Positions 1 to 49,314 of a stretch of DNA of 49,314 nt are shown piece after piece (positions within the stretch are counted from its first letter, which is position 1; every line of letters begins with the position of its first letter). Both the position numbers and the translations under genes were made by a program. This stretch comes from Paludibacteraceae bacterium (GTDB lineage: Bacteria > Bacteroidota > Bacteroidia > Bacteroidales > Paludibacteraceae). Location of the stretch: NCBI GenBank assembly GCA_017558065.1, contig JAFYWK010000074.1:1-49314 (forward strand), read 5' to 3'. The notes below the pieces were generated by a model that was not told the DNA's origin, did no database searches, and worked only from the letters and a program-made list of their open reading frames with translations.

Positions 1-899
1 GACATCAAAGTCAATTTAGATTGGAAGTCACCGTGCTTTGGAATACATGTTGGGTGGATTTGTGCGTAGCAAGGGTTAGCGAAGTAAGCACCGTGGCGGT
101 ACATTTGCATAGCAGCAGAACCGTTAGAAGCCATCGCGTTGGTAGAGAGGAAGAATGCGTTGCCATAACCACCAGTAGCTACAACCACAGCGTGAGCGAA
201 GTGACGCTCGATGCGGCCAGTAACGAGGTTACGAGCGATGATACCGCGTGCACGGCTCTCGCCATTCTCATCTTTGATAACTACTACGTCCAACATCTCG
301 TGACGGTTGTACATCTTCACTTTGCCCTTACCGATTTGGCGGCTGAGTGCAGAGTAAGCACCGAGGAGAAGTTGTTGACCTGTTTGACCCTTAGCATAGA
401 AAGTACGAGATACTTGCGCACCACCGAAAGAACGGTTGTCGAGCAAGCCGCCGTATTCGCGAGCGAAAGGAACACCTTGAGCCACACATTGGTCAATGAT
501 GCTGTTGCTCACCTCAGCAAGACGATATACGTTTGCCTCACGAGCACGGTAGTCACCACCCTTGATTGTGTCGTAGAAGAGGCGGTAAACAGAGTCACCG
601 TCGTTTTGGTAGTTCTTCGCAGCGTTGATACCACCTTGTGCAGCGATAGAGTGTGCACGACGTGGAGAGTCTTGGATACAGAAGTTGAGTACGTTGAAGC
701 CCATCTCTGCGAGTGATGCAGCAGCAGATGCACCAGCCAAACCAGTACCAACTACGATTACGTCAAGACGACGTTTGTTGGCAGGGTTGACCAACTTCTG
801 ATGGTCTTTGTAGTTAGTCCATTTTTTCTCCAATGGACCAGCAGGGATCTTCGCCATTTCAGGCGTAATAACCTGCGCAGTTTCTTTTTTTGTTGCCAT
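1..899 (-). CDS. frdA: Fumarate reductase/succinate dehydrogenase flavoprotein subunit, 3' part outside window
   Basis: This is the catalytic FAD subunit that interconverts fumarate and succinate at the inner face of the membrane. Translating the minus strand from the ATG at 897-899 gives an open frame of about 299 residues running off the window edge. An N-terminal dinucleotide-binding motif ([10 protein letters not shown], about residues 49-59) is followed by [11 protein letters not shown], the segment whose histidine carries covalent FAD in this family, and by VVATGGYGN. About half of a typical 650-residue protein is present. The cytochrome b gene lies 194 nt upstream on the same strand. 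The C-A-(B) order is usual in Bacteroidales, so the iron-sulfur subunit is expected beyond base 1. Direction of catalysis cannot be told from sequence; fumarate reduction is likely in an anaerobe. Confidence 0.95.
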
Positions 900-1093
900 A
901 TGTTTTTGAATTTTTTATGCAAAAAATTGTTATTGGTTCGCCTGTCGGCTCACGAAAATGATTCGCTTTGCTCATGAAAATGGTTCGCTTTGCTCACGAA
1001 ATTAGTTTATTCGCATACTTTTACGTCGAAGACCATTTTCGCTTTAGCCATTTTCGCGGCTATGCCGCCATGTTCGTGCCGAAGGCACTTATT
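900..1093. repeat. frdC-frdA spacer with 22-bp direct repeats and a short palindrome
   Basis: The spacer between two genes that are normally nearly contiguous holds two near-identical 22-bp units (950-971 and 972-993; two differences) and the start of a third at 994. Related words such as ccattttcgc follow at 1033-1055. A 13-bp palindrome, GCGGCTATGCCGC, lies at 1056-1068 and recurs exactly at 5739-5751 downstream of pfkA. No coding signal is convincing on either strand. Confidence 0.7.
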
Positions 1094-1822
1094 TTATGCG
1101 CAGAGCATGCCGATACCTACGCCGAGGTAGTAGAGAACTACTACTGCGAAGAGACCTGCTACCAAAGTAGCTACTACTGTGCTGATGCACTTAACGCGCT
1201 TCATCCACTTGAGGTTGTTGAAGCCCATGGTGTGGAGAGCTGACCATACACCGTGACGGAGGTGGAACCACAATGCTACCAACCATGCGAGGTAGAGTAC
1301 GCAGTACACTTGACCCCAGATAGGAGTGGTGAACAATGCCTTAACGAGGCCAGCACCATCGGTTGGCTCGTAAACAGTACCCATCATAGCTACGCCAAAC
1401 TCGTGAGCGCCGCACATGTGCATAATCTCGGTGAATTGCATCTTGAACCAAAGGTTAGCCAAGTGCAATACGATGAAACCGATAACCACAAAACCAAGAA
1501 CGAGCATGTTCTCAGACTCCCACTCAACGCCTTCGCGCTTAGCGGTAACAGCATAGCGGTCTTTACCGCGAGCCATACGGTTTTGGATAGTGAGATAGAG
1601 TGCGTATGCAAAGTGAACAACCACCAAGAAGCCCAAGCCCAAGGTTGCGATCAATGCATACCAGTTTGCTCCCAAGATAGAGCAAATCACATTGTAGGCC
1701 TCCTCCGAGAACACAAGCGCGAGGTTCATCGCACCGTGGAACAAAAGGAAGAGCACCAAAGCCAAACCGGTGATACTCATCACCAATTTACGGCCAATAG
1801 ATGAATCTTTTAACCACATCAT
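1094..1822 (-). CDS. frdC: Fumarate reductase/succinate dehydrogenase cytochrome b subunit
   Basis: This 242-residue membrane anchor carries haem b and connects the flavoprotein to the quinone pool. The protein begins MMWLKDSSIGRKLVMSITG, the usual opening of the Bacteroidota SdhC/FrdC family, and shows five hydrophobic segments (about residues 14-36, 55-78, 105-125, 165-185, 213-238). Histidines in the membrane segments (HGAMN, VVHFAYA, VLHLANL, WFHLRHG) are candidate haem ligands. It is first in the operon and has a good promoter at 1890-1920. The spacer to frdA is unusually long (194 nt) and repeat-filled. Confidence 0.93.
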   Translation of the reverse strand: MMWLKDSSIGRKLVMSITGLALVLFLLFHGAMNLALVFSEEAYNVICSILGANWYALIATLGLGFLVVVHFAYALYLTIQNRMARGKDRYAVTAKREGVEWESENMLVLGFVVIGFIVLHLANLWFKMQFTEIMHMCGAHEFGVAMMGTVYEPTDGAGLVKALFTTPIWGQVYCVLYLAWLVALWFHLRHGVWSALHTMGFNNLKWMKRVKCISTVVATLVAGLFAVVVLYYLGVGIGMLCA

Positions 1823-1889
1823 AATTTTAAAAGTTTTTTGTTTTTATTGAGTTTATTGTAAATTTTGCCTAGTTTACACAATCAACATG

Positions 1890-1920
1890 CAAAGGTACGA
1901 AATAAATTTCGTTTTACCAA
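1890..1920 (-). promoter_or_regulatory. Bacteroidota promoter for frdC-frdA
   Basis: On the minus strand the -7 element TACCTTTG (1890-1897) is preceded by TTG (1918-1920) with exactly 20 nt between. Transcription would start near 1883, leaving a leader of about 60 nt before frdC. Confidence 0.75.
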
Positions 1921-1988
1921 AAAAAACGCTAAAAATATGCTCTACAATATAAAATATGTAAAAAAGCACTTCCTATTTGCTATAAAAC

Positions 1989-2019
1989 TTGGAGATTTAG
2001 AAAAAATGTAGTACTTTTG
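1989..2019 (+). promoter_or_regulatory. Bacteroidota promoter for porQ-cmk-ispH-pfkA
   Basis: TTG at 1989-1991 and TACTTTTG at 2012-2019 are separated by 20 nt. The short gaps between the four downstream genes suggest that they share this promoter. Confidence 0.75.
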
Positions 2020-2053
2020 TAGATTGAAATAATTTGGATAATTTTGCACGGAA

Positions 2054-3070
2054 ATGAAAAAACAAAAAATCATATACCTCTTGCTACTTTGGCTTGGTGT
2101 GGCTCTTCCGCTTCAAGCGCAAATTGAGGGGGCAGGTAGCAGTGTGTTTCACTTTCTTGATTTGCCTGTGTCCTCGCGAATCAATGCCCTTGGTGGCGAC
2201 AATGTGTCAATAGCCGATGATGATATTAGTATGGCATTCGGCAACCCTGCGCTATTGACTGACCGTACCGACAAGGTATTGCAACTCAATTACGCCTATT
2301 ACCTTGCAGGAACCATGTTTGGTAGTGTCTTGTACGGACATAACTACAATGACAATTATTTTGCTGCGGGTGTGCACTATCTGGACTATGGAAACATGGC
2401 ATACGCAGATGAGAATGGCAACTTGATGGGCGGAATGTTCACGGCCAAGGATATTTGCATCAACTTGATGTACGCCAGACAATTAGGTCCGATGTTCCGC
2501 GTCGGTGTTGCTCTCAAACCGATCGTGAGCGTATATGAGTCTTATACCAGTTTCGCTATGGGCACAGATGTGGGCGGACACTTCCAGACGGCTGATACTG
2601 CTTTTCAAATGGGACTTACCTTGCGCAATATAGGTTGGCAGTTGAAGACTTTCTACGAGGATGATTTTGGACAACATACCGAGATGTTGCCTCTCAATTT
2701 GGAGTTAGGTTTGAGTTATCGCCTCAAACATGCTCCTATTCGTTTGTCGCTGACAATGCATAATTTACAGCGTTGGGATATAGCACCAATGGAAGCGGAT
2801 GTGAAGTGGTATGACATGCTTTTCCGCCATACGATTTGGGCGGTGGATATTGTGCCAAAGAGCGAGAAGTTCTACCTTACTCTCAGCTATAACCACCGTC
2901 GTCAGGCAGAGATGAACTTGACCGATGTACGCAGTTTGGCTGGTTTTGCATTGGGTGCAGGTGTGAAGATATACAAGTTCCGCTTGGGTTTTGCACTTAG
3001 CCAATACACCAAAAGCAACTTCACCTATCAAGTGTCGCTATCGACAGACATTAATAGTTTCTTGAAATAA
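2054..3070 (+). CDS. porQ: PorQ-like type IX secretion system protein
   Basis: The protein has 338 residues with a signal peptide (MKKQKIIYLLLLWLGVALPLQAQ) and a beta-barrel body of the PorV/PorQ type. The opening of the mature part, GGDNVSIADDDISMAFGNPALL, and the closing strands resemble the PorQ family (type IX secretion system protein PorQ). In Porphyromonas-type systems the related PorV shuttles cargo from the secretion pore; PorQ is an outer-membrane partner whose role is less clear. It sits directly before cmk, an arrangement I recall from other Bacteroidales. Its presence implies a type IX system elsewhere in the genome; no cargo with an obvious C-terminal sorting domain is seen here. 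Confidence 0.85.
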   Translation: MKKQKIIYLLLLWLGVALPLQAQIEGAGSSVFHFLDLPVSSRINALGGDNVSIADDDISMAFGNPALLTDRTDKVLQLNYAYYLAGTMFGSVLYGHNYNDNYFAAGVHYLDYGNMAYADENGNLMGGMFTAKDICINLMYARQLGPMFRVGVALKPIVSVYESYTSFAMGTDVGGHFQTADTAFQMGLTLRNIGWQLKTFYEDDFGQHTEMLPLNLELGLSYRLKHAPIRLSLTMHNLQRWDIAPMEADVKWYDMLFRHTIWAVDIVPKSEKFYLTLSYNHRRQAEMNLTDVRSLAGFALGAGVKIYKFRLGFALSQYTKSNFTYQVSLSTDINSFLK

Positions 3071-3078
3071 TATTGTAA

Positions 3079-3774
3079 ATGGTAAATTGTCAAATGGTAA
3101 ATAGGATTATTGTTGCCATTGATGGCTATTCTTCTTGTGGCAAATCGACTGTGGCTAAAGCGTTGGCCAAGTATGCTGGTTATACCTATGTAGATACTGG
3201 AGCTATGTACCGCGCAGTGGCGTTGTATGCGCGACAAGCGGGTATCAGGTATAGTGAATCGGATAACGGAGCGTTGCTGGCGCAATTGGGCAATATACAT
3301 ATTGGTTTTGTTCAAACGCCAGACGGACAGCATGTTACGCTGAACGGAGAGGATGTGGAATCGCAGATACGCACATTGGAAGTCGGCGAGTTGGCTTCGC
3401 AGATCTCCACGATCAAAGAGGTGCGTGCCTTTCTGGTTGCGCAGCAGCAAACCATGGGCGTAGAGAAGGGCATTGTGATGGACGGTCGTGATATTGGTAC
3501 GGTGGTTTTTCCACAAGCAGAACTAAAACTCTTCCTTACCGCTTCGCCAGAGGTGCGTGCTAAACGCCGCTTTTTGGAATTGCAAGCTAAAGGTGATAAC
3601 CCTGATTATGAGGAAGTTCTTCGAGCTACCAACGAGCGCGATTATCGCGACACCCACCGTGCAGAGAGTCCGTTGCGCCAAGCAGAAGATGCCGTTGTGG
3701 TGGACAATAGCCATATGACACGCGAGGAGCAAATGCAGCATATTATTGATATATTTGACCGTGCTACGCGCTGA
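3079..3774 (+). CDS. cmk: Cytidylate kinase
   Basis: Phosphorylates CMP and dCMP with ATP in the cytoplasm. The P-loop GYSSCGKST (residues 16-24) is followed by DTGAMYRAVALY, the nucleoside-binding DGRDIGTVVFP, and the arginine-rich lid RAKRRFLELQ. The family usually begins just before the first strand (RIIVAIDG), so the first residues MVNCQMVN are extra; the internal ATG at 3094 is the alternative start. Those extra codons come from a repeated phrase (aaatggtaaat, twice within 3075-3103) that begins in the spacer after porQ. The gene is 8 nt after porQ, and its stop lies in another short phrase shared with the ispH start. Confidence 0.95.
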   Translation: MVNCQMVNRIIVAIDGYSSCGKSTVAKALAKYAGYTYVDTGAMYRAVALYARQAGIRYSESDNGALLAQLGNIHIGFVQTPDGQHVTLNGEDVESQIRTLEVGELASQISTIKEVRAFLVAQQQTMGVEKGIVMDGRDIGTVVFPQAELKLFLTASPEVRAKRRFLELQAKGDNPDYEEVLRATNERDYRDTHRAESPLRQAEDAVVVDNSHMTREEQMQHIIDIFDRATR

Positions 3775-3791
3775 AAGGTGAAAACTGAAAA

Positions 3792-4685
3792 GTGATTGTA
3801 ACGATTGATGATAATTCGGGTTTTTGCTTCGGAGTGACCACTGCTATTGAGACTGCCGAACGCGAATTGCAGAAGGGACAACTCTTCTGCTTGGGTGATA
3901 TTGTGCACAACGGACAGGAAGTGGAGCGCTTGGACAAACTGGGATTGGAGACAATTGATTATGACGACCTGCGCACCTTACATAATGTACGCGTGCTCCT
4001 GCGCGCGCATGGAGAACCTCCCAGCACCTATCGTATTGCCCAACAAAATGGCATAGAGATTATAGATGCCTCTTGCCCTGTCGTGCTGAAATTGCAAAAG
4101 CGTATTCGAGAGACATACCAAGCTTTGCATGGAAAAAGTACGGGAGCACAGATTGTTATTTTTGGCAAGAAAGGACACGCAGAAGTGATTGGTCTGGAGG
4201 GGCAAACCAATAATACGGCTATCGTGATTGAAGGCATCCATGACCTTGATAAACTGGATTTCACGCGCTCAATCTACCTCTTTTCGCAGACGACAAAGAG
4301 CGTGGAAGAGTTTCAGCAGATTGTAGATAAGATTAAGGCGATGAGGCGAATAGGTGACGAGGCGAGAGGAGAGGATATTGTCTTTGAGTACCACGATACG
4401 ATTTGCCGCAATGTGGCTAATCGCGTAAAAAAGTTGCAAGACTTTGCCAAGAGCAACAATGTGGTGATTTTTGTGGGTGGAAAAAAGTCGTCAAATGCCA
4501 AAGTGCTATTTCAAAATTGCCTTGAGGTGAATCCTTGCACGGTTTTTGTAAGTAGCACAGCAGACATCACGCCAGAGATACTACAGCAGTGTCATGCTGT
4601 GGAGAAAGTGGGTGTCTGTGGAGCCACCTCCACACCTAAGTGGCTCATGGAAGAGGTCAGGAAGTATATAGTTGAAAGTGTATAG
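3792..4685 (+). CDS. ispH: 4-hydroxy-3-methylbut-2-enyl diphosphate reductase
   Basis: Last enzyme of the MEP isoprenoid pathway; makes IPP and DMAPP using a [4Fe-4S] cluster. The three ligand cysteines are C12 (SGFCFGV), C95 (DASCPVV) and C205 (DTICRNV), and the substrate-binding motifs VHNGQEV, RAHGEPP and SSNAKVL are present. The start is GTG, chosen because it puts SGFCFGV at the usual distance from the N-terminus. Residues about 185-195 (RRIGDEARGED), just before the third cysteine, look like an insertion relative to Bacteroides IspH as I remember it. The DNA there (4335-4375) is a phrase repeat (aggcgaataggtg, gaggcgagaggag) related to ones in ilvE and the coiled-coil gene. Confidence 0.95.
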   Translation: MIVTIDDNSGFCFGVTTAIETAERELQKGQLFCLGDIVHNGQEVERLDKLGLETIDYDDLRTLHNVRVLLRAHGEPPSTYRIAQQNGIEIIDASCPVVLKLQKRIRETYQALHGKSTGAQIVIFGKKGHAEVIGLEGQTNNTAIVIEGIHDLDKLDFTRSIYLFSQTTKSVEEFQQIVDKIKAMRRIGDEARGEDIVFEYHDTICRNVANRVKKLQDFAKSNNVVIFVGGKKSSNAKVLFQNCLEVNPCTVFVSSTADITPEILQQCHAVEKVGVCGATSTPKWLMEEVRKYIVESV

Positions 4686-4702
4686 TATAAAGACAAGAAT
4701 AT

Positions 4703-5686
4703 ATGGAATATAAACCTAAAACAATTGGTGTTCTCACCTCAGGAGGCGATGCACCAGGCATGAATGCTGCTTTGCGTGCGGTGACGCGTGCAGCCATATC
4801 CAATGACATCAAGGTAAAAGCCATTTATCGTGGCTACAAAGGTCTCATTGATGGCGAAGTAAAACCCTTTACTACGCAGGATGTGAGTGGTATTATCCAG
4901 CGCGGTGGCACCATTATCAAGTCTGCGCGTTGTGCCGAGTTTACCACCAAAGAAGGTCGCCAGCAAGCATATGAAACCATCAAGCGCGAAGAGATAGATG
5001 CGCTGATTGTGATTGGCGGAGATGGTTCGTTTACGGGTGGACGACTCTTTGCACAGGAGTTTAATATTCCTGTGGTGGGTATCCCAGGCACGATTGACAA
5101 TGACCTCTGGGGAACAGATGCCACGATTGGCTACGATACAGCGCTCAATACGATTATGAATTGCGTAGATATTCTTCGCGACACAGCTACCAGCCACGAG
5201 CGTGTGTTCTTGGTAGAAGTGATGGGTCGCGATGCAGGTTTCTTAACGCTTAATGCGGCTATTGCTGCGGGTGCGGAAGCCGCTATTATCCCAGAGCGCG
5301 CTACGATTATTGAGCAGATTGAGGAAGCCATTGGTCAAGGTAAACGCAAGAGCAAAAACTCCAGTATCGTGCTTGTGCAAGAGCACGCCATTGAGGGTGG
5401 GGCACAGGCGGTGGCAAAGATGATGGAAGAGGCGCACCCTGAGTTTAGTTCGCGTGTGACTATCCTTGGTCACTTGCAACGCGGTGGCTCGCCTTCTGCC
5501 AGCGATCGAATCTTGGCATCTCGTATGGGTATTGCTGCGGTGCAAGCACTCCTCGAAGACCAACGCAATATCATGGTCGGCCTGCAGGATGACGAGATTG
5601 TTTATGTGCCACTCAGCAAAGCGATTAAACAGAAGAAAGATATCAATGCCGAGAAGTGGTCTGCAATGCAAGTGTTGAGTATTTGA
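4703..5686 (+). CDS. pfkA: ATP-dependent 6-phosphofructokinase
   Basis: Phosphorylates fructose 6-phosphate in glycolysis. Group A signatures are present: [14 protein letters not shown] near the N-terminus, GGDGS in the nucleotide site (the glycine form typical of ATP-dependent enzymes; PPi-dependent enzymes have GGDDS), the catalytic [22 protein letters not shown], and [22 protein letters not shown]. At 327 residues it is the normal size for a bacterial PfkA. The gene starts 17 nt after ispH and ends before a bidirectional terminator at 5793-5825. Confidence 0.97.
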
Positions 5687-5792
5687 TGTTAGTATAGTGT
5701 TTAGTGAACGCTGTGCCACTTTGTATAGTCTAGAAATAGCGGCTATGCCGCATGTCCCGAAATGTTCAACACTCAACTTTCAACATTTATAT

Positions 5793-5825
5793 AAAAAAAA
5801 GCTTGACTTATGGTCAAGCTTTTTT
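5793..5825. terminator. Bidirectional terminator between pfkA and the converging OMP gene
   Basis: A near-perfect hairpin (AAAAAAGCTTGAC / GTCAAGCTTTTTT, 5-nt loop TTATG) has a T-run on each strand. It sits between the ends of two convergent genes and could serve both. The spacer before it (5687-5790) holds a copy of the GCGGCTATGCCGC palindrome and low-complexity words. Confidence 0.88.
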
Positions 5826-5830
5826 ATGTA

Positions 5831-6469
5831 TCAATGGCAGAATAGGATGCCTATGTATAGTCGTGGACCAGTGGGCAGTACGAGTTGCTTTTGGGCGAAA
5901 GCCAACATCCAATCGAGGCGGAAGGTAGCATGGATTCGCTTGGTAATGCAATAGTCTATACCTACATAGGGATTCACATAACCAAAACCCTGCTTGTGGA
6001 AAACGGCGGTTTGTTCAGCAGTCCAATCATCTTCGCTGCCCTCAACGATATATAGACTGCGCATAGCACCACCGCCTACCGAGCCTCCAATATAAGGCCA
6101 CACTTTATCTAATCGCCAACAAGCATCAGCAAGTATTCCTCCCCAACCAGTACGGACATAACTGCCAGATTGTAAGATACCGTTTTTGTCTGTTGCACCA
6201 CTCTTCATGGTAGAACTAAATCCCTCGCATCCTATGCGCAAGTGTTTCATGAGGTGTACGCGCATTGATCCTCCCAATCCATATGTCAATCCTTGTGGGC
6301 TGATGTTCTCGCCTGAAGGTAAGACGGCTCCTGCATTTTGACCAAATAGATAACCTGCGTGTACCATCATACCGCCACCGCAACCTTGAAAGATTGCGGT
6401 AGAGTCGTTTTTCGCAAATGCAACAGTGGCGAAAAGGGATAATATGAATAGTACTTTTACTCTAAACAC
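5831..6469 (-). CDS. Small outer-membrane beta-barrel protein, function unknown
   Basis: A 212-residue protein with a signal peptide (MFRVKVLFILSLFATVAFA) and alternating hydrophobic and aromatic strands throughout (SMRVHLMKHLRIGCEGF, GPRLYIGILFCH at the C-terminus), as in small eight-stranded outer-membrane barrels. Two GGG runs lie in extracellular-type turns. The start is GTG at 6467-6469; an in-frame stop two codons upstream rules out an earlier one. The start codon lies inside a repeated phrase (ctaaacactaaactctaaaa, 6463-6482) that also reaches the stop of the upstream gene 18 nt away. It is the last gene of the acyltransferase/DUF819/Omp85 operon. I do not recognise the family. Confidence 0.75.
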   Translation of the reverse strand: MFRVKVLFILSLFATVAFAKNDSTAIFQGCGGGMMVHAGYLFGQNAGAVLPSGENISPQGLTYGLGGSMRVHLMKHLRIGCEGFSSTMKSGATDKNGILQSGSYVRTGWGGILADACWRLDKVWPYIGGSVGGGAMRSLYIVEGSEDDWTAEQTAVFHKQGFGYVNPYVGIDYCITKRIHATFRLDWMLAFAQKQLVLPTGPRLYIGILFCH

Positions 6470-6487
6470 TAAACTCTAAAATCTAAA

Positions 6488-7984
6488 CTAGAACAGATAC
6501 CCCATCTTGATGTAGAAGTTCGCCCATTTGGCATTGTCTTGCTTATCCAAAGCCATAGCCCAGTCCACAGAAAGCACAAAATTCTCGTTCATAGCCGCTT
6601 TCAAACCTAGACCTGCTGCCATGTGAGGAAAGTAAGTTTTAGTCAGATCAATATCTTCTGTTGTTGAACCAGTCTCACTCCAACAATTTTTCACGGTAGC
6701 AAAATAGCTACTCAACGGCAATTTGAGGGGATCGGTATCAGCTGCATATGCTCTATTGAGTGCTTCCTCATCCAACTCATATGGCTGAGTAATCACACCC
6801 AAATCAAAGAATGGTGCCAAACCGATATAGAAGTGTTGGCGACCAATGTCAAACTTCGCCACTTTGCAGCGCAGTTCCACATTCGCATATGCAAAGCCAT
6901 TTGCCAAAATACGGTTACGCATGATACCGCGCAATGAGTTTGCGCCACCCAATCCCTCGTACATCACGCGTTGGATAAACAAGGTATTGAGATAGGTGTT
7001 CATATAGAATGGCGACTGACCTGCGATATTATTTTGTGTACCAATGCGATATGCGAAAGTGACGCGGTCGCGATATACTGGCACATAGTGGCGGAAGTTG
7101 AAGTTGAATTGCAAATGATTATATCCCGCTGCCGCTTGCTCGCCAAATGCTGCGGTATAAGTAAAGAACGCGTCCGCATAAATACCCTTGGTTGGGCAGG
7201 TTCGTTGGTCGCGGCTATCATAGGTCAAGCCCAAACGCACATAGGGGTGCCAACCGCCTTTGGCCTCGGCTGGCTTGATAAGTCCCCAATTGACATATTT
7301 CTCGTACAGACCTTCGATAGCAGGATTCATCGCTTTCGAGTCTGTTGGTTTGCCATCTTCGCCTAATTCGTATTTATGTTTACCATTGAGCATGTCGATA
7401 TCGCATTCGCCTATCATATAGCCGAGTACGCCAACACCCGCATTCCACTTGATATTCTTCCAAATAGTACCTTCAATATCAGCAGCAAAGCGGAAAAGAT
7501 CGCGTTTATACTTATAGAACGCGCGCGATTGGTAATCTGCCACATTCATCTTGTTAGGATCTTTCTTCCACTTGTGGAAATCTTGATTATACACAGACTG
7601 ATAGCCATTGAAACCATAGAAGTCGCACATTGCATCTGGTTGATAGGTAGCGTCAAGGGTCAGGCGATGCTTGGGAATCAAGTACTTGCTGTCGTAATTC
7701 ACGCGGAAGATGCCATAATTTTTGGTCGTGTAGGCTGCCTCTGCATAGATGGAGTGAATATACTCTGGGTACTGCGAACCATCGCCATAGTAGTAGATAT
7801 TGGTCAGTGCACCACCTTGGAAACCCAAGTCTGCATCAAATGCCACGGATGGCAATACACCGAAGTTCCAACCTGTTTTAATCTTGCGACCTAACGAGTC
7901 CACTTGTTGCACTTTCTCTTTCTTCGCAGCAAAAGTTGGTAATACAAACAATATGCTGATTGCAAAAATTATAATACGCTTCAT
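6488..7984 (-). CDS. Omp85/BamA-like surface antigen (D15) barrel protein
   Basis: About 498 residues with a signal peptide (MKRIIIFAISILFVLPTFAAKKEK). The C-terminal part has Omp85 barrel features: GLTYDSRDQRTCPTKGIYADAFFTY, FRHYVPVYRDRVTFAYRIGTQ, and GLGGANSLRGIMRNRI, which matches the conserved (V/L)RG(Y/F) loop region. The protein ends in an aromatic residue (KMGYLF). There is no room for BamA POTRA repeats, so this belongs with the short BamA/TamA-like proteins of unknown cargo. The start at 7984 was preferred to an ATG-like codon at 8026 because it begins the signal peptide directly and lies 26 nt after the upstream stop. Confidence 0.85.
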   Translation of the reverse strand: MKRIIIFAISILFVLPTFAAKKEKVQQVDSLGRKIKTGWNFGVLPSVAFDADLGFQGGALTNIYYYGDGSQYPEYIHSIYAEAAYTTKNYGIFRVNYDSKYLIPKHRLTLDATYQPDAMCDFYGFNGYQSVYNQDFHKWKKDPNKMNVADYQSRAFYKYKRDLFRFAADIEGTIWKNIKWNAGVGVLGYMIGECDIDMLNGKHKYELGEDGKPTDSKAMNPAIEGLYEKYVNWGLIKPAEAKGGWHPYVRLGLTYDSRDQRTCPTKGIYADAFFTYTAAFGEQAAAGYNHLQFNFNFRHYVPVYRDRVTFAYRIGTQNNIAGQSPFYMNTYLNTLFIQRVMYEGLGGANSLRGIMRNRILANGFAYANVELRCKVAKFDIGRQHFYIGLAPFFDLGVITQPYELDEEALNRAYAADTDPLKLPLSSYFATVKNCWSETGSTTEDIDLTKTYFPHMAAGLGLKAAMNENFVLSVDWAMALDKQDNAKWANFYIKMGYLF

Positions 7985-8010
7985 AATAATGTTGTCTTCT
8001 TTATTTTCTA

Positions 8011-9180
8011 TTACCCCAACACCCAAGCCAGTAGTGCACCGAGGTAAGTGCCCATTGCATAACCTACCAAGCCCACTACGATACCTGAGATCAATACTTT
8101 CTTATTCTTCATCGCGCCCGCGATAGGTGGTACGAATGGTGGCGAGCACAAGAGACCTACTTGGCAAACGCAGAACAAGTCGCCACTGACTTTAGCAATG
8201 CGGCAGAGCAACAGGTGCAAGCCAACTGAGACACCGATAATCCAAAATACAAAGCCACCGATATAGAGTGAACCTCCGTTCACGCTGTTGATATCAAACA
8301 TTGATGCGACTATCACGCTGAAAATCAGGATAAAGAACATACCCAACTCAAAGGTCTTTGGCAACTCGCGAACCTTCTTAAAAAATGAAGCGATAATAGA
8401 CAATGTGGTAATAGTCAAGATAACTACGAGCTCATTGAGCGTACCTGTGATGAGCAATGCCAAGCCTGCACCTACCGCCAAGAAAACGAAGCTCAATCCC
8501 AATCCCTTCATCATGCCGATGAAGTTCTGCTTCTCAAACATACCGCGGTAGTTCTCCACATCGGCGGTCTCTACTTGGTCTTCATCCATACGACCTTTGT
8601 GGGTTATGTCTTTGTATGGCAATAACTTACGGAAAATCTTGTATCCGCCACCCAATAGGAAGAATATATAAGGTGTCGTGATGACCATTTGGAATGCCAA
8701 CACAATCGCCATTACAGAGCGATCCACATTAAGTGCTGCTCCCAAAGCGTTGAAGTTCATTGTTCCACCCGTGTAGATACCTGCCATCATGCCTGTCACT
8801 TTGGCAATCTCTGGCACATTGTTGCGGAAGATGAAATAACCCGATATGGAAGCAATAATGACAGCCACAATACCTGTCACCAATGCCCAAGCCGTTTTAG
8901 GCAGCGACTTTGTCCAAAGCTTGAAGTCGCAGTTGAAGAGCATCAATGGAATAGCCAATGGCACTGCCACATTCATGATGGTAGATTGCAGTTTGCTAAA
9001 GGTGGCGCCTATAGCGAGGTCTGCAAAATGGAATACTCCGCATAACGAAGCGATGATACCTACTGCGTACGCAAGTACTACAGTACCAATCTTCTGCACA
9101 ATTGTCCAACGCTTGAACGCCTCAATAATCAATATTGGAAAAATGATATAGCAAGCGAGAATAATATAAACTTTTACCAT
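8011..9180 (-). CDS. DUF819 family integral membrane protein
   Basis: A 389-residue protein with 10-11 hydrophobic helices. It shows the DUF819 (YjcL-like) features GIYTGGTMNFNALGAAL in the first half, and VGLLCSPPFVPPIAGAMKNKK near the end. DUF819 proteins are predicted transporters whose substrate is not known to me. It lies in a - strand operon: 16 nt after the acyltransferase gene and 26 nt before the Omp85-like gene. The spacer to the acyltransferase carries a copy of the aattcaaaattc phrase. Confidence 0.88.
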   Translation of the reverse strand: MVKVYIILACYIIFPILIIEAFKRWTIVQKIGTVVLAYAVGIIASLCGVFHFADLAIGATFSKLQSTIMNVAVPLAIPLMLFNCDFKLWTKSLPKTAWALVTGIVAVIIASISGYFIFRNNVPEIAKVTGMMAGIYTGGTMNFNALGAALNVDRSVMAIVLAFQMVITTPYIFFLLGGGYKIFRKLLPYKDITHKGRMDEDQVETADVENYRGMFEKQNFIGMMKGLGLSFVFLAVGAGLALLITGTLNELVVILTITTLSIIASFFKKVRELPKTFELGMFFILIFSVIVASMFDINSVNGGSLYIGGFVFWIIGVSVGLHLLLCRIAKVSGDLFCVCQVGLLCSPPFVPPIAGAMKNKKVLISGIVVGLVGYAMGTYLGALLAWVLG

Positions 9181-9196
9181 AATTCAAAATTCTTAA

Positions 9197-10216
9197 TTAT
9201 TTCGTTTCTTCAGGTTTGTTGAGTTTGCGAGCAAGGTACATATACTCTTGCAAGAACATCCAGAACGGCATAGTTATGAATCCCGTTAATGGTATAATAA
9301 TCAGCTGCCAAACGAATTGCACCGAGTTGTGGAATGCTGGATCTTTGATTGCCCAACGGATAATCAGCCATGCCAGCCACAATGGCAATGTCACTACACC
9401 AGCCACCAATGCCAGAGGCGACATCAGTACGAGCATCAATAGCAATAGCCATTTCGGCATTCGGTGTTTTGGAAACCAGTTCTTGTTGGCTGGGCGATTG
9501 TGGTTGAGTTTATCCCAGTTCGTCTCATAATTCTCATCATCGGGCACCCAAAGTATCTGTTCGCGCATGCGGTTGGTCAGTTCTTCGCGCATCGCAAGGA
9601 TGAGTTTAGGCTGCTCCAAATCTGCATGTTCGGCGATGAACTCTGTCATATTGATTGGTTTGCCGATATTGATGACCAACGTATCCCATAGGTGATACCA
9701 GTCGCTATACTCCAAGCCGACAGGCACAATATAGATGGGCTTCTCGTGTCCGAACTTCTCATTAGCGCGCAATGTGATGCGGAAGATGCCTTTTCCCAGT
9801 GGCAGTAGTGAGTGCTTTGGGCGGTGGGTCCCTTCTGGCAGAATGCAGAATGGTACGCCTTCTTCCAACGTGCTGATGGCGCGCTCCATCGTTTCGTCGT
9901 TTTTGAGTACTTCGCTTGCTCCATCGCGCATACGACGGATAGGCATAATCTTCATAAACCCGAGTATTTTAGCGAACAGGGGTTTACGGAAGATGTCGGC
10001 ACGCGCCACAAAAACCTTACGCTCAGAATTAATTGACAACACCGCCAGCGCATCTTGCAGCGCGTTGGTGTGATTTGGGGCAAAGATTACAGCCCCGTCT
10101 TGTGGTATATTCTCCTCGCCCACATATTTAATGTGGCGATATGAATGTCTAAACATCCAACTCACAAACGGGAGAAGGATTCGATAGCCACGATTCTCAT
10201 CATGTATCTGCTTCAT
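9197..10216 (-). CDS. PlsC-family 1-acyl-glycerol-3-phosphate acyltransferase
   Basis: About 339 residues. An acyltransferase domain lies in the N-terminal half: APNHTNALQDAL (H49 and D55; five residues between, where the classic motif has four, a form I recall as usual in Bacteroidota lysophospholipid acyltransferases), then RADIFRKPLFAKILGFMKIMPIRR, PEGTHRPKHSLLPLGKG and a PVGLEY segment. Two or three C-terminal hydrophobic helices (WLLLLMLVLMSPLALVAGVV) anchor it in the inner membrane. Likely role is acylation of lysophosphatidic acid or a related lipid. The start at 10216 is chosen because upstream codons read into leader sequence; the leader from the promoter at 10447 is about 220 nt, with nothing recognisable in it. 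Confidence 0.88.
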   Translation of the reverse strand: MKQIHDENRGYRILLPFVSWMFRHSYRHIKYVGEENIPQDGAVIFAPNHTNALQDALAVLSINSERKVFVARADIFRKPLFAKILGFMKIMPIRRMRDGASEVLKNDETMERAISTLEEGVPFCILPEGTHRPKHSLLPLGKGIFRITLRANEKFGHEKPIYIVPVGLEYSDWYHLWDTLVINIGKPINMTEFIAEHADLEQPKLILAMREELTNRMREQILWVPDDENYETNWDKLNHNRPANKNWFPKHRMPKWLLLLMLVLMSPLALVAGVVTLPLWLAWLIIRWAIKDPAFHNSVQFVWQLIIIPLTGFITMPFWMFLQEYMYLARKLNKPEETK

Positions 10217-10446
10217 GGTCACTTCTATAAATTGATTTATAATGATTTTGAGGTTTTTATTGAGTAGATTGCTGTGCGAAAAGAGGGAGCAATGCGGGCA
10301 TTGTGACTGATTGACAAACAGCAAGATACCTATAAAAAGCCAAAAGTATATAAAAATGTCCAACTATAACTATTAATGGTCAATCTTCTTAAATGGTGAA
10401 TTTATAGAAGTGACCTAATATCTTCTCAGATTTTGATTCAGTGCTG

Positions 10447-10477
10447 CAAAGGTACAACATTTTTCTGGAACGAGCAA
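10447..10477 (-). promoter_or_regulatory. Bacteroidota promoter for the acyltransferase operon
   Basis: Minus-strand TACCTTTG (10447-10454) with TTG at 10475-10477, 20-nt spacer. The leader to the start at 10216 is long (about 220 nt) and I see no known riboswitch in it. Confidence 0.7.
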
Positions 10478-10564
10478 ATAAAAACAACGAAAAGTTACAT
10501 AAAAATGGATAAAAGTTACACGAAAATGACAAATAAATCTATTTTCTATCCTTAAGGGTAGATT

Positions 10565-10675
10565 GAAATCGCCTGCCAGTTCTCCGCCAGCCAGCCCCCC
10601 GCCAGTCCTTCGCCAATTCCCCATCAATTACGGGTTCATGACGGGTTCATGACGGGTTCATGACGGGTTGGTAAT
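10565..10675. repeat. Two stacked low-complexity repeats downstream of gapA
   Basis: In the 10364-10743 gap, 10569-10618 is built from CCGCCAGT-like words (GCCAGTTCT, CCGCCAGCC, CCGCCAGTCC), and 10630-10673 holds the 11-bp unit ACGGGTTCATG three times plus a partial fourth. The rest of the gap is the promoter above, AT-rich sequence, the gapA terminator, and a 23-bp AT palindrome at about 10720-10742. Confidence 0.8.
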
Positions 10676-10685
10676 GGTACGTTAT

Positions 10686-10713
10686 AAAAATGAGGCACTC
10701 TTGCGAGTGCCTC
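10686..10713 (-). terminator. Terminator of gapA
   Basis: Perfect 9-bp stem GAGGCACTC / GAGTGCCTC with a 4-nt loop at 10692-10713; read on the minus strand it is followed by ATTTTTATAAC. Confidence 0.85.
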
Positions 10714-10743
10714 TATATACCTTATATAATGTATATATAAGGA

Positions 10744-11775
<1,032 letters not shown>

Positions 11776-11912
11776 TTAATATTAATTTTGTTGTAAAGTT
11801 TCAAAGTTTCAGGGTTTCTAGGTTTCAAAGTTTCAGTTTGTTGAAACAAGAGCCGAGGCTCATGAAACCATGTAACTCTTTAGTTGCATAGCGTGCTATG
11901 CGAAAATCGGTG

Positions 11913-11943
11913 CAAAATTACACTTTTTTTTTGAAACACGCAA
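11913..11943 (-). promoter_or_regulatory. Bacteroidota promoter for gapA
   Basis: Minus-strand TAATTTTG (11913-11920) and TTG (11941-11943), 20 nt apart. A 16-bp palindrome GCATAGCGTGCTATGC lies just downstream at 11887-11902, near the expected transcription start. Confidence 0.72.
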
Positions 11944-11993
11944 ATTTTTTGCAGATTTGCTATTTTTGTTTTACAAAAAGGGGTGTTTTTACG

Positions 11994-12656
11994 CTATTTT
12001 CGCCCAAAATCTGCTGGTATCTCACCCCAGTGTTCTGTCTCCCATTTGTAGATAGGTGTGGTCCATGTGTTTTCATGCAGCCATTTTTCGGCGGCACGCA
12101 CTGCCAACAATAGGTCTTGATTCTTGGCATTCCACTCCAGTTTTGTCTTGCATTGCTTCTGCCTTACCCATGAGATAGCAGTTTTGCTGTCCGAGTACAA
12201 GGCCCAAGGTAAATTGTTGATTTTCAAATATGCCAACCCGAGCACGATGGCTAAGAACTCGCCAATATTATTCGTTCCATCCACATATGGACCACGATGA
12301 AAAACCTGTGTTCCTGTGTCAGCTATGACCCCGCGAAACTCCATTAGTCCAGGATTACCTGAACAGGCAGCATCCACTGCCAATGCTGGCAGTTTCACAC
12401 CTTTCTGTATCATCTCTTCTGGAGAGATTGTCTCTCTAATGATTGCTGCTGTTTGCTCGCTATTTGCTGGACGATGAAAAGAAATGTGCTTCTCGAATCC
12501 CTCAGAAAACGCTTTTTCGGCTTCTGCGCGGGTAGCAAAACCTTTGTACTTGGCAGCAACTCCTTTCACTTGCGCTTCGCACGCAGCCCACGAGTCGTAT
12601 ATTCCCGCCTCACGACCTTGCCAAACTACATAAAATTTTGCTTTTTGTTTTGCCAT
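11994..12656 (-). CDS. rnhA: Ribonuclease H with N-terminal viroplasmin (caulimovirus-type) domain
   Basis: Cleaves the RNA strand of RNA-DNA hybrids. The N-terminal 45 residues (FYVVWQGREAGIYDSWAACE, then GFATRAEAEKAF) form the viroplasmin RNA/DNA-hybrid-binding fold also found at the N-terminus of eukaryotic RNase H1. The catalytic domain starts at LPALAVDAACSGNPG; the acidic residues are D in AVDAAC, E in NNIGEFLAI and D in LYSDSKTAI. The start at 12656 gives MAKQKAKFYVVWQG; a longer reading would run into the tRNA gene and is rejected. The divergent promoter-like site at 12650-12679 overlaps the start. Confidence 0.92.
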   Translation of the reverse strand: MAKQKAKFYVVWQGREAGIYDSWAACEAQVKGVAAKYKGFATRAEAEKAFSEGFEKHISFHRPANSEQTAAIIRETISPEEMIQKGVKLPALAVDAACSGNPGLMEFRGVIADTGTQVFHRGPYVDGTNNIGEFLAIVLGLAYLKINNLPWALYSDSKTAISWVRQKQCKTKLEWNAKNQDLLLAVRAAEKWLHENTWTTPIYKWETEHWGEIPADFGRK

Positions 12657-12679
12657 GTAAGAAAAAAGTAGTATCTTTG
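12650..12679 (+). promoter_or_regulatory. Promoter-like site pointing through the tRNA antisense strand to DUF2461
   Basis: TTG at 12650-12652 and TATCTTTG at 12672-12679 (19-nt spacer) on the + strand. Transcription would begin near 12687 and pass antisense through the tRNA-Arg gene to reach the DUF2461 start at 12803. No other + strand promoter is visible before that gene. Confidence 0.5.
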
Positions 12680-12689
12680 CATCGAAGTT

Positions 12690-12764
12690 TGGTAGCTCCA
12701 TCGGGAATCGAACCCGAATCTAAGTCTTAGGAGGACCTTATTCTATCCATTGAACTATAGAGCC
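12690..12764 (-). tRNA. tRNA-Arg (anticodon CCU)
   Basis: Read on the minus strand, the 75-nt sequence folds as a cloverleaf. The acceptor arms are GGCTCTA / TGGAGCT (a G-U at the first pair), the D arm is GTTC / GAAT, the anticodon stem AGGTC / GACTT encloses loop CTCCTAA with CCT as anticodon, and the T arm is TCGGG-TTCGATT-CCCGA. CCA is encoded at 12690-12692. It reads AGG arginine codons. A -7 element for it lies at 12778-12785. Confidence 0.95.
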
Positions 12765-12777
12765 GCGAATTGCGGCG

Positions 12778-12785
12778 CAAAGGTA
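12778..12785 (-). promoter_or_regulatory. -7 element of the tRNA-Arg promoter
   Basis: Minus-strand TACCTTTG lies 14 nt upstream of the tRNA 5' end. No TTG is found at the expected distance upstream, so only the -7 element is supported. Confidence 0.5.
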
Positions 12786-12802
12786 CAACTTTTTTTTGAC
12801 AT

Positions 12803-13486
12803 ATGAAAGAAATACTTGATTTTTTGACAGAATTATCCTGTAATAACAACCGCGAATGGTTTAATGCGCACAAAGATTGGTACCGCGATTGCCACCTGCG
12901 ATTTGAGCAGTTTACTGCCAATTGGTTGGCTTGCCTTGCAGACATAGATCCTGAATTGGCAACTTTGCAGCCGAAGGATTGTATTTGGCGCATCTATCGC
13001 GATGTGCGTTTCTCACACGACAAACGCCCCTTCAAGGAGTGGTTTGGCGTGTTCCCTGCGGCAAAAGGCGGCAAGAAAAGCGATAGAGGTGGGTACTATA
13101 TTCATGTCCAACCCGATAAATGTATGTTTGCAGGCGGTATGTGGTGCCCTAACAAAGACTTGCTGCACGCTGTTCGCCGAGAAATATTGGCGAACTATGA
13201 TGAGGTGGAGGACATCTTTGCTAATCCTTTGACCAATAGATATTTCCAAGACTTTGACACCGACCAGATGCTCAAGAAAGTGCCGCTGGGTTTCCCCACA
13301 GACTTTGTGCATGCGGATTGGTTGAAGCGCAAAGCATATACTTTTTCTACGCCGCTAACGAATGAGCAGGTGTGTAGTCTTGATTTCCTAGATTTGGTGA
13401 CGGACATCTCACGCGCAGCCAAACCGATCAACGATTTTCTTAACTATACTTTTGAGGAATACGGAGAGTTTCCTGATAGACGATAA
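12803..13486 (+). CDS. DUF2461 domain protein (TIGR02453-like)
   Basis: A 227-residue soluble protein. It matches the DUF2461 family from end to end: LDFLTELSCNNNREWFNAHKDWY at the start, the central DCIWRIYRDVRFSHDKRPFKEWFGVFPA, GGYYIHVQPDKCMFAGGMWCPNKDLLHAVRREI, and LKRKAYTFSTPLTNEQV near the end. The function of the family is unknown to me; conserved R, D and Y/H residues hint at an enzyme. The gene is alone between the tRNA and a strong terminator. Confidence 0.92.
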   Translation: MKEILDFLTELSCNNNREWFNAHKDWYRDCHLRFEQFTANWLACLADIDPELATLQPKDCIWRIYRDVRFSHDKRPFKEWFGVFPAAKGGKKSDRGGYYIHVQPDKCMFAGGMWCPNKDLLHAVRREILANYDEVEDIFANPLTNRYFQDFDTDQMLKKVPLGFPTDFVHADWLKRKAYTFSTPLTNEQVCSLDFLDLVTDISRAAKPINDFLNYTFEEYGEFPDRR

Positions 13487-13490
13487 AACA

Positions 13491-13516
13491 AAATCCCCAG
13501 CGGTTGCTGGGGATTT
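13491..13516. terminator. Bidirectional terminator between DUF2461 gene and htpG
   Basis: Perfect 11-bp stem AAATCCCCAGC / GCTGGGGATTT with loop GGTT, flanked by an A-run and a T-run, between two convergent genes. Beyond it 13520-13546 is a ggatattggttatcggatat-type phrase. Confidence 0.93.
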
Positions 13517-13547
13517 TTGTTTGGATATTGGTTATCGGATATTGGAA

Positions 13548-15635
13548 TTAGAGCAATTCTACTGAGCGGTTGACAAACTTAGCCAACGCCTCACCCTTCA
13601 ACTGACCTGCTGCCAACATGGCAATGTCGATGAGTTGGTGAATCTTCTCAGACGATGTTGCGTACGCACCATATTGCTCCTTGAGCTGTTGTTTGAGGGC
13701 CGCCAACTCCTTGGTCACATTGGTTACTGCATCCTTCTCCTCTTGGCTGAGGTCGGCATCTTTTTTGCCCTTTTGCGCCTCTTGCAAAGTAGTCTCTTCT
13801 GCTTTCTTGGCTGCTATTTGCTCCAAGAGTGGGGTAGTGCCTTCAGCACAAGCGGTAGTAATCTCGCCGAGCAATGCCTTCACCTTGTCGTTGGCAGTGT
13901 TGATGACCAAATTGTATTGGTCAGGCATATTGCCATAGAATGACATGCCTTGTTGGTGAGCTGACATCTCTTTCATACGGCGCATGAACTCATTTTGGGT
14001 CAAGAAAACAGGAAGCGCGTCTGCAGAAACGGCCTCTAAACTTACATCATAGCGGGTTTTATCGGTTTTTGGCAACAGAGATTCGAAAGTGTAGCGAAGC
14101 GCATCTTCCTCATTGGCTGTGAGTTCCACTTTCGCTTTGTCTTCTTTTTGAATGATGTTTTCAATGACATCGGAGTCCACGCGCACAAAACGAATGGCAC
14201 CTTTCTTGTCATTAGCGTCAGTCGTGTGCTCAAAACTCTTTTGCTCGAATTGCGACATAGCGTGCACATCCAATTCGCCGTCCATCAAGAGCACGTCATA
14301 ACCCTTCTCCTTTGCGCGTTGGATATAGGCATAGCTGGCATCGGCATCTTGTGCATAAAGCATGATGATGTCGCCATTCTTATCAGTTTGAGCCTCTTTG
14401 ACTTGCGCCTTATACTCCTCGAAGGTAAAATACTTACTGTCCAAGTTCTTCAGGAGGGCGAAGCCTACAGCACGATCATAGAACTTCTCATCGCTCAGCA
14501 TACCGTATTGGATAAAGAGCTTGATGTCGTTCCATTTTTGTTCAAAGTCCTCTCGGTTGCTCTTGAAAATCTCTGCCAATTTGTCAGCCACTTTCTTGGT
14601 GATGTGGTTGGAGATTTTCTTCACATTGTTGTCGCTCTGCAAGTACGAACGGCTCACATTGAGTGGAATATCTGGTGAGTCAATCACGCCATGAAGCAAT
14701 GTCAAGTATTGTGGCACGATATTCTCCACCTCATCTGTCACGAACACTTGGTTGCAGTAGAGTTGGATCTTATTGCGTTGAATATCAATATTGTTCTTGA
14801 TACGAGGGAAATACAAGATACCCGTCAAATTGAATGGGTAATCCACATTCAGGTGGATATGGAAGAGTGGCTCATCCATCTGATGAGGATAGAGCTGATG
14901 ATAGAACTTCTTGTAGTCCTCTTCGATCAAATCCGCAGGCTTGCGTGTCCAAGCAGGATTGACATCGTTGATGATGTTCTCCTCGCCAGTCTCTACTTGT
15001 TTGCCGTCCTTCCATTCTTTCTTCATGCCGAAAGCAATCTCCACAGGCAAGAACTTGCAGTACTTAGTGAGCAATCCCTCGATGGTAGCATCTTCCAGAT
15101 ATTGAGCGTATTCCTCGTTGATATGCAGCACAATATCCGTTCCGCGCTCGGCTTTGATAGTCTCTTCCATGGTGTATTCGGGCGAACCGTCGCATGACCA
15201 GTGTACCGCCTTTGCGTCCTCTTGGTAACTGAGGGAGAAGATCTCCACCTTGTCTGCCACCATAAACGCAGAATAGAAACCAAGACCAAAGTGACCAATG
15301 ATGGCAGCAGCGTTGTCTTTGTATTTATTTACAAACTCCTCTGCGCCTGAAAAGGCGATTTGGTTAATGTATTTATCCACCTCTTCGGCGGTCATACCGA
15401 TACCGTGGTCTTGCACGGTGAGGGTCTTTTTCTGTTTATCAATAAGTACGCGTACGCGTGTATCGCCCAGTTCACCTTTGGCTTCGCCTACACTGGCGAG
15501 AGTCTTGAGTTTCTGGGTGGCATCTACAGCGTTGCTTACCAACTCACGGAGAAAAATCTCGTGGTCGGAATAAAGAAATTTCTTAATGATGGGGAAGATG
15601 TTTTGTGATGTTACCCCGATGTTTCCTTTTGTCAT
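13548..15635 (-). CDS. htpG: Chaperone HtpG (Hsp90)
   Basis: Bacterial Hsp90, an ATP-dependent cytosolic chaperone. The 695-residue protein has the GHKL ATPase domain at the N-terminus (FLRELVSNAVDATQKL, DHGIGMTAEEV, GHFGLGFYSAFMVADKVE), the middle domain (YFPRIKNN, SDNIPLNVSRSYLQ-like IDSPDIPLNVSRSYLQ) and a C-terminal dimerisation region. An insertion rich in K, E and Q lies before the last 40 residues. The start at 15635 (MTKGNIGV) matches the family; the longer in-frame reading encodes a repeated phrase (RTFKTFRTFKT, 15645-15680) that belongs to the leader. Confidence 0.97.
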   Translation of the reverse strand: MTKGNIGVTSQNIFPIIKKFLYSDHEIFLRELVSNAVDATQKLKTLASVGEAKGELGDTRVRVLIDKQKKTLTVQDHGIGMTAEEVDKYINQIAFSGAEEFVNKYKDNAAAIIGHFGLGFYSAFMVADKVEIFSLSYQEDAKAVHWSCDGSPEYTMEETIKAERGTDIVLHINEEYAQYLEDATIEGLLTKYCKFLPVEIAFGMKKEWKDGKQVETGEENIINDVNPAWTRKPADLIEEDYKKFYHQLYPHQMDEPLFHIHLNVDYPFNLTGILYFPRIKNNIDIQRNKIQLYCNQVFVTDEVENIVPQYLTLLHGVIDSPDIPLNVSRSYLQSDNNVKKISNHITKKVADKLAEIFKSNREDFEQKWNDIKLFIQYGMLSDEKFYDRAVGFALLKNLDSKYFTFEEYKAQVKEAQTDKNGDIIMLYAQDADASYAYIQRAKEKGYDVLLMDGELDVHAMSQFEQKSFEHTTDANDKKGAIRFVRVDSDVIENIIQKEDKAKVELTANEEDALRYTFESLLPKTDKTRYDVSLEAVSADALPVFLTQNEFMRRMKEMSAHQQGMSFYGNMPDQYNLVINTANDKVKALLGEITTACAEGTTPLLEQIAAKKAEETTLQEAQKGKKDADLSQEEKDAVTNVTKELAALKQQLKEQYGAYATSSEKIHQLIDIAMLAAGQLKGEALAKFVNRSVELL

Positions 15636-15766
15636 AATATTTGTAGTTTTAAAAGTTCTAAAAGTTTTGAAAGTTCTTAAGGTGTATCTACAAAAAGTTT
15701 GCCAAAGTAGCACGACTGACAATTTGGCAGAATATTGAATATTTAGAAACGATAGTTGAATTTTAT

Positions 15767-15797
15767 TTGCTCATTTCAAAAAAATATAGTACTTTTG
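15767..15797 (+). promoter_or_regulatory. Bacteroidota promoter for the DUF6973-like lipoprotein
   Basis: TTG at 15767-15769 and TACTTTTG at 15790-15797, 20 nt apart, 38 nt before the start codon. Confidence 0.75.
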
Positions 15798-15835
15798 CAG
15801 CCGAAAAATAGATGTGAAAAGATAACAACAAATAT

Positions 15836-16879
15836 ATGTCATTAAAATACGTAAAATACCTTCCTCTTTTTCTTCTCCTTATCGGTTGCCGTACACAAAA
15901 CACCCTTCCCATCAGGGAGGGGATAGGGGGAGGCTTCAAACCAGACACCACTGCCCTTCCTACCTTTTCAGCAGAGGCATTGTATGTGTTAGGTGCTAAG
16001 TGGGAGGCGGATAGTGTGTTGCAGCAGGAGCAAAGCATTGCCGATTACATGGAGCAAGAACTCATACGCTTGTATCCCGAAAAGGCATATAAGGGGTATA
16101 TCAACAAACTCTGTTCGGTGGCAGACCGCTTGCTGGTTAGTTCGGCGCAACGCCCCACGCTCTTTGTCCCCAAGCAACAAGAATTGCGATTTGTGCAAGC
16201 TCATTCATCCAGTAGCGCGTTGTACGCTGTGTTAGATTCGTTGTCGGCAGATGAGGAGTTGCAGGTACTGGAACTCACGCCGCAAGAAGAGGCAGATTGG
16301 CAACAACTGCAAGCATTGGTGCATGCAGAGCGGCCGCTTACCCGCGAAGCCTTTGATACGCTCAATATATCTTATTTCGAAGAAGAGAATATCCTACTCA
16401 CGTTGCTATTGTGGCGTGGACCAAGGATGTTCTACCGCGTGTTGCAGAGCAAGGCGCGTGCGGAGAAACTGGCGTATTACTACTATGGCGAGGCCACAAA
16501 TAACGGTCGTCCTGGCGATGCGTTCAAGCATATTTATGTGAATGTACTACTGCGCACCTATGTAGGCGAGTGGCTTTCGCATGCGATTATGGATGTGTTT
16601 TGGGAGTGGAAGAGCCCTAATGCACCATGTGATTATTATATGGATATGCACAATAATATCATTGGTCGTCAAACGCGCTACGCGGATTTCACGACGATTG
16701 ACACGCAGTGCAATGCCGACATGCGCCATTGGCTGCAATGGGCAGAGAATGTGCAGCATTTCATTCAGGATTCGGTGAACGGTGATTTTCAGGGTTGGGA
16801 TAAAGAAACGCCCACTTTCATCGTCGAACCCGCTGCACAAAAGGTCAGCGATACACAGTATATCTATTGGGATAAATAA
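15836..16879 (+). CDS. Lipoprotein with a DUF6973-like C-terminal domain
   Basis: A 347-residue protein with a lipobox (LLIG-C18), so likely membrane-anchored. The C-terminal part has GDAFKHIYVNVLLRTYVGEWLSHAIMDVFWE followed by DYYMDMHNNIIGRQTRY. This DAFxH...MDxHNNxxGR pattern resembles the DUF6973 family of predicted enzymes, where His, Asp and Asn are conserved; this is from memory and is not certain. Just after the lipobox, residues 23-35 (TLPIREGIGGGFK) are encoded by a G-rich phrase (15902-15935) of a kind that recurs between genes at 48082-48114. This suggests that the linker was made by a repeat. The gene stands alone, between its promoter and a terminator. Confidence 0.65.
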   Translation: MSLKYVKYLPLFLLLIGCRTQNTLPIREGIGGGFKPDTTALPTFSAEALYVLGAKWEADSVLQQEQSIADYMEQELIRLYPEKAYKGYINKLCSVADRLLVSSAQRPTLFVPKQQELRFVQAHSSSSALYAVLDSLSADEELQVLELTPQEEADWQQLQALVHAERPLTREAFDTLNISYFEEENILLTLLLWRGPRMFYRVLQSKARAEKLAYYYYGEATNNGRPGDAFKHIYVNVLLRTYVGEWLSHAIMDVFWEWKSPNAPCDYYMDMHNNIIGRQTRYADFTTIDTQCNADMRHWLQWAENVQHFIQDSVNGDFQGWDKETPTFIVEPAAQKVSDTQYIYWDK

Positions 16880-16883
16880 CAAA

Positions 16884-16907
16884 CGAGCGTGCCTTTGAGC
16901 ACGCTCG
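16884..16907. terminator. Terminator between the lipoprotein gene and clpB
   Basis: Perfect 9-bp GC-rich stem CGAGCGTGC / GCACGCTCG with a 6-nt loop between the ends of two convergent genes; the flanking T/A tracts are short. Confidence 0.78.
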
Positions 16908-16913
16908 CTTTGG

Positions 16914-19037
16914 TTAATTCTTGAACTGTAATTCGCCGTCGCGGAGTTCGACGATTACAGGTTGTTGGTGGTTGACCTTGCCTGCAATGATAGCTTTGCT
17001 CAGTTCGTTCAGCACGAGGCGTTGCAATGCACGCTTCACAGGGCGAGCACCGAACTGCGGATCGTAGCCCTCTCGTGCGATATAGTCAATTGCATCGTCC
17101 GTAATGCGCAAGTCTACACCGCTCTGCAAGAGCATCTTATGTACCCCCTCAATCTGCAATCCAACAATATCGCGGATCTGACTCTCATTGAGCGGAGTGA
17201 ACATAATCGTCTCATCAATGCGGTTCAAGAACTCAGGGCGAATCGTTTGCTTCAATAGTTCCATCACCTGCTGGCTCGTCTTCTCGTGGTCAACACCTTG
17301 TTCCTCATTTTCGCGGATGAGTTGGCTACCGAGGTTGGAAGTGAAGATAATCAGCGTGTTCTTGAAATTCACGGTGCGACCTTTGTTATCTGTCAAGCGA
17401 CCATCATCCAACACTTGCAACAGCACATTGAACACATCGGGGTGCGCCTTCTCTATCTCATCAAAGAGCACCACGCTATAAGGTTTACGGCGAATGGCTT
17501 CGGTCAATTGACCACCCTCGTCATAGCCCACATAGCCTGGAGGCGCACCGATCAATCGGGTGGCAGCGAACTTCTCCTGATACTCCGACATATCGATGCG
17601 GGTCATCATATTCTCGTCGTCGAAGAGATACTCCGCCAAGGCTTTCGCCAATTCCGTCTTACCCACACCCGTAGTTCCTAAGAAAATAAACGAACCGATA
17701 GGACGCTTAGGGTCTTGCAAGCCCGCACGAGAACGACGAATAGCATCGCTAACTGCCTGAATAGCTTCGTCTTGCCCCACAACACGTTTGTGCAACTCCT
17801 CCTCCAAATGCAAGAGTTTGTCTCGCTCGGATTGCATCATTTTCGTCACAGGAATACCTGTCCAACGAGCCACTATCTCGGCAATATCATCCTCGTCCAC
17901 TTCCTCCTTGATGAGGCTCTCACCTTGCATCGCATGCAATGCTTCTTGCGCGGCTTTGATATTTGCCTCTGCCTGCTGCAAACGACCATAACGAATCTCC
18001 GCCACCTTGCCGTAGTTGCCTTCTCGCTCGGCCACTTCCGCCTCATGTTTCATTTGCTCAATATGGGCTTTCTCATTTTGAATCGTCGCCACATAACCTT
18101 TCTCCTGCTCCCAACGCGCGTTCATCTCTTTCGCCTCGGCTTGCAACGCATGGAGTTGTTCCTCAATAGTGGCGAGCTTGGCTTTGTCATGCTCTTTCTT
18201 GATGGCCTCGCGCTCAATCTGCAGTTGCATGATCTGGCGGTTGAGGTTGTCGAGTTCTTCGGGCTTAGAGTCCACCTCCAAACGCAGTTTGGCTGCTGCC
18301 TCATCGACAAGGTCAATGGCTTTATCCGGAAGAAAACGATCTGATATATAACGAGTTGAGAGCGTCACCGCAGCAATCAGCGCATCGTCTTTGATACGCA
18401 CTTTGTGGTGGGTCTCATAGCGCTCTTTCAAACCACGCAGAATAGAGATAGTAGCCGCCTCATCAGGCTCATCCACCATCACCATTTGGAAACGACGTTC
18501 GAGGGCTTTATCGGTCTCAAAGTACTTCTGATACTCGTCCAAGGTGGTCGCACCCACGGCACGCAGTTCCCCTCGTGCGAGGGCAGGTTTGAGGATATTA
18601 GCGGCATCCATGGCGCCAGAGGTTTTGCCCGCACCCACGAGTGTGTGTATCTCATCTATAAATAGGATAATCTCGCCTGCGGCGTTGGTCACCTCGGTAA
18701 TGACACCCTTGAGGCGCTCCTCAAACTCACCTTGGTATTTCGCGCCTGCGATGAGGGCACCCATATCAAGCGAGTAGATTTGTTTCTTTTTGAGGTTCTC
18801 TGGCACATCGCCACGAATGATGCGGTGGGCGAGGCCTTCCACGATAGCGGTCTTACCCACACCGGGCTCGCCGATGAGGATAGGATTGTTCTTGGTACGA
18901 CGGGATAGGATTTGCAGTACGCGACGAATCTCATCATCACGACCAATGACAGGGTCGAGTTTGCCCTGTTGGGCGCGTTCGCATAGGTTGATAGCGAAAC
19001 GCTGTAGGTTTTCGGTTTTGTTGTTCATTGTATTCAT
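16914..19037 (-). CDS. clpB: ClpB disaggregase lacking the N-terminal domain
   Basis: AAA+ unfoldase that resolves protein aggregates together with DnaK. Measured from a TTG six codons upstream of the chosen ATG, the first ATPase domain has Walker A GEPGVGKT (62-69), pore loop AKYQGEFE and Walker B ILFIDE; a coiled-coil middle domain follows (about 255-385), then a second ATPase domain with GTTGVGKTE (460-468), pore loop GYVGY and [11 protein letters not shown]. coli ClpB has its first Walker A near residue 206, so about 145 residues (the substrate-binding N-domain) are absent. The 5' region contains no remnant of it, only leader and a hairpin repeat. The ATG at 19037 is the first ATG in frame. 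This gives about 707 residues, similar to the short form E. coli makes by internal initiation. Confidence 0.93.
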
Positions 19038-19088
19038 AGTTGAAAAATAAGACAATGGTTATTTTTAATTAAAGACAACATAGACAAT

Positions 19089-19125
19089 ATTCCGCGGCAA
19101 TCAACTCCCTGCCGCGGCAAGGAAT
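19089..19125. repeat. GC-rich hairpin repeat, copy 1, upstream of clpB
   Basis: Stem CGCGGCA / TGCCGCG around a loop AATCAACTCCC-like sequence, extended by ATTC / GGAAT with an unpaired CAAG-type insertion. On the minus strand it is followed by TATTGTCTATGTTGTCTTT. Shares layout and loop (GCAATCAACTxCCTGC) with the copy at 21723-21757. A second hairpin, CCGCCTGCCA / TGGCAGACGG at about 19200-19222, lies just beyond the thrA stop and may be its terminator, though without a T-run. Confidence 0.75.
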
Positions 19126-19264
19126 AGATTTTGAATAATGTTGATGTTGTTTGATGTGATAAGTACAAAACCCATACCAAACACCAATTACTACACCAAC
19201 CGCCTGCCAATTTGGCAGACGGCTAGTGTGAGTATCTTTATATAATCCTATAATGGATAGCTGT

Positions 19265-21697
19265 TTAGTGGCTGACTTGCATGATGTTGGCGAAGACACC
19301 TGCGGCGGTCACGCTAGCACCTGCACCATAGCCGCGAATCATCATTGGATAGTCGTGGTAGCGTTCGGTAGTGATAAGAATGATATTGTTGGACCCCTCC
19401 AATGGGTAGAATGGGTGATTGGCATCCACTGTCTCGAGACTGACACGCGTCTTGCCTTCTTCCATAGTAGCTACGAAACGCCAACGCAGACCTTTCTTCT
19501 CCAACTCTTGGCGGCGTGCCTCGAAGTCGCCGTCCAACTCAGGAAGGCGTTTCCAGAAATCCTCTACTGAGCCTTGGAAATAGGTTTCTGGTACAAAGAG
19601 ATGTTTCTCTACATCCTCTTGCTCCACAGGGTAGCCTGCTTCGCGCGTTAAGATAACCAGTTTGCGAATCACATCTTTGCCGCTGAGGTCAATGCGTGGG
19701 TCGGGTTCACTATAGCCTTGTTCTTTGGCACGACGGATCGTCTCGGAGAATGGCACATCGGCAGCAATCTCGTTGAAAATGAAATTGAGCGTGCCACTGA
19801 GTACGGCTTCAATGCGGAGTATCTTATCGCCCGAATTGCGTAGGTCGTTGATAGTGCCAATGATAGGCAAACCTGCACCCACATTGGTTTCGAAGAGGAA
19901 CTTCACACCACGGTCAAGAGCCGTTTGCTTGAGGCGGAGGTAGTGGCTATATTCGGACGAAGCAGCAATCTTATTGGCAGTCACTACGGAAATGTTGTTC
20001 TCCAATAGACTGAGGTAAATACCTGCTACATCTGCGCTTGCAGTACAATCGACAAAGACGCTGTTGTAGAGATTCGCCATTTGCAAAGCTGCTTGCTTAA
20101 TGCTGAAACTGCCCGTGGTTTTCTCCACCGATTTGAGTTGTTCGCGGTAATTGGCAAGATCCAGACCATCGGCATTGAAGATGGCTGTACGGCTATTGGC
20201 AATACCTACGACATTGAGTTGCAGGTGTTGCTCGTGGAGTAGCATGTGCTGTTGTTGCTGGATTTGTTCGAGCAGTTGTGCGCCTACTGTGCCGACACCA
20301 CATACAAAGATATTCAGCACTTTGTTTTCGCTGAGGAAGAACGAGTCGTGCAGCACATTCATAGTCTTGCTGAGTTGCTGCTGAGGCACAACGAACGAGA
20401 TATTGGTTTCCTTGGCACCCTGTGCAAAGGCGATGACGCTGATACCGTTTCTGCCTAATGTGCCAAAGAGTTTGCCTGCAATACCAGGCATATTGTGCAT
20501 ATTTTCACCCACGATACTCACTGCCGCCAAACCCTGTTGTACGAGCATTGGGTACATTGAGCCAACTTTGATTTCTTCGGCAAACTCACGGGTTAGCACC
20601 TCTACTGCGGTGTCGCAGTCTTTATCCTGCACACCCAAAGTGGTGGAGTTCTCAGAGGAGGCTTGACTAACAAGGAAGACGGACACACCAGCTTGTGCTA
20701 ACGCGCTGAATATGCGTTGGTTGACACCAATTACGCCCACCATCGAAAGACCCGAAACGGTGATTAGTGCCACGTCGCGAATACTACTCAAACCGCGTAC
20801 ATATCGTGTGCTATCTTCGGGTTCGGATTGGATGATCGTGCCTGCATTATCAGGACTGAAAGTATTCAGAATGCGGATTGGAATATTCTTCGCGCACGCA
20901 GGATATATAGTAGGTGGATAAACCACTTTGGCACCAAAGTGGCAGAGCTCGGATGCTTCTACATAACTCAAACTCTTGATGGTATAGGCATTGGGAATCA
21001 GACGAGGATCGGCTGTCATAAAACCATTGACATCGGTCCAAATCTCCAATACCTCTGCGCCTAAGGTGGCAGCAAGGATAGAGGCGGTGTAGTCGCTTCC
21101 GCCACGTCCAAGGTTGGTAATCTCGTCGGTTTGGCTATCGCGTGAGATGAAGCCTGGCACTACCGAGAGATGAGGCATAGGCGAGAAAGCGTGGCGAATG
21201 AGTTGCTCCGTGAGTTCGGTATTGAGCAATACTTGGCCTTGTTTGTGTTCGGTACGAATGAATTGCAGGGAGTTCTTACGCACGGCGCCAGGCAACGCAG
21301 CTGTTACGATTCGGCTACTCATACGCTCGCCATAGCTTACGATAGCGGCTTCGGTCTTGTCGCTGAGGTCCTTCACCAGGTGTACGCCGAAGAGAATAGA
21401 GCGCAGCTCGTCTAAGATTCCTTCCAATTCGAGACATAGCATTTGTCGTGTGGTAGGATTGGTAATCAGCGTATTGACCATATCCATATGGCGGCAACGA
21501 ATAGCTTGATATACTTCCATATACTCTTCGCCTGCTTCGAGTGCCAAATGTGCTGCTTTGAGCAACTGGTCGGTAATACCTCCCAAGGCACTGACTACCA
21601 CAATGCAGTCATCGGTCTGCTGACCAATGATATGCTGTATTTGACGAATACTGTCTACTGAACCTACGGAGGTTCCACCGAATTTGAGGACTTTCAT
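19265..21697 (-). CDS. thrA: Bifunctional aspartate kinase/homoserine dehydrogenase
   Basis: Catalyses the first and third steps from aspartate to homoserine, feeding methionine and threonine. The 810-residue protein has the kinase domain at the N-terminus (KFGGTSVGS, VVVSALGGITDQLL, GRGGSDYTASILAA, WTDVNGFMTADPR), two ACT-type regulatory segments in the middle (VALITVSGLSMVGVIGVN; LAAVSIVGENMHNMPGIAGKLFGTLG), and the dehydrogenase at the C-terminus (VCGVGTVGAQLL, VTANKIAAS, FETNVGAGLPIIGTI, EAVLSGTLNFIFNE, GYSEPDPRIDLSGKDVIRKLVIL). The ACT segments suggest feedback control by threonine. It is last in the rsmI-metY-metX-thrA set; a hairpin repeat separates it from metX. Confidence 0.97.
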   Translation of the reverse strand: MKVLKFGGTSVGSVDSIRQIQHIIGQQTDDCIVVVSALGGITDQLLKAAHLALEAGEEYMEVYQAIRCRHMDMVNTLITNPTTRQMLCLELEGILDELRSILFGVHLVKDLSDKTEAAIVSYGERMSSRIVTAALPGAVRKNSLQFIRTEHKQGQVLLNTELTEQLIRHAFSPMPHLSVVPGFISRDSQTDEITNLGRGGSDYTASILAATLGAEVLEIWTDVNGFMTADPRLIPNAYTIKSLSYVEASELCHFGAKVVYPPTIYPACAKNIPIRILNTFSPDNAGTIIQSEPEDSTRYVRGLSSIRDVALITVSGLSMVGVIGVNQRIFSALAQAGVSVFLVSQASSENSTTLGVQDKDCDTAVEVLTREFAEEIKVGSMYPMLVQQGLAAVSIVGENMHNMPGIAGKLFGTLGRNGISVIAFAQGAKETNISFVVPQQQLSKTMNVLHDSFFLSENKVLNIFVCGVGTVGAQLLEQIQQQQHMLLHEQHLQLNVVGIANSRTAIFNADGLDLANYREQLKSVEKTTGSFSIKQAALQMANLYNSVFVDCTASADVAGIYLSLLENNISVVTANKIAASSEYSHYLRLKQTALDRGVKFLFETNVGAGLPIIGTINDLRNSGDKILRIEAVLSGTLNFIFNEIAADVPFSETIRRAKEQGYSEPDPRIDLSGKDVIRKLVILTREAGYPVEQEDVEKHLFVPETYFQGSVEDFWKRLPELDGDFEARRQELEKKGLRWRFVATMEEGKTRVSLETVDANHPFYPLEGSNNIILITTERYHDYPMMIRGYGAGASVTAAGVFANIMQVSH

Positions 21698-21722
21698 ATA
21701 ATAATAAAGACAACTTAAACAA

Positions 21723-21757
21723 CTTGCGCGGCAATCAACTTCCTGCCGCGCTCAAGG
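21723..21757. repeat. GC-rich hairpin repeat, copy 2, between metX and thrA
   Basis: CTTGCGCGGCA (21723-21733) pairs with TGCCGCGCTCAAGG (21744-21757) with a 2-nt bulge, loop ATCAACTTCC. On the minus strand the tail reads GTTGTTTAAGTTGTCTTT, as at copies 1 and 3. It begins 4 nt after the metX stop, so it could act as an attenuator or RNA stabiliser between metX and thrA. Confidence 0.78.
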
Positions 21758-21760
21758 GGA

Positions 21761-22780
21761 TTATTGATTCAATATTTGGGTAATCTGTTCTGTTTCGAGC
21801 AGGAAGCCATCGTGCCCGAAGCGGGATTCTATCTCAAAGTATTGGGCATTGGGTATATGCTTTGCCCACTCGCTACTCTCGCATGGAGGGAATAATCCGT
21901 CCGAAGTGATGGAGATGACAATGCTCTTGGCTTGTATCTGCGCCAATGCCGCTTTGACGCCTCCGCGGTGGCGACCTACATTCTGGCTATCCACACAGTG
22001 GAGTAAGTAGTAGTAGGAGTACGCATCAAAACCGCGTTTAACGAGTTTCTCGCCTTGATAACGCTCGTAGGAAGCGGCCCGACTGGCGAAGAGGCAGTCG
22101 TCATCGGTCTCGTATTGGGTGAGGTTGTAACCATCAAAACTGCGATAGGAGATGAGCGAAATGGCGCGCGCTGCTTCCAATCCTTTGCGTCCACCGTCAA
22201 GCGACTCGCATGCGCGGAAGGTAGGGTCGGCTTCGAGTGCCATGCGTTGCACTTCCATCCATGCACTCAGCCATGGCGATACACGAGGCGCAGTAGCGAT
22301 AAACGCTGCTTTGCGAATGCGTTCGCCCTCCATGATTGCCCATTCAAGGGCATGGAAACCGCCGATGGAACTACCTACGAGAAGGTCAACTTGCTTTATT
22401 CCAAGGTGCTGGCGCACCAATGTGAATAACCGTGCTGTGTCACGAACTGTGAACTTTGGGAAATCGAGGTATCCCTGTGGATTCGCGACTTCCGATTCCT
22501 GATTCCCAAAATGTCTTGGTCCTGTGGTGCCGTAGGCAGAGCCGAAGATATTGACGCAAACCACGAAGTCTTTGTTGGGATTCACGCAGCAACCTTCGCC
22601 CACCATCTCTGGCCACCAGTCGAGCGGATCGGAGTTGGCGGTTAGGGCATGGCAGAGCCATACTACGCGGTCGCCTTGTTGATAAGGGCGCTCTGAAGTA
22701 TGATAGACGATTTCGAGTTGGTCAAGCGTGCCACCTGCCTCGAAGGAGAAATTATGCGTTGTGAGCTTGTGTAAGTGCAT
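21761..22780 (-). CDS. metX: Homoserine O-acetyltransferase
   Basis: Acetylates (or succinylates) homoserine, the activation step of methionine synthesis. It is an alpha/beta hydrolase fold protein of 339 residues with nucleophile elbow LVGSSIGGFHALEW, the distinctive NIFGSAYGTTGP segment, ITSDGLFPP with the likely catalytic Asp, and FGHDGFL with the likely catalytic His. The start overlaps the metY 3' end by 29 nt. This is the only start that keeps the first strand (FSFEAGGTLDQLEIVY). Residues FGNQESEVANPQ, between the GTTGP and the LDFP segment, are encoded by aggaatcggaagtcgcgaatc-like words (about 22480-22510) and may be a phrase insertion. Substrate preference cannot be set from sequence alone. 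Confidence 0.94.
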   Translation of the reverse strand: MHLHKLTTHNFSFEAGGTLDQLEIVYHTSERPYQQGDRVVWLCHALTANSDPLDWWPEMVGEGCCVNPNKDFVVCVNIFGSAYGTTGPRHFGNQESEVANPQGYLDFPKFTVRDTARLFTLVRQHLGIKQVDLLVGSSIGGFHALEWAIMEGERIRKAAFIATAPRVSPWLSAWMEVQRMALEADPTFRACESLDGGRKGLEAARAISLISYRSFDGYNLTQYETDDDCLFASRAASYERYQGEKLVKRGFDAYSYYYLLHCVDSQNVGRHRGGVKAALAQIQAKSIVISITSDGLFPPCESSEWAKHIPNAQYFEIESRFGHDGFLLETEQITQILNQ

Positions 22781-24044
22781 GTTCGATGTCAGCTATTAGG
22801 TCATCTGCATTCTCCAAACCGATACTGAGTCGCATCAGGTCTGGGTCGATACCCGCAGCAAGCAGTGCCTCGTTGCTGAGTTGGCGGTGGGTATGGGATG
22901 CAGGGTGAAGGATACAAGTATGGCAGTCGGCTACGTGCGTCTCGATGGTCACTAATTGCAGATTGTCCATAAAACGATTAGCAAAAGCACGGTCGCCCTT
23001 TACAGCAAATGCCATCACGCCACATGAGCCGTTAGGCATATACTTCTGTTGGCGTGCATGCTCGGGGTCGTTCTCCAGTTCGGGATAGCGAACCCATGCT
23101 ATGTCGGGGTGCTTCTCCAGCCACTGAGCTACCTTGTGGGCGCTCTCGCAATGGCGAGGCATACGCACATGCAGGGTCTGCAAACCGAGGTGGAGATAGA
23201 AGGCGTTTTGTGGACTTTGGATAGACCCTAAGTCGCGCATGAGTTGGGCAGTCGCTTTGGTGATATATGCCAGTTTGCCGAATGCCTCTGTATAGCGCAG
23301 TCCGTGGTAGGAAGCGTCGGGTTCGGTGAGGCAAGTGAACTTATCGTGCTGAGCTTCCCAATCGAAGTTACCGCTGTCCACAATCACACCGCCTACTTGC
23401 ACGCCATGACCGTCCATGTATTTAGTGGTGGAGTGGGTGACGATGTCTGCGCCAAACTCAAATGGACGGCAGTTTACAGGGGTAGGGAAGGTGTTGTCTA
23501 CAATCAGTGGTACACCATGTTGGTGGGCGATGCCTGCTATACGCTCAATATCTAAGATGCGCACATTAGGGTTGGAGAGTGTCTCGCCAAACACGAGTTT
23601 GGTGTTCGGACGGAAGGCTGCTGCCCATTCCTCGTCGCTGGCATCTTGATCGATGAAAGTGATCTCAATGCCCATCTTAGGGAATGTCACACCAAAGAGG
23701 TTGTATGTACCGCCATAGATACTGGTGGTGGTGATCATGTGGTCGCCTGCTTGGCAGATATTGAAGCAGGCAAAGAAGTTCGCTGCTTGACCAGAGGATG
23801 TCAGCATAGCCGCTACGCCACCTTCCATAGCAGCAATCTGCGCTGCGGTGGTGTCGTTGGTGGGGTTTTGCAGACGGGTGTAGAAATAGCCACTCTCTTC
23901 GAGGTCGAAGAGACGGCCCATCTGCTCGCTGGTTTCGTATTTGAATGTAGTACTCTGAATGATAGGCACTTGGCGTGGTTCGCCTTTGCCTGGATTATAC
24001 CCTGCTTGTACGCAGAGTGTGTCGATATGTAGTTTCTTGTTCAT
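22752..24044 (-). CDS. metY: O-acetylhomoserine sulfhydrylase
   Basis: PLP enzyme that makes homocysteine from O-acetylhomoserine and sulfide (O-acetylhomoserine aminocarboxypropyltransferase). The 430-residue protein shows the Cys/Met-metabolism fold: LCVQAGYNPGKGEPRQVPIIQSTTF, FYTRLQNPTNDT, TSSGQAAN, VDNTFPTPVNCRPFEFGADIVTHSTTKYMDGHG with the PLP lysine in STTK, and LHPASHTHRQL and RLSIGLENADDLI at the end. Being next to metX points to direct sulfhydrylation as the route to methionine. The gap to rsmI upstream (24045-24068) is one of the gaaaggtta-type phrases and carries the rsmI stop. Confidence 0.97.
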   Translation of the reverse strand: MNKKLHIDTLCVQAGYNPGKGEPRQVPIIQSTTFKYETSEQMGRLFDLEESGYFYTRLQNPTNDTTAAQIAAMEGGVAAMLTSSGQAANFFACFNICQAGDHMITTTSIYGGTYNLFGVTFPKMGIEITFIDQDASDEEWAAAFRPNTKLVFGETLSNPNVRILDIERIAGIAHQHGVPLIVDNTFPTPVNCRPFEFGADIVTHSTTKYMDGHGVQVGGVIVDSGNFDWEAQHDKFTCLTEPDASYHGLRYTEAFGKLAYITKATAQLMRDLGSIQSPQNAFYLHLGLQTLHVRMPRHCESAHKVAQWLEKHPDIAWVRYPELENDPEHARQQKYMPNGSCGVMAFAVKGDRAFANRFMDNLQLVTIETHVADCHTCILHPASHTHRQLSNEALLAAGIDPDLMRLSIGLENADDLIADIEHALTQAHNA

Positions 24045-24068
24045 ATTCCTGCCTTTAATCTCTCACCT

Positions 24069-24740
24069 CTAACCTTTATTCGCCCCTTCTACGATGAGCA
24101 CAATCTCGCCTTTGGGTGGTGTTTGTTTGTAGTGTGCTGCTAATTCGAGGAGTGTGCCTCGTTGGGTGTCTTCGTGTAGTTTGCTGATCTCGCGACTCAC
24201 ACTTGCTCTGCGCTCGCCGCCCATAAACTCCGCCAATTGTTCTAAGGTCTTCACCAGTCGGAAGGGCGACTCGTAGATAATCATCGTGTGCGTCTGTTCT
24301 GCAAGGATTTTCATGCGTGTCTGACGGCCTTTCTTCTGAGGTAGAAATCCCTCGAAATAGAAGCGGTCGTTAGGCAGGCCCGAATTAACCAAGGCGGGCA
24401 CAAAAGCTGTTGCGCCGGGCAGACATTGCACTTCTACACCTTTTTCTACGCAAGCGCGCACCAACATAAACCCAGGGTCGGAGATACATGGCGTGCCAGC
24501 GTCGGAGATGAGTGCCACGGTCATGCCTGCCGCAATGCGCTCTGCCATGTCGTCGCTGGTCTCATGTTCGTTGAACTTATGATGGCTTTTCAGCGGCGTA
24601 TGGATATCGTAGTGTTTGAGCAGTACGGACGATGTGCGGGTGTCTTCAGCGAGAATCAAATCCACTTCTTTCAAGATGCGCAGCGCACGAAAAGTGATGT
24701 CCTCGAGATTGCCGACGGGTGTAGGTACGATGTAGAGCAT
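24069..24740 (-). CDS. rsmI: 16S rRNA (cytidine1402-2'-O)-methyltransferase
   Basis: Methylates the ribose of C1402 in 16S rRNA. The 223-residue protein matches RsmI throughout: LYIVPTPVGNLEDITFRALRIL at the N-terminus, LILAEDTRTSSVLLKHYDI, KFNEHETSDD, VALISDAGTPCISDPGFMLVRAC, LPGATAFVPALVNSGLP and FYFEGFLPQKKGRQ. The family usually has about 230-290 residues; the C-terminal helical extension is short here. It appears to lead the metY-metX-thrA set. A functional link to amino-acid synthesis is not expected, so the grouping may be fortuitous. Confidence 0.95.
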   Translation of the reverse strand: MLYIVPTPVGNLEDITFRALRILKEVDLILAEDTRTSSVLLKHYDIHTPLKSHHKFNEHETSDDMAERIAAGMTVALISDAGTPCISDPGFMLVRACVEKGVEVQCLPGATAFVPALVNSGLPNDRFYFEGFLPQKKGRQTRMKILAEQTHTMIIYESPFRLVKTLEQLAEFMGGERRASVSREISKLHEDTQRGTLLELAAHYKQTPPKGEIVLIVEGANKG

Positions 24741-24773
24741 GATGCATTATTATATCTCCTAACGCTATCGCGT

Positions 24774-24825
24774 AGAAATCCAAACTATCTAAACCACATT
24801 TTTTGTTTGGATTGTTTAGATTTCT
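24774..24825. repeat. Imperfect 21-bp inverted repeat upstream of rsmI
   Basis: AGAAATCCAAACTATCTAAAC (24774-24794, given here as its first 20 plus one base) and its reverse complement at 24805-24825 differ at three places. The loop is CACATTTTTT. It lies between the coiled-coil gene stop and the rsmI start, both on the minus strand, and may act as a weak terminator. It is made of the same aaacTATCTAAAC-like words as phrases elsewhere. Confidence 0.6.
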
Positions 24826-24848
24826 CGAGCGTAGCGAGTAGGATGTTA

Positions 24849-25562
24849 TTAACTAAAGCGGCGTTTGAGTACATTCTCGAAGAGTTGTACTGCGGTAGAT
24901 TCTTTGTCCCACTCGAAGTTGTCGAGCACATAGTCCATCGCTTCGCTGAGCGAACCAAGCGCATTGAGTTCATCCAATGTCTTTTGCATCAGTTCGCCAT
25001 TGCCAGCAAAGAGTTCGCGTTGGAAGAGGAAGCGATCACCTAAGGAAATAGCTTGACGGATATCCTCCACCGCAGAACCAAACAATGAGGTTTGTGTTGG
25101 CGTAGGACGTGGTGCTGGTTTTTCTATCACAGGTGCAGACTCTACTACAGGAACTACTTCTACCACTGCTTGAGGTGTTGGTTCTACAGGGATAACCACA
25201 GGCTCTGGCTCCACCACTGGCTCAAGTTCCAATATAGGTGCAGGAGCAGGTTCTTCTACCACTGGTTCTGGCTCTAATTCCACTACTGGCTCTTCTGTTG
25301 ATATGGGCGCATCATCAGTGATTTCTAAAGTTTCTAACCTATCTAATTCCTCTGCAAGTAGCTGTCTTTTTTCTTTTAGGATTTCAATCTCTGGGTCCTC
25401 TAACCATTCGCCTTTCGCCTCTAACCTCTCGCCTAATCGCCTCATTGTCTCATTCGCCTCCTCGAGTTGCTGTTCGAGTTGTGCCACACGCACCTCTAGA
25501 GCAGAGAGTTTCTGCTCCAGAGCTGTTGTGTATGCGGTTATTGATTGAATAAGATTATTCAT
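24849..25562 (-). CDS. Coiled-coil protein with a conserved C-terminal helical domain, function unknown
   Basis: A 237-residue protein with three parts. An N-terminal coiled coil (about 1-80) contains ALEQKLSALEVRVAQLEQQL. A linker (about 83-160) is almost only P, E, V and A. The C-terminal domain (about 165-237) carries AISLGDRFLFQRELFAGNGELMQKTLDEL and ends VQLFENVLKRRFS. I have seen this last module in other Bacteroidales proteins with coiled coils but know no function. Residues 42-55 (RLGERLEAKGEWLE) are encoded by a phrase repeat (25397-25440) also found inside ilvE. The gene starts right at an array of other phrases (25565-25662). Confidence 0.75.
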   Translation of the reverse strand: MNNLIQSITAYTTALEQKLSALEVRVAQLEQQLEEANETMRRLGERLEAKGEWLEDPEIEILKEKRQLLAEELDRLETLEITDDAPISTEEPVVELEPEPVVEEPAPAPILELEPVVEPEPVVIPVEPTPQAVVEVVPVVESAPVIEKPAPRPTPTQTSLFGSAVEDIRQAISLGDRFLFQRELFAGNGELMQKTLDELNALGSLSEAMDYVLDNFEWDKESTAVQLFENVLKRRFS

Positions 25563-25564
25563 AG

Positions 25565-25662
25565 TTTTGTTTTGTTTTGTTTTGTGTAGAGTTGTTTAGC
25601 GTTGTGTAGTGTTGTGTAGCGGTTATACCATTCTACACCATTCTACACCATTCTACACGATT
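25565..25662. repeat. Tandem phrase array between POT gene and coiled-coil gene
   Basis: The whole spacer is repeats: ttttg units (25565-25585), then gtgtag/gttgtgtag words (25585-25620), then three copies of the 10-mer CATTCTACAC (25629-25658). The same 10-mer family occurs in frame inside dapB and the metallopeptidase gene. No promoter is recognisable here for the coiled-coil gene. Confidence 0.85.
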
Positions 25663-25663
25663 T

Positions 25664-27193
25664 TTATTTCGTTGCGTCTTCGAGTTTCTTCATCATTGCG
25701 AACATAAAGATAGCTGCGATAGCACATACAGCTACGAATACGCTCCATACGCCCCACAATGGCATGTCGCCCCAGAGGTTACCGCCGATAGATACGAGGT
25801 AGTTACCGATAGCGGTAGCCACGAACCAGCCACCCATCATCATACCTTTGAACTTAGGAGGAGCTACTTTACTTACGAATGAGATACCCATTGGGCTGAG
25901 TAGCAACTCAGCGAAGGTGAGGATCAAGTATGTATAGATCAATACATTAGCATTCACGAAAGTAGGGTCACCTGTTACGCGTGCCAACTCTTGTGCGTTA
26001 GGAGTGAGGAGCCCGATACATGCCACAGCCATCACGATATACGCGATAGTAGCTACCACCATACCGAGTGCAATCTTGCGTGGAGCAGATGGCTCTTTGC
26101 CTTTCTTAGCAAGTGCACCAAACAGTGCCATGCTGAATGGGGTCAATGCTACTACGTAGAATGGGTTGAATTGTTGGAAGATAGGAGCGCTCAAGGTGAT
26201 ACCTTCAGGAGAGATGTTCAAATACTTGTATGCCAACACGCCCAACGCTGCTACGATAACTACGCCAGAGATAGCTTTGGTCTTTTTCTCTTTGCTTTGT
26301 ACGAGGGAGAAACCTGCATAAACGATTGCCACAATCATCACGAGGTTGATGATGTCAAACCACATGGTCTGTACGCCTGTGCAGAGTGGTTGTACGAACT
26401 CGTTAGCGAAGTAGGTGAGTGTCAAACCATTTTGGTGGAATGCCATCCAGAAGAAGATCACCACAGCGAATACGAGGCAGAGTGCCACGATACGCTTCTT
26501 GGTTTGCTCTGGTGTGAGTTCCTCAACCTTTGCGCCACCTGTTGCAGCAGCTTGCTTAGCAGAGTTCTCCACGTGCTTGAACCATGGACGGCATGCGTAG
26601 TAGATAGCGATACTGAGTACCAATGATGCGCAGGCTACCATAAATGCGAAGTGATAACTGTCGTTTACACTTACGCCAAGACTGGTTTGTGCCCAATCCA
26701 TGATCTTCACAGCTGCGGTAGGAGCGAACATCGCACCAATGTTAATCGCCATGTAGAAGAGTGAGAAAGCCGCATCGCGTTTGTCAGCGTACTTAGGATC
26801 GTCGTAGAGGTTACCTACCATAACTTGTAAGTTACCCTTGAACAAACCAGTACCGAAACTGATAAGTACCAACGCAGCAATCATCGCACCCATAGCAAGT
26901 TTATCTGCGCCCAATGGTACTGCGAGTAAAACATAACCTGCAAACATAACCATAATACCGATGGTTACGCACTTTCCGTAGCCAATCTTGTCAGCCAAGA
27001 TACCGCCTACGAGTGGCAAGAAATATACCAACGCGAGGAAGGTAGAATAGATTTGTCCTGCGGTTGCAGCTTCCAATCCGAAGTTCGCACGGAGGAAGAG
27101 TGCAAATACGGCTAACATGGTGTAGTAGCCAAATCGTTCGCCTGTGTTGGCAAGAGCCAATGCAAACAGACCTTTTGGTTGATTTTCAAACAT
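25664..27193 (-). CDS. POT-family peptide:H+ symporter
   Basis: A 509-residue inner-membrane transporter for di- and tripeptides with about 12-14 helices. Family marks are GERFGYYTMLAVF in helix 1, FKGNLQVMVGNLYDD and the PTR2 signature region DKRDAAFSLFYMAINIGA. The ExxER motif that couples proton movement in characterised POT proteins reads N-T-G-E-R here, so its first glutamate is asparagine. I recall the same ANTGERFGYY form in Bacteroides relatives, so this may mark a lineage with altered coupling, not a defect. The start at 27193 is chosen because upstream codons overlap the esterase end and leader. It follows the esterase gene by 41 nt in one transcript. Confidence 0.92.
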   Translation of the reverse strand: MFENQPKGLFALALANTGERFGYYTMLAVFALFLRANFGLEAATAGQIYSTFLALVYFLPLVGGILADKIGYGKCVTIGIMVMFAGYVLLAVPLGADKLAMGAMIAALVLISFGTGLFKGNLQVMVGNLYDDPKYADKRDAAFSLFYMAINIGAMFAPTAAVKIMDWAQTSLGVSVNDSYHFAFMVACASLVLSIAIYYACRPWFKHVENSAKQAAATGGAKVEELTPEQTKKRIVALCLVFAVVIFFWMAFHQNGLTLTYFANEFVQPLCTGVQTMWFDIINLVMIVAIVYAGFSLVQSKEKKTKAISGVVIVAALGVLAYKYLNISPEGITLSAPIFQQFNPFYVVALTPFSMALFGALAKKGKEPSAPRKIALGMVVATIAYIVMAVACIGLLTPNAQELARVTGDPTFVNANVLIYTYLILTFAELLLSPMGISFVSKVAPPKFKGMMMGGWFVATAIGNYLVSIGGNLWGDMPLWGVWSVFVAVCAIAAIFMFAMMKKLEDATK

Positions 27194-27234
27194 AAATAAG
27201 TTCGTTTTTTTATGGTTAATAATTATTTTTGCTG

Positions 27235-28074
27235 TTAGAATATGCGTTGTGCAAAGATGGTGAGATAGTCCATCCAGTTCTCCCATGTGTGTCCGCCAGC
27301 GGATTCGTGGTATTCGTATGGATATTGCTTCTCATCTAAGTATTGGCGATAAACCACATTGTCCTGGTAGAGGAAGTCCTCTGCACCGCAGGCAATCCAA
27401 TAGAGTTGGGGTGGATTGGCAAACTGTTGCGCGAGCAATGCCTCTGTTTGTTGGTAGGCAGGCTTTTCTGATAGCGCCAAATCGCTGATTGCCAATGTAC
27501 GTTCTGCGCGATGCTCGCTCATGTATGGGACATATAGTGCGGAGAAGATACCCACATAATCAAACGATTGGTTGAGCAATGCGGCAGTGTGCATAGTGTG
27601 AAAACCGCCCATGGAGAGTCCTGCGATAGCGCGGTGCTGTTTGTCGGTGAGGGTACGGAAGTGTGCTTCGGTCCACGTGATGAGTTGGCTGAAGTTCTCC
27701 TCGAAGGTGCTTTCCATCCAGAGGCGTATCTCCGTTGGGTAGTGCTTGCCTGTCTGCTCAAGATAACCGTTGGGCATTACGACAATCATAGGTTGGCATA
27801 GCTGGTTGGTTATCAGCGAGTCGAGGATAGCTTTGGCTTTGCCTTTGGTAAGCCATCCTGCCTCATCGTCGCCACTGCCGTGCAGTAGATAAAGCACTGG
27901 GTAGTCCGTCTCAGAGGCGGCATATCCTGCTGGTAAATAGACTGCTACACCTGCCTCTCCGATGCTGGAGGGATAGGATGTTACGATTACTTGACTGGGT
28001 TCAATGGCTTGTTTCGCCTTTGGGCAACAACCCACACATACGATTAGCAGAGCTAATAGGATTTTGCTTTTCAT
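27235..28074 (-). CDS. Esterase-family lipoprotein (alpha/beta hydrolase)
   Basis: A 279-residue protein with a lipobox-like signal (LLIVCVG-C16), so probably anchored in a membrane. The body matches the putative esterase family (PF00756, S-formylglutathione hydrolase/feruloyl esterase type): VYLPAGYAASETDYPVLYLLHGSGDDEAGW, IVVMPNGY, the nucleophile elbow IAGLSMGGFHTMH, CGAEDFLYQDN with the likely Asp, and SAGGHTWENWMDYL with the likely His. In Bacteroidales such enzymes often act on acylated polysaccharides; the substrate here is not evident. It heads an operon with the peptide transporter and has a clear promoter. Confidence 0.88.
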   Translation of the reverse strand: MKSKILLALLIVCVGCCPKAKQAIEPSQVIVTSYPSSIGEAGVAVYLPAGYAASETDYPVLYLLHGSGDDEAGWLTKGKAKAILDSLITNQLCQPMIVVMPNGYLEQTGKHYPTEIRLWMESTFEENFSQLITWTEAHFRTLTDKQHRAIAGLSMGGFHTMHTAALLNQSFDYVGIFSALYVPYMSEHRAERTLAISDLALSEKPAYQQTEALLAQQFANPPQLYWIACGAEDFLYQDNVVYRQYLDEKQYPYEYHESAGGHTWENWMDYLTIFAQRIF

Positions 28075-28110
28075 ATTCTGTTATTTGCTTTGTTCATCCA
28101 TAAATCGCCG

Positions 28111-28141
28111 CAAAGTTACAAAAAAAAACTGAAACCACCAA
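28111..28141 (-). promoter_or_regulatory. Bacteroidota promoter for the esterase-POT operon
   Basis: Minus-strand TAACTTTG (28111-28118) and TTG (28139-28141), 20 nt apart; leader of about 30 nt. Confidence 0.75.
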
Positions 28142-28384
28142 ACAGTTGTGTGTTTTGTGGTGTATTATCGTGATTTTTTGTTTTTGAAGATAGTGTATTG
28201 TATCTCTATAATAATGCTGCAAAAAGTAGCGGCAATGATGAATAAAGTCGCCGCTGATTTGTGTTTTAGAGCTTCTAAAGTGCGATTGTTATTGCAAAGA
28301 CAAATTTTTGCTGTTGCAGCTACTTCTGCCGCTTGTTTGTTATTAGACGACAATGATTTGTTATTGGAAAAACAACATCAACAA

Positions 28385-28520
28385 CTTGCGCGGCAATCGT
28401 ACGCGGAGCAATCGTTCAACCGAAGGGAGATAAGAACCCTCTGCCGCGCTCAAGGAAAATAAATAATCAACAACATCAAATCAACAACATTGCGCTCGCC
28501 AACACCGCGAGCGCTCAAGG
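28385..28520. repeat. GC-rich hairpin repeat, copies 3 and 4
   Basis: Copy 3: CTTGCGCGGCA (28385-28395) pairs with TGCCGCGCTCAAGG (28442-28455) around a 46-nt loop. Copy 4: TTGCGCTCG (28490-28498) pairs with CGAGCGCTCAAGG (28508-28520). The inner stem sequences differ (GCGGC against GCTCG) but pairing and the 2-nt bulge are kept. Both are followed on the minus strand by GTTGTTGATGTTGT-like tails. They lie in the 28075-28731 gap, which otherwise shows short reading frames in both directions and no convincing gene. Confidence 0.78.
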
Positions 28521-28548
28521 AATTTCCCTATATATTATAGTTGTGCTG

Positions 28549-28670
28549 AATCTTCGGCGTTTTTGTGTTTTTGCGCCGAAGATTGGGGATTTTGAAAGAA
28601 AAATAGGTGCGAATGACATGCGGAAGTTGCTGTATTATAACAGCTTCTGCGTGAGTGTATTTTTTTTTGA
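28549..28670 (+). other. Two hairpins in a gene-free region, the second followed by a T-run
   Basis: AATCTTCGGCG (28549-28559) and CGCCGAAGATT (28574-28584) form a perfect 11-bp stem with a T-rich loop; the right arm recurs at 28697-28707. Next, 28618-28652 forms a stem with G-U pairs and a 3-nt bulge, and about eight bases later comes a run of ten T (28660-28669). This has the form of a + strand terminator, but no + strand gene is recognised upstream. Confidence 0.5.
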
Positions 28671-28731
28671 AAAAAGTTTGTGAGTGCCGAAGGTTGCGCC
28701 GAAGATTTTATTTGGGATTGCGTATCGGAAT

Positions 28732-29532
28732 TTATTGTTTTATGGGTTTGCTTTTAATAAATTTGTATTGCTGTTGAAATTTATCTAACAATACCATACA
28801 AGAGTGGAAATTTTCATTCTTGGTTTTTGCAGGGTCGGTTTCTGTATATGCAATATACATCACATCATGTGACAACATGGCATCTACCATATCTTGCCCA
28901 AAGTACACTTTTTCGCTGATAGATTCTTCTGATTGAATCTCCAAAGCATCTTCCCTTCCAAACGATGCACCATTTATATCGTCTATGCCTTTTGAAAAAG
29001 CAATAGCTACAAATACAACAGGATCGTCAGGCAGTGTAAGTGTCAAAAAATCATTTTCGGGCGATAAGACTACATCAAGAATGCTAACATGGTTCGCATC
29101 GTCATACTCTTCATACTTTATTACGGCTTGATTCAAGCATGAATAACCTAATGTTTCTAATGCTGTTGTATCGTAATACCAAGTCGTTATTACATTGGTT
29201 AATGGCATTAGTAGCGTGTCAATAGTAAATGTCACTTCTTCTGGAGTATTGATAGTTTCATCCATCATCAATTGCAACAAGGTGCATGCCAAACTCTTTG
29301 CGCCAATGCGAATGTTTATATCTGGATGATGTTCCACATGGCATTGCATCGTGTCAATCAGTTGTAGGATATCACCTTTCACTTCCATGATTGTGCGCGT
29401 ACTATCTAATGTGGCATGGAAGATGTGACTTAGCGTGGAGTCGGTTATGTTGTCTTGCTCAGAAGAGGTTACAGGTTTGGTGCAAGAGGTTGCAACAATG
29501 ACTATCAATAAAATAAGAATAAGCTTTCTCAT
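28732..29532 (-). CDS. Hypothetical lipoprotein
   Basis: A 266-residue protein with signal MRKLILILLIVIVATSCTKP; the cysteine after ATS fits a lipobox, so it is probably a lipoprotein. The mature part is acidic and mixed alpha/beta, with no motif I recognise; residues near the middle (DVVLSPENDFLTLTLPDDPVVFVAIAF) look like core strands. The base composition is AT-rich like the island genes upstream. It begins 17 nt after the coiled-coil island gene, so the two may be co-transcribed. The start two codons in (29532) was chosen because it begins the signal peptide directly. Confidence 0.65.
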   Translation of the reverse strand: MRKLILILLIVIVATSCTKPVTSSEQDNITDSTLSHIFHATLDSTRTIMEVKGDILQLIDTMQCHVEHHPDINIRIGAKSLACTLLQLMMDETINTPEEVTFTIDTLLMPLTNVITTWYYDTTALETLGYSCLNQAVIKYEEYDDANHVSILDVVLSPENDFLTLTLPDDPVVFVAIAFSKGIDDINGASFGREDALEIQSEESISEKVYFGQDMVDAMLSHDVMYIAYTETDPAKTKNENFHSCMVLLDKFQQQYKFIKSKPIKQ

Positions 29533-29549
29533 ATGCATGGTTATTTCCG

Positions 29550-30968
29550 TTAAATTAAATTGTTATATGAATAGTTGGCATCAATAATTCTTTTCTGACA
29601 TTTTTGAAGACTACTTAAAAATGATGAGCGTCCATGATATTCAGCAGAAATAGAATTGTATCGTTTAATTTGCTCTTGATAGAGCGATATAATTTCCTGA
29701 TATTTAGGAAACAATACCTTAAAATGTTCTAAACTTTCTTTATAGTCAAATTTATCTTTCTTCCTTCGTTCTTCTTTTGTCAAAAAGAATTCTGCTTTTT
29801 TATCCCAATAGGATTTTTGTTTTTCGATTTTATCTAATTGTGTTTTTTCTTTATTGTATATATCTTTAAGTTTGTTTACTTCATATTCTATACTTTCAAT
29901 TTTAGAATTAAGTGTTGGTAAAATAGTATTGTTGATATTCACAACTTCTTTGATGTATGATAATAATTCATCATTATATAGTGTCAATTCAAAGATGTTT
30001 TTAACAAACAATAATGCTCCAGATAGCTTTTCCGCAACAAAATTAAAACCTCTTTCTTCTTCTGTGATATTGCTACTATAATTGGAGAACGCATCAACAT
30101 TATATACTTTTAAATACTTTTCCTCTTTTGTTGGTCGGATGCTTTTTAAATAGAAGTCAGTATTTTGGTAGAAATCATTGAGACCACTGATCATACTCCT
30201 AAATTCATCTATTAGCCAATTTTGTATGAAATCATCTGGTGATGAGGTAATCATATTGCTAAATTGTATAACAAACATAATCAGTTTTTTCCAATTTTCT
30301 CTAGCAGGAATATATCTCCGTGTGCACTTTATAAATGATTCTGCACGGGCATAGTAATAGGTAATATAATCAGAAAGTGGTGTTAATAAGCAGTCCTTAT
30401 ATTTTATGGCTACATTCAGATATGATGCAGAACCATAACAAAAATTAGTTTTAACAAGCACATCAATATCTTCCGTTATATTCCATGCAAATGTATCCCA
30501 TCCTATTGATTCTGTAGAAAGCAATCTAATAGAAGAATCTATTTTTATATCTAGCGTAACGCGTCTATAAGCTGCTGCATATAAGCCTCTCAAAACATCT
30601 TTAGCAAAAGATTCTTTTTGTGTTTGATTTAATTGCTTTAAATATTTTTCTGATTTATATTTAGGAATGCTTCTGTAATATTCATCTTCTGTTAAAATAT
30701 TGATTTTTACATGTTTGTTAATATCAATATAACTATCTTGATATGCGAATAGGTGGGCGTATTCAGATGTGTATTCTCGAATAAACCCGTTTTGTATAAC
30801 AAGATTTTGCAAATCAAGTAATGTGTAGTTTTCGTTATTTACATAGTCACAAATTTTATTAACTAAAGATTGATTAATATTCATTGGTAACTCTTCGTAC
30901 TTGAGTTGTCCATTTGCTTCACGAATAATGCTAATGGATTGATGATTTATGATAGGTAAGGTAAGCAT
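29550..30968 (-). CDS. Island protein with C-terminal coiled coil, function unknown
   Basis: A 472-residue protein, no signal peptide. The N-terminal 110 residues look globular and tyrosine-rich. The middle (about 120-260) contains GLYAAAYRRVTLDIKIDSS and CYGSASYLNVAIKYKDCLLTPLSDYITYYYARAE, which reads as a conserved folded domain I cannot name. The last 150 residues are a K/E-rich coiled coil (VNKLKDIYNKEKTQLDKIEKQ). Codon use and composition are strongly AT-rich, as in the helicase operon upstream, from which it is separated by 140 nt without a clear promoter. It may belong to the same system or be separate island cargo. An internal ATG at 30884 is an alternative start. Confidence 0.6.
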   Translation of the reverse strand: MLTLPIINHQSISIIREANGQLKYEELPMNINQSLVNKICDYVNNENYTLLDLQNLVIQNGFIREYTSEYAHLFAYQDSYIDINKHVKINILTEDEYYRSIPKYKSEKYLKQLNQTQKESFAKDVLRGLYAAAYRRVTLDIKIDSSIRLLSTESIGWDTFAWNITEDIDVLVKTNFCYGSASYLNVAIKYKDCLLTPLSDYITYYYARAESFIKCTRRYIPARENWKKLIMFVIQFSNMITSSPDDFIQNWLIDEFRSMISGLNDFYQNTDFYLKSIRPTKEEKYLKVYNVDAFSNYSSNITEEERGFNFVAEKLSGALLFVKNIFELTLYNDELLSYIKEVVNINNTILPTLNSKIESIEYEVNKLKDIYNKEKTQLDKIEKQKSYWDKKAEFFLTKEERRKKDKFDYKESLEHFKVLFPKYQEIISLYQEQIKRYNSISAEYHGRSSFLSSLQKCQKRIIDANYSYNNLI

Positions 30969-31108
30969 AAGTTAATGTTGGTATAAAGTTTAGTTGAATA
31001 AATGAAGATAGATGATTGTGCAATCTTTATGGATAAACCATTATGGCGGATTATACTCCCACAATTATTTTATATCTTCGTTAATAGGAAACTTTATTAT
31101 CGTTTATA

Positions 31109-32155
31109 TTATCCTATTATGCTTTCTGAATCTAAATTAAATTTTGCTAGATTCTTTTGGACAACCTCTTTGCTTGTGTTTGCATAGCAATAAACACAAA
31201 GATGATTACATGTATTGTACATACCAACATCTTTGCTTACCATGCAACCACAAATTTTTCTCTGTCCCTTGTCTTTTAAGTTCTTTCGAGAAACAGGTAT
31301 TTCTGGTATCTCTCCAAACAAATCAGGTGTAGGTAACTGTCCTGTTCTCAAATAATAGACCAATTCCTTATCCTCGCTCCAAAGTTTTTCCATTAACTCT
31401 CCATCTATACAGCGATTATGTTCTATGCCGTATTTATCATAATCAAACTCTTCTGCACATGTTGCGAATTGTAGATTCCAACCTTGATTATTCCACTCTT
31501 GGCGGATTTTACAGAGTCCATCTATGATTTCACCGCGTTGCACTTCTGTAGGTTCTGCCATTTCAATCGTTTCACGAGTAAAACAGGAGGTTTCTTTTAC
31601 TAAATTATTTTGCACTTTACGATATGATTTAACATCCACGAAACTAAATACTAGTTTATCCGTAAAGTTCTTAAGCTGATTTCCTATATTCGCAATTCGT
31701 TTAAGATGTTCTTTAGGAGTCAAAGTCTTGGTAATAATGATAGGATCATATCTCCATATGACACGCTCTTTTCCTATCAATTTAGATAAGTCTTTGAAGG
31801 TTTCTATGCGTTCTGAAAGTGATGGTACATTTGGCTCAAAACCTTCTGCAATATAGTCATTTAATGTCACTTGAAAATAATAATGTATCCCTCGTTTATC
31901 TAATTCGTGGAGATATGGTATAATTGGTTTGGGATTTTTTGTCCAAAAAACAATTACTTTGCATTTTGCAAATGATATATACATAGGCTTTTGATTGAAT
32001 GGATTATACCAGACACAATAGCCTTTCTCCAACCGATTGAAGAACCATTTTGCATAGAATGCAGGAATATCTGTAGAGCGACTTGCAGATATTATAACAG
32101 GAGCGGTTGCTTCTACCCTATTATCTAGATATGTGTTAATAAATATTTTGTCCAT
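31109..32155 (-). CDS. DUF1848 family protein with C-terminal cysteine cluster
   Basis: A 348-residue protein matching DUF1848: VIISASRSTDIPAFYAKWFFNRLEKGYCVWYNPFNQ at the N-terminus, VIVFWTKNPKPIIPYL, IHYYFQVTLNDY, RVIWRYDPI, FSFVDVKSYRK, and the C-terminal ICGCMVSKDVGMYNTCNHLCVYCYAN. The seven cysteines near the end (CGC, C, CxxC, C) look like an iron-sulfur or zinc site, and a radical-SAM-like chemistry has been suggested for relatives; I treat this as unproven. The chosen ATG overlaps the stop of the upstream 609-residue gene (TGATG), so translation is probably coupled and the two functions linked. A longer reading (to 32215) is less likely. Confidence 0.85.
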   Translation of the reverse strand: MDKIFINTYLDNRVEATAPVIISASRSTDIPAFYAKWFFNRLEKGYCVWYNPFNQKPMYISFAKCKVIVFWTKNPKPIIPYLHELDKRGIHYYFQVTLNDYIAEGFEPNVPSLSERIETFKDLSKLIGKERVIWRYDPIIITKTLTPKEHLKRIANIGNQLKNFTDKLVFSFVDVKSYRKVQNNLVKETSCFTRETIEMAEPTEVQRGEIIDGLCKIRQEWNNQGWNLQFATCAEEFDYDKYGIEHNRCIDGELMEKLWSEDKELVYYLRTGQLPTPDLFGEIPEIPVSRKNLKDKGQRKICGCMVSKDVGMYNTCNHLCVYCYANTSKEVVQKNLAKFNLDSESIIG

Positions 32156-33984
32156 CACTTGTATATTGTTCTTAAATACTCTATGATAGTAGGAATGTTT
32201 ATTTGTTTCCAACAATCAACTACCCAGCTTTGTTTTTGATGTAATCGATTATTAGCATACATTTCAAATCTTTTAATGGTAGAATCATTATCTATTGGTT
32301 TATTAGCATAAAATATAGGTTGTCCCGATTCGTTTTTAAAATCATCGTGGTGATTATTTATAAACCATTCTAAATCTTTCTTAACTTGGTTTCTAACCTT
32401 GTTATCATGTGGCAATAGGTGTTTGATTACATTGTATGCATTAGAATCATTAATAAACAATTTGTTTTGGGGCATCACCGGTTGCACATCTATAGAACTC
32501 TTTGATTGTACTTGGAGCTGCTCTGAAAACAGGCTCAACTCAAGTTCTTTTGTGGCTTTAGTGGTGCGGGAAATCTCATTCCCAAAATGCTTCTTTAATA
32601 ATTTATATGCTGCATCCTTTGGTGACAAATAATCATCCAAGATATTCATGAAGGCTATAGGATTACCAACTTCTGACTCTAAATTAAGTGCGATTTCAAT
32701 AGAATTCCAATATTCTGGCTTCTGATTCTTACGACCTATAGACATATAGATCTTCCGTATTTCATCTTGGAAGTCAGAAAAAGAGTTATATACATTGTGA
32801 TTTTGAAGAAGTTGTTCTTTTAGCTTCTTATAGATATTCGTTTTAGGACTAATTAAATTATTTAATATCAGTAGAAATGCTTCTGAATCAAATTGACGAC
32901 TCTCAACATTAATTGCTCTATCTATACTCTCCTTTTTTTTATCCGAAAGTTCTGATTGTGAGAGTACTTCGTATACCTCATCTCTTAATTTTGGATTAGT
33001 AGGTGTAGTCAAATCTTTATCTTTAATCTCTATACTATCTACTGGAACATGTGATATATTTATACCAATACATTGGGTAAGATGTCTATAATGTGTCTTT
33101 ATAAATGCATGATTTAAATTATGTGTAAAACACTCCGTAAAGGTCTTAGGCATGTCTGCATATCCAAAAACCATACCTGCAATAGCTAATGACTTATGAA
33201 GCGAAGGTATTTCAGAATTAATGAGATAATCTTCTAATTTACCGAAGTCATCAGGGTCACCTTTCTGACAAAAAGCAGCGTATGCAAGAAAGTCTTCATC
33301 ATCATATGAATTGATGTTAAATTCGGTATGAGATAGAAGGTTATTATTTAAAGCGTTCAAATAGCCTCGTACAACGGAAAATTCTTCTTCTGTCACAATG
33401 CTTTTGTACTGTTTGCAGATAGCAATAGAGAACGAATAACGATTGTCTATAAAATCCAAGCTATTATATATTTCCTTCATTGTTTCTCTGTAAACAAATT
33501 CTAAAAAGCCAGATTCAGGAATGCCCGTTAATGTACTTTGTTGTATAATTGGCATTTCATCAATATTTGGATATTTTTGTCCTCGCAATGCGTTAATATG
33601 CTGTAGGATGTTATTTATATGTTGTTCTTTATATTCGTTATCACAGGTAACACTAAATCTATGCAATAAAAGAGGCTCTACCTGATAAGTCTCAGGAATG
33701 TGCTTTTGATGTTTCCAATCATTATACCATCCATGTGATATGATATAATTTAAGATGTCTCCTTCTATTCGATATTGTTGAGAGTCTTTAGCTATAGCTT
33801 CCTCTATCATCTGTTTTTCGTTACTTTGTTCGCGAAGAACCTTGTTCAAACTGTCATAGAGGGTTTCAATGTACAATGATTGATTAATAGGATTGTGCGT
33901 GTTCGTTAGAGCAGAATCTAGGACATCACTAAGTTGGTTCGTCAGATGATATAATTTCACGACAGAGTAAGACATATCTTTCAT
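32155..33984 (-). CDS. Large island protein, function unknown; possibly the 3' part of a frameshifted gene
   Basis: A 609-residue soluble, mostly helical protein with no motif I can name. Polar helices run through the first 200 residues; the last third includes a segment KNESGQPIFYANKPIDNDSTIKRF. The start at 33984 has a good ribosome-binding sequence (AGGAG, 2 nt before ATG), which is rare in this window. It overlaps the preceding gene's end by 56 nt in another frame. The N-terminal helices (SVVKLYHLTNQLSDVLDSAL) read as a natural continuation of the preceding protein, so the pair may be a single gene split by one frameshift, real or from sequencing. The stop is shared with the DUF1848 start (TGATG). 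Confidence 0.7.
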   Translation of the reverse strand: MKDMSYSVVKLYHLTNQLSDVLDSALTNTHNPINQSLYIETLYDSLNKVLREQSNEKQMIEEAIAKDSQQYRIEGDILNYIISHGWYNDWKHQKHIPETYQVEPLLLHRFSVTCDNEYKEQHINNILQHINALRGQKYPNIDEMPIIQQSTLTGIPESGFLEFVYRETMKEIYNSLDFIDNRYSFSIAICKQYKSIVTEEEFSVVRGYLNALNNNLLSHTEFNINSYDDEDFLAYAAFCQKGDPDDFGKLEDYLINSEIPSLHKSLAIAGMVFGYADMPKTFTECFTHNLNHAFIKTHYRHLTQCIGINISHVPVDSIEIKDKDLTTPTNPKLRDEVYEVLSQSELSDKKKESIDRAINVESRQFDSEAFLLILNNLISPKTNIYKKLKEQLLQNHNVYNSFSDFQDEIRKIYMSIGRKNQKPEYWNSIEIALNLESEVGNPIAFMNILDDYLSPKDAAYKLLKKHFGNEISRTTKATKELELSLFSEQLQVQSKSSIDVQPVMPQNKLFINDSNAYNVIKHLLPHDNKVRNQVKKDLEWFINNHHDDFKNESGQPIFYANKPIDNDSTIKRFEMYANNRLHQKQSWVVDCWKQINIPTIIEYLRTIYK

Positions 33985-34555
33985 AACTCCTAATTAGATA
34001 TGCCAAGTAAAATCCCTTAAGTTTATTTATTCTTCTATCAAAAGCAATATGATTAGAGAAGTCTTTTCCTGATTCTCTTAAAAGAGAATAATCGTATTTC
34101 TGAACTTGTATAGGATTCTTAATCGGGAAAAATGATTTAGCATACAATCGTGTCATTTTAGTAGTAAGACTGCGTCGTTGTGAAGAATACACAACACGAT
34201 AGTTCGCATCATTATAGAAGAAGAAACCGCAACTATATGGTGTAATATAGATAGTTTGATCACAATAGTATATACCATCTATACCTGATTCGTAAAATAG
34301 TTCTTCATCGTAGCATGAAGTGTCTATCCTGATATAGATTGGGAAGTTCTCTTCGTCTGTTGAAGGAATATGAAATTCAGGAATGTTTTGATATAGAGCA
34401 ATACGATCATTCAGTTTGTTTGCTTCTACACGAAGGAATCTTTTCATTCCAAAGTTTCTTCGTTCGTAGAATCCAGCAGGTGAGATTGACTCACTTGACA
34501 TTATGCTGTTAAAATTCTGCGAACAAGTTGGTATGTATAAGTGTTTAGGTGTCAT
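33929..34555 (-). CDS. Island protein 'LYIPT', function unknown; possibly the 5' part of a frameshifted gene
   Basis: A 208-residue protein starting MTPKHLYIPTCSQNFNSIMS, then SESISPAGFYERRNFGMKRF. I recall proteins with this opening (a short strand, IPT, and SESISPxxFY) as larger single-chain proteins near NERD and helicase genes, but know no function. The body is beta-rich with a hydrophobic strand YSCGFFFYNDANYRVVYSS and ends in a helical segment INKLKGFYLAYLIRSYER. The start overlaps the helicase stop as ATGA, so translation is coupled. At the 3' end the frame closes at 33929 inside the next gene. Confidence 0.68.
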   Translation of the reverse strand: MTPKHLYIPTCSQNFNSIMSSESISPAGFYERRNFGMKRFLRVEANKLNDRIALYQNIPEFHIPSTDEENFPIYIRIDTSCYDEELFYESGIDGIYYCDQTIYITPYSCGFFFYNDANYRVVYSSQRRSLTTKMTRLYAKSFFPIKNPIQVQKYDYSLLRESGKDFSNHIAFDRRINKLKGFYLAYLIRSYERYVLLCREIISSDEPT

Positions 34556-35649
34556 AACTCTTCTGCTTCTAAATTATGGAGTGATGTTTCATATAATGCT
34601 GTTGGTATCGCATCAAAATAGGAAGATAATTCTGATGAATACATAATGTATAAAGACTGATAGGTTCTTGTCATTGCTACATAAAGAGCATTCTTTTTTG
34701 TCTTCTCGCGTTCTAAATCAAAGGTTGCTGCACCATCACAACATTCTGGTAAAAATACGGTTTCAAATTGTAATCCTTTTGAGCTATGATATGTCATTAA
34801 TTTGGGGTTAGAAGAGTTAAAGTTCAACTCTATTTCCATATCGTCTCGTATCCTAGATTCTACATTATAACCTTTATTTTTAAGATAAGAATCGGCATCT
34901 TTAACTAAAGAATTCGTAGGAAAGAGAATACCTACATCTTCAAGGTTACGATTCTTAATAATTTCCATTATTCTATCTAATTGTTCATGGAAAGATGTAT
35001 ATTTTAGAACATATGGCTTTTCACGCCCTTCATTAGTGCAACGATCTTGCAGTTCATCGAATTCAGAATTGATATATTCTGCAACTGCAGCTATTTTCTT
35101 TGGCAAGCGATGATTAAAGACAAGTTGATCATCGGGGAATCCTGTTACCAACTTAAGTTCTTCCATATTCGCGTTTTTTTTATCTTTAAGGAACTTATAC
35201 AATTGTTGTGCCGAATCACCATATAGAAGCATCGCTTTTTTTGCATGTTCTTTCATCATTAAAATATCTTCACAAGAAAAATCTTGCGCTTCGTCCACTA
35301 TAATATAATCATAATCCCCTTTTTTCCATCCTGTACATTCCCATTTACCCGTTTCATCATCTCGTTCCCAGCCAAGACATTTATTAAAACTCTCTACGCA
35401 AGTAGAATTAAGTCCTACCTGTTTGATACCATCTTTCATATACTGACGCAGAGATTTTGTGTAAACGACAAACAATAAATCGCCTTTCCCTTCGTCTTGA
35501 ATTTGCTTTGCCTTCCATAAAGCAAGAATAGACTTACCACTACCAGCACAACCTTTAATGATGCAGGACTTGTCTGTTTTACGATTGATTACCTTCAATT
35601 GATAATCATCCAACTGATCTTCTTTTACAAAGAAATTTCTTTTTGCCAT
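34552..35649 (-). CDS. SF1 (UvrD/Rep-like) helicase, compact form
   Basis: A 365-residue ATP-dependent helicase or translocase. Motifs in order: Walker A GCAGSGKS (33-40), Ia FVVYTKSL, Walker B VDEAQDFS (118-125), motif III GDSAQQLY (144-151), motif IV NHRLPKKI, motif V TYHSSKGLQFETV (286-298), motif VI YVAMTRT (323-329). It is about half the size of UvrD because the 1B and 2B inserts are minimal; this compact form is seen in proteins paired with nucleases. It begins 2 nt after the NERD-methyltransferase stop and overlaps the next gene by 4 nt (ATGA). A role in unwinding or moving along foreign DNA or RNA with the NERD nuclease is inference. Confidence 0.9.
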   Translation of the reverse strand: MAKRNFFVKEDQLDDYQLKVINRKTDKSCIIKGCAGSGKSILALWKAKQIQDEGKGDLLFVVYTKSLRQYMKDGIKQVGLNSTCVESFNKCLGWERDDETGKWECTGWKKGDYDYIIVDEAQDFSCEDILMMKEHAKKAMLLYGDSAQQLYKFLKDKKNANMEELKLVTGFPDDQLVFNHRLPKKIAAVAEYINSEFDELQDRCTNEGREKPYVLKYTSFHEQLDRIMEIIKNRNLEDVGILFPTNSLVKDADSYLKNKGYNVESRIRDDMEIELNFNSSNPKLMTYHSSKGLQFETVFLPECCDGAATFDLEREKTKKNALYVAMTRTYQSLYIMYSSELSSYFDAIPTALYETSLHNLEAEEL

Positions 35650-35651
35650 AG

Positions 35652-37790
35652 TTATTTAGTTTTAATTTTATACGCATCTAGTATAGTACCATTACCATTG
35701 GACTTAGAGTACTTGCATAAACAATCATTCAACTCGTTATTCCGATTACTATTGATGAGATATTGATAATCTCCATCAACATCTAAGTGTAAGTGATTGA
35801 TAAATTGTTTGTGTGAAACAATACGATATGCAACCTTGCTTATATCGTTATTTTTTCTACTGTGTCTAACAGAAAATTCCTTTTGAGTAAAGCAGGGTAA
35901 CATACAATCATCATTATACTTCGCACAACACAGTGGAAGCAAAACTCCTAATTTTGGCTGCTTGCGCAGAGCATCTCTAACGCCCATGTTTAGTAGTTGA
36001 GAATAATACTGATTATCTGTTTTTGATAATGTTGTAACATCCAAAACCAAAAACATTCCCTCTGTGGAAAGTAATTTCCCAAATAGCGTTAGTAATAATT
36101 GATAGGGATTAGCCATTTTACATATTCGGCGCGACTCTAACTCGCAACCGAATTTACACATTTGAATAAAATCAAAATGTTGGGTATTGTAATGTTCTGC
36201 TATCTTTTCAATGTCATCCGTACAGCCGATAACATTCTGCACTGTAGTAATTGTATATTCACGACGAGATTTTTTTGTTACATAGGCTGCAATCTCTTTG
36301 AATTTCTCCAGAGAGAAGGCATTTCCATCTATCGCTTCTACCTTAAATTTCACATTTGTAGGAATATACTTTTCTAAAACTGTTAGCAGCCCTACTAACT
36401 CTCCACCTGTTCCACAACCCAAATCCAAAATATGAATTTCTTCTTTTTCTTTGATTAACTCAATGAATTTCGAGTTTTTACATAAGTCATCGTATATACA
36501 AAAGGCTTCGGCATAACTTCTAGGGAAATAGGTTCCTAAATAATTTTGTACTTCGTCTTCAGAAAGGTCTAAATTGAAACTGTGTTTTTGATAATCTGGG
36601 TTGTATTGTGCTCTTAGTTTTTCGAATATTAAACGATCTAACCATGACGGAAGGGAAGTATGTGATTTTAACTTTTCTACGACAGGCAAAACATCCGCAC
36701 TTAGCGTTGCTTCGCTCTTGACTAATGCCCTATTACCAACTTCATGTACTTCTTCGACAATAGGCATTCCTATTTCAAATGTTAAGTGGTCGGTAGTTGC
36801 TTGTACATCTCGTTGCAACAATTTGCGTACTTTATCTACAATCGAAAAAGCATTGGGAATTTTGATAATAAGAAACCACTGTCGTTTTGGGCGCAAATCA
36901 GGGAAAGTCGCTCTTAAGTTAGCATCGTCATATCGATAAACATTGAGTGTATAATCAACTTTACCACAAATTTGCTTGATAAGTTTTTCGATAAATATTG
37001 ATAAGCTATCTATTTCGGATTGAGTATCCTCGTCTATATCCTGTTTCGGATTAGACTTGCTTCCGCGGTTTTCGAATCTTTTTGGTTCAACCACATCTTC
37101 TTCAAGAGCCTCATCCAAAATCATTATATCCGAATCTGCATGAAAATCTACAGCAGTTTCTTTAGGAGAATAATTTTCATCTAGGCATTCCAAATCACTA
37201 TATTCCTCTAAAAGGTATCTGCGATCAAGATACAATGATTTAAGCAATGCAAGAATCTCCTTATGCTCAAACTCAATGTTTTCAGATGTAATGTCCTGTA
37301 CCTTCTCAATGAATGAAGTATTATCAGCTATATGTAACCAACACTTGGTATCGGGCGTTAGTCGAGAAGAATCAATCGCCTCTATTGGTTGGTTGAAAAC
37401 TACTAATGAGTTCAGATTTTGAACTTGTTTATTCGTTAAATGAGCCGTTGTTTTCAGCCCTTTTTTTGCCTGACTTCGATTTAACGAAACTTGTTGATAT
37501 ACTGTTTTTTTAGATCCTCCTTTTATGATTGTACCATCAGAGAGCATCCACTCTCCGTTATCTGCTGCAATAATTTTGCCGCCATAGTTCTTAAACTCAA
37601 CAGCAATGATAGCGTCATTCTTGATAATAAACCCATCTAATTCAACATTTCCGATGTTGAAATTGCCTATAAAAATACATGTATGTGACTTGTTGCCATA
37701 ATATTCTTTAAGAGATTTACATAATGAGCGAAACTGCTCTCTTTCAGCTGTGTGATTGTAATCGGAGAACCTATAAACAAGCAATCCCAT
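35652..37790 (-). CDS. NERD-type nuclease fused to an SAM-dependent methyltransferase
   Basis: A 712-residue protein. The N-terminal ~180 residues are a NERD/PD-(D/E)XK nuclease domain: D52 (VELDGF), E65 and K67 (AVEFKNYGG) form the core, followed by GGKIIAADNGEWMLSDG. A less conserved acidic linker (about 200-270) precedes a mixed domain. Residues 452-580 carry a Rossmann methyltransferase: motif I ILDLGCGTGGEL (454-465), acidic residue in EAIDGN (485-490), and a later strand MFLVLDVTTL. Downstream is a cysteine group C621-C622, C629, C633 that may bind metal. It leads the operon from the promoter at 37836-37866. The nuclease-methyltransferase fusion is unusual. The methyltransferase target (DNA, RNA or protein) cannot be told; no typical DNA-methylase DPPY motif is seen. 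Confidence 0.85.
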   Translation of the reverse strand: MGLLVYRFSDYNHTAEREQFRSLCKSLKEYYGNKSHTCIFIGNFNIGNVELDGFIIKNDAIIAVEFKNYGGKIIAADNGEWMLSDGTIIKGGSKKTVYQQVSLNRSQAKKGLKTTAHLTNKQVQNLNSLVVFNQPIEAIDSSRLTPDTKCWLHIADNTSFIEKVQDITSENIEFEHKEILALLKSLYLDRRYLLEEYSDLECLDENYSPKETAVDFHADSDIMILDEALEEDVVEPKRFENRGSKSNPKQDIDEDTQSEIDSLSIFIEKLIKQICGKVDYTLNVYRYDDANLRATFPDLRPKRQWFLIIKIPNAFSIVDKVRKLLQRDVQATTDHLTFEIGMPIVEEVHEVGNRALVKSEATLSADVLPVVEKLKSHTSLPSWLDRLIFEKLRAQYNPDYQKHSFNLDLSEDEVQNYLGTYFPRSYAEAFCIYDDLCKNSKFIELIKEKEEIHILDLGCGTGGELVGLLTVLEKYIPTNVKFKVEAIDGNAFSLEKFKEIAAYVTKKSRREYTITTVQNVIGCTDDIEKIAEHYNTQHFDFIQMCKFGCELESRRICKMANPYQLLLTLFGKLLSTEGMFLVLDVTTLSKTDNQYYSQLLNMGVRDALRKQPKLGVLLPLCCAKYNDDCMLPCFTQKEFSVRHSRKNNDISKVAYRIVSHKQFINHLHLDVDGDYQYLINSNRNNELNDCLCKYSKSNGNGTILDAYKIKTK

Positions 37791-37835
37791 TGTATTAAAT
37801 TTAAGTTTAAATCAGTTTGTGTTATTTTGCGACCG

Positions 37836-37866
37836 CAAATATACAACATTTTTTTGATATGGACAA
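37836..37866 (-). promoter_or_regulatory. Bacteroidota promoter for the NERD-helicase operon
   Basis: Minus-strand TATATTTG (37836-37843) and TTG (37864-37866), exactly 20 nt apart; leader about 40 nt. It shows that the island operon uses the host-type primary promoter. Confidence 0.75.
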
Positions 37867-37927
37867 ATAAAATCGCAGAAATTGTTAAAATTATGCAATT
37901 TTCATGTTTAGAGAACGAGTTGATAGT

Positions 37928-38020
37928 ATAAAACTTTAGGAAACGAGACAACCTTTTCAGGAAGAGAGTCAATCTTGTTAGGAAATGAGTAAACTTTTTT
38001 AGGAAGCAAGACAACCTATA
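37928..38020. repeat. Degenerate direct-repeat array (AGGAAnnGAG)
   Basis: Four diverged units of about 24 bp, each starting AGGAA and containing GAG or AAG, ACAA/TCAA, and CTT: AGGAAACGAGACAACCTT, AGGAAGAGAGTCAATCTT, AGGAAATGAGTAAACTTT, AGGAAGCAAGACAACCTA. The array is just upstream of the island operon promoter. Confidence 0.65.
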
Positions 38021-38028
38021 AAAGAAAG

Positions 38029-38283
38029 CAATCTTAATAAACAGCACTTTTTGTGGCAAGGAGTTGAGTCGAAGTTCTCTCGGTCGTCTCTCGGAGTTCT
38101 CTCGGTGGAATGAGGCAAGGTGTAAGAGAGGAGAAAAGAATGGCAATCTTAATAAACAGCACTTTTTAGTGGTTGGGAGTTCTTAGGTAGTTCATTGGTT
38201 CATCTTTGGTTCTTCGTTGGTCTTTAATAGTGCGCTTAAATACAAGGTACAAAGGAACAGAATCTTAATAAAAGTGCTTTTTT
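38029..38283. repeat. Three dispersed AATCTTAATAAA...GCACTTTTT motifs
   Basis: AATCTTAATAAACAGCACTT (38030), the same at 38145, and AATCTTAATAAAAGTGCTTT (38261) lie 115-116 bp apart. Between them are other low-complexity words (gttctctcgg, three times in 38065-38105; ggttc words in 38185-38225). No coding sequence is seen. Confidence 0.7.
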
Positions 38284-38612
38284 AGAGATAAGATATACAC
38301 GGCGGACCACCGCCGTGCACATGACAGACTGCGGGAACATAACTACCCAAAGACATGAACAACTGTGGGAACATAAATCCCCCACAGACATGACAGACTA
38401 AAAGTACTTTTTTGGGGTGGAGAAACAAGGATACACACGGCGAACTACCGCCGTGCACATGACAGACTGCGGGAACATAACTACCCAAAGACATGAACAA
38501 CTGTGGGAAGATAAATCCCCCACAGACATGACAGACTAAAAGTACTTTTTTGGGGTGGAGAGACAAGGATACACGCGGCAAACTACCGCCGTGCACATGA
38601 CCGCCTATAGGA
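38270..38612. repeat. 138-bp tandem repeat, about 2.4 units, next to ilvE
   Basis: The motif CCGTGCACATGAC starts at 38313, 38451 and 38589, giving two exact 138-bp periods. Each unit contains a hairpin (CACGGCGG-ACCA-CCGCCGTG in unit 1), a second hairpin TGTGGG...CCCACA, and an AAAAGTACTTTTTT palindrome. Within a unit, CATGACAGACT occurs twice. The units differ at a few bases. Since 138 is a multiple of three, an open frame runs through on the minus strand (46-residue repeats); I regard it as incidental. The array reaches to 20 nt from the ilvE stop. Confidence 0.88.
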
Positions 38613-38632
38613 ACGCAGGAATAATTCGAATA

Positions 38633-39667
38633 CTATTCTACAATCAGACACCAGCCGTGTTTGTCTTCTACTCTACCGTATTGGATGTCTTGCAAAGCGT
38701 GGTAGAGTTTGGTCAATACAGGGCCTGGTTTGTCGCCAAAAGAGTAGGTGATATTATTGTCTGGGTCAACGACTTTGGTCAAAGGCGAAATGACGCATGC
38801 GGTTCCGCATGCTGCTGCCTCTTGCATATCTGCCAGTTCCTCAACACGAATCTTACGGCGAGTGACCTTCATGCCCATCTCCTTTGCCAATGTCATCAGT
38901 GAGTCATTGGTGATACTGGGCAAGATGGCGCTTGATCGTGGCGTAATATATTCCCAGCCTTTCGCCTTTAACCTTTCACCTTTAACCTCTTTTATTCCAA
39001 TAAAATTAGAAGCCGTGCACTCGTCGATATACTTATGCGTTTTGGCATCGGTGAACATACACTCATAGCCCATGGCGTGCGCCGCTTCGCTGGCGCGGAA
39101 AGATGCCGCGTAGTTACCACCCACTTTCCAGCAACCCGTGCCTTGTGATGCTGCGCGATCAACAGAGCGATTGACCATGGCAGGCATACCTTTGAAGCCG
39201 TTAGGGAAGTAGGGACCGATGGGGGTGGGGATGACTACAAACTCGCAGTCTTTGCCGGGTCCAACGCTAATATCGGGTGTGGTGGCTACCAATAACGGAC
39301 GGAAATAGAGAGTGGCACCTGTCTCGTAAGGAGGGAGGAAATCGATGTTCATCTTTAGTGCCAAGAGTACTGCCTCGCAGAAGAGTTCGACAGGAACGGG
39401 TGTCATGAGCAGTCCTTCGGCGGATTGGTGCATGCGTTTGGCGTTCTCCTCCATGCGGAAGATGCGCACTTTGCCGTCGATGCCGTGGAAGGCTTTGAGT
39501 CCTTCGAAGCACTCTTGTCCATAATGCAGACCCGTGGCTGCGGCATGGATAGGAATCATCTTGTCGCGTGTGGCATAGGGCTGTTCCCATACGCCATTCT
39601 TGCACGCCGCACGAACGATATAGTCCGTTTCGGTATAGTGAAATGTGAGTTTACTCCAATCAATCAT
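38633..39667 (-). CDS. ilvE: Branched-chain amino acid aminotransferase
   Basis: Transfers amino groups between glutamate and the keto acids of leucine, isoleucine and valine (PLP). The 344-residue protein shows GLHYGQECFEGLKAF, LYFRPLLVAT, the PLP lysine K181 in CWKVGGNYAAS, DECTASNFIGI and AACGTACVISPL. After NFIGIK, residues about 227-237 (EVKGERLKAKG) interrupt what in Bacteroides relatives is a direct run into the YVTPxSSxILPSIT segment, as I recall it. The DNA there is the 14-bp unit cctttcgcctttaa repeated (38957-38990, minus sense ttaaaggcgaaagg). The start ATG lies at the end of another phrase shared with the wbqC stop. Confidence 0.96.
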   Translation of the reverse strand: MIDWSKLTFHYTETDYIVRAACKNGVWEQPYATRDKMIPIHAAATGLHYGQECFEGLKAFHGIDGKVRIFRMEENAKRMHQSAEGLLMTPVPVELFCEAVLLALKMNIDFLPPYETGATLYFRPLLVATTPDISVGPGKDCEFVVIPTPIGPYFPNGFKGMPAMVNRSVDRAASQGTGCWKVGGNYAASFRASEAAHAMGYECMFTDAKTHKYIDECTASNFIGIKEVKGERLKAKGWEYITPRSSAILPSITNDSLMTLAKEMGMKVTRRKIRVEELADMQEAAACGTACVISPLTKVVDPDNNITYSFGDKPGPVLTKLYHALQDIQYGRVEDKHGWCLIVE

Positions 39668-39699
39668 GAATTTTGAATTATGAATTTTGAATTATGATT
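39665..39699. repeat. AATTC-phrase array forming the wbqC stop and abutting the ilvE start
   Basis: tgaattttgaattatgaatt, repeated to 39697, fills the gap. On the minus strand the wbqC frame ends ATAATTCAAAATTCATAA, so the last three residues (QNS) and the stop are phrase sequence, and the ilvE ATG follows the last AATTC. Confidence 0.85.
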
Positions 39700-40238
39700 G
39701 CGGTTTCGGGACCGTATTCAAATAGCAAATCTAAGATACTCTGTCCGTTGCCGAAGCAAGGTTCTAAATCCAATCCTTGCCAATCGGTTGTGAATTTTGA
39801 ATTTTGAATTTTGAATTCAGAATTACGGATAAGTTGATGAATCACTTCGTGGATTTTCTCGTTGAAATCGACTAAAAAGCGTGTTTCTTGTTCGTAGAAC
39901 GGACGGAAGAAATCGGCATAGTAGTCGAAATAGGGTGTACGTTTGTAGGCACTCACGAGGGCAATCCAATGTTGGTGTTGCCAGCGCTGTTGATAGCTGA
40001 TCTCTACATCACGGGTGAGTTGTTTGCTATCAGCACGCTTCACGGGTACGCTTAAAGTTAGCGGACCATCGGGCGTGGTGATGGTGCAGCGATTGCGATA
40101 GGTTTGTTTGGGAAAACTCTCCATGACCTCAATCTGCATTGCCGATGGATTCGCCAAAAACTGGCGATACCATTCCACAGAACCCATATATGTCGTTGGT
40201 AAAATCATTCTTAGCACTTGGCGTTCGTCATCCAGCAT
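39678..40238 (-). CDS. WbqC family protein
   Basis: A WbqC-like protein of about 186 residues; relatives are found in surface polysaccharide loci and in core operons, with a proposed cysteine-protease-like or aminotransferase-associated fold but no settled role. The body shows ILPTTYMGSVEWYRQFLAN, RNRCTITTPDGPLTLSVPVKRADSKQLTRDVEISYQQRWQHQHW, and FFRPFYEQETRFLVDFNEKI. Residues about 137-151 (IRNSEFKIQNSKFTT) are encoded by a gaattttgaattttgaattt array (39790-39827) inside the gene. The upstream lepB stop overlaps a GTG at 40250; ATG at 40238 or 40208 are also possible, and the true start is uncertain. Confidence 0.82.
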   Translation of the reverse strand: MLDDERQVLRMILPTTYMGSVEWYRQFLANPSAMQIEVMESFPKQTYRNRCTITTPDGPLTLSVPVKRADSKQLTRDVEISYQQRWQHQHWIALVSAYKRTPYFDYYADFFRPFYEQETRFLVDFNEKIHEVIHQLIRNSEFKIQNSKFTTDWQGLDLEPCFGNGQSILDLLFEYGPETAIIIQNS

Positions 40239-40246
40239 CCTGATGA

Positions 40247-41623
40247 TCACTCAAAATTGCTCAATCCGATTCGATTCCATCGGATATGTCCTTTGCCCCA
40301 AGGGTTGTCTTTCTCGATGCTGAGCCAAACGAACATTGGGCGGCCAACAATGTGATCTTCTGGCACAAAACCCCAGTAGCGGCTATCGGCAGACTTGTGG
40401 CGGTTGTCGCCCATCATCCAATAATAATCCATCTCGAAGACATAGGGTTCGCCTACTTTCATAGGTTTGAACTCGTAAGCATCGGCAATGCGTTTGTAGA
40501 GGTGGAAGTTCTCCTCGGTAATCATAAGCGTATCGCCTTTGGCAGGGATATAGATGGGTCCGTAGTTGTCGCGTGTCCACGAGTTATGCCCCAATGGATA
40601 CACTTCGCCGCCTTGGTCTTCTGGCTCGACTGTGATACTCAGTACATGAGGGTTCTTCTCGAGTTCGGCTTTCATGGCTGCGGTCAAAGGTAGGCGATAG
40701 AGTCCGTTGCCATTGCTCTCGCGGTCCTCTTTGGAGATGCCGAGTTTGCTCAGATAACTATTGCCCAATACATGACCATCGGTTTGGACAATATAATTGT
40801 ATTGCAAATATGGGTGTGCGGGTTCTTTCACACCATCGATATAGATTACATTATCTATGATTTGCAACGAGTCGCCTGGGGTGCCGACGCAACGCTTCAC
40901 ATAATTCTCGCGGCGGTCCACAGGGCGAACAACGATTTCGCCAAAGACATCCTTGCGGTTCTCCACCGTGCGTTTGCCGTAGTAGTGGCAGAGGGTGTAG
41001 TAGTCGGGGTTCTGCATCTTGGTGCAAACGGTGTCACCCGTAGGGAAGTTAAAGACCACGATATCGCCTTTCTCCACTTTGTCCCAACCTTTGAGACGCT
41101 TGTACTCCCATTGTGGGTTCTCTATGTAGCTCTTGTCGCCCCATGGGAAAGTATGTTGCACAAGCGGCATGGAGAGTGGGGTGTTAGGCACGCGCGCGCC
41201 ATATGCCATTTTGTTCACGCAGAGGAAGTCGCCCACGCGCAAAGTCTTCTCCAGCGAAGAGGTAGGTATTTGGTAGTTTTGGAAGATATACACATTGATG
41301 AAATACACCGCCACCAATGCAAATACAATGGCATCAATCCACGAGCAAATGGTGTAGAGGGTACTATTGGCATATGGATTCTTCTTGCCAGCAGCCTCTT
41401 CCTCTTTGGTGAGGGGTTTGTACTTCTTCCACCAGTTCCAAGGGATATACTTGGTAGTAAACATATCAGCAATGATTGGCAAAAGCACGAGCCACCCGAG
41501 ACTAGCCCAATCGCCCCATGCTACCCATACGACAAATGCAATGTAGATGGCGCACCATACGCCGCATGAAATCCACCCTTTGGTGGTCACATCTTTGATT
41601 CTATCTTGAAAAGTTTTCATCAT
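40247..41623 (-). CDS. lepB: Signal peptidase I
   Basis: Removes signal peptides from exported proteins at the inner membrane. The 458-residue protein has three or so N-terminal hydrophobic segments (about 19-37, 42-55, 92-113). The catalytic serine is S123 in IPTSSLEKTLRVGD, and the general base lysine is K243 in YVKRCVGTPGDSL. GDNRHKSADSRYWGFVPEDHIVGRP forms the last conserved block. The region between the base and the final block is about 100 residues longer than in E. coli LepB, as in other Bacteroidota. It is second in the dapB-lepB-wbqC-ilvE operon (16 nt after dapB). Confidence 0.95.
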   Translation of the reverse strand: MMKTFQDRIKDVTTKGWISCGVWCAIYIAFVVWVAWGDWASLGWLVLLPIIADMFTTKYIPWNWWKKYKPLTKEEEAAGKKNPYANSTLYTICSWIDAIVFALVAVYFINVYIFQNYQIPTSSLEKTLRVGDFLCVNKMAYGARVPNTPLSMPLVQHTFPWGDKSYIENPQWEYKRLKGWDKVEKGDIVVFNFPTGDTVCTKMQNPDYYTLCHYYGKRTVENRKDVFGEIVVRPVDRRENYVKRCVGTPGDSLQIIDNVIYIDGVKEPAHPYLQYNYIVQTDGHVLGNSYLSKLGISKEDRESNGNGLYRLPLTAAMKAELEKNPHVLSITVEPEDQGGEVYPLGHNSWTRDNYGPIYIPAKGDTLMITEENFHLYKRIADAYEFKPMKVGEPYVFEMDYYWMMGDNRHKSADSRYWGFVPEDHIVGRPMFVWLSIEKDNPWGKGHIRWNRIGLSNFE

Positions 41624-41639
41624 CTATATTTGTATGTGT

Positions 41640-42335
41640 TTAACTAAGAATTACTTCGGTGAAATCGTGCCAACCTGTCTTACCTTTCATCCATTCGGCG
41701 GCAATCACGGCGCCGAGGGCAAAACCTTTGCGCGATTTGGCGGAGTGGCTAATGGTGATAGTGTCCACTTCGCTATCCCATATGACGGTGTGTATGCCAG
41801 GCACTTCGCCCTCGCGGATAGACTGGATACTGGCTATGGCAAGACGCTCTTCGCCTATGGCCTCTTGCAATGTCTTGGCGGTGCCGCTGGGCGCATCGAG
41901 TTTGTGAACATGGTGCACTTCGGTCATGTGGGGCGTATAATTGGGATATGCCTCCATGAATTTTGCCAATTGACGATTGAGCGCAAAGAGGATATTCACG
42001 CCAATGCTGTAGTTGGACGACCACATCAGGGATGGAGTAGAGTTGTGTAGCGGTTGTGTAGAATGGTGTAGCAGTTGTTGCTTGAGGGATGCAACATCCC
42101 AACCCGTTGTGCCGCAGACCACAGGTACTCCCGCAGCCCATGCGCGGCGGATGTTTTGCTCCGCCGTGTGCGGGGTGGTGAACTCGATAGCCACATCCGC
42201 TGAAGCAAAGGCCTCTGAATCAAAATCACCAAGGTTATCCTGATCGATGATACACACCACCTCATGCCCACGCTCCAGAGCGATGGAGTGGATGATATGT
42301 CCCATTTTGCCGTATCCAATTAATGCAATCTTCAT
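41640..42335 (-). CDS. dapB: 4-hydroxy-tetrahydrodipicolinate reductase
   Basis: Reduces 4-hydroxy-tetrahydrodipicolinate in lysine and diaminopimelate synthesis. The 231-residue protein has the Rossmann motif IGYGKMG, EFTTPHTAEQN, VCGTTGWD, SSNYSIGVN, and the active-site EVHHVHKLDAPSGTAKTL with His and Lys residues. Residues about 86-101 (QQLLHHSTQPLHNSTP) lie in the loop between CGTTGW and WSSNYSIG. They are encoded by gtgtag/cattctacac phrases (42032-42080), including a 19-mer shared exactly with the metallopeptidase gene. The start at 42335 gives the family's N-terminus (MKIALIGYGKMG); upstream codons run into the promoter. Confidence 0.95.
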   Translation of the reverse strand: MKIALIGYGKMGHIIHSIALERGHEVVCIIDQDNLGDFDSEAFASADVAIEFTTPHTAEQNIRRAWAAGVPVVCGTTGWDVASLKQQLLHHSTQPLHNSTPSLMWSSNYSIGVNILFALNRQLAKFMEAYPNYTPHMTEVHHVHKLDAPSGTAKTLQEAIGEERLAIASIQSIREGEVPGIHTVIWDSEVDTITISHSAKSRKGFALGAVIAAEWMKGKTGWHDFTEVILS

Positions 42336-42383
42336 TCTGTGTAATATATGTATTGTTATATGCGCAATGCACAAATAAGCGTG

Positions 42384-42414
42384 CAAAATTACAAAAAAAA
42401 ATACATATAGGCAA
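42384..42414 (-). promoter_or_regulatory. Bacteroidota promoter for dapB-lepB-wbqC-ilvE
   Basis: Minus-strand TAATTTTG (42384-42391) and TTG (42412-42414), 20 nt apart. Confidence 0.72.
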
Positions 42415-42452
42415 AAATAATAGATAAAAAAGCATTTTCAATTTATATTTTC

Positions 42453-42483
42453 TTGCATATTCGCAAAAAATATACTACCTTTG
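42453..42483 (+). promoter_or_regulatory. Bacteroidota promoter for the TPM-lemA-DUF456 operon
   Basis: TTG at 42453-42455 and TACCTTTG at 42476-42483, 20 nt apart. The -7 element lies inside the longest reading of the next gene, so that gene must start after it (42492 or 42504). Confidence 0.75.
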
Positions 42484-42503
42484 CTGCCGATATGTACACA
42501 ACA

Positions 42504-43430
42504 ATGAAACGGCTAAACCTGCTTTTTGCATTCTCTTTGCTTGCTATTCTCGTGCAAGCCATGGTATATACGCCTACTTCTTTGCCTAACCCAAAGGTGC
42601 AAGATAGGGGTAATTATGTTTGTAATCCCGATGAAATCGTGGCAAGTAGCGATGTGGTGCTGCTCAACCGTTTGGCTCGCCAATTGGAGGATTCAACGCA
42701 GGTAGAACTATGCGTGGTAGCAGTGAATAGTATCGGTGAAATGGAGGCTTTTGACTTCTGCTATGAGGTTTTTCAGCGTTGGGGAATCGGCAAAGAGGGT
42801 AAGAATACGGGTGTGCTCTTGTTCCTTGCCGTGGAGTCGCGCGATGTGCGTATTATGACAGGTGGCGGCATTGAGGGGGTGATGACGGATGCCGTTTGCC
42901 ATAGCATCATACATGAAACAATGATGCAGCCGCTCCGCAATGCGGATTATTCGGATGCCATGGCATTGGGCACATTGCGCATATATGAGGTATGTACCGA
43001 TGGCGCAGCGCCAGAGGAATTGCGCCAAATGACATCTGCCACCAATCGCTATCATTATGCCGATGAATCCGGGGAAAACGAGCTCTTTGAATTGTTATTA
43101 GCTGTAGGCATAGTTATAGCACTATTGATTTTTGCATTTGCGATAGTGGCTATGCCAAAGAAATGTCCAAAATGCGGCAAACGAGGTATGCGCAAGACTA
43201 ATGAACAAATCATTACTCGTGCAACCACTAAGAAAGAGGGATTGGGTGTACGCACCTATATATGTGAACACTGCGGAAATCGTGAAGATAAATCGTATGT
43301 CATTCCAAGAGAAGTACCTACAGTCATCATATCTGGTGGAGGCTCTCGTGGAGGGTTTGGTGGAGGCAGTTTTGGCGGTGGATTCGGCGGAGGTAGCACT
43401 TTTGGAGCAGGTGCAGTAGGTAAGTTCTAA
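42504..43430 (+). CDS. TPM-domain membrane protein with zinc ribbon and Gly-rich tail
   Basis: A 308-residue protein. Signal peptide MKRLNLLFAFSLLAILVQAMVY; TPM domain (about 25-175) with VELCVVAVNSIGEMEAFDFCYEVFQRWGIGKEGKNTGVLLFLAVESRDVRIMTGGGIEG; a transmembrane helix (about 198-220); a zinc ribbon CPKCGKRG...CEHCGN; and a tail GGGSRGGFGGGSFGGGFGGGS. The architecture is that of YgcG-type proteins, periplasmic TPM domain first. The next gene is a LemA protein, the common partner of TPM proteins. The role is unclear, perhaps envelope or membrane-protein quality control. The start follows the promoter's -7 element; ATG at 42492 is the alternative. Confidence 0.9.
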   Translation: MKRLNLLFAFSLLAILVQAMVYTPTSLPNPKVQDRGNYVCNPDEIVASSDVVLLNRLARQLEDSTQVELCVVAVNSIGEMEAFDFCYEVFQRWGIGKEGKNTGVLLFLAVESRDVRIMTGGGIEGVMTDAVCHSIIHETMMQPLRNADYSDAMALGTLRIYEVCTDGAAPEELRQMTSATNRYHYADESGENELFELLLAVGIVIALLIFAFAIVAMPKKCPKCGKRGMRKTNEQIITRATTKKEGLGVRTYICEHCGNREDKSYVIPREVPTVIISGGGSRGGFGGGSFGGGFGGGSTFGAGAVGKF

Positions 43431-43484
43431 ATAACAATGCTAACAATTCTACACAATGCTAAACAATATTCAACAAAGCAATAT

Positions 43485-44075
43485 ATGAACAAAAAGACTT
43501 TAACATGGATTGTGGTACTTGGAGTACTGGCAATCGTAATCATTTGGGGCGTTGGTCGTTATAACGCTATTATTACTGCAGAAGAGAATGTGAACACTGC
43601 TTGGTCGCAAGTGGAAAATCAATATCAGCGTCGTGCAGATTTGATACCCAACCTTGTTGAAACAGTGAAAGGTTATGCTGCGCATGAGAGCGCAACACTC
43701 GAAGATGTGATTGCTGCTCGCGCGAAAGCGACACAGGTGGTTGTGGACCCTACCAACGCAACCGCAGAGCAGATTGCGGCTTTTCAAGCTGCGCAAGGCG
43801 AACTCAGTCAAGCATTGGGCAGACTGATGGCTATCTCGGAGAACTATCCTGACTTGAAAGCCAGTCAAAACTTCGCTGCTCTGCAATCGCAATTAGAGGG
43901 CACAGAGAATCGTATCACAGTGGCTCGCAATAACTTCAACGAAATGGCTCGCCAGTTCAATACGATGATTCGCCGTTTCCCAACCAACCTTATCGCTAAC
44001 GCGATGAACGCGGAGAAACGTCCGTATTTTGAGGCAAACGACGGTGCGGATAAAGCACCACAAGTACAGTTCTAA
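43485..44075 (+). CDS. lemA: LemA family protein
   Basis: A 196-residue protein with an N-terminal membrane anchor (WIVVLGVLAIVIIWGVGRYNAII) followed by the long helical LemA bundle: ENVNTAWSQVENQYQRRADLIPNLVETVKGYAAHE, ASQNFAALQSQLEGTENRITVARNNFNE, and YFEANDGADKAPQVQF at the end. LemA proteins are of unsettled function and usually pair with TPM proteins, as here (54 nt after the TPM gene). The upstream reading to 43437 is leader; it contains acaattctacacaa phrases. The DUF456 gene follows by 1 nt. Confidence 0.94.
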   Translation: MNKKTLTWIVVLGVLAIVIIWGVGRYNAIITAEENVNTAWSQVENQYQRRADLIPNLVETVKGYAAHESATLEDVIAARAKATQVVVDPTNATAEQIAAFQAAQGELSQALGRLMAISENYPDLKASQNFAALQSQLEGTENRITVARNNFNEMARQFNTMIRRFPTNLIANAMNAEKRPYFEANDGADKAPQVQF

Positions 44076-44076
44076 T

Positions 44077-44589
44077 ATGGATATTCTTCTCATCGTATTA
44101 GGTGCGATATGCCTGTTGTTGGGGCTTGTCGGCTGTGTGGCACCCGTAGTGCCAGGCGTGCCGTTGTCGTATCTGGGGCTGCTACTATTGCATTGGACGG
44201 AGCGCGTACAGTTCTCGTGGCAATTTCTTGTTGTGTGGGGAGTGGTAGTGGTTGTTATTCAAATACTTGACTACTTTATTCCTGCGTGGGGAACCAAGAA
44301 GTTTGGTGGCACTAAATATGGTGTATGGGGTAGTACGATTGGTTTGTTTGCTGGCTTTTTGATGGGACCATTGGGCATTATTATAGGACCCTTTGTAGGC
44401 GCAGTAGTAGGAGAGTTGATTTATTTCAATCGTCATCCACAAGACACGATAGGGCAACCTAATAACACGAACTTCAATCGTGCTTTGCGCGCAGGTTTTG
44501 GTTCGTTTGTAGGTTTGTTAGCAGGCACATTGGTTAAGGTGATCTGCTGCGGTGTGATGATCGCCTATTTTGTTAAAGAACTGATTTAA
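44077..44589 (+). CDS. DUF456 family membrane protein
   Basis: A 170-residue protein with about four to five hydrophobic segments: VLGAICLLLGLVGCVAPVVPGVPLSYLGLLLLHW, LVVWGVVVVVIQILDYFIPAWGTKKFGGTKYGVWGSTIGLFAGFLM, GPLGIIIGPFVGAVVGELI, and a final helix LVKVICCGVMIAYFVKEL. The GTKKFGGTKYGxWGS and GPLGxxxGPFxGAxxGE motifs are those of DUF456. Its function is unknown. The start lies 1 nt after the lemA stop, so translation is likely coupled. Confidence 0.92.
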   Translation: MDILLIVLGAICLLLGLVGCVAPVVPGVPLSYLGLLLLHWTERVQFSWQFLVVWGVVVVVIQILDYFIPAWGTKKFGGTKYGVWGSTIGLFAGFLMGPLGIIIGPFVGAVVGELIYFNRHPQDTIGQPNNTNFNRALRAGFGSFVGLLAGTLVKVICCGVMIAYFVKELI

Positions 44590-44610
44590 GTATTTGATAT
44601 ACAAAATAAT

Positions 44611-44637
44611 AAGAGGCGGGTGATTTGCCCGCCTCTT
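44611..44637. terminator. Bidirectional terminator after DUF456
   Basis: Perfect 10-bp stem AAGAGGCGGG / CCCGCCTCTT with a 7-nt loop, then GTTTTAT; convergent with the metallopeptidase gene. Confidence 0.92.
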
Positions 44638-44640
44638 GTT

Positions 44641-46698
44641 TTATCTCAGTGCCTCGCGCACGGCGTTGAGTATGGGTTCAACGCTCATGGGGCTGCCTAC
44701 TGCTCCGCGCATCCATGCATCGGGAGTGAGACAACCCTGTTGATAGATACGGGTGTATTCTTGTGCCCATTCTTGGGCAGTTCCGCATTGGGCTAAATGC
44801 TCCTCTAATTGATATTGAACGAGGTTGCCAATAGGGTAGGCTGGCAGGTACAAGGCGTAGCCTATCATATGCGAGTAGATCGCTAATAATGGACTATCTT
44901 TTTCGCCTAAGACAGGAGCGTAATACTGGTTCCACACCTCACTGGCGATACGGATCACCGCTTCGCGTAGGTCAGCGGCTGTGGCTTTTGGGTTAGCGTA
45001 CAGCCATTGCCACATGCGCATGTCCACCAGACTGACACCCATGATCTCGTACATGCCCCAAATAAGGTCAAACAGTTGGTCAGCATGGGGTTGCGATTGT
45101 GTAGAATGGTGTAGCAATTGTAGGTCTCGTTCCTGGAAGAGGAAGGCGCTGGCCTCGGTGAATCCTGTGTTGGGAATGCCTGCAAGCGTGTAATGGTCGA
45201 TGTCGTAGAGCGAAATCACTTCTTCTACATTGTGTCCGAACTCATGCACGGCGATGTTGTAGCCCTTGTAGTCCATACCTTTATTACCTACGCGCGTGCG
45301 TAGGCGTGCGGGCTGCTCTCTGCCCACACATGGGCGAGCATGACCCGAACCGCGAGCAGCTTCCACTACGATATGCGATGCGATTGCGTTCGCCTTGTCG
45401 CTGGCAAAACCCAAGTCCATCAGCATGCGTGGCATGTCTTTTTCGAAGGCATAGGCATCGGGATAACGCTTTTGTGTTTCTGCGGTCAGCGCATCTTCGG
45501 AAATACTGCTGCGGCTCTTGAATCCATCGTACCATATGTCATATGGACGCAGATCGCGCCTCAAGCGCTCGCGGATGATAGCAGCCACTTGCTTCACCTC
45601 ATCCGATTGGACGAGTTGGGTAAAGAGCGATTCTATCTCTTCGAAAGGTATTTGCAAGTCTTCGTTGAAGGTGCGCAATATATGTGTAGGGGCATCACTT
45701 CGATAGGTATCGATTTGCTGCGCAGCATGAAAGATGTTGATGATTTGCTGATAACGGCTATTGGAATTTTGAGTTAAGAATTTTGAATTATGAATTTCTT
45801 CGTTGATAGGGGTTGCGGTATTAGAATATGGCGCCCATAAGTATTGGTCGCTATTGACCACGCAATCTGGTATCTCTTGACGGATGATGCGTAGCATGAC
45901 TAGGTAGATCATCTCTTGCTTCTCCCTGCCTCTCGCCTCTAACCCTTCGCTTTTCGCCTCCGCATAGTTCGATTTGAGTTCATCGCGTAGGTTCCAGTGC
46001 GAGAGCAATGCCATGGGCTCTGGCCAGAGTTGCTCGCCTTGCTCGTTGCGCAGACAGTGCATCATGATATTGTAACCCGCGATATAGTTTTCGGCTTCGC
46101 TGAGTGCTTGCGAGTAGTTGGCTACCACATGGCCAGGCACGCGACTGCTGAACACATCGCCCAAACGAGCGTATGCCCATTCCTGGCGTGTCCAATCCTT
46201 ACCCAAGGTGTTTTTCTCTTCAAGCGAGTAGTGTGGGAAGTTCAGCACGCAGATATGGGCAATCTTATTGGCGAACATATCTTCGGCGAAGTGTGCCATT
46301 GGACTATATCCGCTGATAATCCAATCGATTTGTGTGGGATCCCCTTTGCCTAACAGGGCTGTTGGCTCTTGCAGAGTGTTGTTGAGCATGTCGGCACTCT
46401 GTCTGCATTGCTCAAGGATGAATGCCATGCGGTTGTAGAGTTGCTCTTTCTCTGCGTCGGTGGCGGCGTAAGAGGAGGCGATCAATGTTTGATAGTCAGT
46501 TTCGGTGCCGTCGTTTTCTCTCCATAAAGCGGCTACTTGCTTAGCACCGCGTGCCAGCATCGCAGAATCGGCTGTGGGGTGCGCTTGTAGCACGGTGGTG
46601 ATGGCAGATTGAATTTGTTGTTCACTAATCATAGTTGCGTTGTTGTGGCATGCTGCTAATAATAGCGATATGCCCAGTAGAAAAATAGGATGTTTCAT
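44641..46698 (-). CDS. Lipoprotein zinc metallopeptidase (HEXXH) with three phrase-encoded segments
   Basis: A 685-residue protein with a lipobox (LLLAAC), anchored at the envelope. The zinc motif is HEFGH (about residues 485-489) in YKGYNIAVHEFGHNVEEV, and a glutamate 25 residues on (GFTEASAFLF) fits the third ligand of gluzincin peptidases. I cannot place it in a named family with confidence; M49-like or M3-like are the options and the motif spacing fits HEXXH, not M49's HEXXXH. Three segments match repeats: AEAKSEGLEARGREK (45919-45960), EEIHNSKFLTQNSNS (45762-45799) and LQLLHHSTQSQPH (45091-45120). The third shares a 19-mer with dapB. The start at 46698 begins the signal peptide. Confidence 0.75.
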   Translation of the reverse strand: MKHPIFLLGISLLLAACHNNATMISEQQIQSAITTVLQAHPTADSAMLARGAKQVAALWRENDGTETDYQTLIASSYAATDAEKEQLYNRMAFILEQCRQSADMLNNTLQEPTALLGKGDPTQIDWIISGYSPMAHFAEDMFANKIAHICVLNFPHYSLEEKNTLGKDWTRQEWAYARLGDVFSSRVPGHVVANYSQALSEAENYIAGYNIMMHCLRNEQGEQLWPEPMALLSHWNLRDELKSNYAEAKSEGLEARGREKQEMIYLVMLRIIRQEIPDCVVNSDQYLWAPYSNTATPINEEIHNSKFLTQNSNSRYQQIINIFHAAQQIDTYRSDAPTHILRTFNEDLQIPFEEIESLFTQLVQSDEVKQVAAIIRERLRRDLRPYDIWYDGFKSRSSISEDALTAETQKRYPDAYAFEKDMPRMLMDLGFASDKANAIASHIVVEAARGSGHARPCVGREQPARLRTRVGNKGMDYKGYNIAVHEFGHNVEEVISLYDIDHYTLAGIPNTGFTEASAFLFQERDLQLLHHSTQSQPHADQLFDLIWGMYEIMGVSLVDMRMWQWLYANPKATAADLREAVIRIASEVWNQYYAPVLGEKDSPLLAIYSHMIGYALYLPAYPIGNLVQYQLEEHLAQCGTAQEWAQEYTRIYQQGCLTPDAWMRGAVGSPMSVEPILNAVREALR

Positions 46699-46719
46699 AC
46701 ATGTGTTGGTATTTGCATA

Positions 46720-46750
46720 CAAAGGTACAACAAAAAATCTAACTATGCAA
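46720..46750 (-). promoter_or_regulatory. Bacteroidota promoter for the metallopeptidase gene
   Basis: Minus-strand TACCTTTG (46720-46727) and TTG (46748-46750), 20 nt apart, about 20 nt before the start. Confidence 0.75.
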
Positions 46751-46833
46751 ATATTTGATATGATTTTGCACGCTTTTTGTATGCGGGCGGATAGTTAACC
46801 TAAAAATAAATCACATTTAACTATGAAACAAGT

Positions 46834-48069
46834 ATGAAAACAAATTTAAAAACCTTATTATTGGTCGTGGCTTTATATGGCACAATAACAGTGCAAGCCA
46901 ACGATTATGTGATGCTTCATCCTTTGGATACATCTACTTTGCCTGCTATTCCAGACAAAGATTATAGTTGTACTAAGGTGCGCTCTACTTTGAATAGCGA
47001 TGTAATCTGGGATAATATACAGAAGCAACTATTGAATCACAATTTCTCGGCAGAGAGTATTTACAAGCAGATGGCGAAGCTCTATCGCAATACGCACAAT
47101 CACTATGTAACTTTTCCTGTAGCATATTGGAGTCAAACCCCACAGGGTGATTCGTTGATGGTGTCTGGGCGTGTCTATCTACCTAAACAGCGATACCTCA
47201 ATGGCATTGTGATTGCCTGCCACTATACGATATGTTCGGATGCTGAGGCTCCTAGCAATACTTTTTCGATGGAGAGTATGTTCACGACAAAAGGATATGC
47301 TGTGATTATGCCCGATTATGTGGGGTATGGGTTGTCAAATAAAGAATTGCATCCTTATTTACATTGGCGTAATGCTGCGCAGACGGCAGTAGATTTGCTA
47401 AATAATATGCCATCTCTGCTGGATTACTATGGCTATTCCTATCCTAAGGATGTGGTAGTATCAGGTTATTCACAAGGTGGGTCGGTGGCTTTGGGTGTAG
47501 CACGCATGATAGAGGAAAATGCTTCAGCACTCCCTTGGACAGTGCGCAAACTCTATGCTGGTGCAGGTCCGTATGATCCTGCGGCTACATATGCTTATTG
47601 CGTGGAAATAGACACAATGGGCATACCTGCTGTCATACCAATGATAGTGATGGGATTGAGCAAAGCGTATAACTTGGGATTTGAGTTGGAAGATTTCTTC
47701 TATGAACCCTTATTGTCTAATTACGATGAGTGGATAGGTTCGAAACTATATACTGTACAGCAAATCAACGATTTAATGGGAACTACTTGTATGAGTAAGT
47801 TGATGACCGCGCAAGCTTTGGATATGAATGACTATTTGGCAGAGATGCTATATGAGGCATTAGAATGGAATAGCAATGTGGGGTATGACTTGCAATCGCC
47901 TGCCTATTTCTTGCACAGTGTGGAGGATGAAATCGTACCTATTATCAATAGCGAGAATTTGGTAGCGGAGATGCCTAATGACTCACAGATAACCTATGAC
48001 TTTGGTGAATATGGTTCGCATATAGCTGCTAGCATACCTTTTATGAAGTATATCTATCAAGACCTATAA
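46834..48069 (+). CDS. Secreted alpha/beta hydrolase (lipase-like)
   Basis: A 411-residue protein with a signal peptide (MKTNLKTLLLVVALYGTITVQA). The hydrolase core shows VSGRVYLPKQRYLNGIVIACHYTI, GYAVIMPDYVGYGLS, the nucleophile elbow VVSGYSQGGSVALGVA, and LHSVEDEIVPIINSENL with the likely Asp; the histidine is probably in EYGSHIAAS. The overall plan resembles fungal/bacterial secretory lipases (LIP family), with a lid insertion between about residues 240 and 330. No C-terminal type IX sorting domain is seen. It stands alone upstream of the lipocalin gene, from which it is separated by a phrase repeat. Confidence 0.82.
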   Translation: MKTNLKTLLLVVALYGTITVQANDYVMLHPLDTSTLPAIPDKDYSCTKVRSTLNSDVIWDNIQKQLLNHNFSAESIYKQMAKLYRNTHNHYVTFPVAYWSQTPQGDSLMVSGRVYLPKQRYLNGIVIACHYTICSDAEAPSNTFSMESMFTTKGYAVIMPDYVGYGLSNKELHPYLHWRNAAQTAVDLLNNMPSLLDYYGYSYPKDVVVSGYSQGGSVALGVARMIEENASALPWTVRKLYAGAGPYDPAATYAYCVEIDTMGIPAVIPMIVMGLSKAYNLGFELEDFFYEPLLSNYDEWIGSKLYTVQQINDLMGTTCMSKLMTAQALDMNDYLAEMLYEALEWNSNVGYDLQSPAYFLHSVEDEIVPIINSENLVAEMPNDSQITYDFGEYGSHIAASIPFMKYIYQDL

Positions 48070-48081
48070 AACCTTATCTTA

Positions 48082-48114
48082 TTCCTCCCCATAGAGGGGG
48101 AGGTCGGAGAGGGA
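48082..48114. repeat. CCTCCCC...GGGGGAGG phrase between hydrolase and lipocalin genes
   Basis: CCTCCCCATAGAGGGGGAGG forms a short hairpin, followed by TCGGAGAGGG. It belongs to the same family as the coding phrase at 15902-15935 (CCTTCCCATCAGGGAGGGG). Confidence 0.75.
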
Positions 48115-48144
48115 AAAATAACCTTAAACAAACTTTTTACAACT

Positions 48145-48648
48145 ATGAAAAAATTTTTCCTTGTGGCTTGTTTTGCAAGTATGTTTGCAGGATGTGATTC
48201 TGCTGTGGTGGATAATTCCACTGTGAAATCTGTGGATCTAAATCGTTATTTGGGTTACTGGTATGAGATTGCTCGATTTGATCACACCTTCGAACGTGGT
48301 ATGGAGTACGCGATGGCGCATTACTCGTTGCGTGATGATGGCAAGATTGATGTGCTGAATACGGGCATTAAAGATGGTCGTGCCAAGGATGCTAAGGGTA
48401 TTGCTAAGATTACCAATGTGCCTGGACTGTTGCGCGTGTCATTCTTTGGTCCGTTTTTCAGCGACTATCGTATTATGTTGTTGGATGAGAACTACCAATA
48501 TGTATTGATCGGTGGTAGCAACAGTAATTACCTGTGGATTTTGTCCCGCACACCAGAGTTAGAAGAGGCTACTAAAGCACTTATTCTTGCCGAAGCCGAT
48601 AGCCGTGGTTATGACACGAGCAAACTCATTTGGGTGAAGCAGAAATAG
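48145..48648 (+). CDS. blc: Lipocalin family lipoprotein (Blc-like)
   Basis: A 167-residue outer-membrane lipoprotein candidate with lipobox FAGC17. The lipocalin fold shows the GxW motif in VDLNRYLGYWYEIARFDHTFERGM, the strand ARAMGIAKITNV-like AKDAKGIAKITNVPGLLRVSF, and the closing YVLIGGSNSNYLWILSRTPEL. Bacterial lipocalins of this type bind lipids or haem and help in membrane upkeep; the ligand here is unknown. It follows the secreted hydrolase by 75 nt and ends before a terminator. Confidence 0.93.
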   Translation: MKKFFLVACFASMFAGCDSAVVDNSTVKSVDLNRYLGYWYEIARFDHTFERGMEYAMAHYSLRDDGKIDVLNTGIKDGRAKDAKGIAKITNVPGLLRVSFFGPFFSDYRIMLLDENYQYVLIGGSNSNYLWILSRTPELEEATKALILAEADSRGYDTSKLIWVKQK

Positions 48649-48669
48649 AGCCCCTTAATGTTGATAAGA

Positions 48670-48701
48670 AAATCGCCCACTTCGAAGGAAGTGAGCGATT
48701 T
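48670..48701. terminator. Terminator after the lipocalin gene
   Basis: AAATCGC and CACTTC pair with GAAGTG and AGCGATTT (one extra C bulged), loop GAAG-like, followed by TTTTTG on the + strand and an A-run on the minus strand. Confidence 0.85.
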
Positions 48702-48710
48702 TTGTATATG

Positions 48711-48775
48711 GCACTTTGTGCAGTAGTGGCGACAAAGTCGCGGTGATGCACGCAATGCGTGAGTAATGCAATTAC
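48711..48775. repeat. Run of four perfect small palindromes
   Basis: GCACTTTGTGC (48711-48721), GCGACAAAGTCGC (48729-48741), CACGCAATGCGTG (48749-48761) and GTAATGCAATTAC (48763-48775). Spacers between the first three are 7 nt each (AGTAGTG, GGTGATG). It lies downstream of the GGGtGRT gene on its strand. Confidence 0.75.
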
Positions 48776-48816
48776 TTATTCAATGCCAACGCTACGTTCA
48801 CGGCGCAAGCTACGTG
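48772..48816 (-). pseudogene. Duplicated C-terminus of the GGGtGRT gene
   Basis: Minus-strand reading gives HVACAVNVALALNK and a stop (48772-48774). The real gene ends TVACAVNVALALSK. The copy is in the same frame, 84 bp downstream, with 12 unrelated codons between. This suggests tandem duplication of the 3' end, the first copy now stopping translation. Confidence 0.7.
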
Positions 48817-48855
48817 ACCTTTAGCACGGGTTGACCCTCTAGCGAGGCTCGACCC

Positions 48856-49314
48856 TTACTTGCTGAGCGCAAGTGCTACGTTCACAGCGCAAGCTACGGT
48901 GCAACCTACCATTGGGTTGTTACCGATACCGAGGAAGCCCATCATCTCAACGTGTGCAGGAACTGAAGAAGAACCAGCGAATTGAGCATCAGAGTGCATA
49001 CGACCCAAAGTATCAGTCATACCATAAGAAGCAGGACCTGCAGCCATGTTATCTGGGTGCAAAGTACGGCCTGTACCACCACCTGAAGCTACAGAGAAAT
49101 ATGGCTTGCCAGCCAATACGCGCTCTTTCTTATAGGTACCAGCCACTGGGTGTTGGAAACGAGTTGGGTTGGTAGAGTTACCTGTGATAGATACATCTAC
49201 GTTCTCGTGCCAGAGAATAGCCACACCTTCGCGTACATCGTCAGCACCATAGCAGTTCACCTTAGCACGTGGACCGTTGCTATATGCTTTGGTCTTCACG
49301 ATATTCAACTCGCC
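48856..49314 (-). CDS. GGGtGRT protein, C-terminal part
   Basis: The frame is open to the window edge; about 152 residues are visible and the N-terminus is outside. It contains the family's naming motif in SVASGGGTGRTLHPDNMAAGPASYGMTDTLGRMHSDAQFAGSSSVPAHVEMMGFLGIGNNPMVGCT. Other conserved parts are AKVNCYGADDVREGVAILWHENVDVSITGNSTNPTRFQHPVAGTYKKE. The function is not known to me; the gene is often next to iron-sulfur scaffold genes in anaerobes, which would lie beyond this window. Cysteines in NCYGADD, GCTVACAV are possible ligands. The stop is followed by the duplicated tail. Confidence 0.9.
   Translation of the reverse strand, partial: GELNIVKTKAYSNGPRAKVNCYGADDVREGVAILWHENVDVSITGNSTNPTRFQHPVAGTYKKERVLAGKPYFSVASGGGTGRTLHPDNMAAGPASYGMTDTLGRMHSDAQFAGSSSVPAHVEMMGFLGIGNNPMVGCTVACAVNVALALSK

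What the first reader, a model, noticed from the sequence alone, without database searches (positions are those of the whole stretch)
31109..37866. Coupled NERD/methyltransferase - helicase - unknown - DUF1848 operon: candidate undescribed defence system
Seen: five reading frames on one strand from a single TTG-20-TAnnTTTG promoter; junctions are 2 nt, ATGA, a 56-nt overlap and TGATG. The first encodes a NERD (PD-(D/E)XK) nuclease joined to an SAM methyltransferase, the second an SF1 helicase; the last is DUF1848. Composition is AT-rich against the flanks, with repeats at one edge. Known: nuclease-helicase-methyltransferase sets are common in anti-phage systems. Inference: this is a defence or mobile-element system. 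I know no named system with this content, but I cannot rule out that one exists.
Basis: partly seen in the sequence, partly recalled or inferred. Interest (0 to 1): 0.82.

Follow-up and report, generated by a model that had tools for sequence, protein, structure and literature searches.

The report
Swappable-effector helicase–ART defence operon
A gut-bacterial gene cluster that travels as one unit in dozens of related bacteria looks like an undescribed antivirus system, built from a DNA motor, a protein distantly related to ADP-ribosylating enzymes, two enzymes that probably use the cofactor SAM, and often an interchangeable DNA- or RNA-cutting part.

Summary
A methyltransferase profile found 110 relatives; of the best 80 kept, 74 carry MTase, SF1 helicase, U and DUF1848 together (70 in that order, 4 with DUF1848 second), nearly all Bacteroidota. 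Five of the other six are cut by contig ends. The window copy is an insertion between PTR2 and ilvE, which adjoin in 7 of 12 same-genus regions. NERD is exchangeable: fused to MTase in 13 of 80; some others have PIN, Piwi, CoiA-like or YhcG domains fused or adjacent, three adjoin BREX genes, most have no recognised nuclease. No library searched matches U (none below E 0.01). Its N-terminus and a short middle motif align with proteins carrying Pfam 2CompART (ADP-ribosyltransferase), better than 201 unrelated windows; those proteins also follow an SF1 helicase, once beside DUF1848. Best reading: a mobile, modular defence system in which helicase and U act on invading nucleic acid, MTase and radical-SAM-like DUF1848 do SAM chemistry, and a swappable nuclease is the effector. 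Function and chemistry are inferred. New variant of a predicted kind.

The parts
37836..37867 (-). Bacteroidota-type promoter TTTG-N20-TATATTTG, about 45 nt before the first start codon
   Evidence: pattern search; sequence
35652..37790 (-). NERD nuclease (aa about 1-205) + linker domain (about 250-345) + class I SAM methyltransferase (about 371-712, 'MT')
   Evidence: Pfam; model pLDDT 87.0; Foldseek class I methyltransferases, best E 1.7e-8; conserved residues
34552..35649 (-). small SF1 (UvrD/HelD-like) helicase 'HEL', 365 aa, with Walker A, DEAQ, KGLQF and YVAMTR motifs
   Evidence: Pfam; alignment; Walker A / Walker B / motif V / motif VI patterns in 73 / 73 / 70 / 64 of 75 relatives
33929..34555 (-). 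first piece of U: N-terminal domain, distantly related to ADP-ribosyltransferase domain 2CompART
   Evidence: single-frame relatives; hhalign; N14, E/D22, P26, Y30, R33, K131 conserved in relatives
32155..33984 (-). second piece of U: mostly helical region with the conserved G-x3-G motif and a variable C-terminus
31109..32155 (-). DUF1848, with C-terminal CxC and CX3CX2C (radical-SAM-like Fe-S motif); ATG at the TGATG junction (a longer TTG start at 32215 is possible)
   Evidence: Pfam E 4.9e-95; motif in 69 of 69 relatives
28001..38200 (.). AT-rich island carrying the operon, within the 11.3-kb insertion (27287-38632) between PTR2 and ilvE
   Evidence: GC; uninserted sites in same-genus genomes
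28732..30968 (-). two further island genes (268-aa lipoprotein-like, 472-aa coiled-coil-like), not part of the conserved set
   Evidence: no tblastn match in 89 loci at E<=1e-3

Best explanation
A mobile, modular defence operon against phages or other mobile DNA. Core: an SF1 helicase (HEL) and U, a fast-evolving protein with an N-terminal domain that probably descends from the ADP-ribosyltransferase superfamily (2CompART-like) and a long helical body ending in a variable region. HEL most likely translocates on invading nucleic acid and presents single strands to U, which binds, and perhaps ADP-ribosylates or otherwise modifies, them. MT and DUF1848 are a second, SAM-using pair that probably modifies a conserved host substrate (self-marking, or keeping the complex quiet) or processes the product. 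An exchangeable nuclease, here NERD fused to MT, is the effector. Shown by computation: gene set, order, co-inheritance, conserved catalytic motifs, insertion, exchangeable nucleases. Supported but not proven: the distant ART relation. Inferred: defence function, substrates, division of labour.
For: 74 of 80 loci hold all four genes, all on one strand, with near-zero gaps: MT-HEL median 4 nt (n=75), HEL-U 3 nt (n=81), U-DUF1848 -8 nt (n=70). HEL-U pairs without MT or DUF1848 exist (L010, L021, L022). HEL and U distances correlate at r=0.84, MT-U 0.64; U is the most diverged (24% mean identity) and DUF1848 the most conserved (66%) (66 loci). ART relation: U N-terminus vs four 2CompART proteins, hhalign P 0.0016-0.0026 over about 110 columns, and a second, collinear match of 21-46 columns at U's invariant glycines, P 0.0002-0.0019; none of 201 unrelated 150-column windows and none of 79 whole unrelated alignments reaches the corresponding score. 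Independently, among the 50 Foldseek hits listed for the U model, Thermus DarT has the highest probability (0.87). 2CompART proteins follow an SF1 helicase in 4 of 4 neighbourhoods fetched (L172, L188, L193, L194), one with DUF1848. Defence or mobile context: PglX/PglZ/BrxL (BrxL in 3 of 116 flanking genes), SLFN_AlbA_2 in 11 of 116, Mob_Pre in 4 of 116; Piwi, PIN, CoiA/DUF6035 and YhcG partners. Effector or BREX labels need at least 17 changes on the helicase tree, NERD alone at least 6.
Against: No functional assay exists. Pfam finds no 2CompART in U and hhalign against DarT is not significant. Foldseek's DarT match has E 0.56 and modest TM-score (0.43 of target); ARH3 matches with lower E (0.19 and up) rank above it. 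HH probabilities for 2CompART are only 6-46%. The position nearest a canonical ART glutamate is Glu in only 41 of 72 U proteins and Thr in the window (sequence), so catalysis may be lost. No control set of random neighbourhoods was scanned, so defence enrichment has no number; most flanking genes scanned are not recognised defence genes. Most loci have no recognised nuclease beside MT. The window copy itself may be non-functional because U is split.
Confidence: 0.55

Rival explanations
1. A restriction-modification-like system: MT (with DUF1848) marks host DNA, and HEL-U plus NERD destroys unmarked DNA.
For: MT is in every sampled locus (but it was the search query); attached nucleases vary; modification plus helicase plus nuclease is the BREX/DISARM logic (recalled).
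Against: MT shows no DNA amino-methyltransferase motif (motif rule recalled); HEL-U pairs without MT exist (L010, L021, L022); structure matches are to small-molecule, mRNA-cap and rRNA/tRNA methyltransferases, with one DNA methyltransferase (M.BseCI, rank 38) among the 50 listed of 1532.
Confidence: 0.15
2. An abortive toxin system: U is a DarT-like nucleic-acid toxin, loaded by HEL and unleashed on infection; MT and DUF1848 restrain or repair.
For: ART relation; 2CompART operons L188, L193 and L194 carry a gene that reads like AlkB, a repair dioxygenase (the AlkB reading is by eye).
Against: Candidate catalytic Glu not conserved; no macrodomain or NADAR partner among the window's operon proteins.
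Confidence: 0.15
3. Ordinary DNA or RNA repair or maintenance operon carried on mobile DNA.
For: Free-standing DUF1848 genes lie in housekeeping-like neighbourhoods in several genomes (read by eye); HEL is HelD/UvrD-like.
Against: Patchy distribution: MT profile strong (E<1e-50) in 5 of 393 genomes of the order and U in 4 of 395 of the phylum, the window's own genome counted in both; insertion at a junction closed in 7 of 12 same-genus regions; exchangeable nucleases; U diverges fast.
Confidence: 0.1

Closest known systems
Helicase + 2CompART pairs (Pfam PF22546, '2-Component system ADP-ribosyltransferase domain')
   Same: SF1 helicase gene followed by a protein with an ART-type domain and a body with a G-x3-G motif; L172 also has DUF1848 first.
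   Different: U is not matched by PF22546; the neighbours there are a roughly 500-aa protein and, in three of four, an AlkB-like gene, not MT. No paper on these pairs was found in the library searched.
DarT (DarTG toxin, DNA ADP-ribosyltransferase)
   Same: Best Foldseek probability among the 50 hits listed for the U model; shared T-x3-N spacing, where DarT T15 and N19 hold the NAD ribose (passage read in PMC9967889).
   Different: No significant profile match; Glu not conserved; no DarG partner.
Gabija (GajB) and other UvrD-type defence helicases
   Same: HEL matches GajB, Nhi and NERD+UvrD models of PADLOC.
   Different: No GajA (OLD/TOPRIM) partner.
PADLOC candidate PDC-M16 (component A)
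   Same: The NERD region (window residues 1-190) matches positions 1-191 of a 917-position PDC-M16A model.
   Different: The rest of that model does not match.
BREX
   Same: Some relatives lie inside or directly after BREX operons (L021, L032, L067).
   Different: None of its genes is part of the window operon.
DUF1848 associated with reverse transcriptases (PADLOC RTasDUF1848)
   Same: DUF1848 component (E 3.1e-40).
   Different: No reverse transcriptase domain among the operon proteins.

Membership tests
2CompART (PF22546) protein | match to the Pfam model | tested here: not met
   none for the window pieces at E<=1, none in 7 other U at E<=0.5, none in genomes G000, G028, G099
2CompART (PF22546) protein | homology by profile-profile comparison | tested here: inconclusive
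   P 0.0016-0.0026 (N-terminus, about 110 columns) and P 0.0002-0.0019 (middle, 21-46 columns), collinear; 0 of 201 null windows and 0 of 79 whole null alignments score as high; but HH probability is only 6-46% and the template has four sequences
2CompART-helicase pair | SF1 helicase gene directly upstream | tested here: met
   U: 81 HEL-U junctions, median gap 3 nt; 2CompART: 4 of 4 neighbourhoods fetched
DarT | significant match to DarT | tested here: not met
   Pfam none; hhalign probability below 1% against 9 DarT sequences
DarT / ART | catalytic glutamate | tested here: not met
   candidate position Glu in 41 of 72, Thr in the window; its equivalence to the ART Glu is itself unproven
Gabija | GajA next to GajB | tested here: not met
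   no such domain among the operon and island proteins scanned
BREX | PglZ, BrxC, PglX in the locus | tested here: not met
   absent from the operon and island proteins scanned
Type I-IV restriction-modification | DNA methyltransferase with DPPY/NPPY or PCQ motif | tested here: not met
   alignment A9, (motif rule recalled); no DNA methyltransferase Pfam family
NERD nuclease | PD-(D/E)XK residues | tested here: met
   D52, E65, K67 in 14 of 14 NERD-bearing rows of A9
Radical SAM enzyme (DUF1848) | CX3CX2C motif | tested here: met
   69 of 69, at the C-terminus rather than the N-terminus; SAM use itself not testable here
Anti-phage defence system | protects cells from phage | not testable with these tools
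   needs plaque assays

The most novel reading that the evidence does not exclude
A new class of immune machine in which a helicase feeds nucleic acid to an ART-derived protein, a methyltransferase and a permuted radical-SAM enzyme supply an unknown SAM-dependent chemistry (a new nucleic-acid or nucleotide modification), and the killing part is an interchangeable module (NERD, PIN, Argonaute-like, CoiA-like, YhcG).
Probability: 0.25. Interest if true: 0.87.

Novelty: new variant of a known kind. Interest (0 to 1): 0.68.

Why it matters
If it is a defence system, it is a recurrent one in gut and rumen Bacteroidota, including named strains such as Bacteroides xylanisolvens XB1A. It links ADP-ribosyltransferase-related proteins, radical-SAM-like chemistry and interchangeable nucleases in one operon, and gives DUF1848, which no paper in the library searched mentions, a context in which its chemistry can be tested.

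Tried and rejected
Five-gene reading: rejected, since U is one gene in relatives. Known catalogued system: PADLOC, NCBIfam, PHROGs and Pfam give only single-component matches (NCBIfam and PHROGs were run on window proteins only); the best matches of U to any library were chance-level (E 0.014 and worse). DarT proper: rejected. ARH-type hydrolase for U's middle region: Foldseek ARH3 probability at most 0.57 with rmsd about 20 A, not pursued. Viral structures: no match to U at E<=0.001. RNA element in 27000-39500: none at gathering score. The two other AT-rich island genes as part of the set: no match in 89 loci (the neighbouring esterase matched one, L058). Plasmids: U609 no match; NERD-MT matched 38 records, 37 of them Acinetobacter, the listed ones only over the NERD region; L024 U and MT no match; two 2CompART proteins no match. 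Genome contigs and IMG/VR scans with single sequences found nothing; IMG/VR scans with profiles found one contig. MTase hits at E 1e-4 to 1e-7 look like generic methyltransferases and were not counted, nor was the partial one in G748 (2.2e-12).

Limits: the 80 loci are the best 80 of 110 found by a methyltransferase pattern, so loci without MT are under-sampled, and several rows are near-identical (L049/L050, L044/L045) or the same contig as an earlier genome search locus (L036, L055, L078, L099, L103). One search missed some genes masked by antisense frames; one search corrected this. Flanking genes: 156 candidates, 120 chosen by distance and size cap, 116 scanned after leaving out 4 (three open-ended frames and L088:546-2138); the summaries show only the 25 commonest families, and a PADLOC pAgo model matched 6 of 116, of which only L029's Piwi gene was looked at singly. 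There is no control set of random neighbourhoods. A8 used 72 of 73 U proteins of at least 500 aa; A9 used 49 of the 79 locus MTs plus the window. The tree used 80 helicases, quick method, many weak forks, no shuffled-label control; its 17 changes include a BREX label (4 rows). The middle-region match of U was first scored on templates longer than the null windows; one search repeated it length-matched (28.2 against a null maximum of 22.6 for windows; 29.4 against 23.1 for whole alignments). What '2-Component' means in the Pfam name is not known from any call. The DPPY/NPPY/PCQ motif rule, the GajA definition and BREX/DISARM logic are recalled.
Full report
OBSERVATION. All stated frames, junctions, composition and repeats are present, and the promoter motif is genuine: 10 sites in the window against 0.91 expected. 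One correction changes the picture. The 208-aa and 609-aa frames are one gene. In five relatives from the same family a single frame of 709-799 aa matches both; in the nearest (L008) residues 1-192 match the first piece and 194-498 the second, so the frame changes at the 56-nt overlap near 33,984. I call the protein U. Other split copies exist (U in L089 and L097, helicase in L038, DUF1848 in L048 and L097). Whether the window's split is natural, decay or an assembly error cannot be told here.

GENE SET. A profile of the methyltransferase (MT) domain gave 185 pattern matches and 110 relatives in a collection of 84,980 species genomes; the best 80 were kept. By record title they are nearly all Bacteroidota; one is titled Helicobacteraceae (L046), one Chloroherpeton (L033) and one only 'uncultured bacterium' (L087). 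Of the 80, 70 have MT-HEL-U-DUF1848 in that order (split or duplicated genes, extra helicases and contig ends allowed) and 4 have MT-DUF1848-HEL-U (L032, L061, L067, L069). Of the other six, five are cut by contig ends (L036, L074, L080, L088, L101) and L035 shows no DUF1848 in the 1.2 kb left. Gaps are near zero. HEL-U alone occurs in L010, L021 and L022. A further MT-DUF1848-HEL-U set (L184, next to a gene that reads like a type I restriction methylase) came from the DUF1848 search. MT-DUF1848 without HEL-U in the 9 kb fetched occurs in L185, followed by NB-ARC/TPR/effector-associated-domain genes. The set is patchy (own genome counted): U in 6 of 200 genomes of the family (with the 208-aa piece) and 4 of 395 of the phylum; MT strong (E<1e-50) in 5 of 393 of the order.

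EXCHANGEABLE EFFECTOR. NERD is fused to MT in 13 of 80 loci plus the window and the IMG/VR locus L023. Elsewhere a PIN domain is fused to the other end (L035, L037), or a separate gene lies directly upstream: Piwi (L029, 16 nt), a DUF6035/CoiA-nuclease-type protein (L060, L062, L068, L071, L073, L076, -10 to 48 nt; one BLAST cluster, DUF6035 in 6 of 116 flanking genes, L060 and L071 scanned singly) or YhcG PD-(D/E)XK (L084, overlapping). On a helicase tree of 80 rows these labels plus 'BREX' need at least 17 changes, NERD alone 6, CoiA alone 4 (quick tree, many weak forks, no shuffled control). Most loci (52 of the 80 tree rows) have no such label.

CONTEXT. L021 has HEL-U between a PglX-like gene and PglZ-BrxL; L032 and L067 have the set directly after PglX-like, PglZ and BrxL-type genes (Pfam; BrxL in 3 of 116 flanking genes); L069 follows a gene that reads BrxL-like, but its two larger upstream genes had no Pfam match. 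Two BLAST clusters of flanking genes, nine loci each, include SLFN_AlbA_2 proteins (Pfam on L050 and L027; 11 of 116 flanking genes). B. xylanisolvens XB1A (L050) carries the set among recombinase- and mobilisation-like genes (read by eye; Mob_Pre in 4 of 116 flanking genes). A faecal contig in the phage collection (L195) carries MT-HEL-U-DUF1848 beside an integrase-like gene. In the window the operon lies in an 11.3-kb insertion between PTR2 and ilvE. Of 12 same-genus regions fetched, 7 have the two genes adjacent, 2 have a divergent PTR2 adjacent, 1 has a different 6-kb insert, and 2 are uninformative.

WHAT EACH PART IS. HEL keeps SF1 motifs (Walker A in 73 of 75). MT is a class I SAM methyltransferase with a strictly conserved GTYFPRS block before the SAM site and invariant Lys and Glu after strand 4 (50 of 50); its model (pLDDT 87.0) matches small-molecule, cap-N7 and rRNA methyltransferases. 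DUF1848 keeps CxC and CX3CX2C in 69 of 69 and is also a frequent gene outside the set (24 of 149 genomes of the order have one; contexts), so it looks recruited. U has no match below E 0.01 in Pfam, NCBIfam, PADLOC or PHROGs; its model is good (pLDDT 89.7, 72 sequences). Pairwise distances correlate at 0.84 for HEL-U, 0.64 for MT-U and 0.52 for MT-HEL, but only 0.06-0.29 for DUF1848 (66 loci). Correlation is expected inside any stable operon; the low DUF1848 values are the informative part.

U AND ADP-RIBOSYLTRANSFERASES. Foldseek gives no significant match; by probability the best of the 50 listed is Thermus DarT (0.87, E 0.56). The stronger lead came from DUF1848: L172 has DUF1848-helicase-591-aa protein, and that protein carries Pfam 2CompART (E 3e-25). 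Three further 2CompART proteins also follow an SF1 helicase. hhalign of U's first 165-200 residues against these four proteins aligns about 110 columns end to end (P 0.0016-0.0026), and U's middle region aligns over 21-46 columns at its invariant glycines (P 0.0002-0.0019), in the same order. Null: against 201 windows of 79 unrelated alignments the best scores were 20.5 (N-terminus; observed 25.2-25.5) and 22.6 (middle; observed 28.2 on a window of equal length, 29.4 on the longer template); against the 79 whole alignments 21.4 and 23.1. Against this: HH probabilities are 6-46%, the template has only four sequences, DarT itself does not match, and the Glu candidate is not conserved. I hold a shared origin likely (about 0.75) and catalytic activity open.

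MECHANISM. Shown: co-inheritance, motif conservation, modularity, insertion. Inferred: defence (about 0.8); HEL-U as the nucleic-acid-engaging core (about 0.5); MT-DUF1848 as a SAM-chemistry pair on a conserved substrate (about 0.4, from slow evolution of DUF1848); nuclease as effector (about 0.5). The joint statement gets 0.55 because it leaves the substrate open.

LITERATURE. Searches for DUF1848 (0 papers), DUF1848 with helicase, methyltransferase and defence, NERD-helicase-radical-SAM sets, SPL-like/ART/MTase sets, PADLOC candidates, Bacteroides or Prevotella defence, machine-learned defence discovery, 2CompART and helicase-ART showed no description of this operon in the rows listed. One search looked for DarT papers. 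Only listings with abstract openings were seen, except passages of PMC12839542, PMC11543638, PMC9967889, PMC10853773, PMC7824862 and PMC9503650. Two papers I wanted were not held. The library holds open-licence papers only, so a description elsewhere cannot be excluded.

Noticed in passing
L172, L188, L193, L194: SF1 helicase - 2CompART protein - roughly 500-aa protein sets; L188, L193 and L194 then have a gene that reads like an AlkB-type dioxygenase, suggesting repair of an alkylated or ADP-ribosylated base.
   Followed up: partly
L185:30-8820: MT-DUF1848 followed by NB-ARC/TPR, EAD1/EAD11 and EAD1-trypsin genes instead of helicase and U.
   Followed up: partly
L029:7766-9955: Piwi-domain (Argonaute-like) gene 16 nt upstream of MT-HEL-U-DUF1848.
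   Followed up: partly
L060, L062, L068, L071, L073, L076: Roughly 1000-aa coiled-coil-like + DUF7830 + DUF6035/CoiA-nuclease + WG-repeat protein directly before MT.
   Followed up: partly
window 27287-38632; L135:2232-8222: The ilvE-PTR2 junction is a variable site in this genus: two different inserts in two genomes, closed in 7 of 12 regions fetched.
   Followed up: partly
window 38284-38601: 138-bp tandem repeat (2.3 copies, 94% match) between ilvE and the operon; role unknown.
   Followed up: no
DUF1848 loci L173-L177, L180, L182, L183, L186: Stand-alone DUF1848 genes in housekeeping-like neighbourhoods (read by eye); function unknown.
   Followed up: no
L022:4653-7748: HEL-U preceded by XRE- and ImmA-like genes and close to ThiF/E2-like genes (read by eye).
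   Followed up: no
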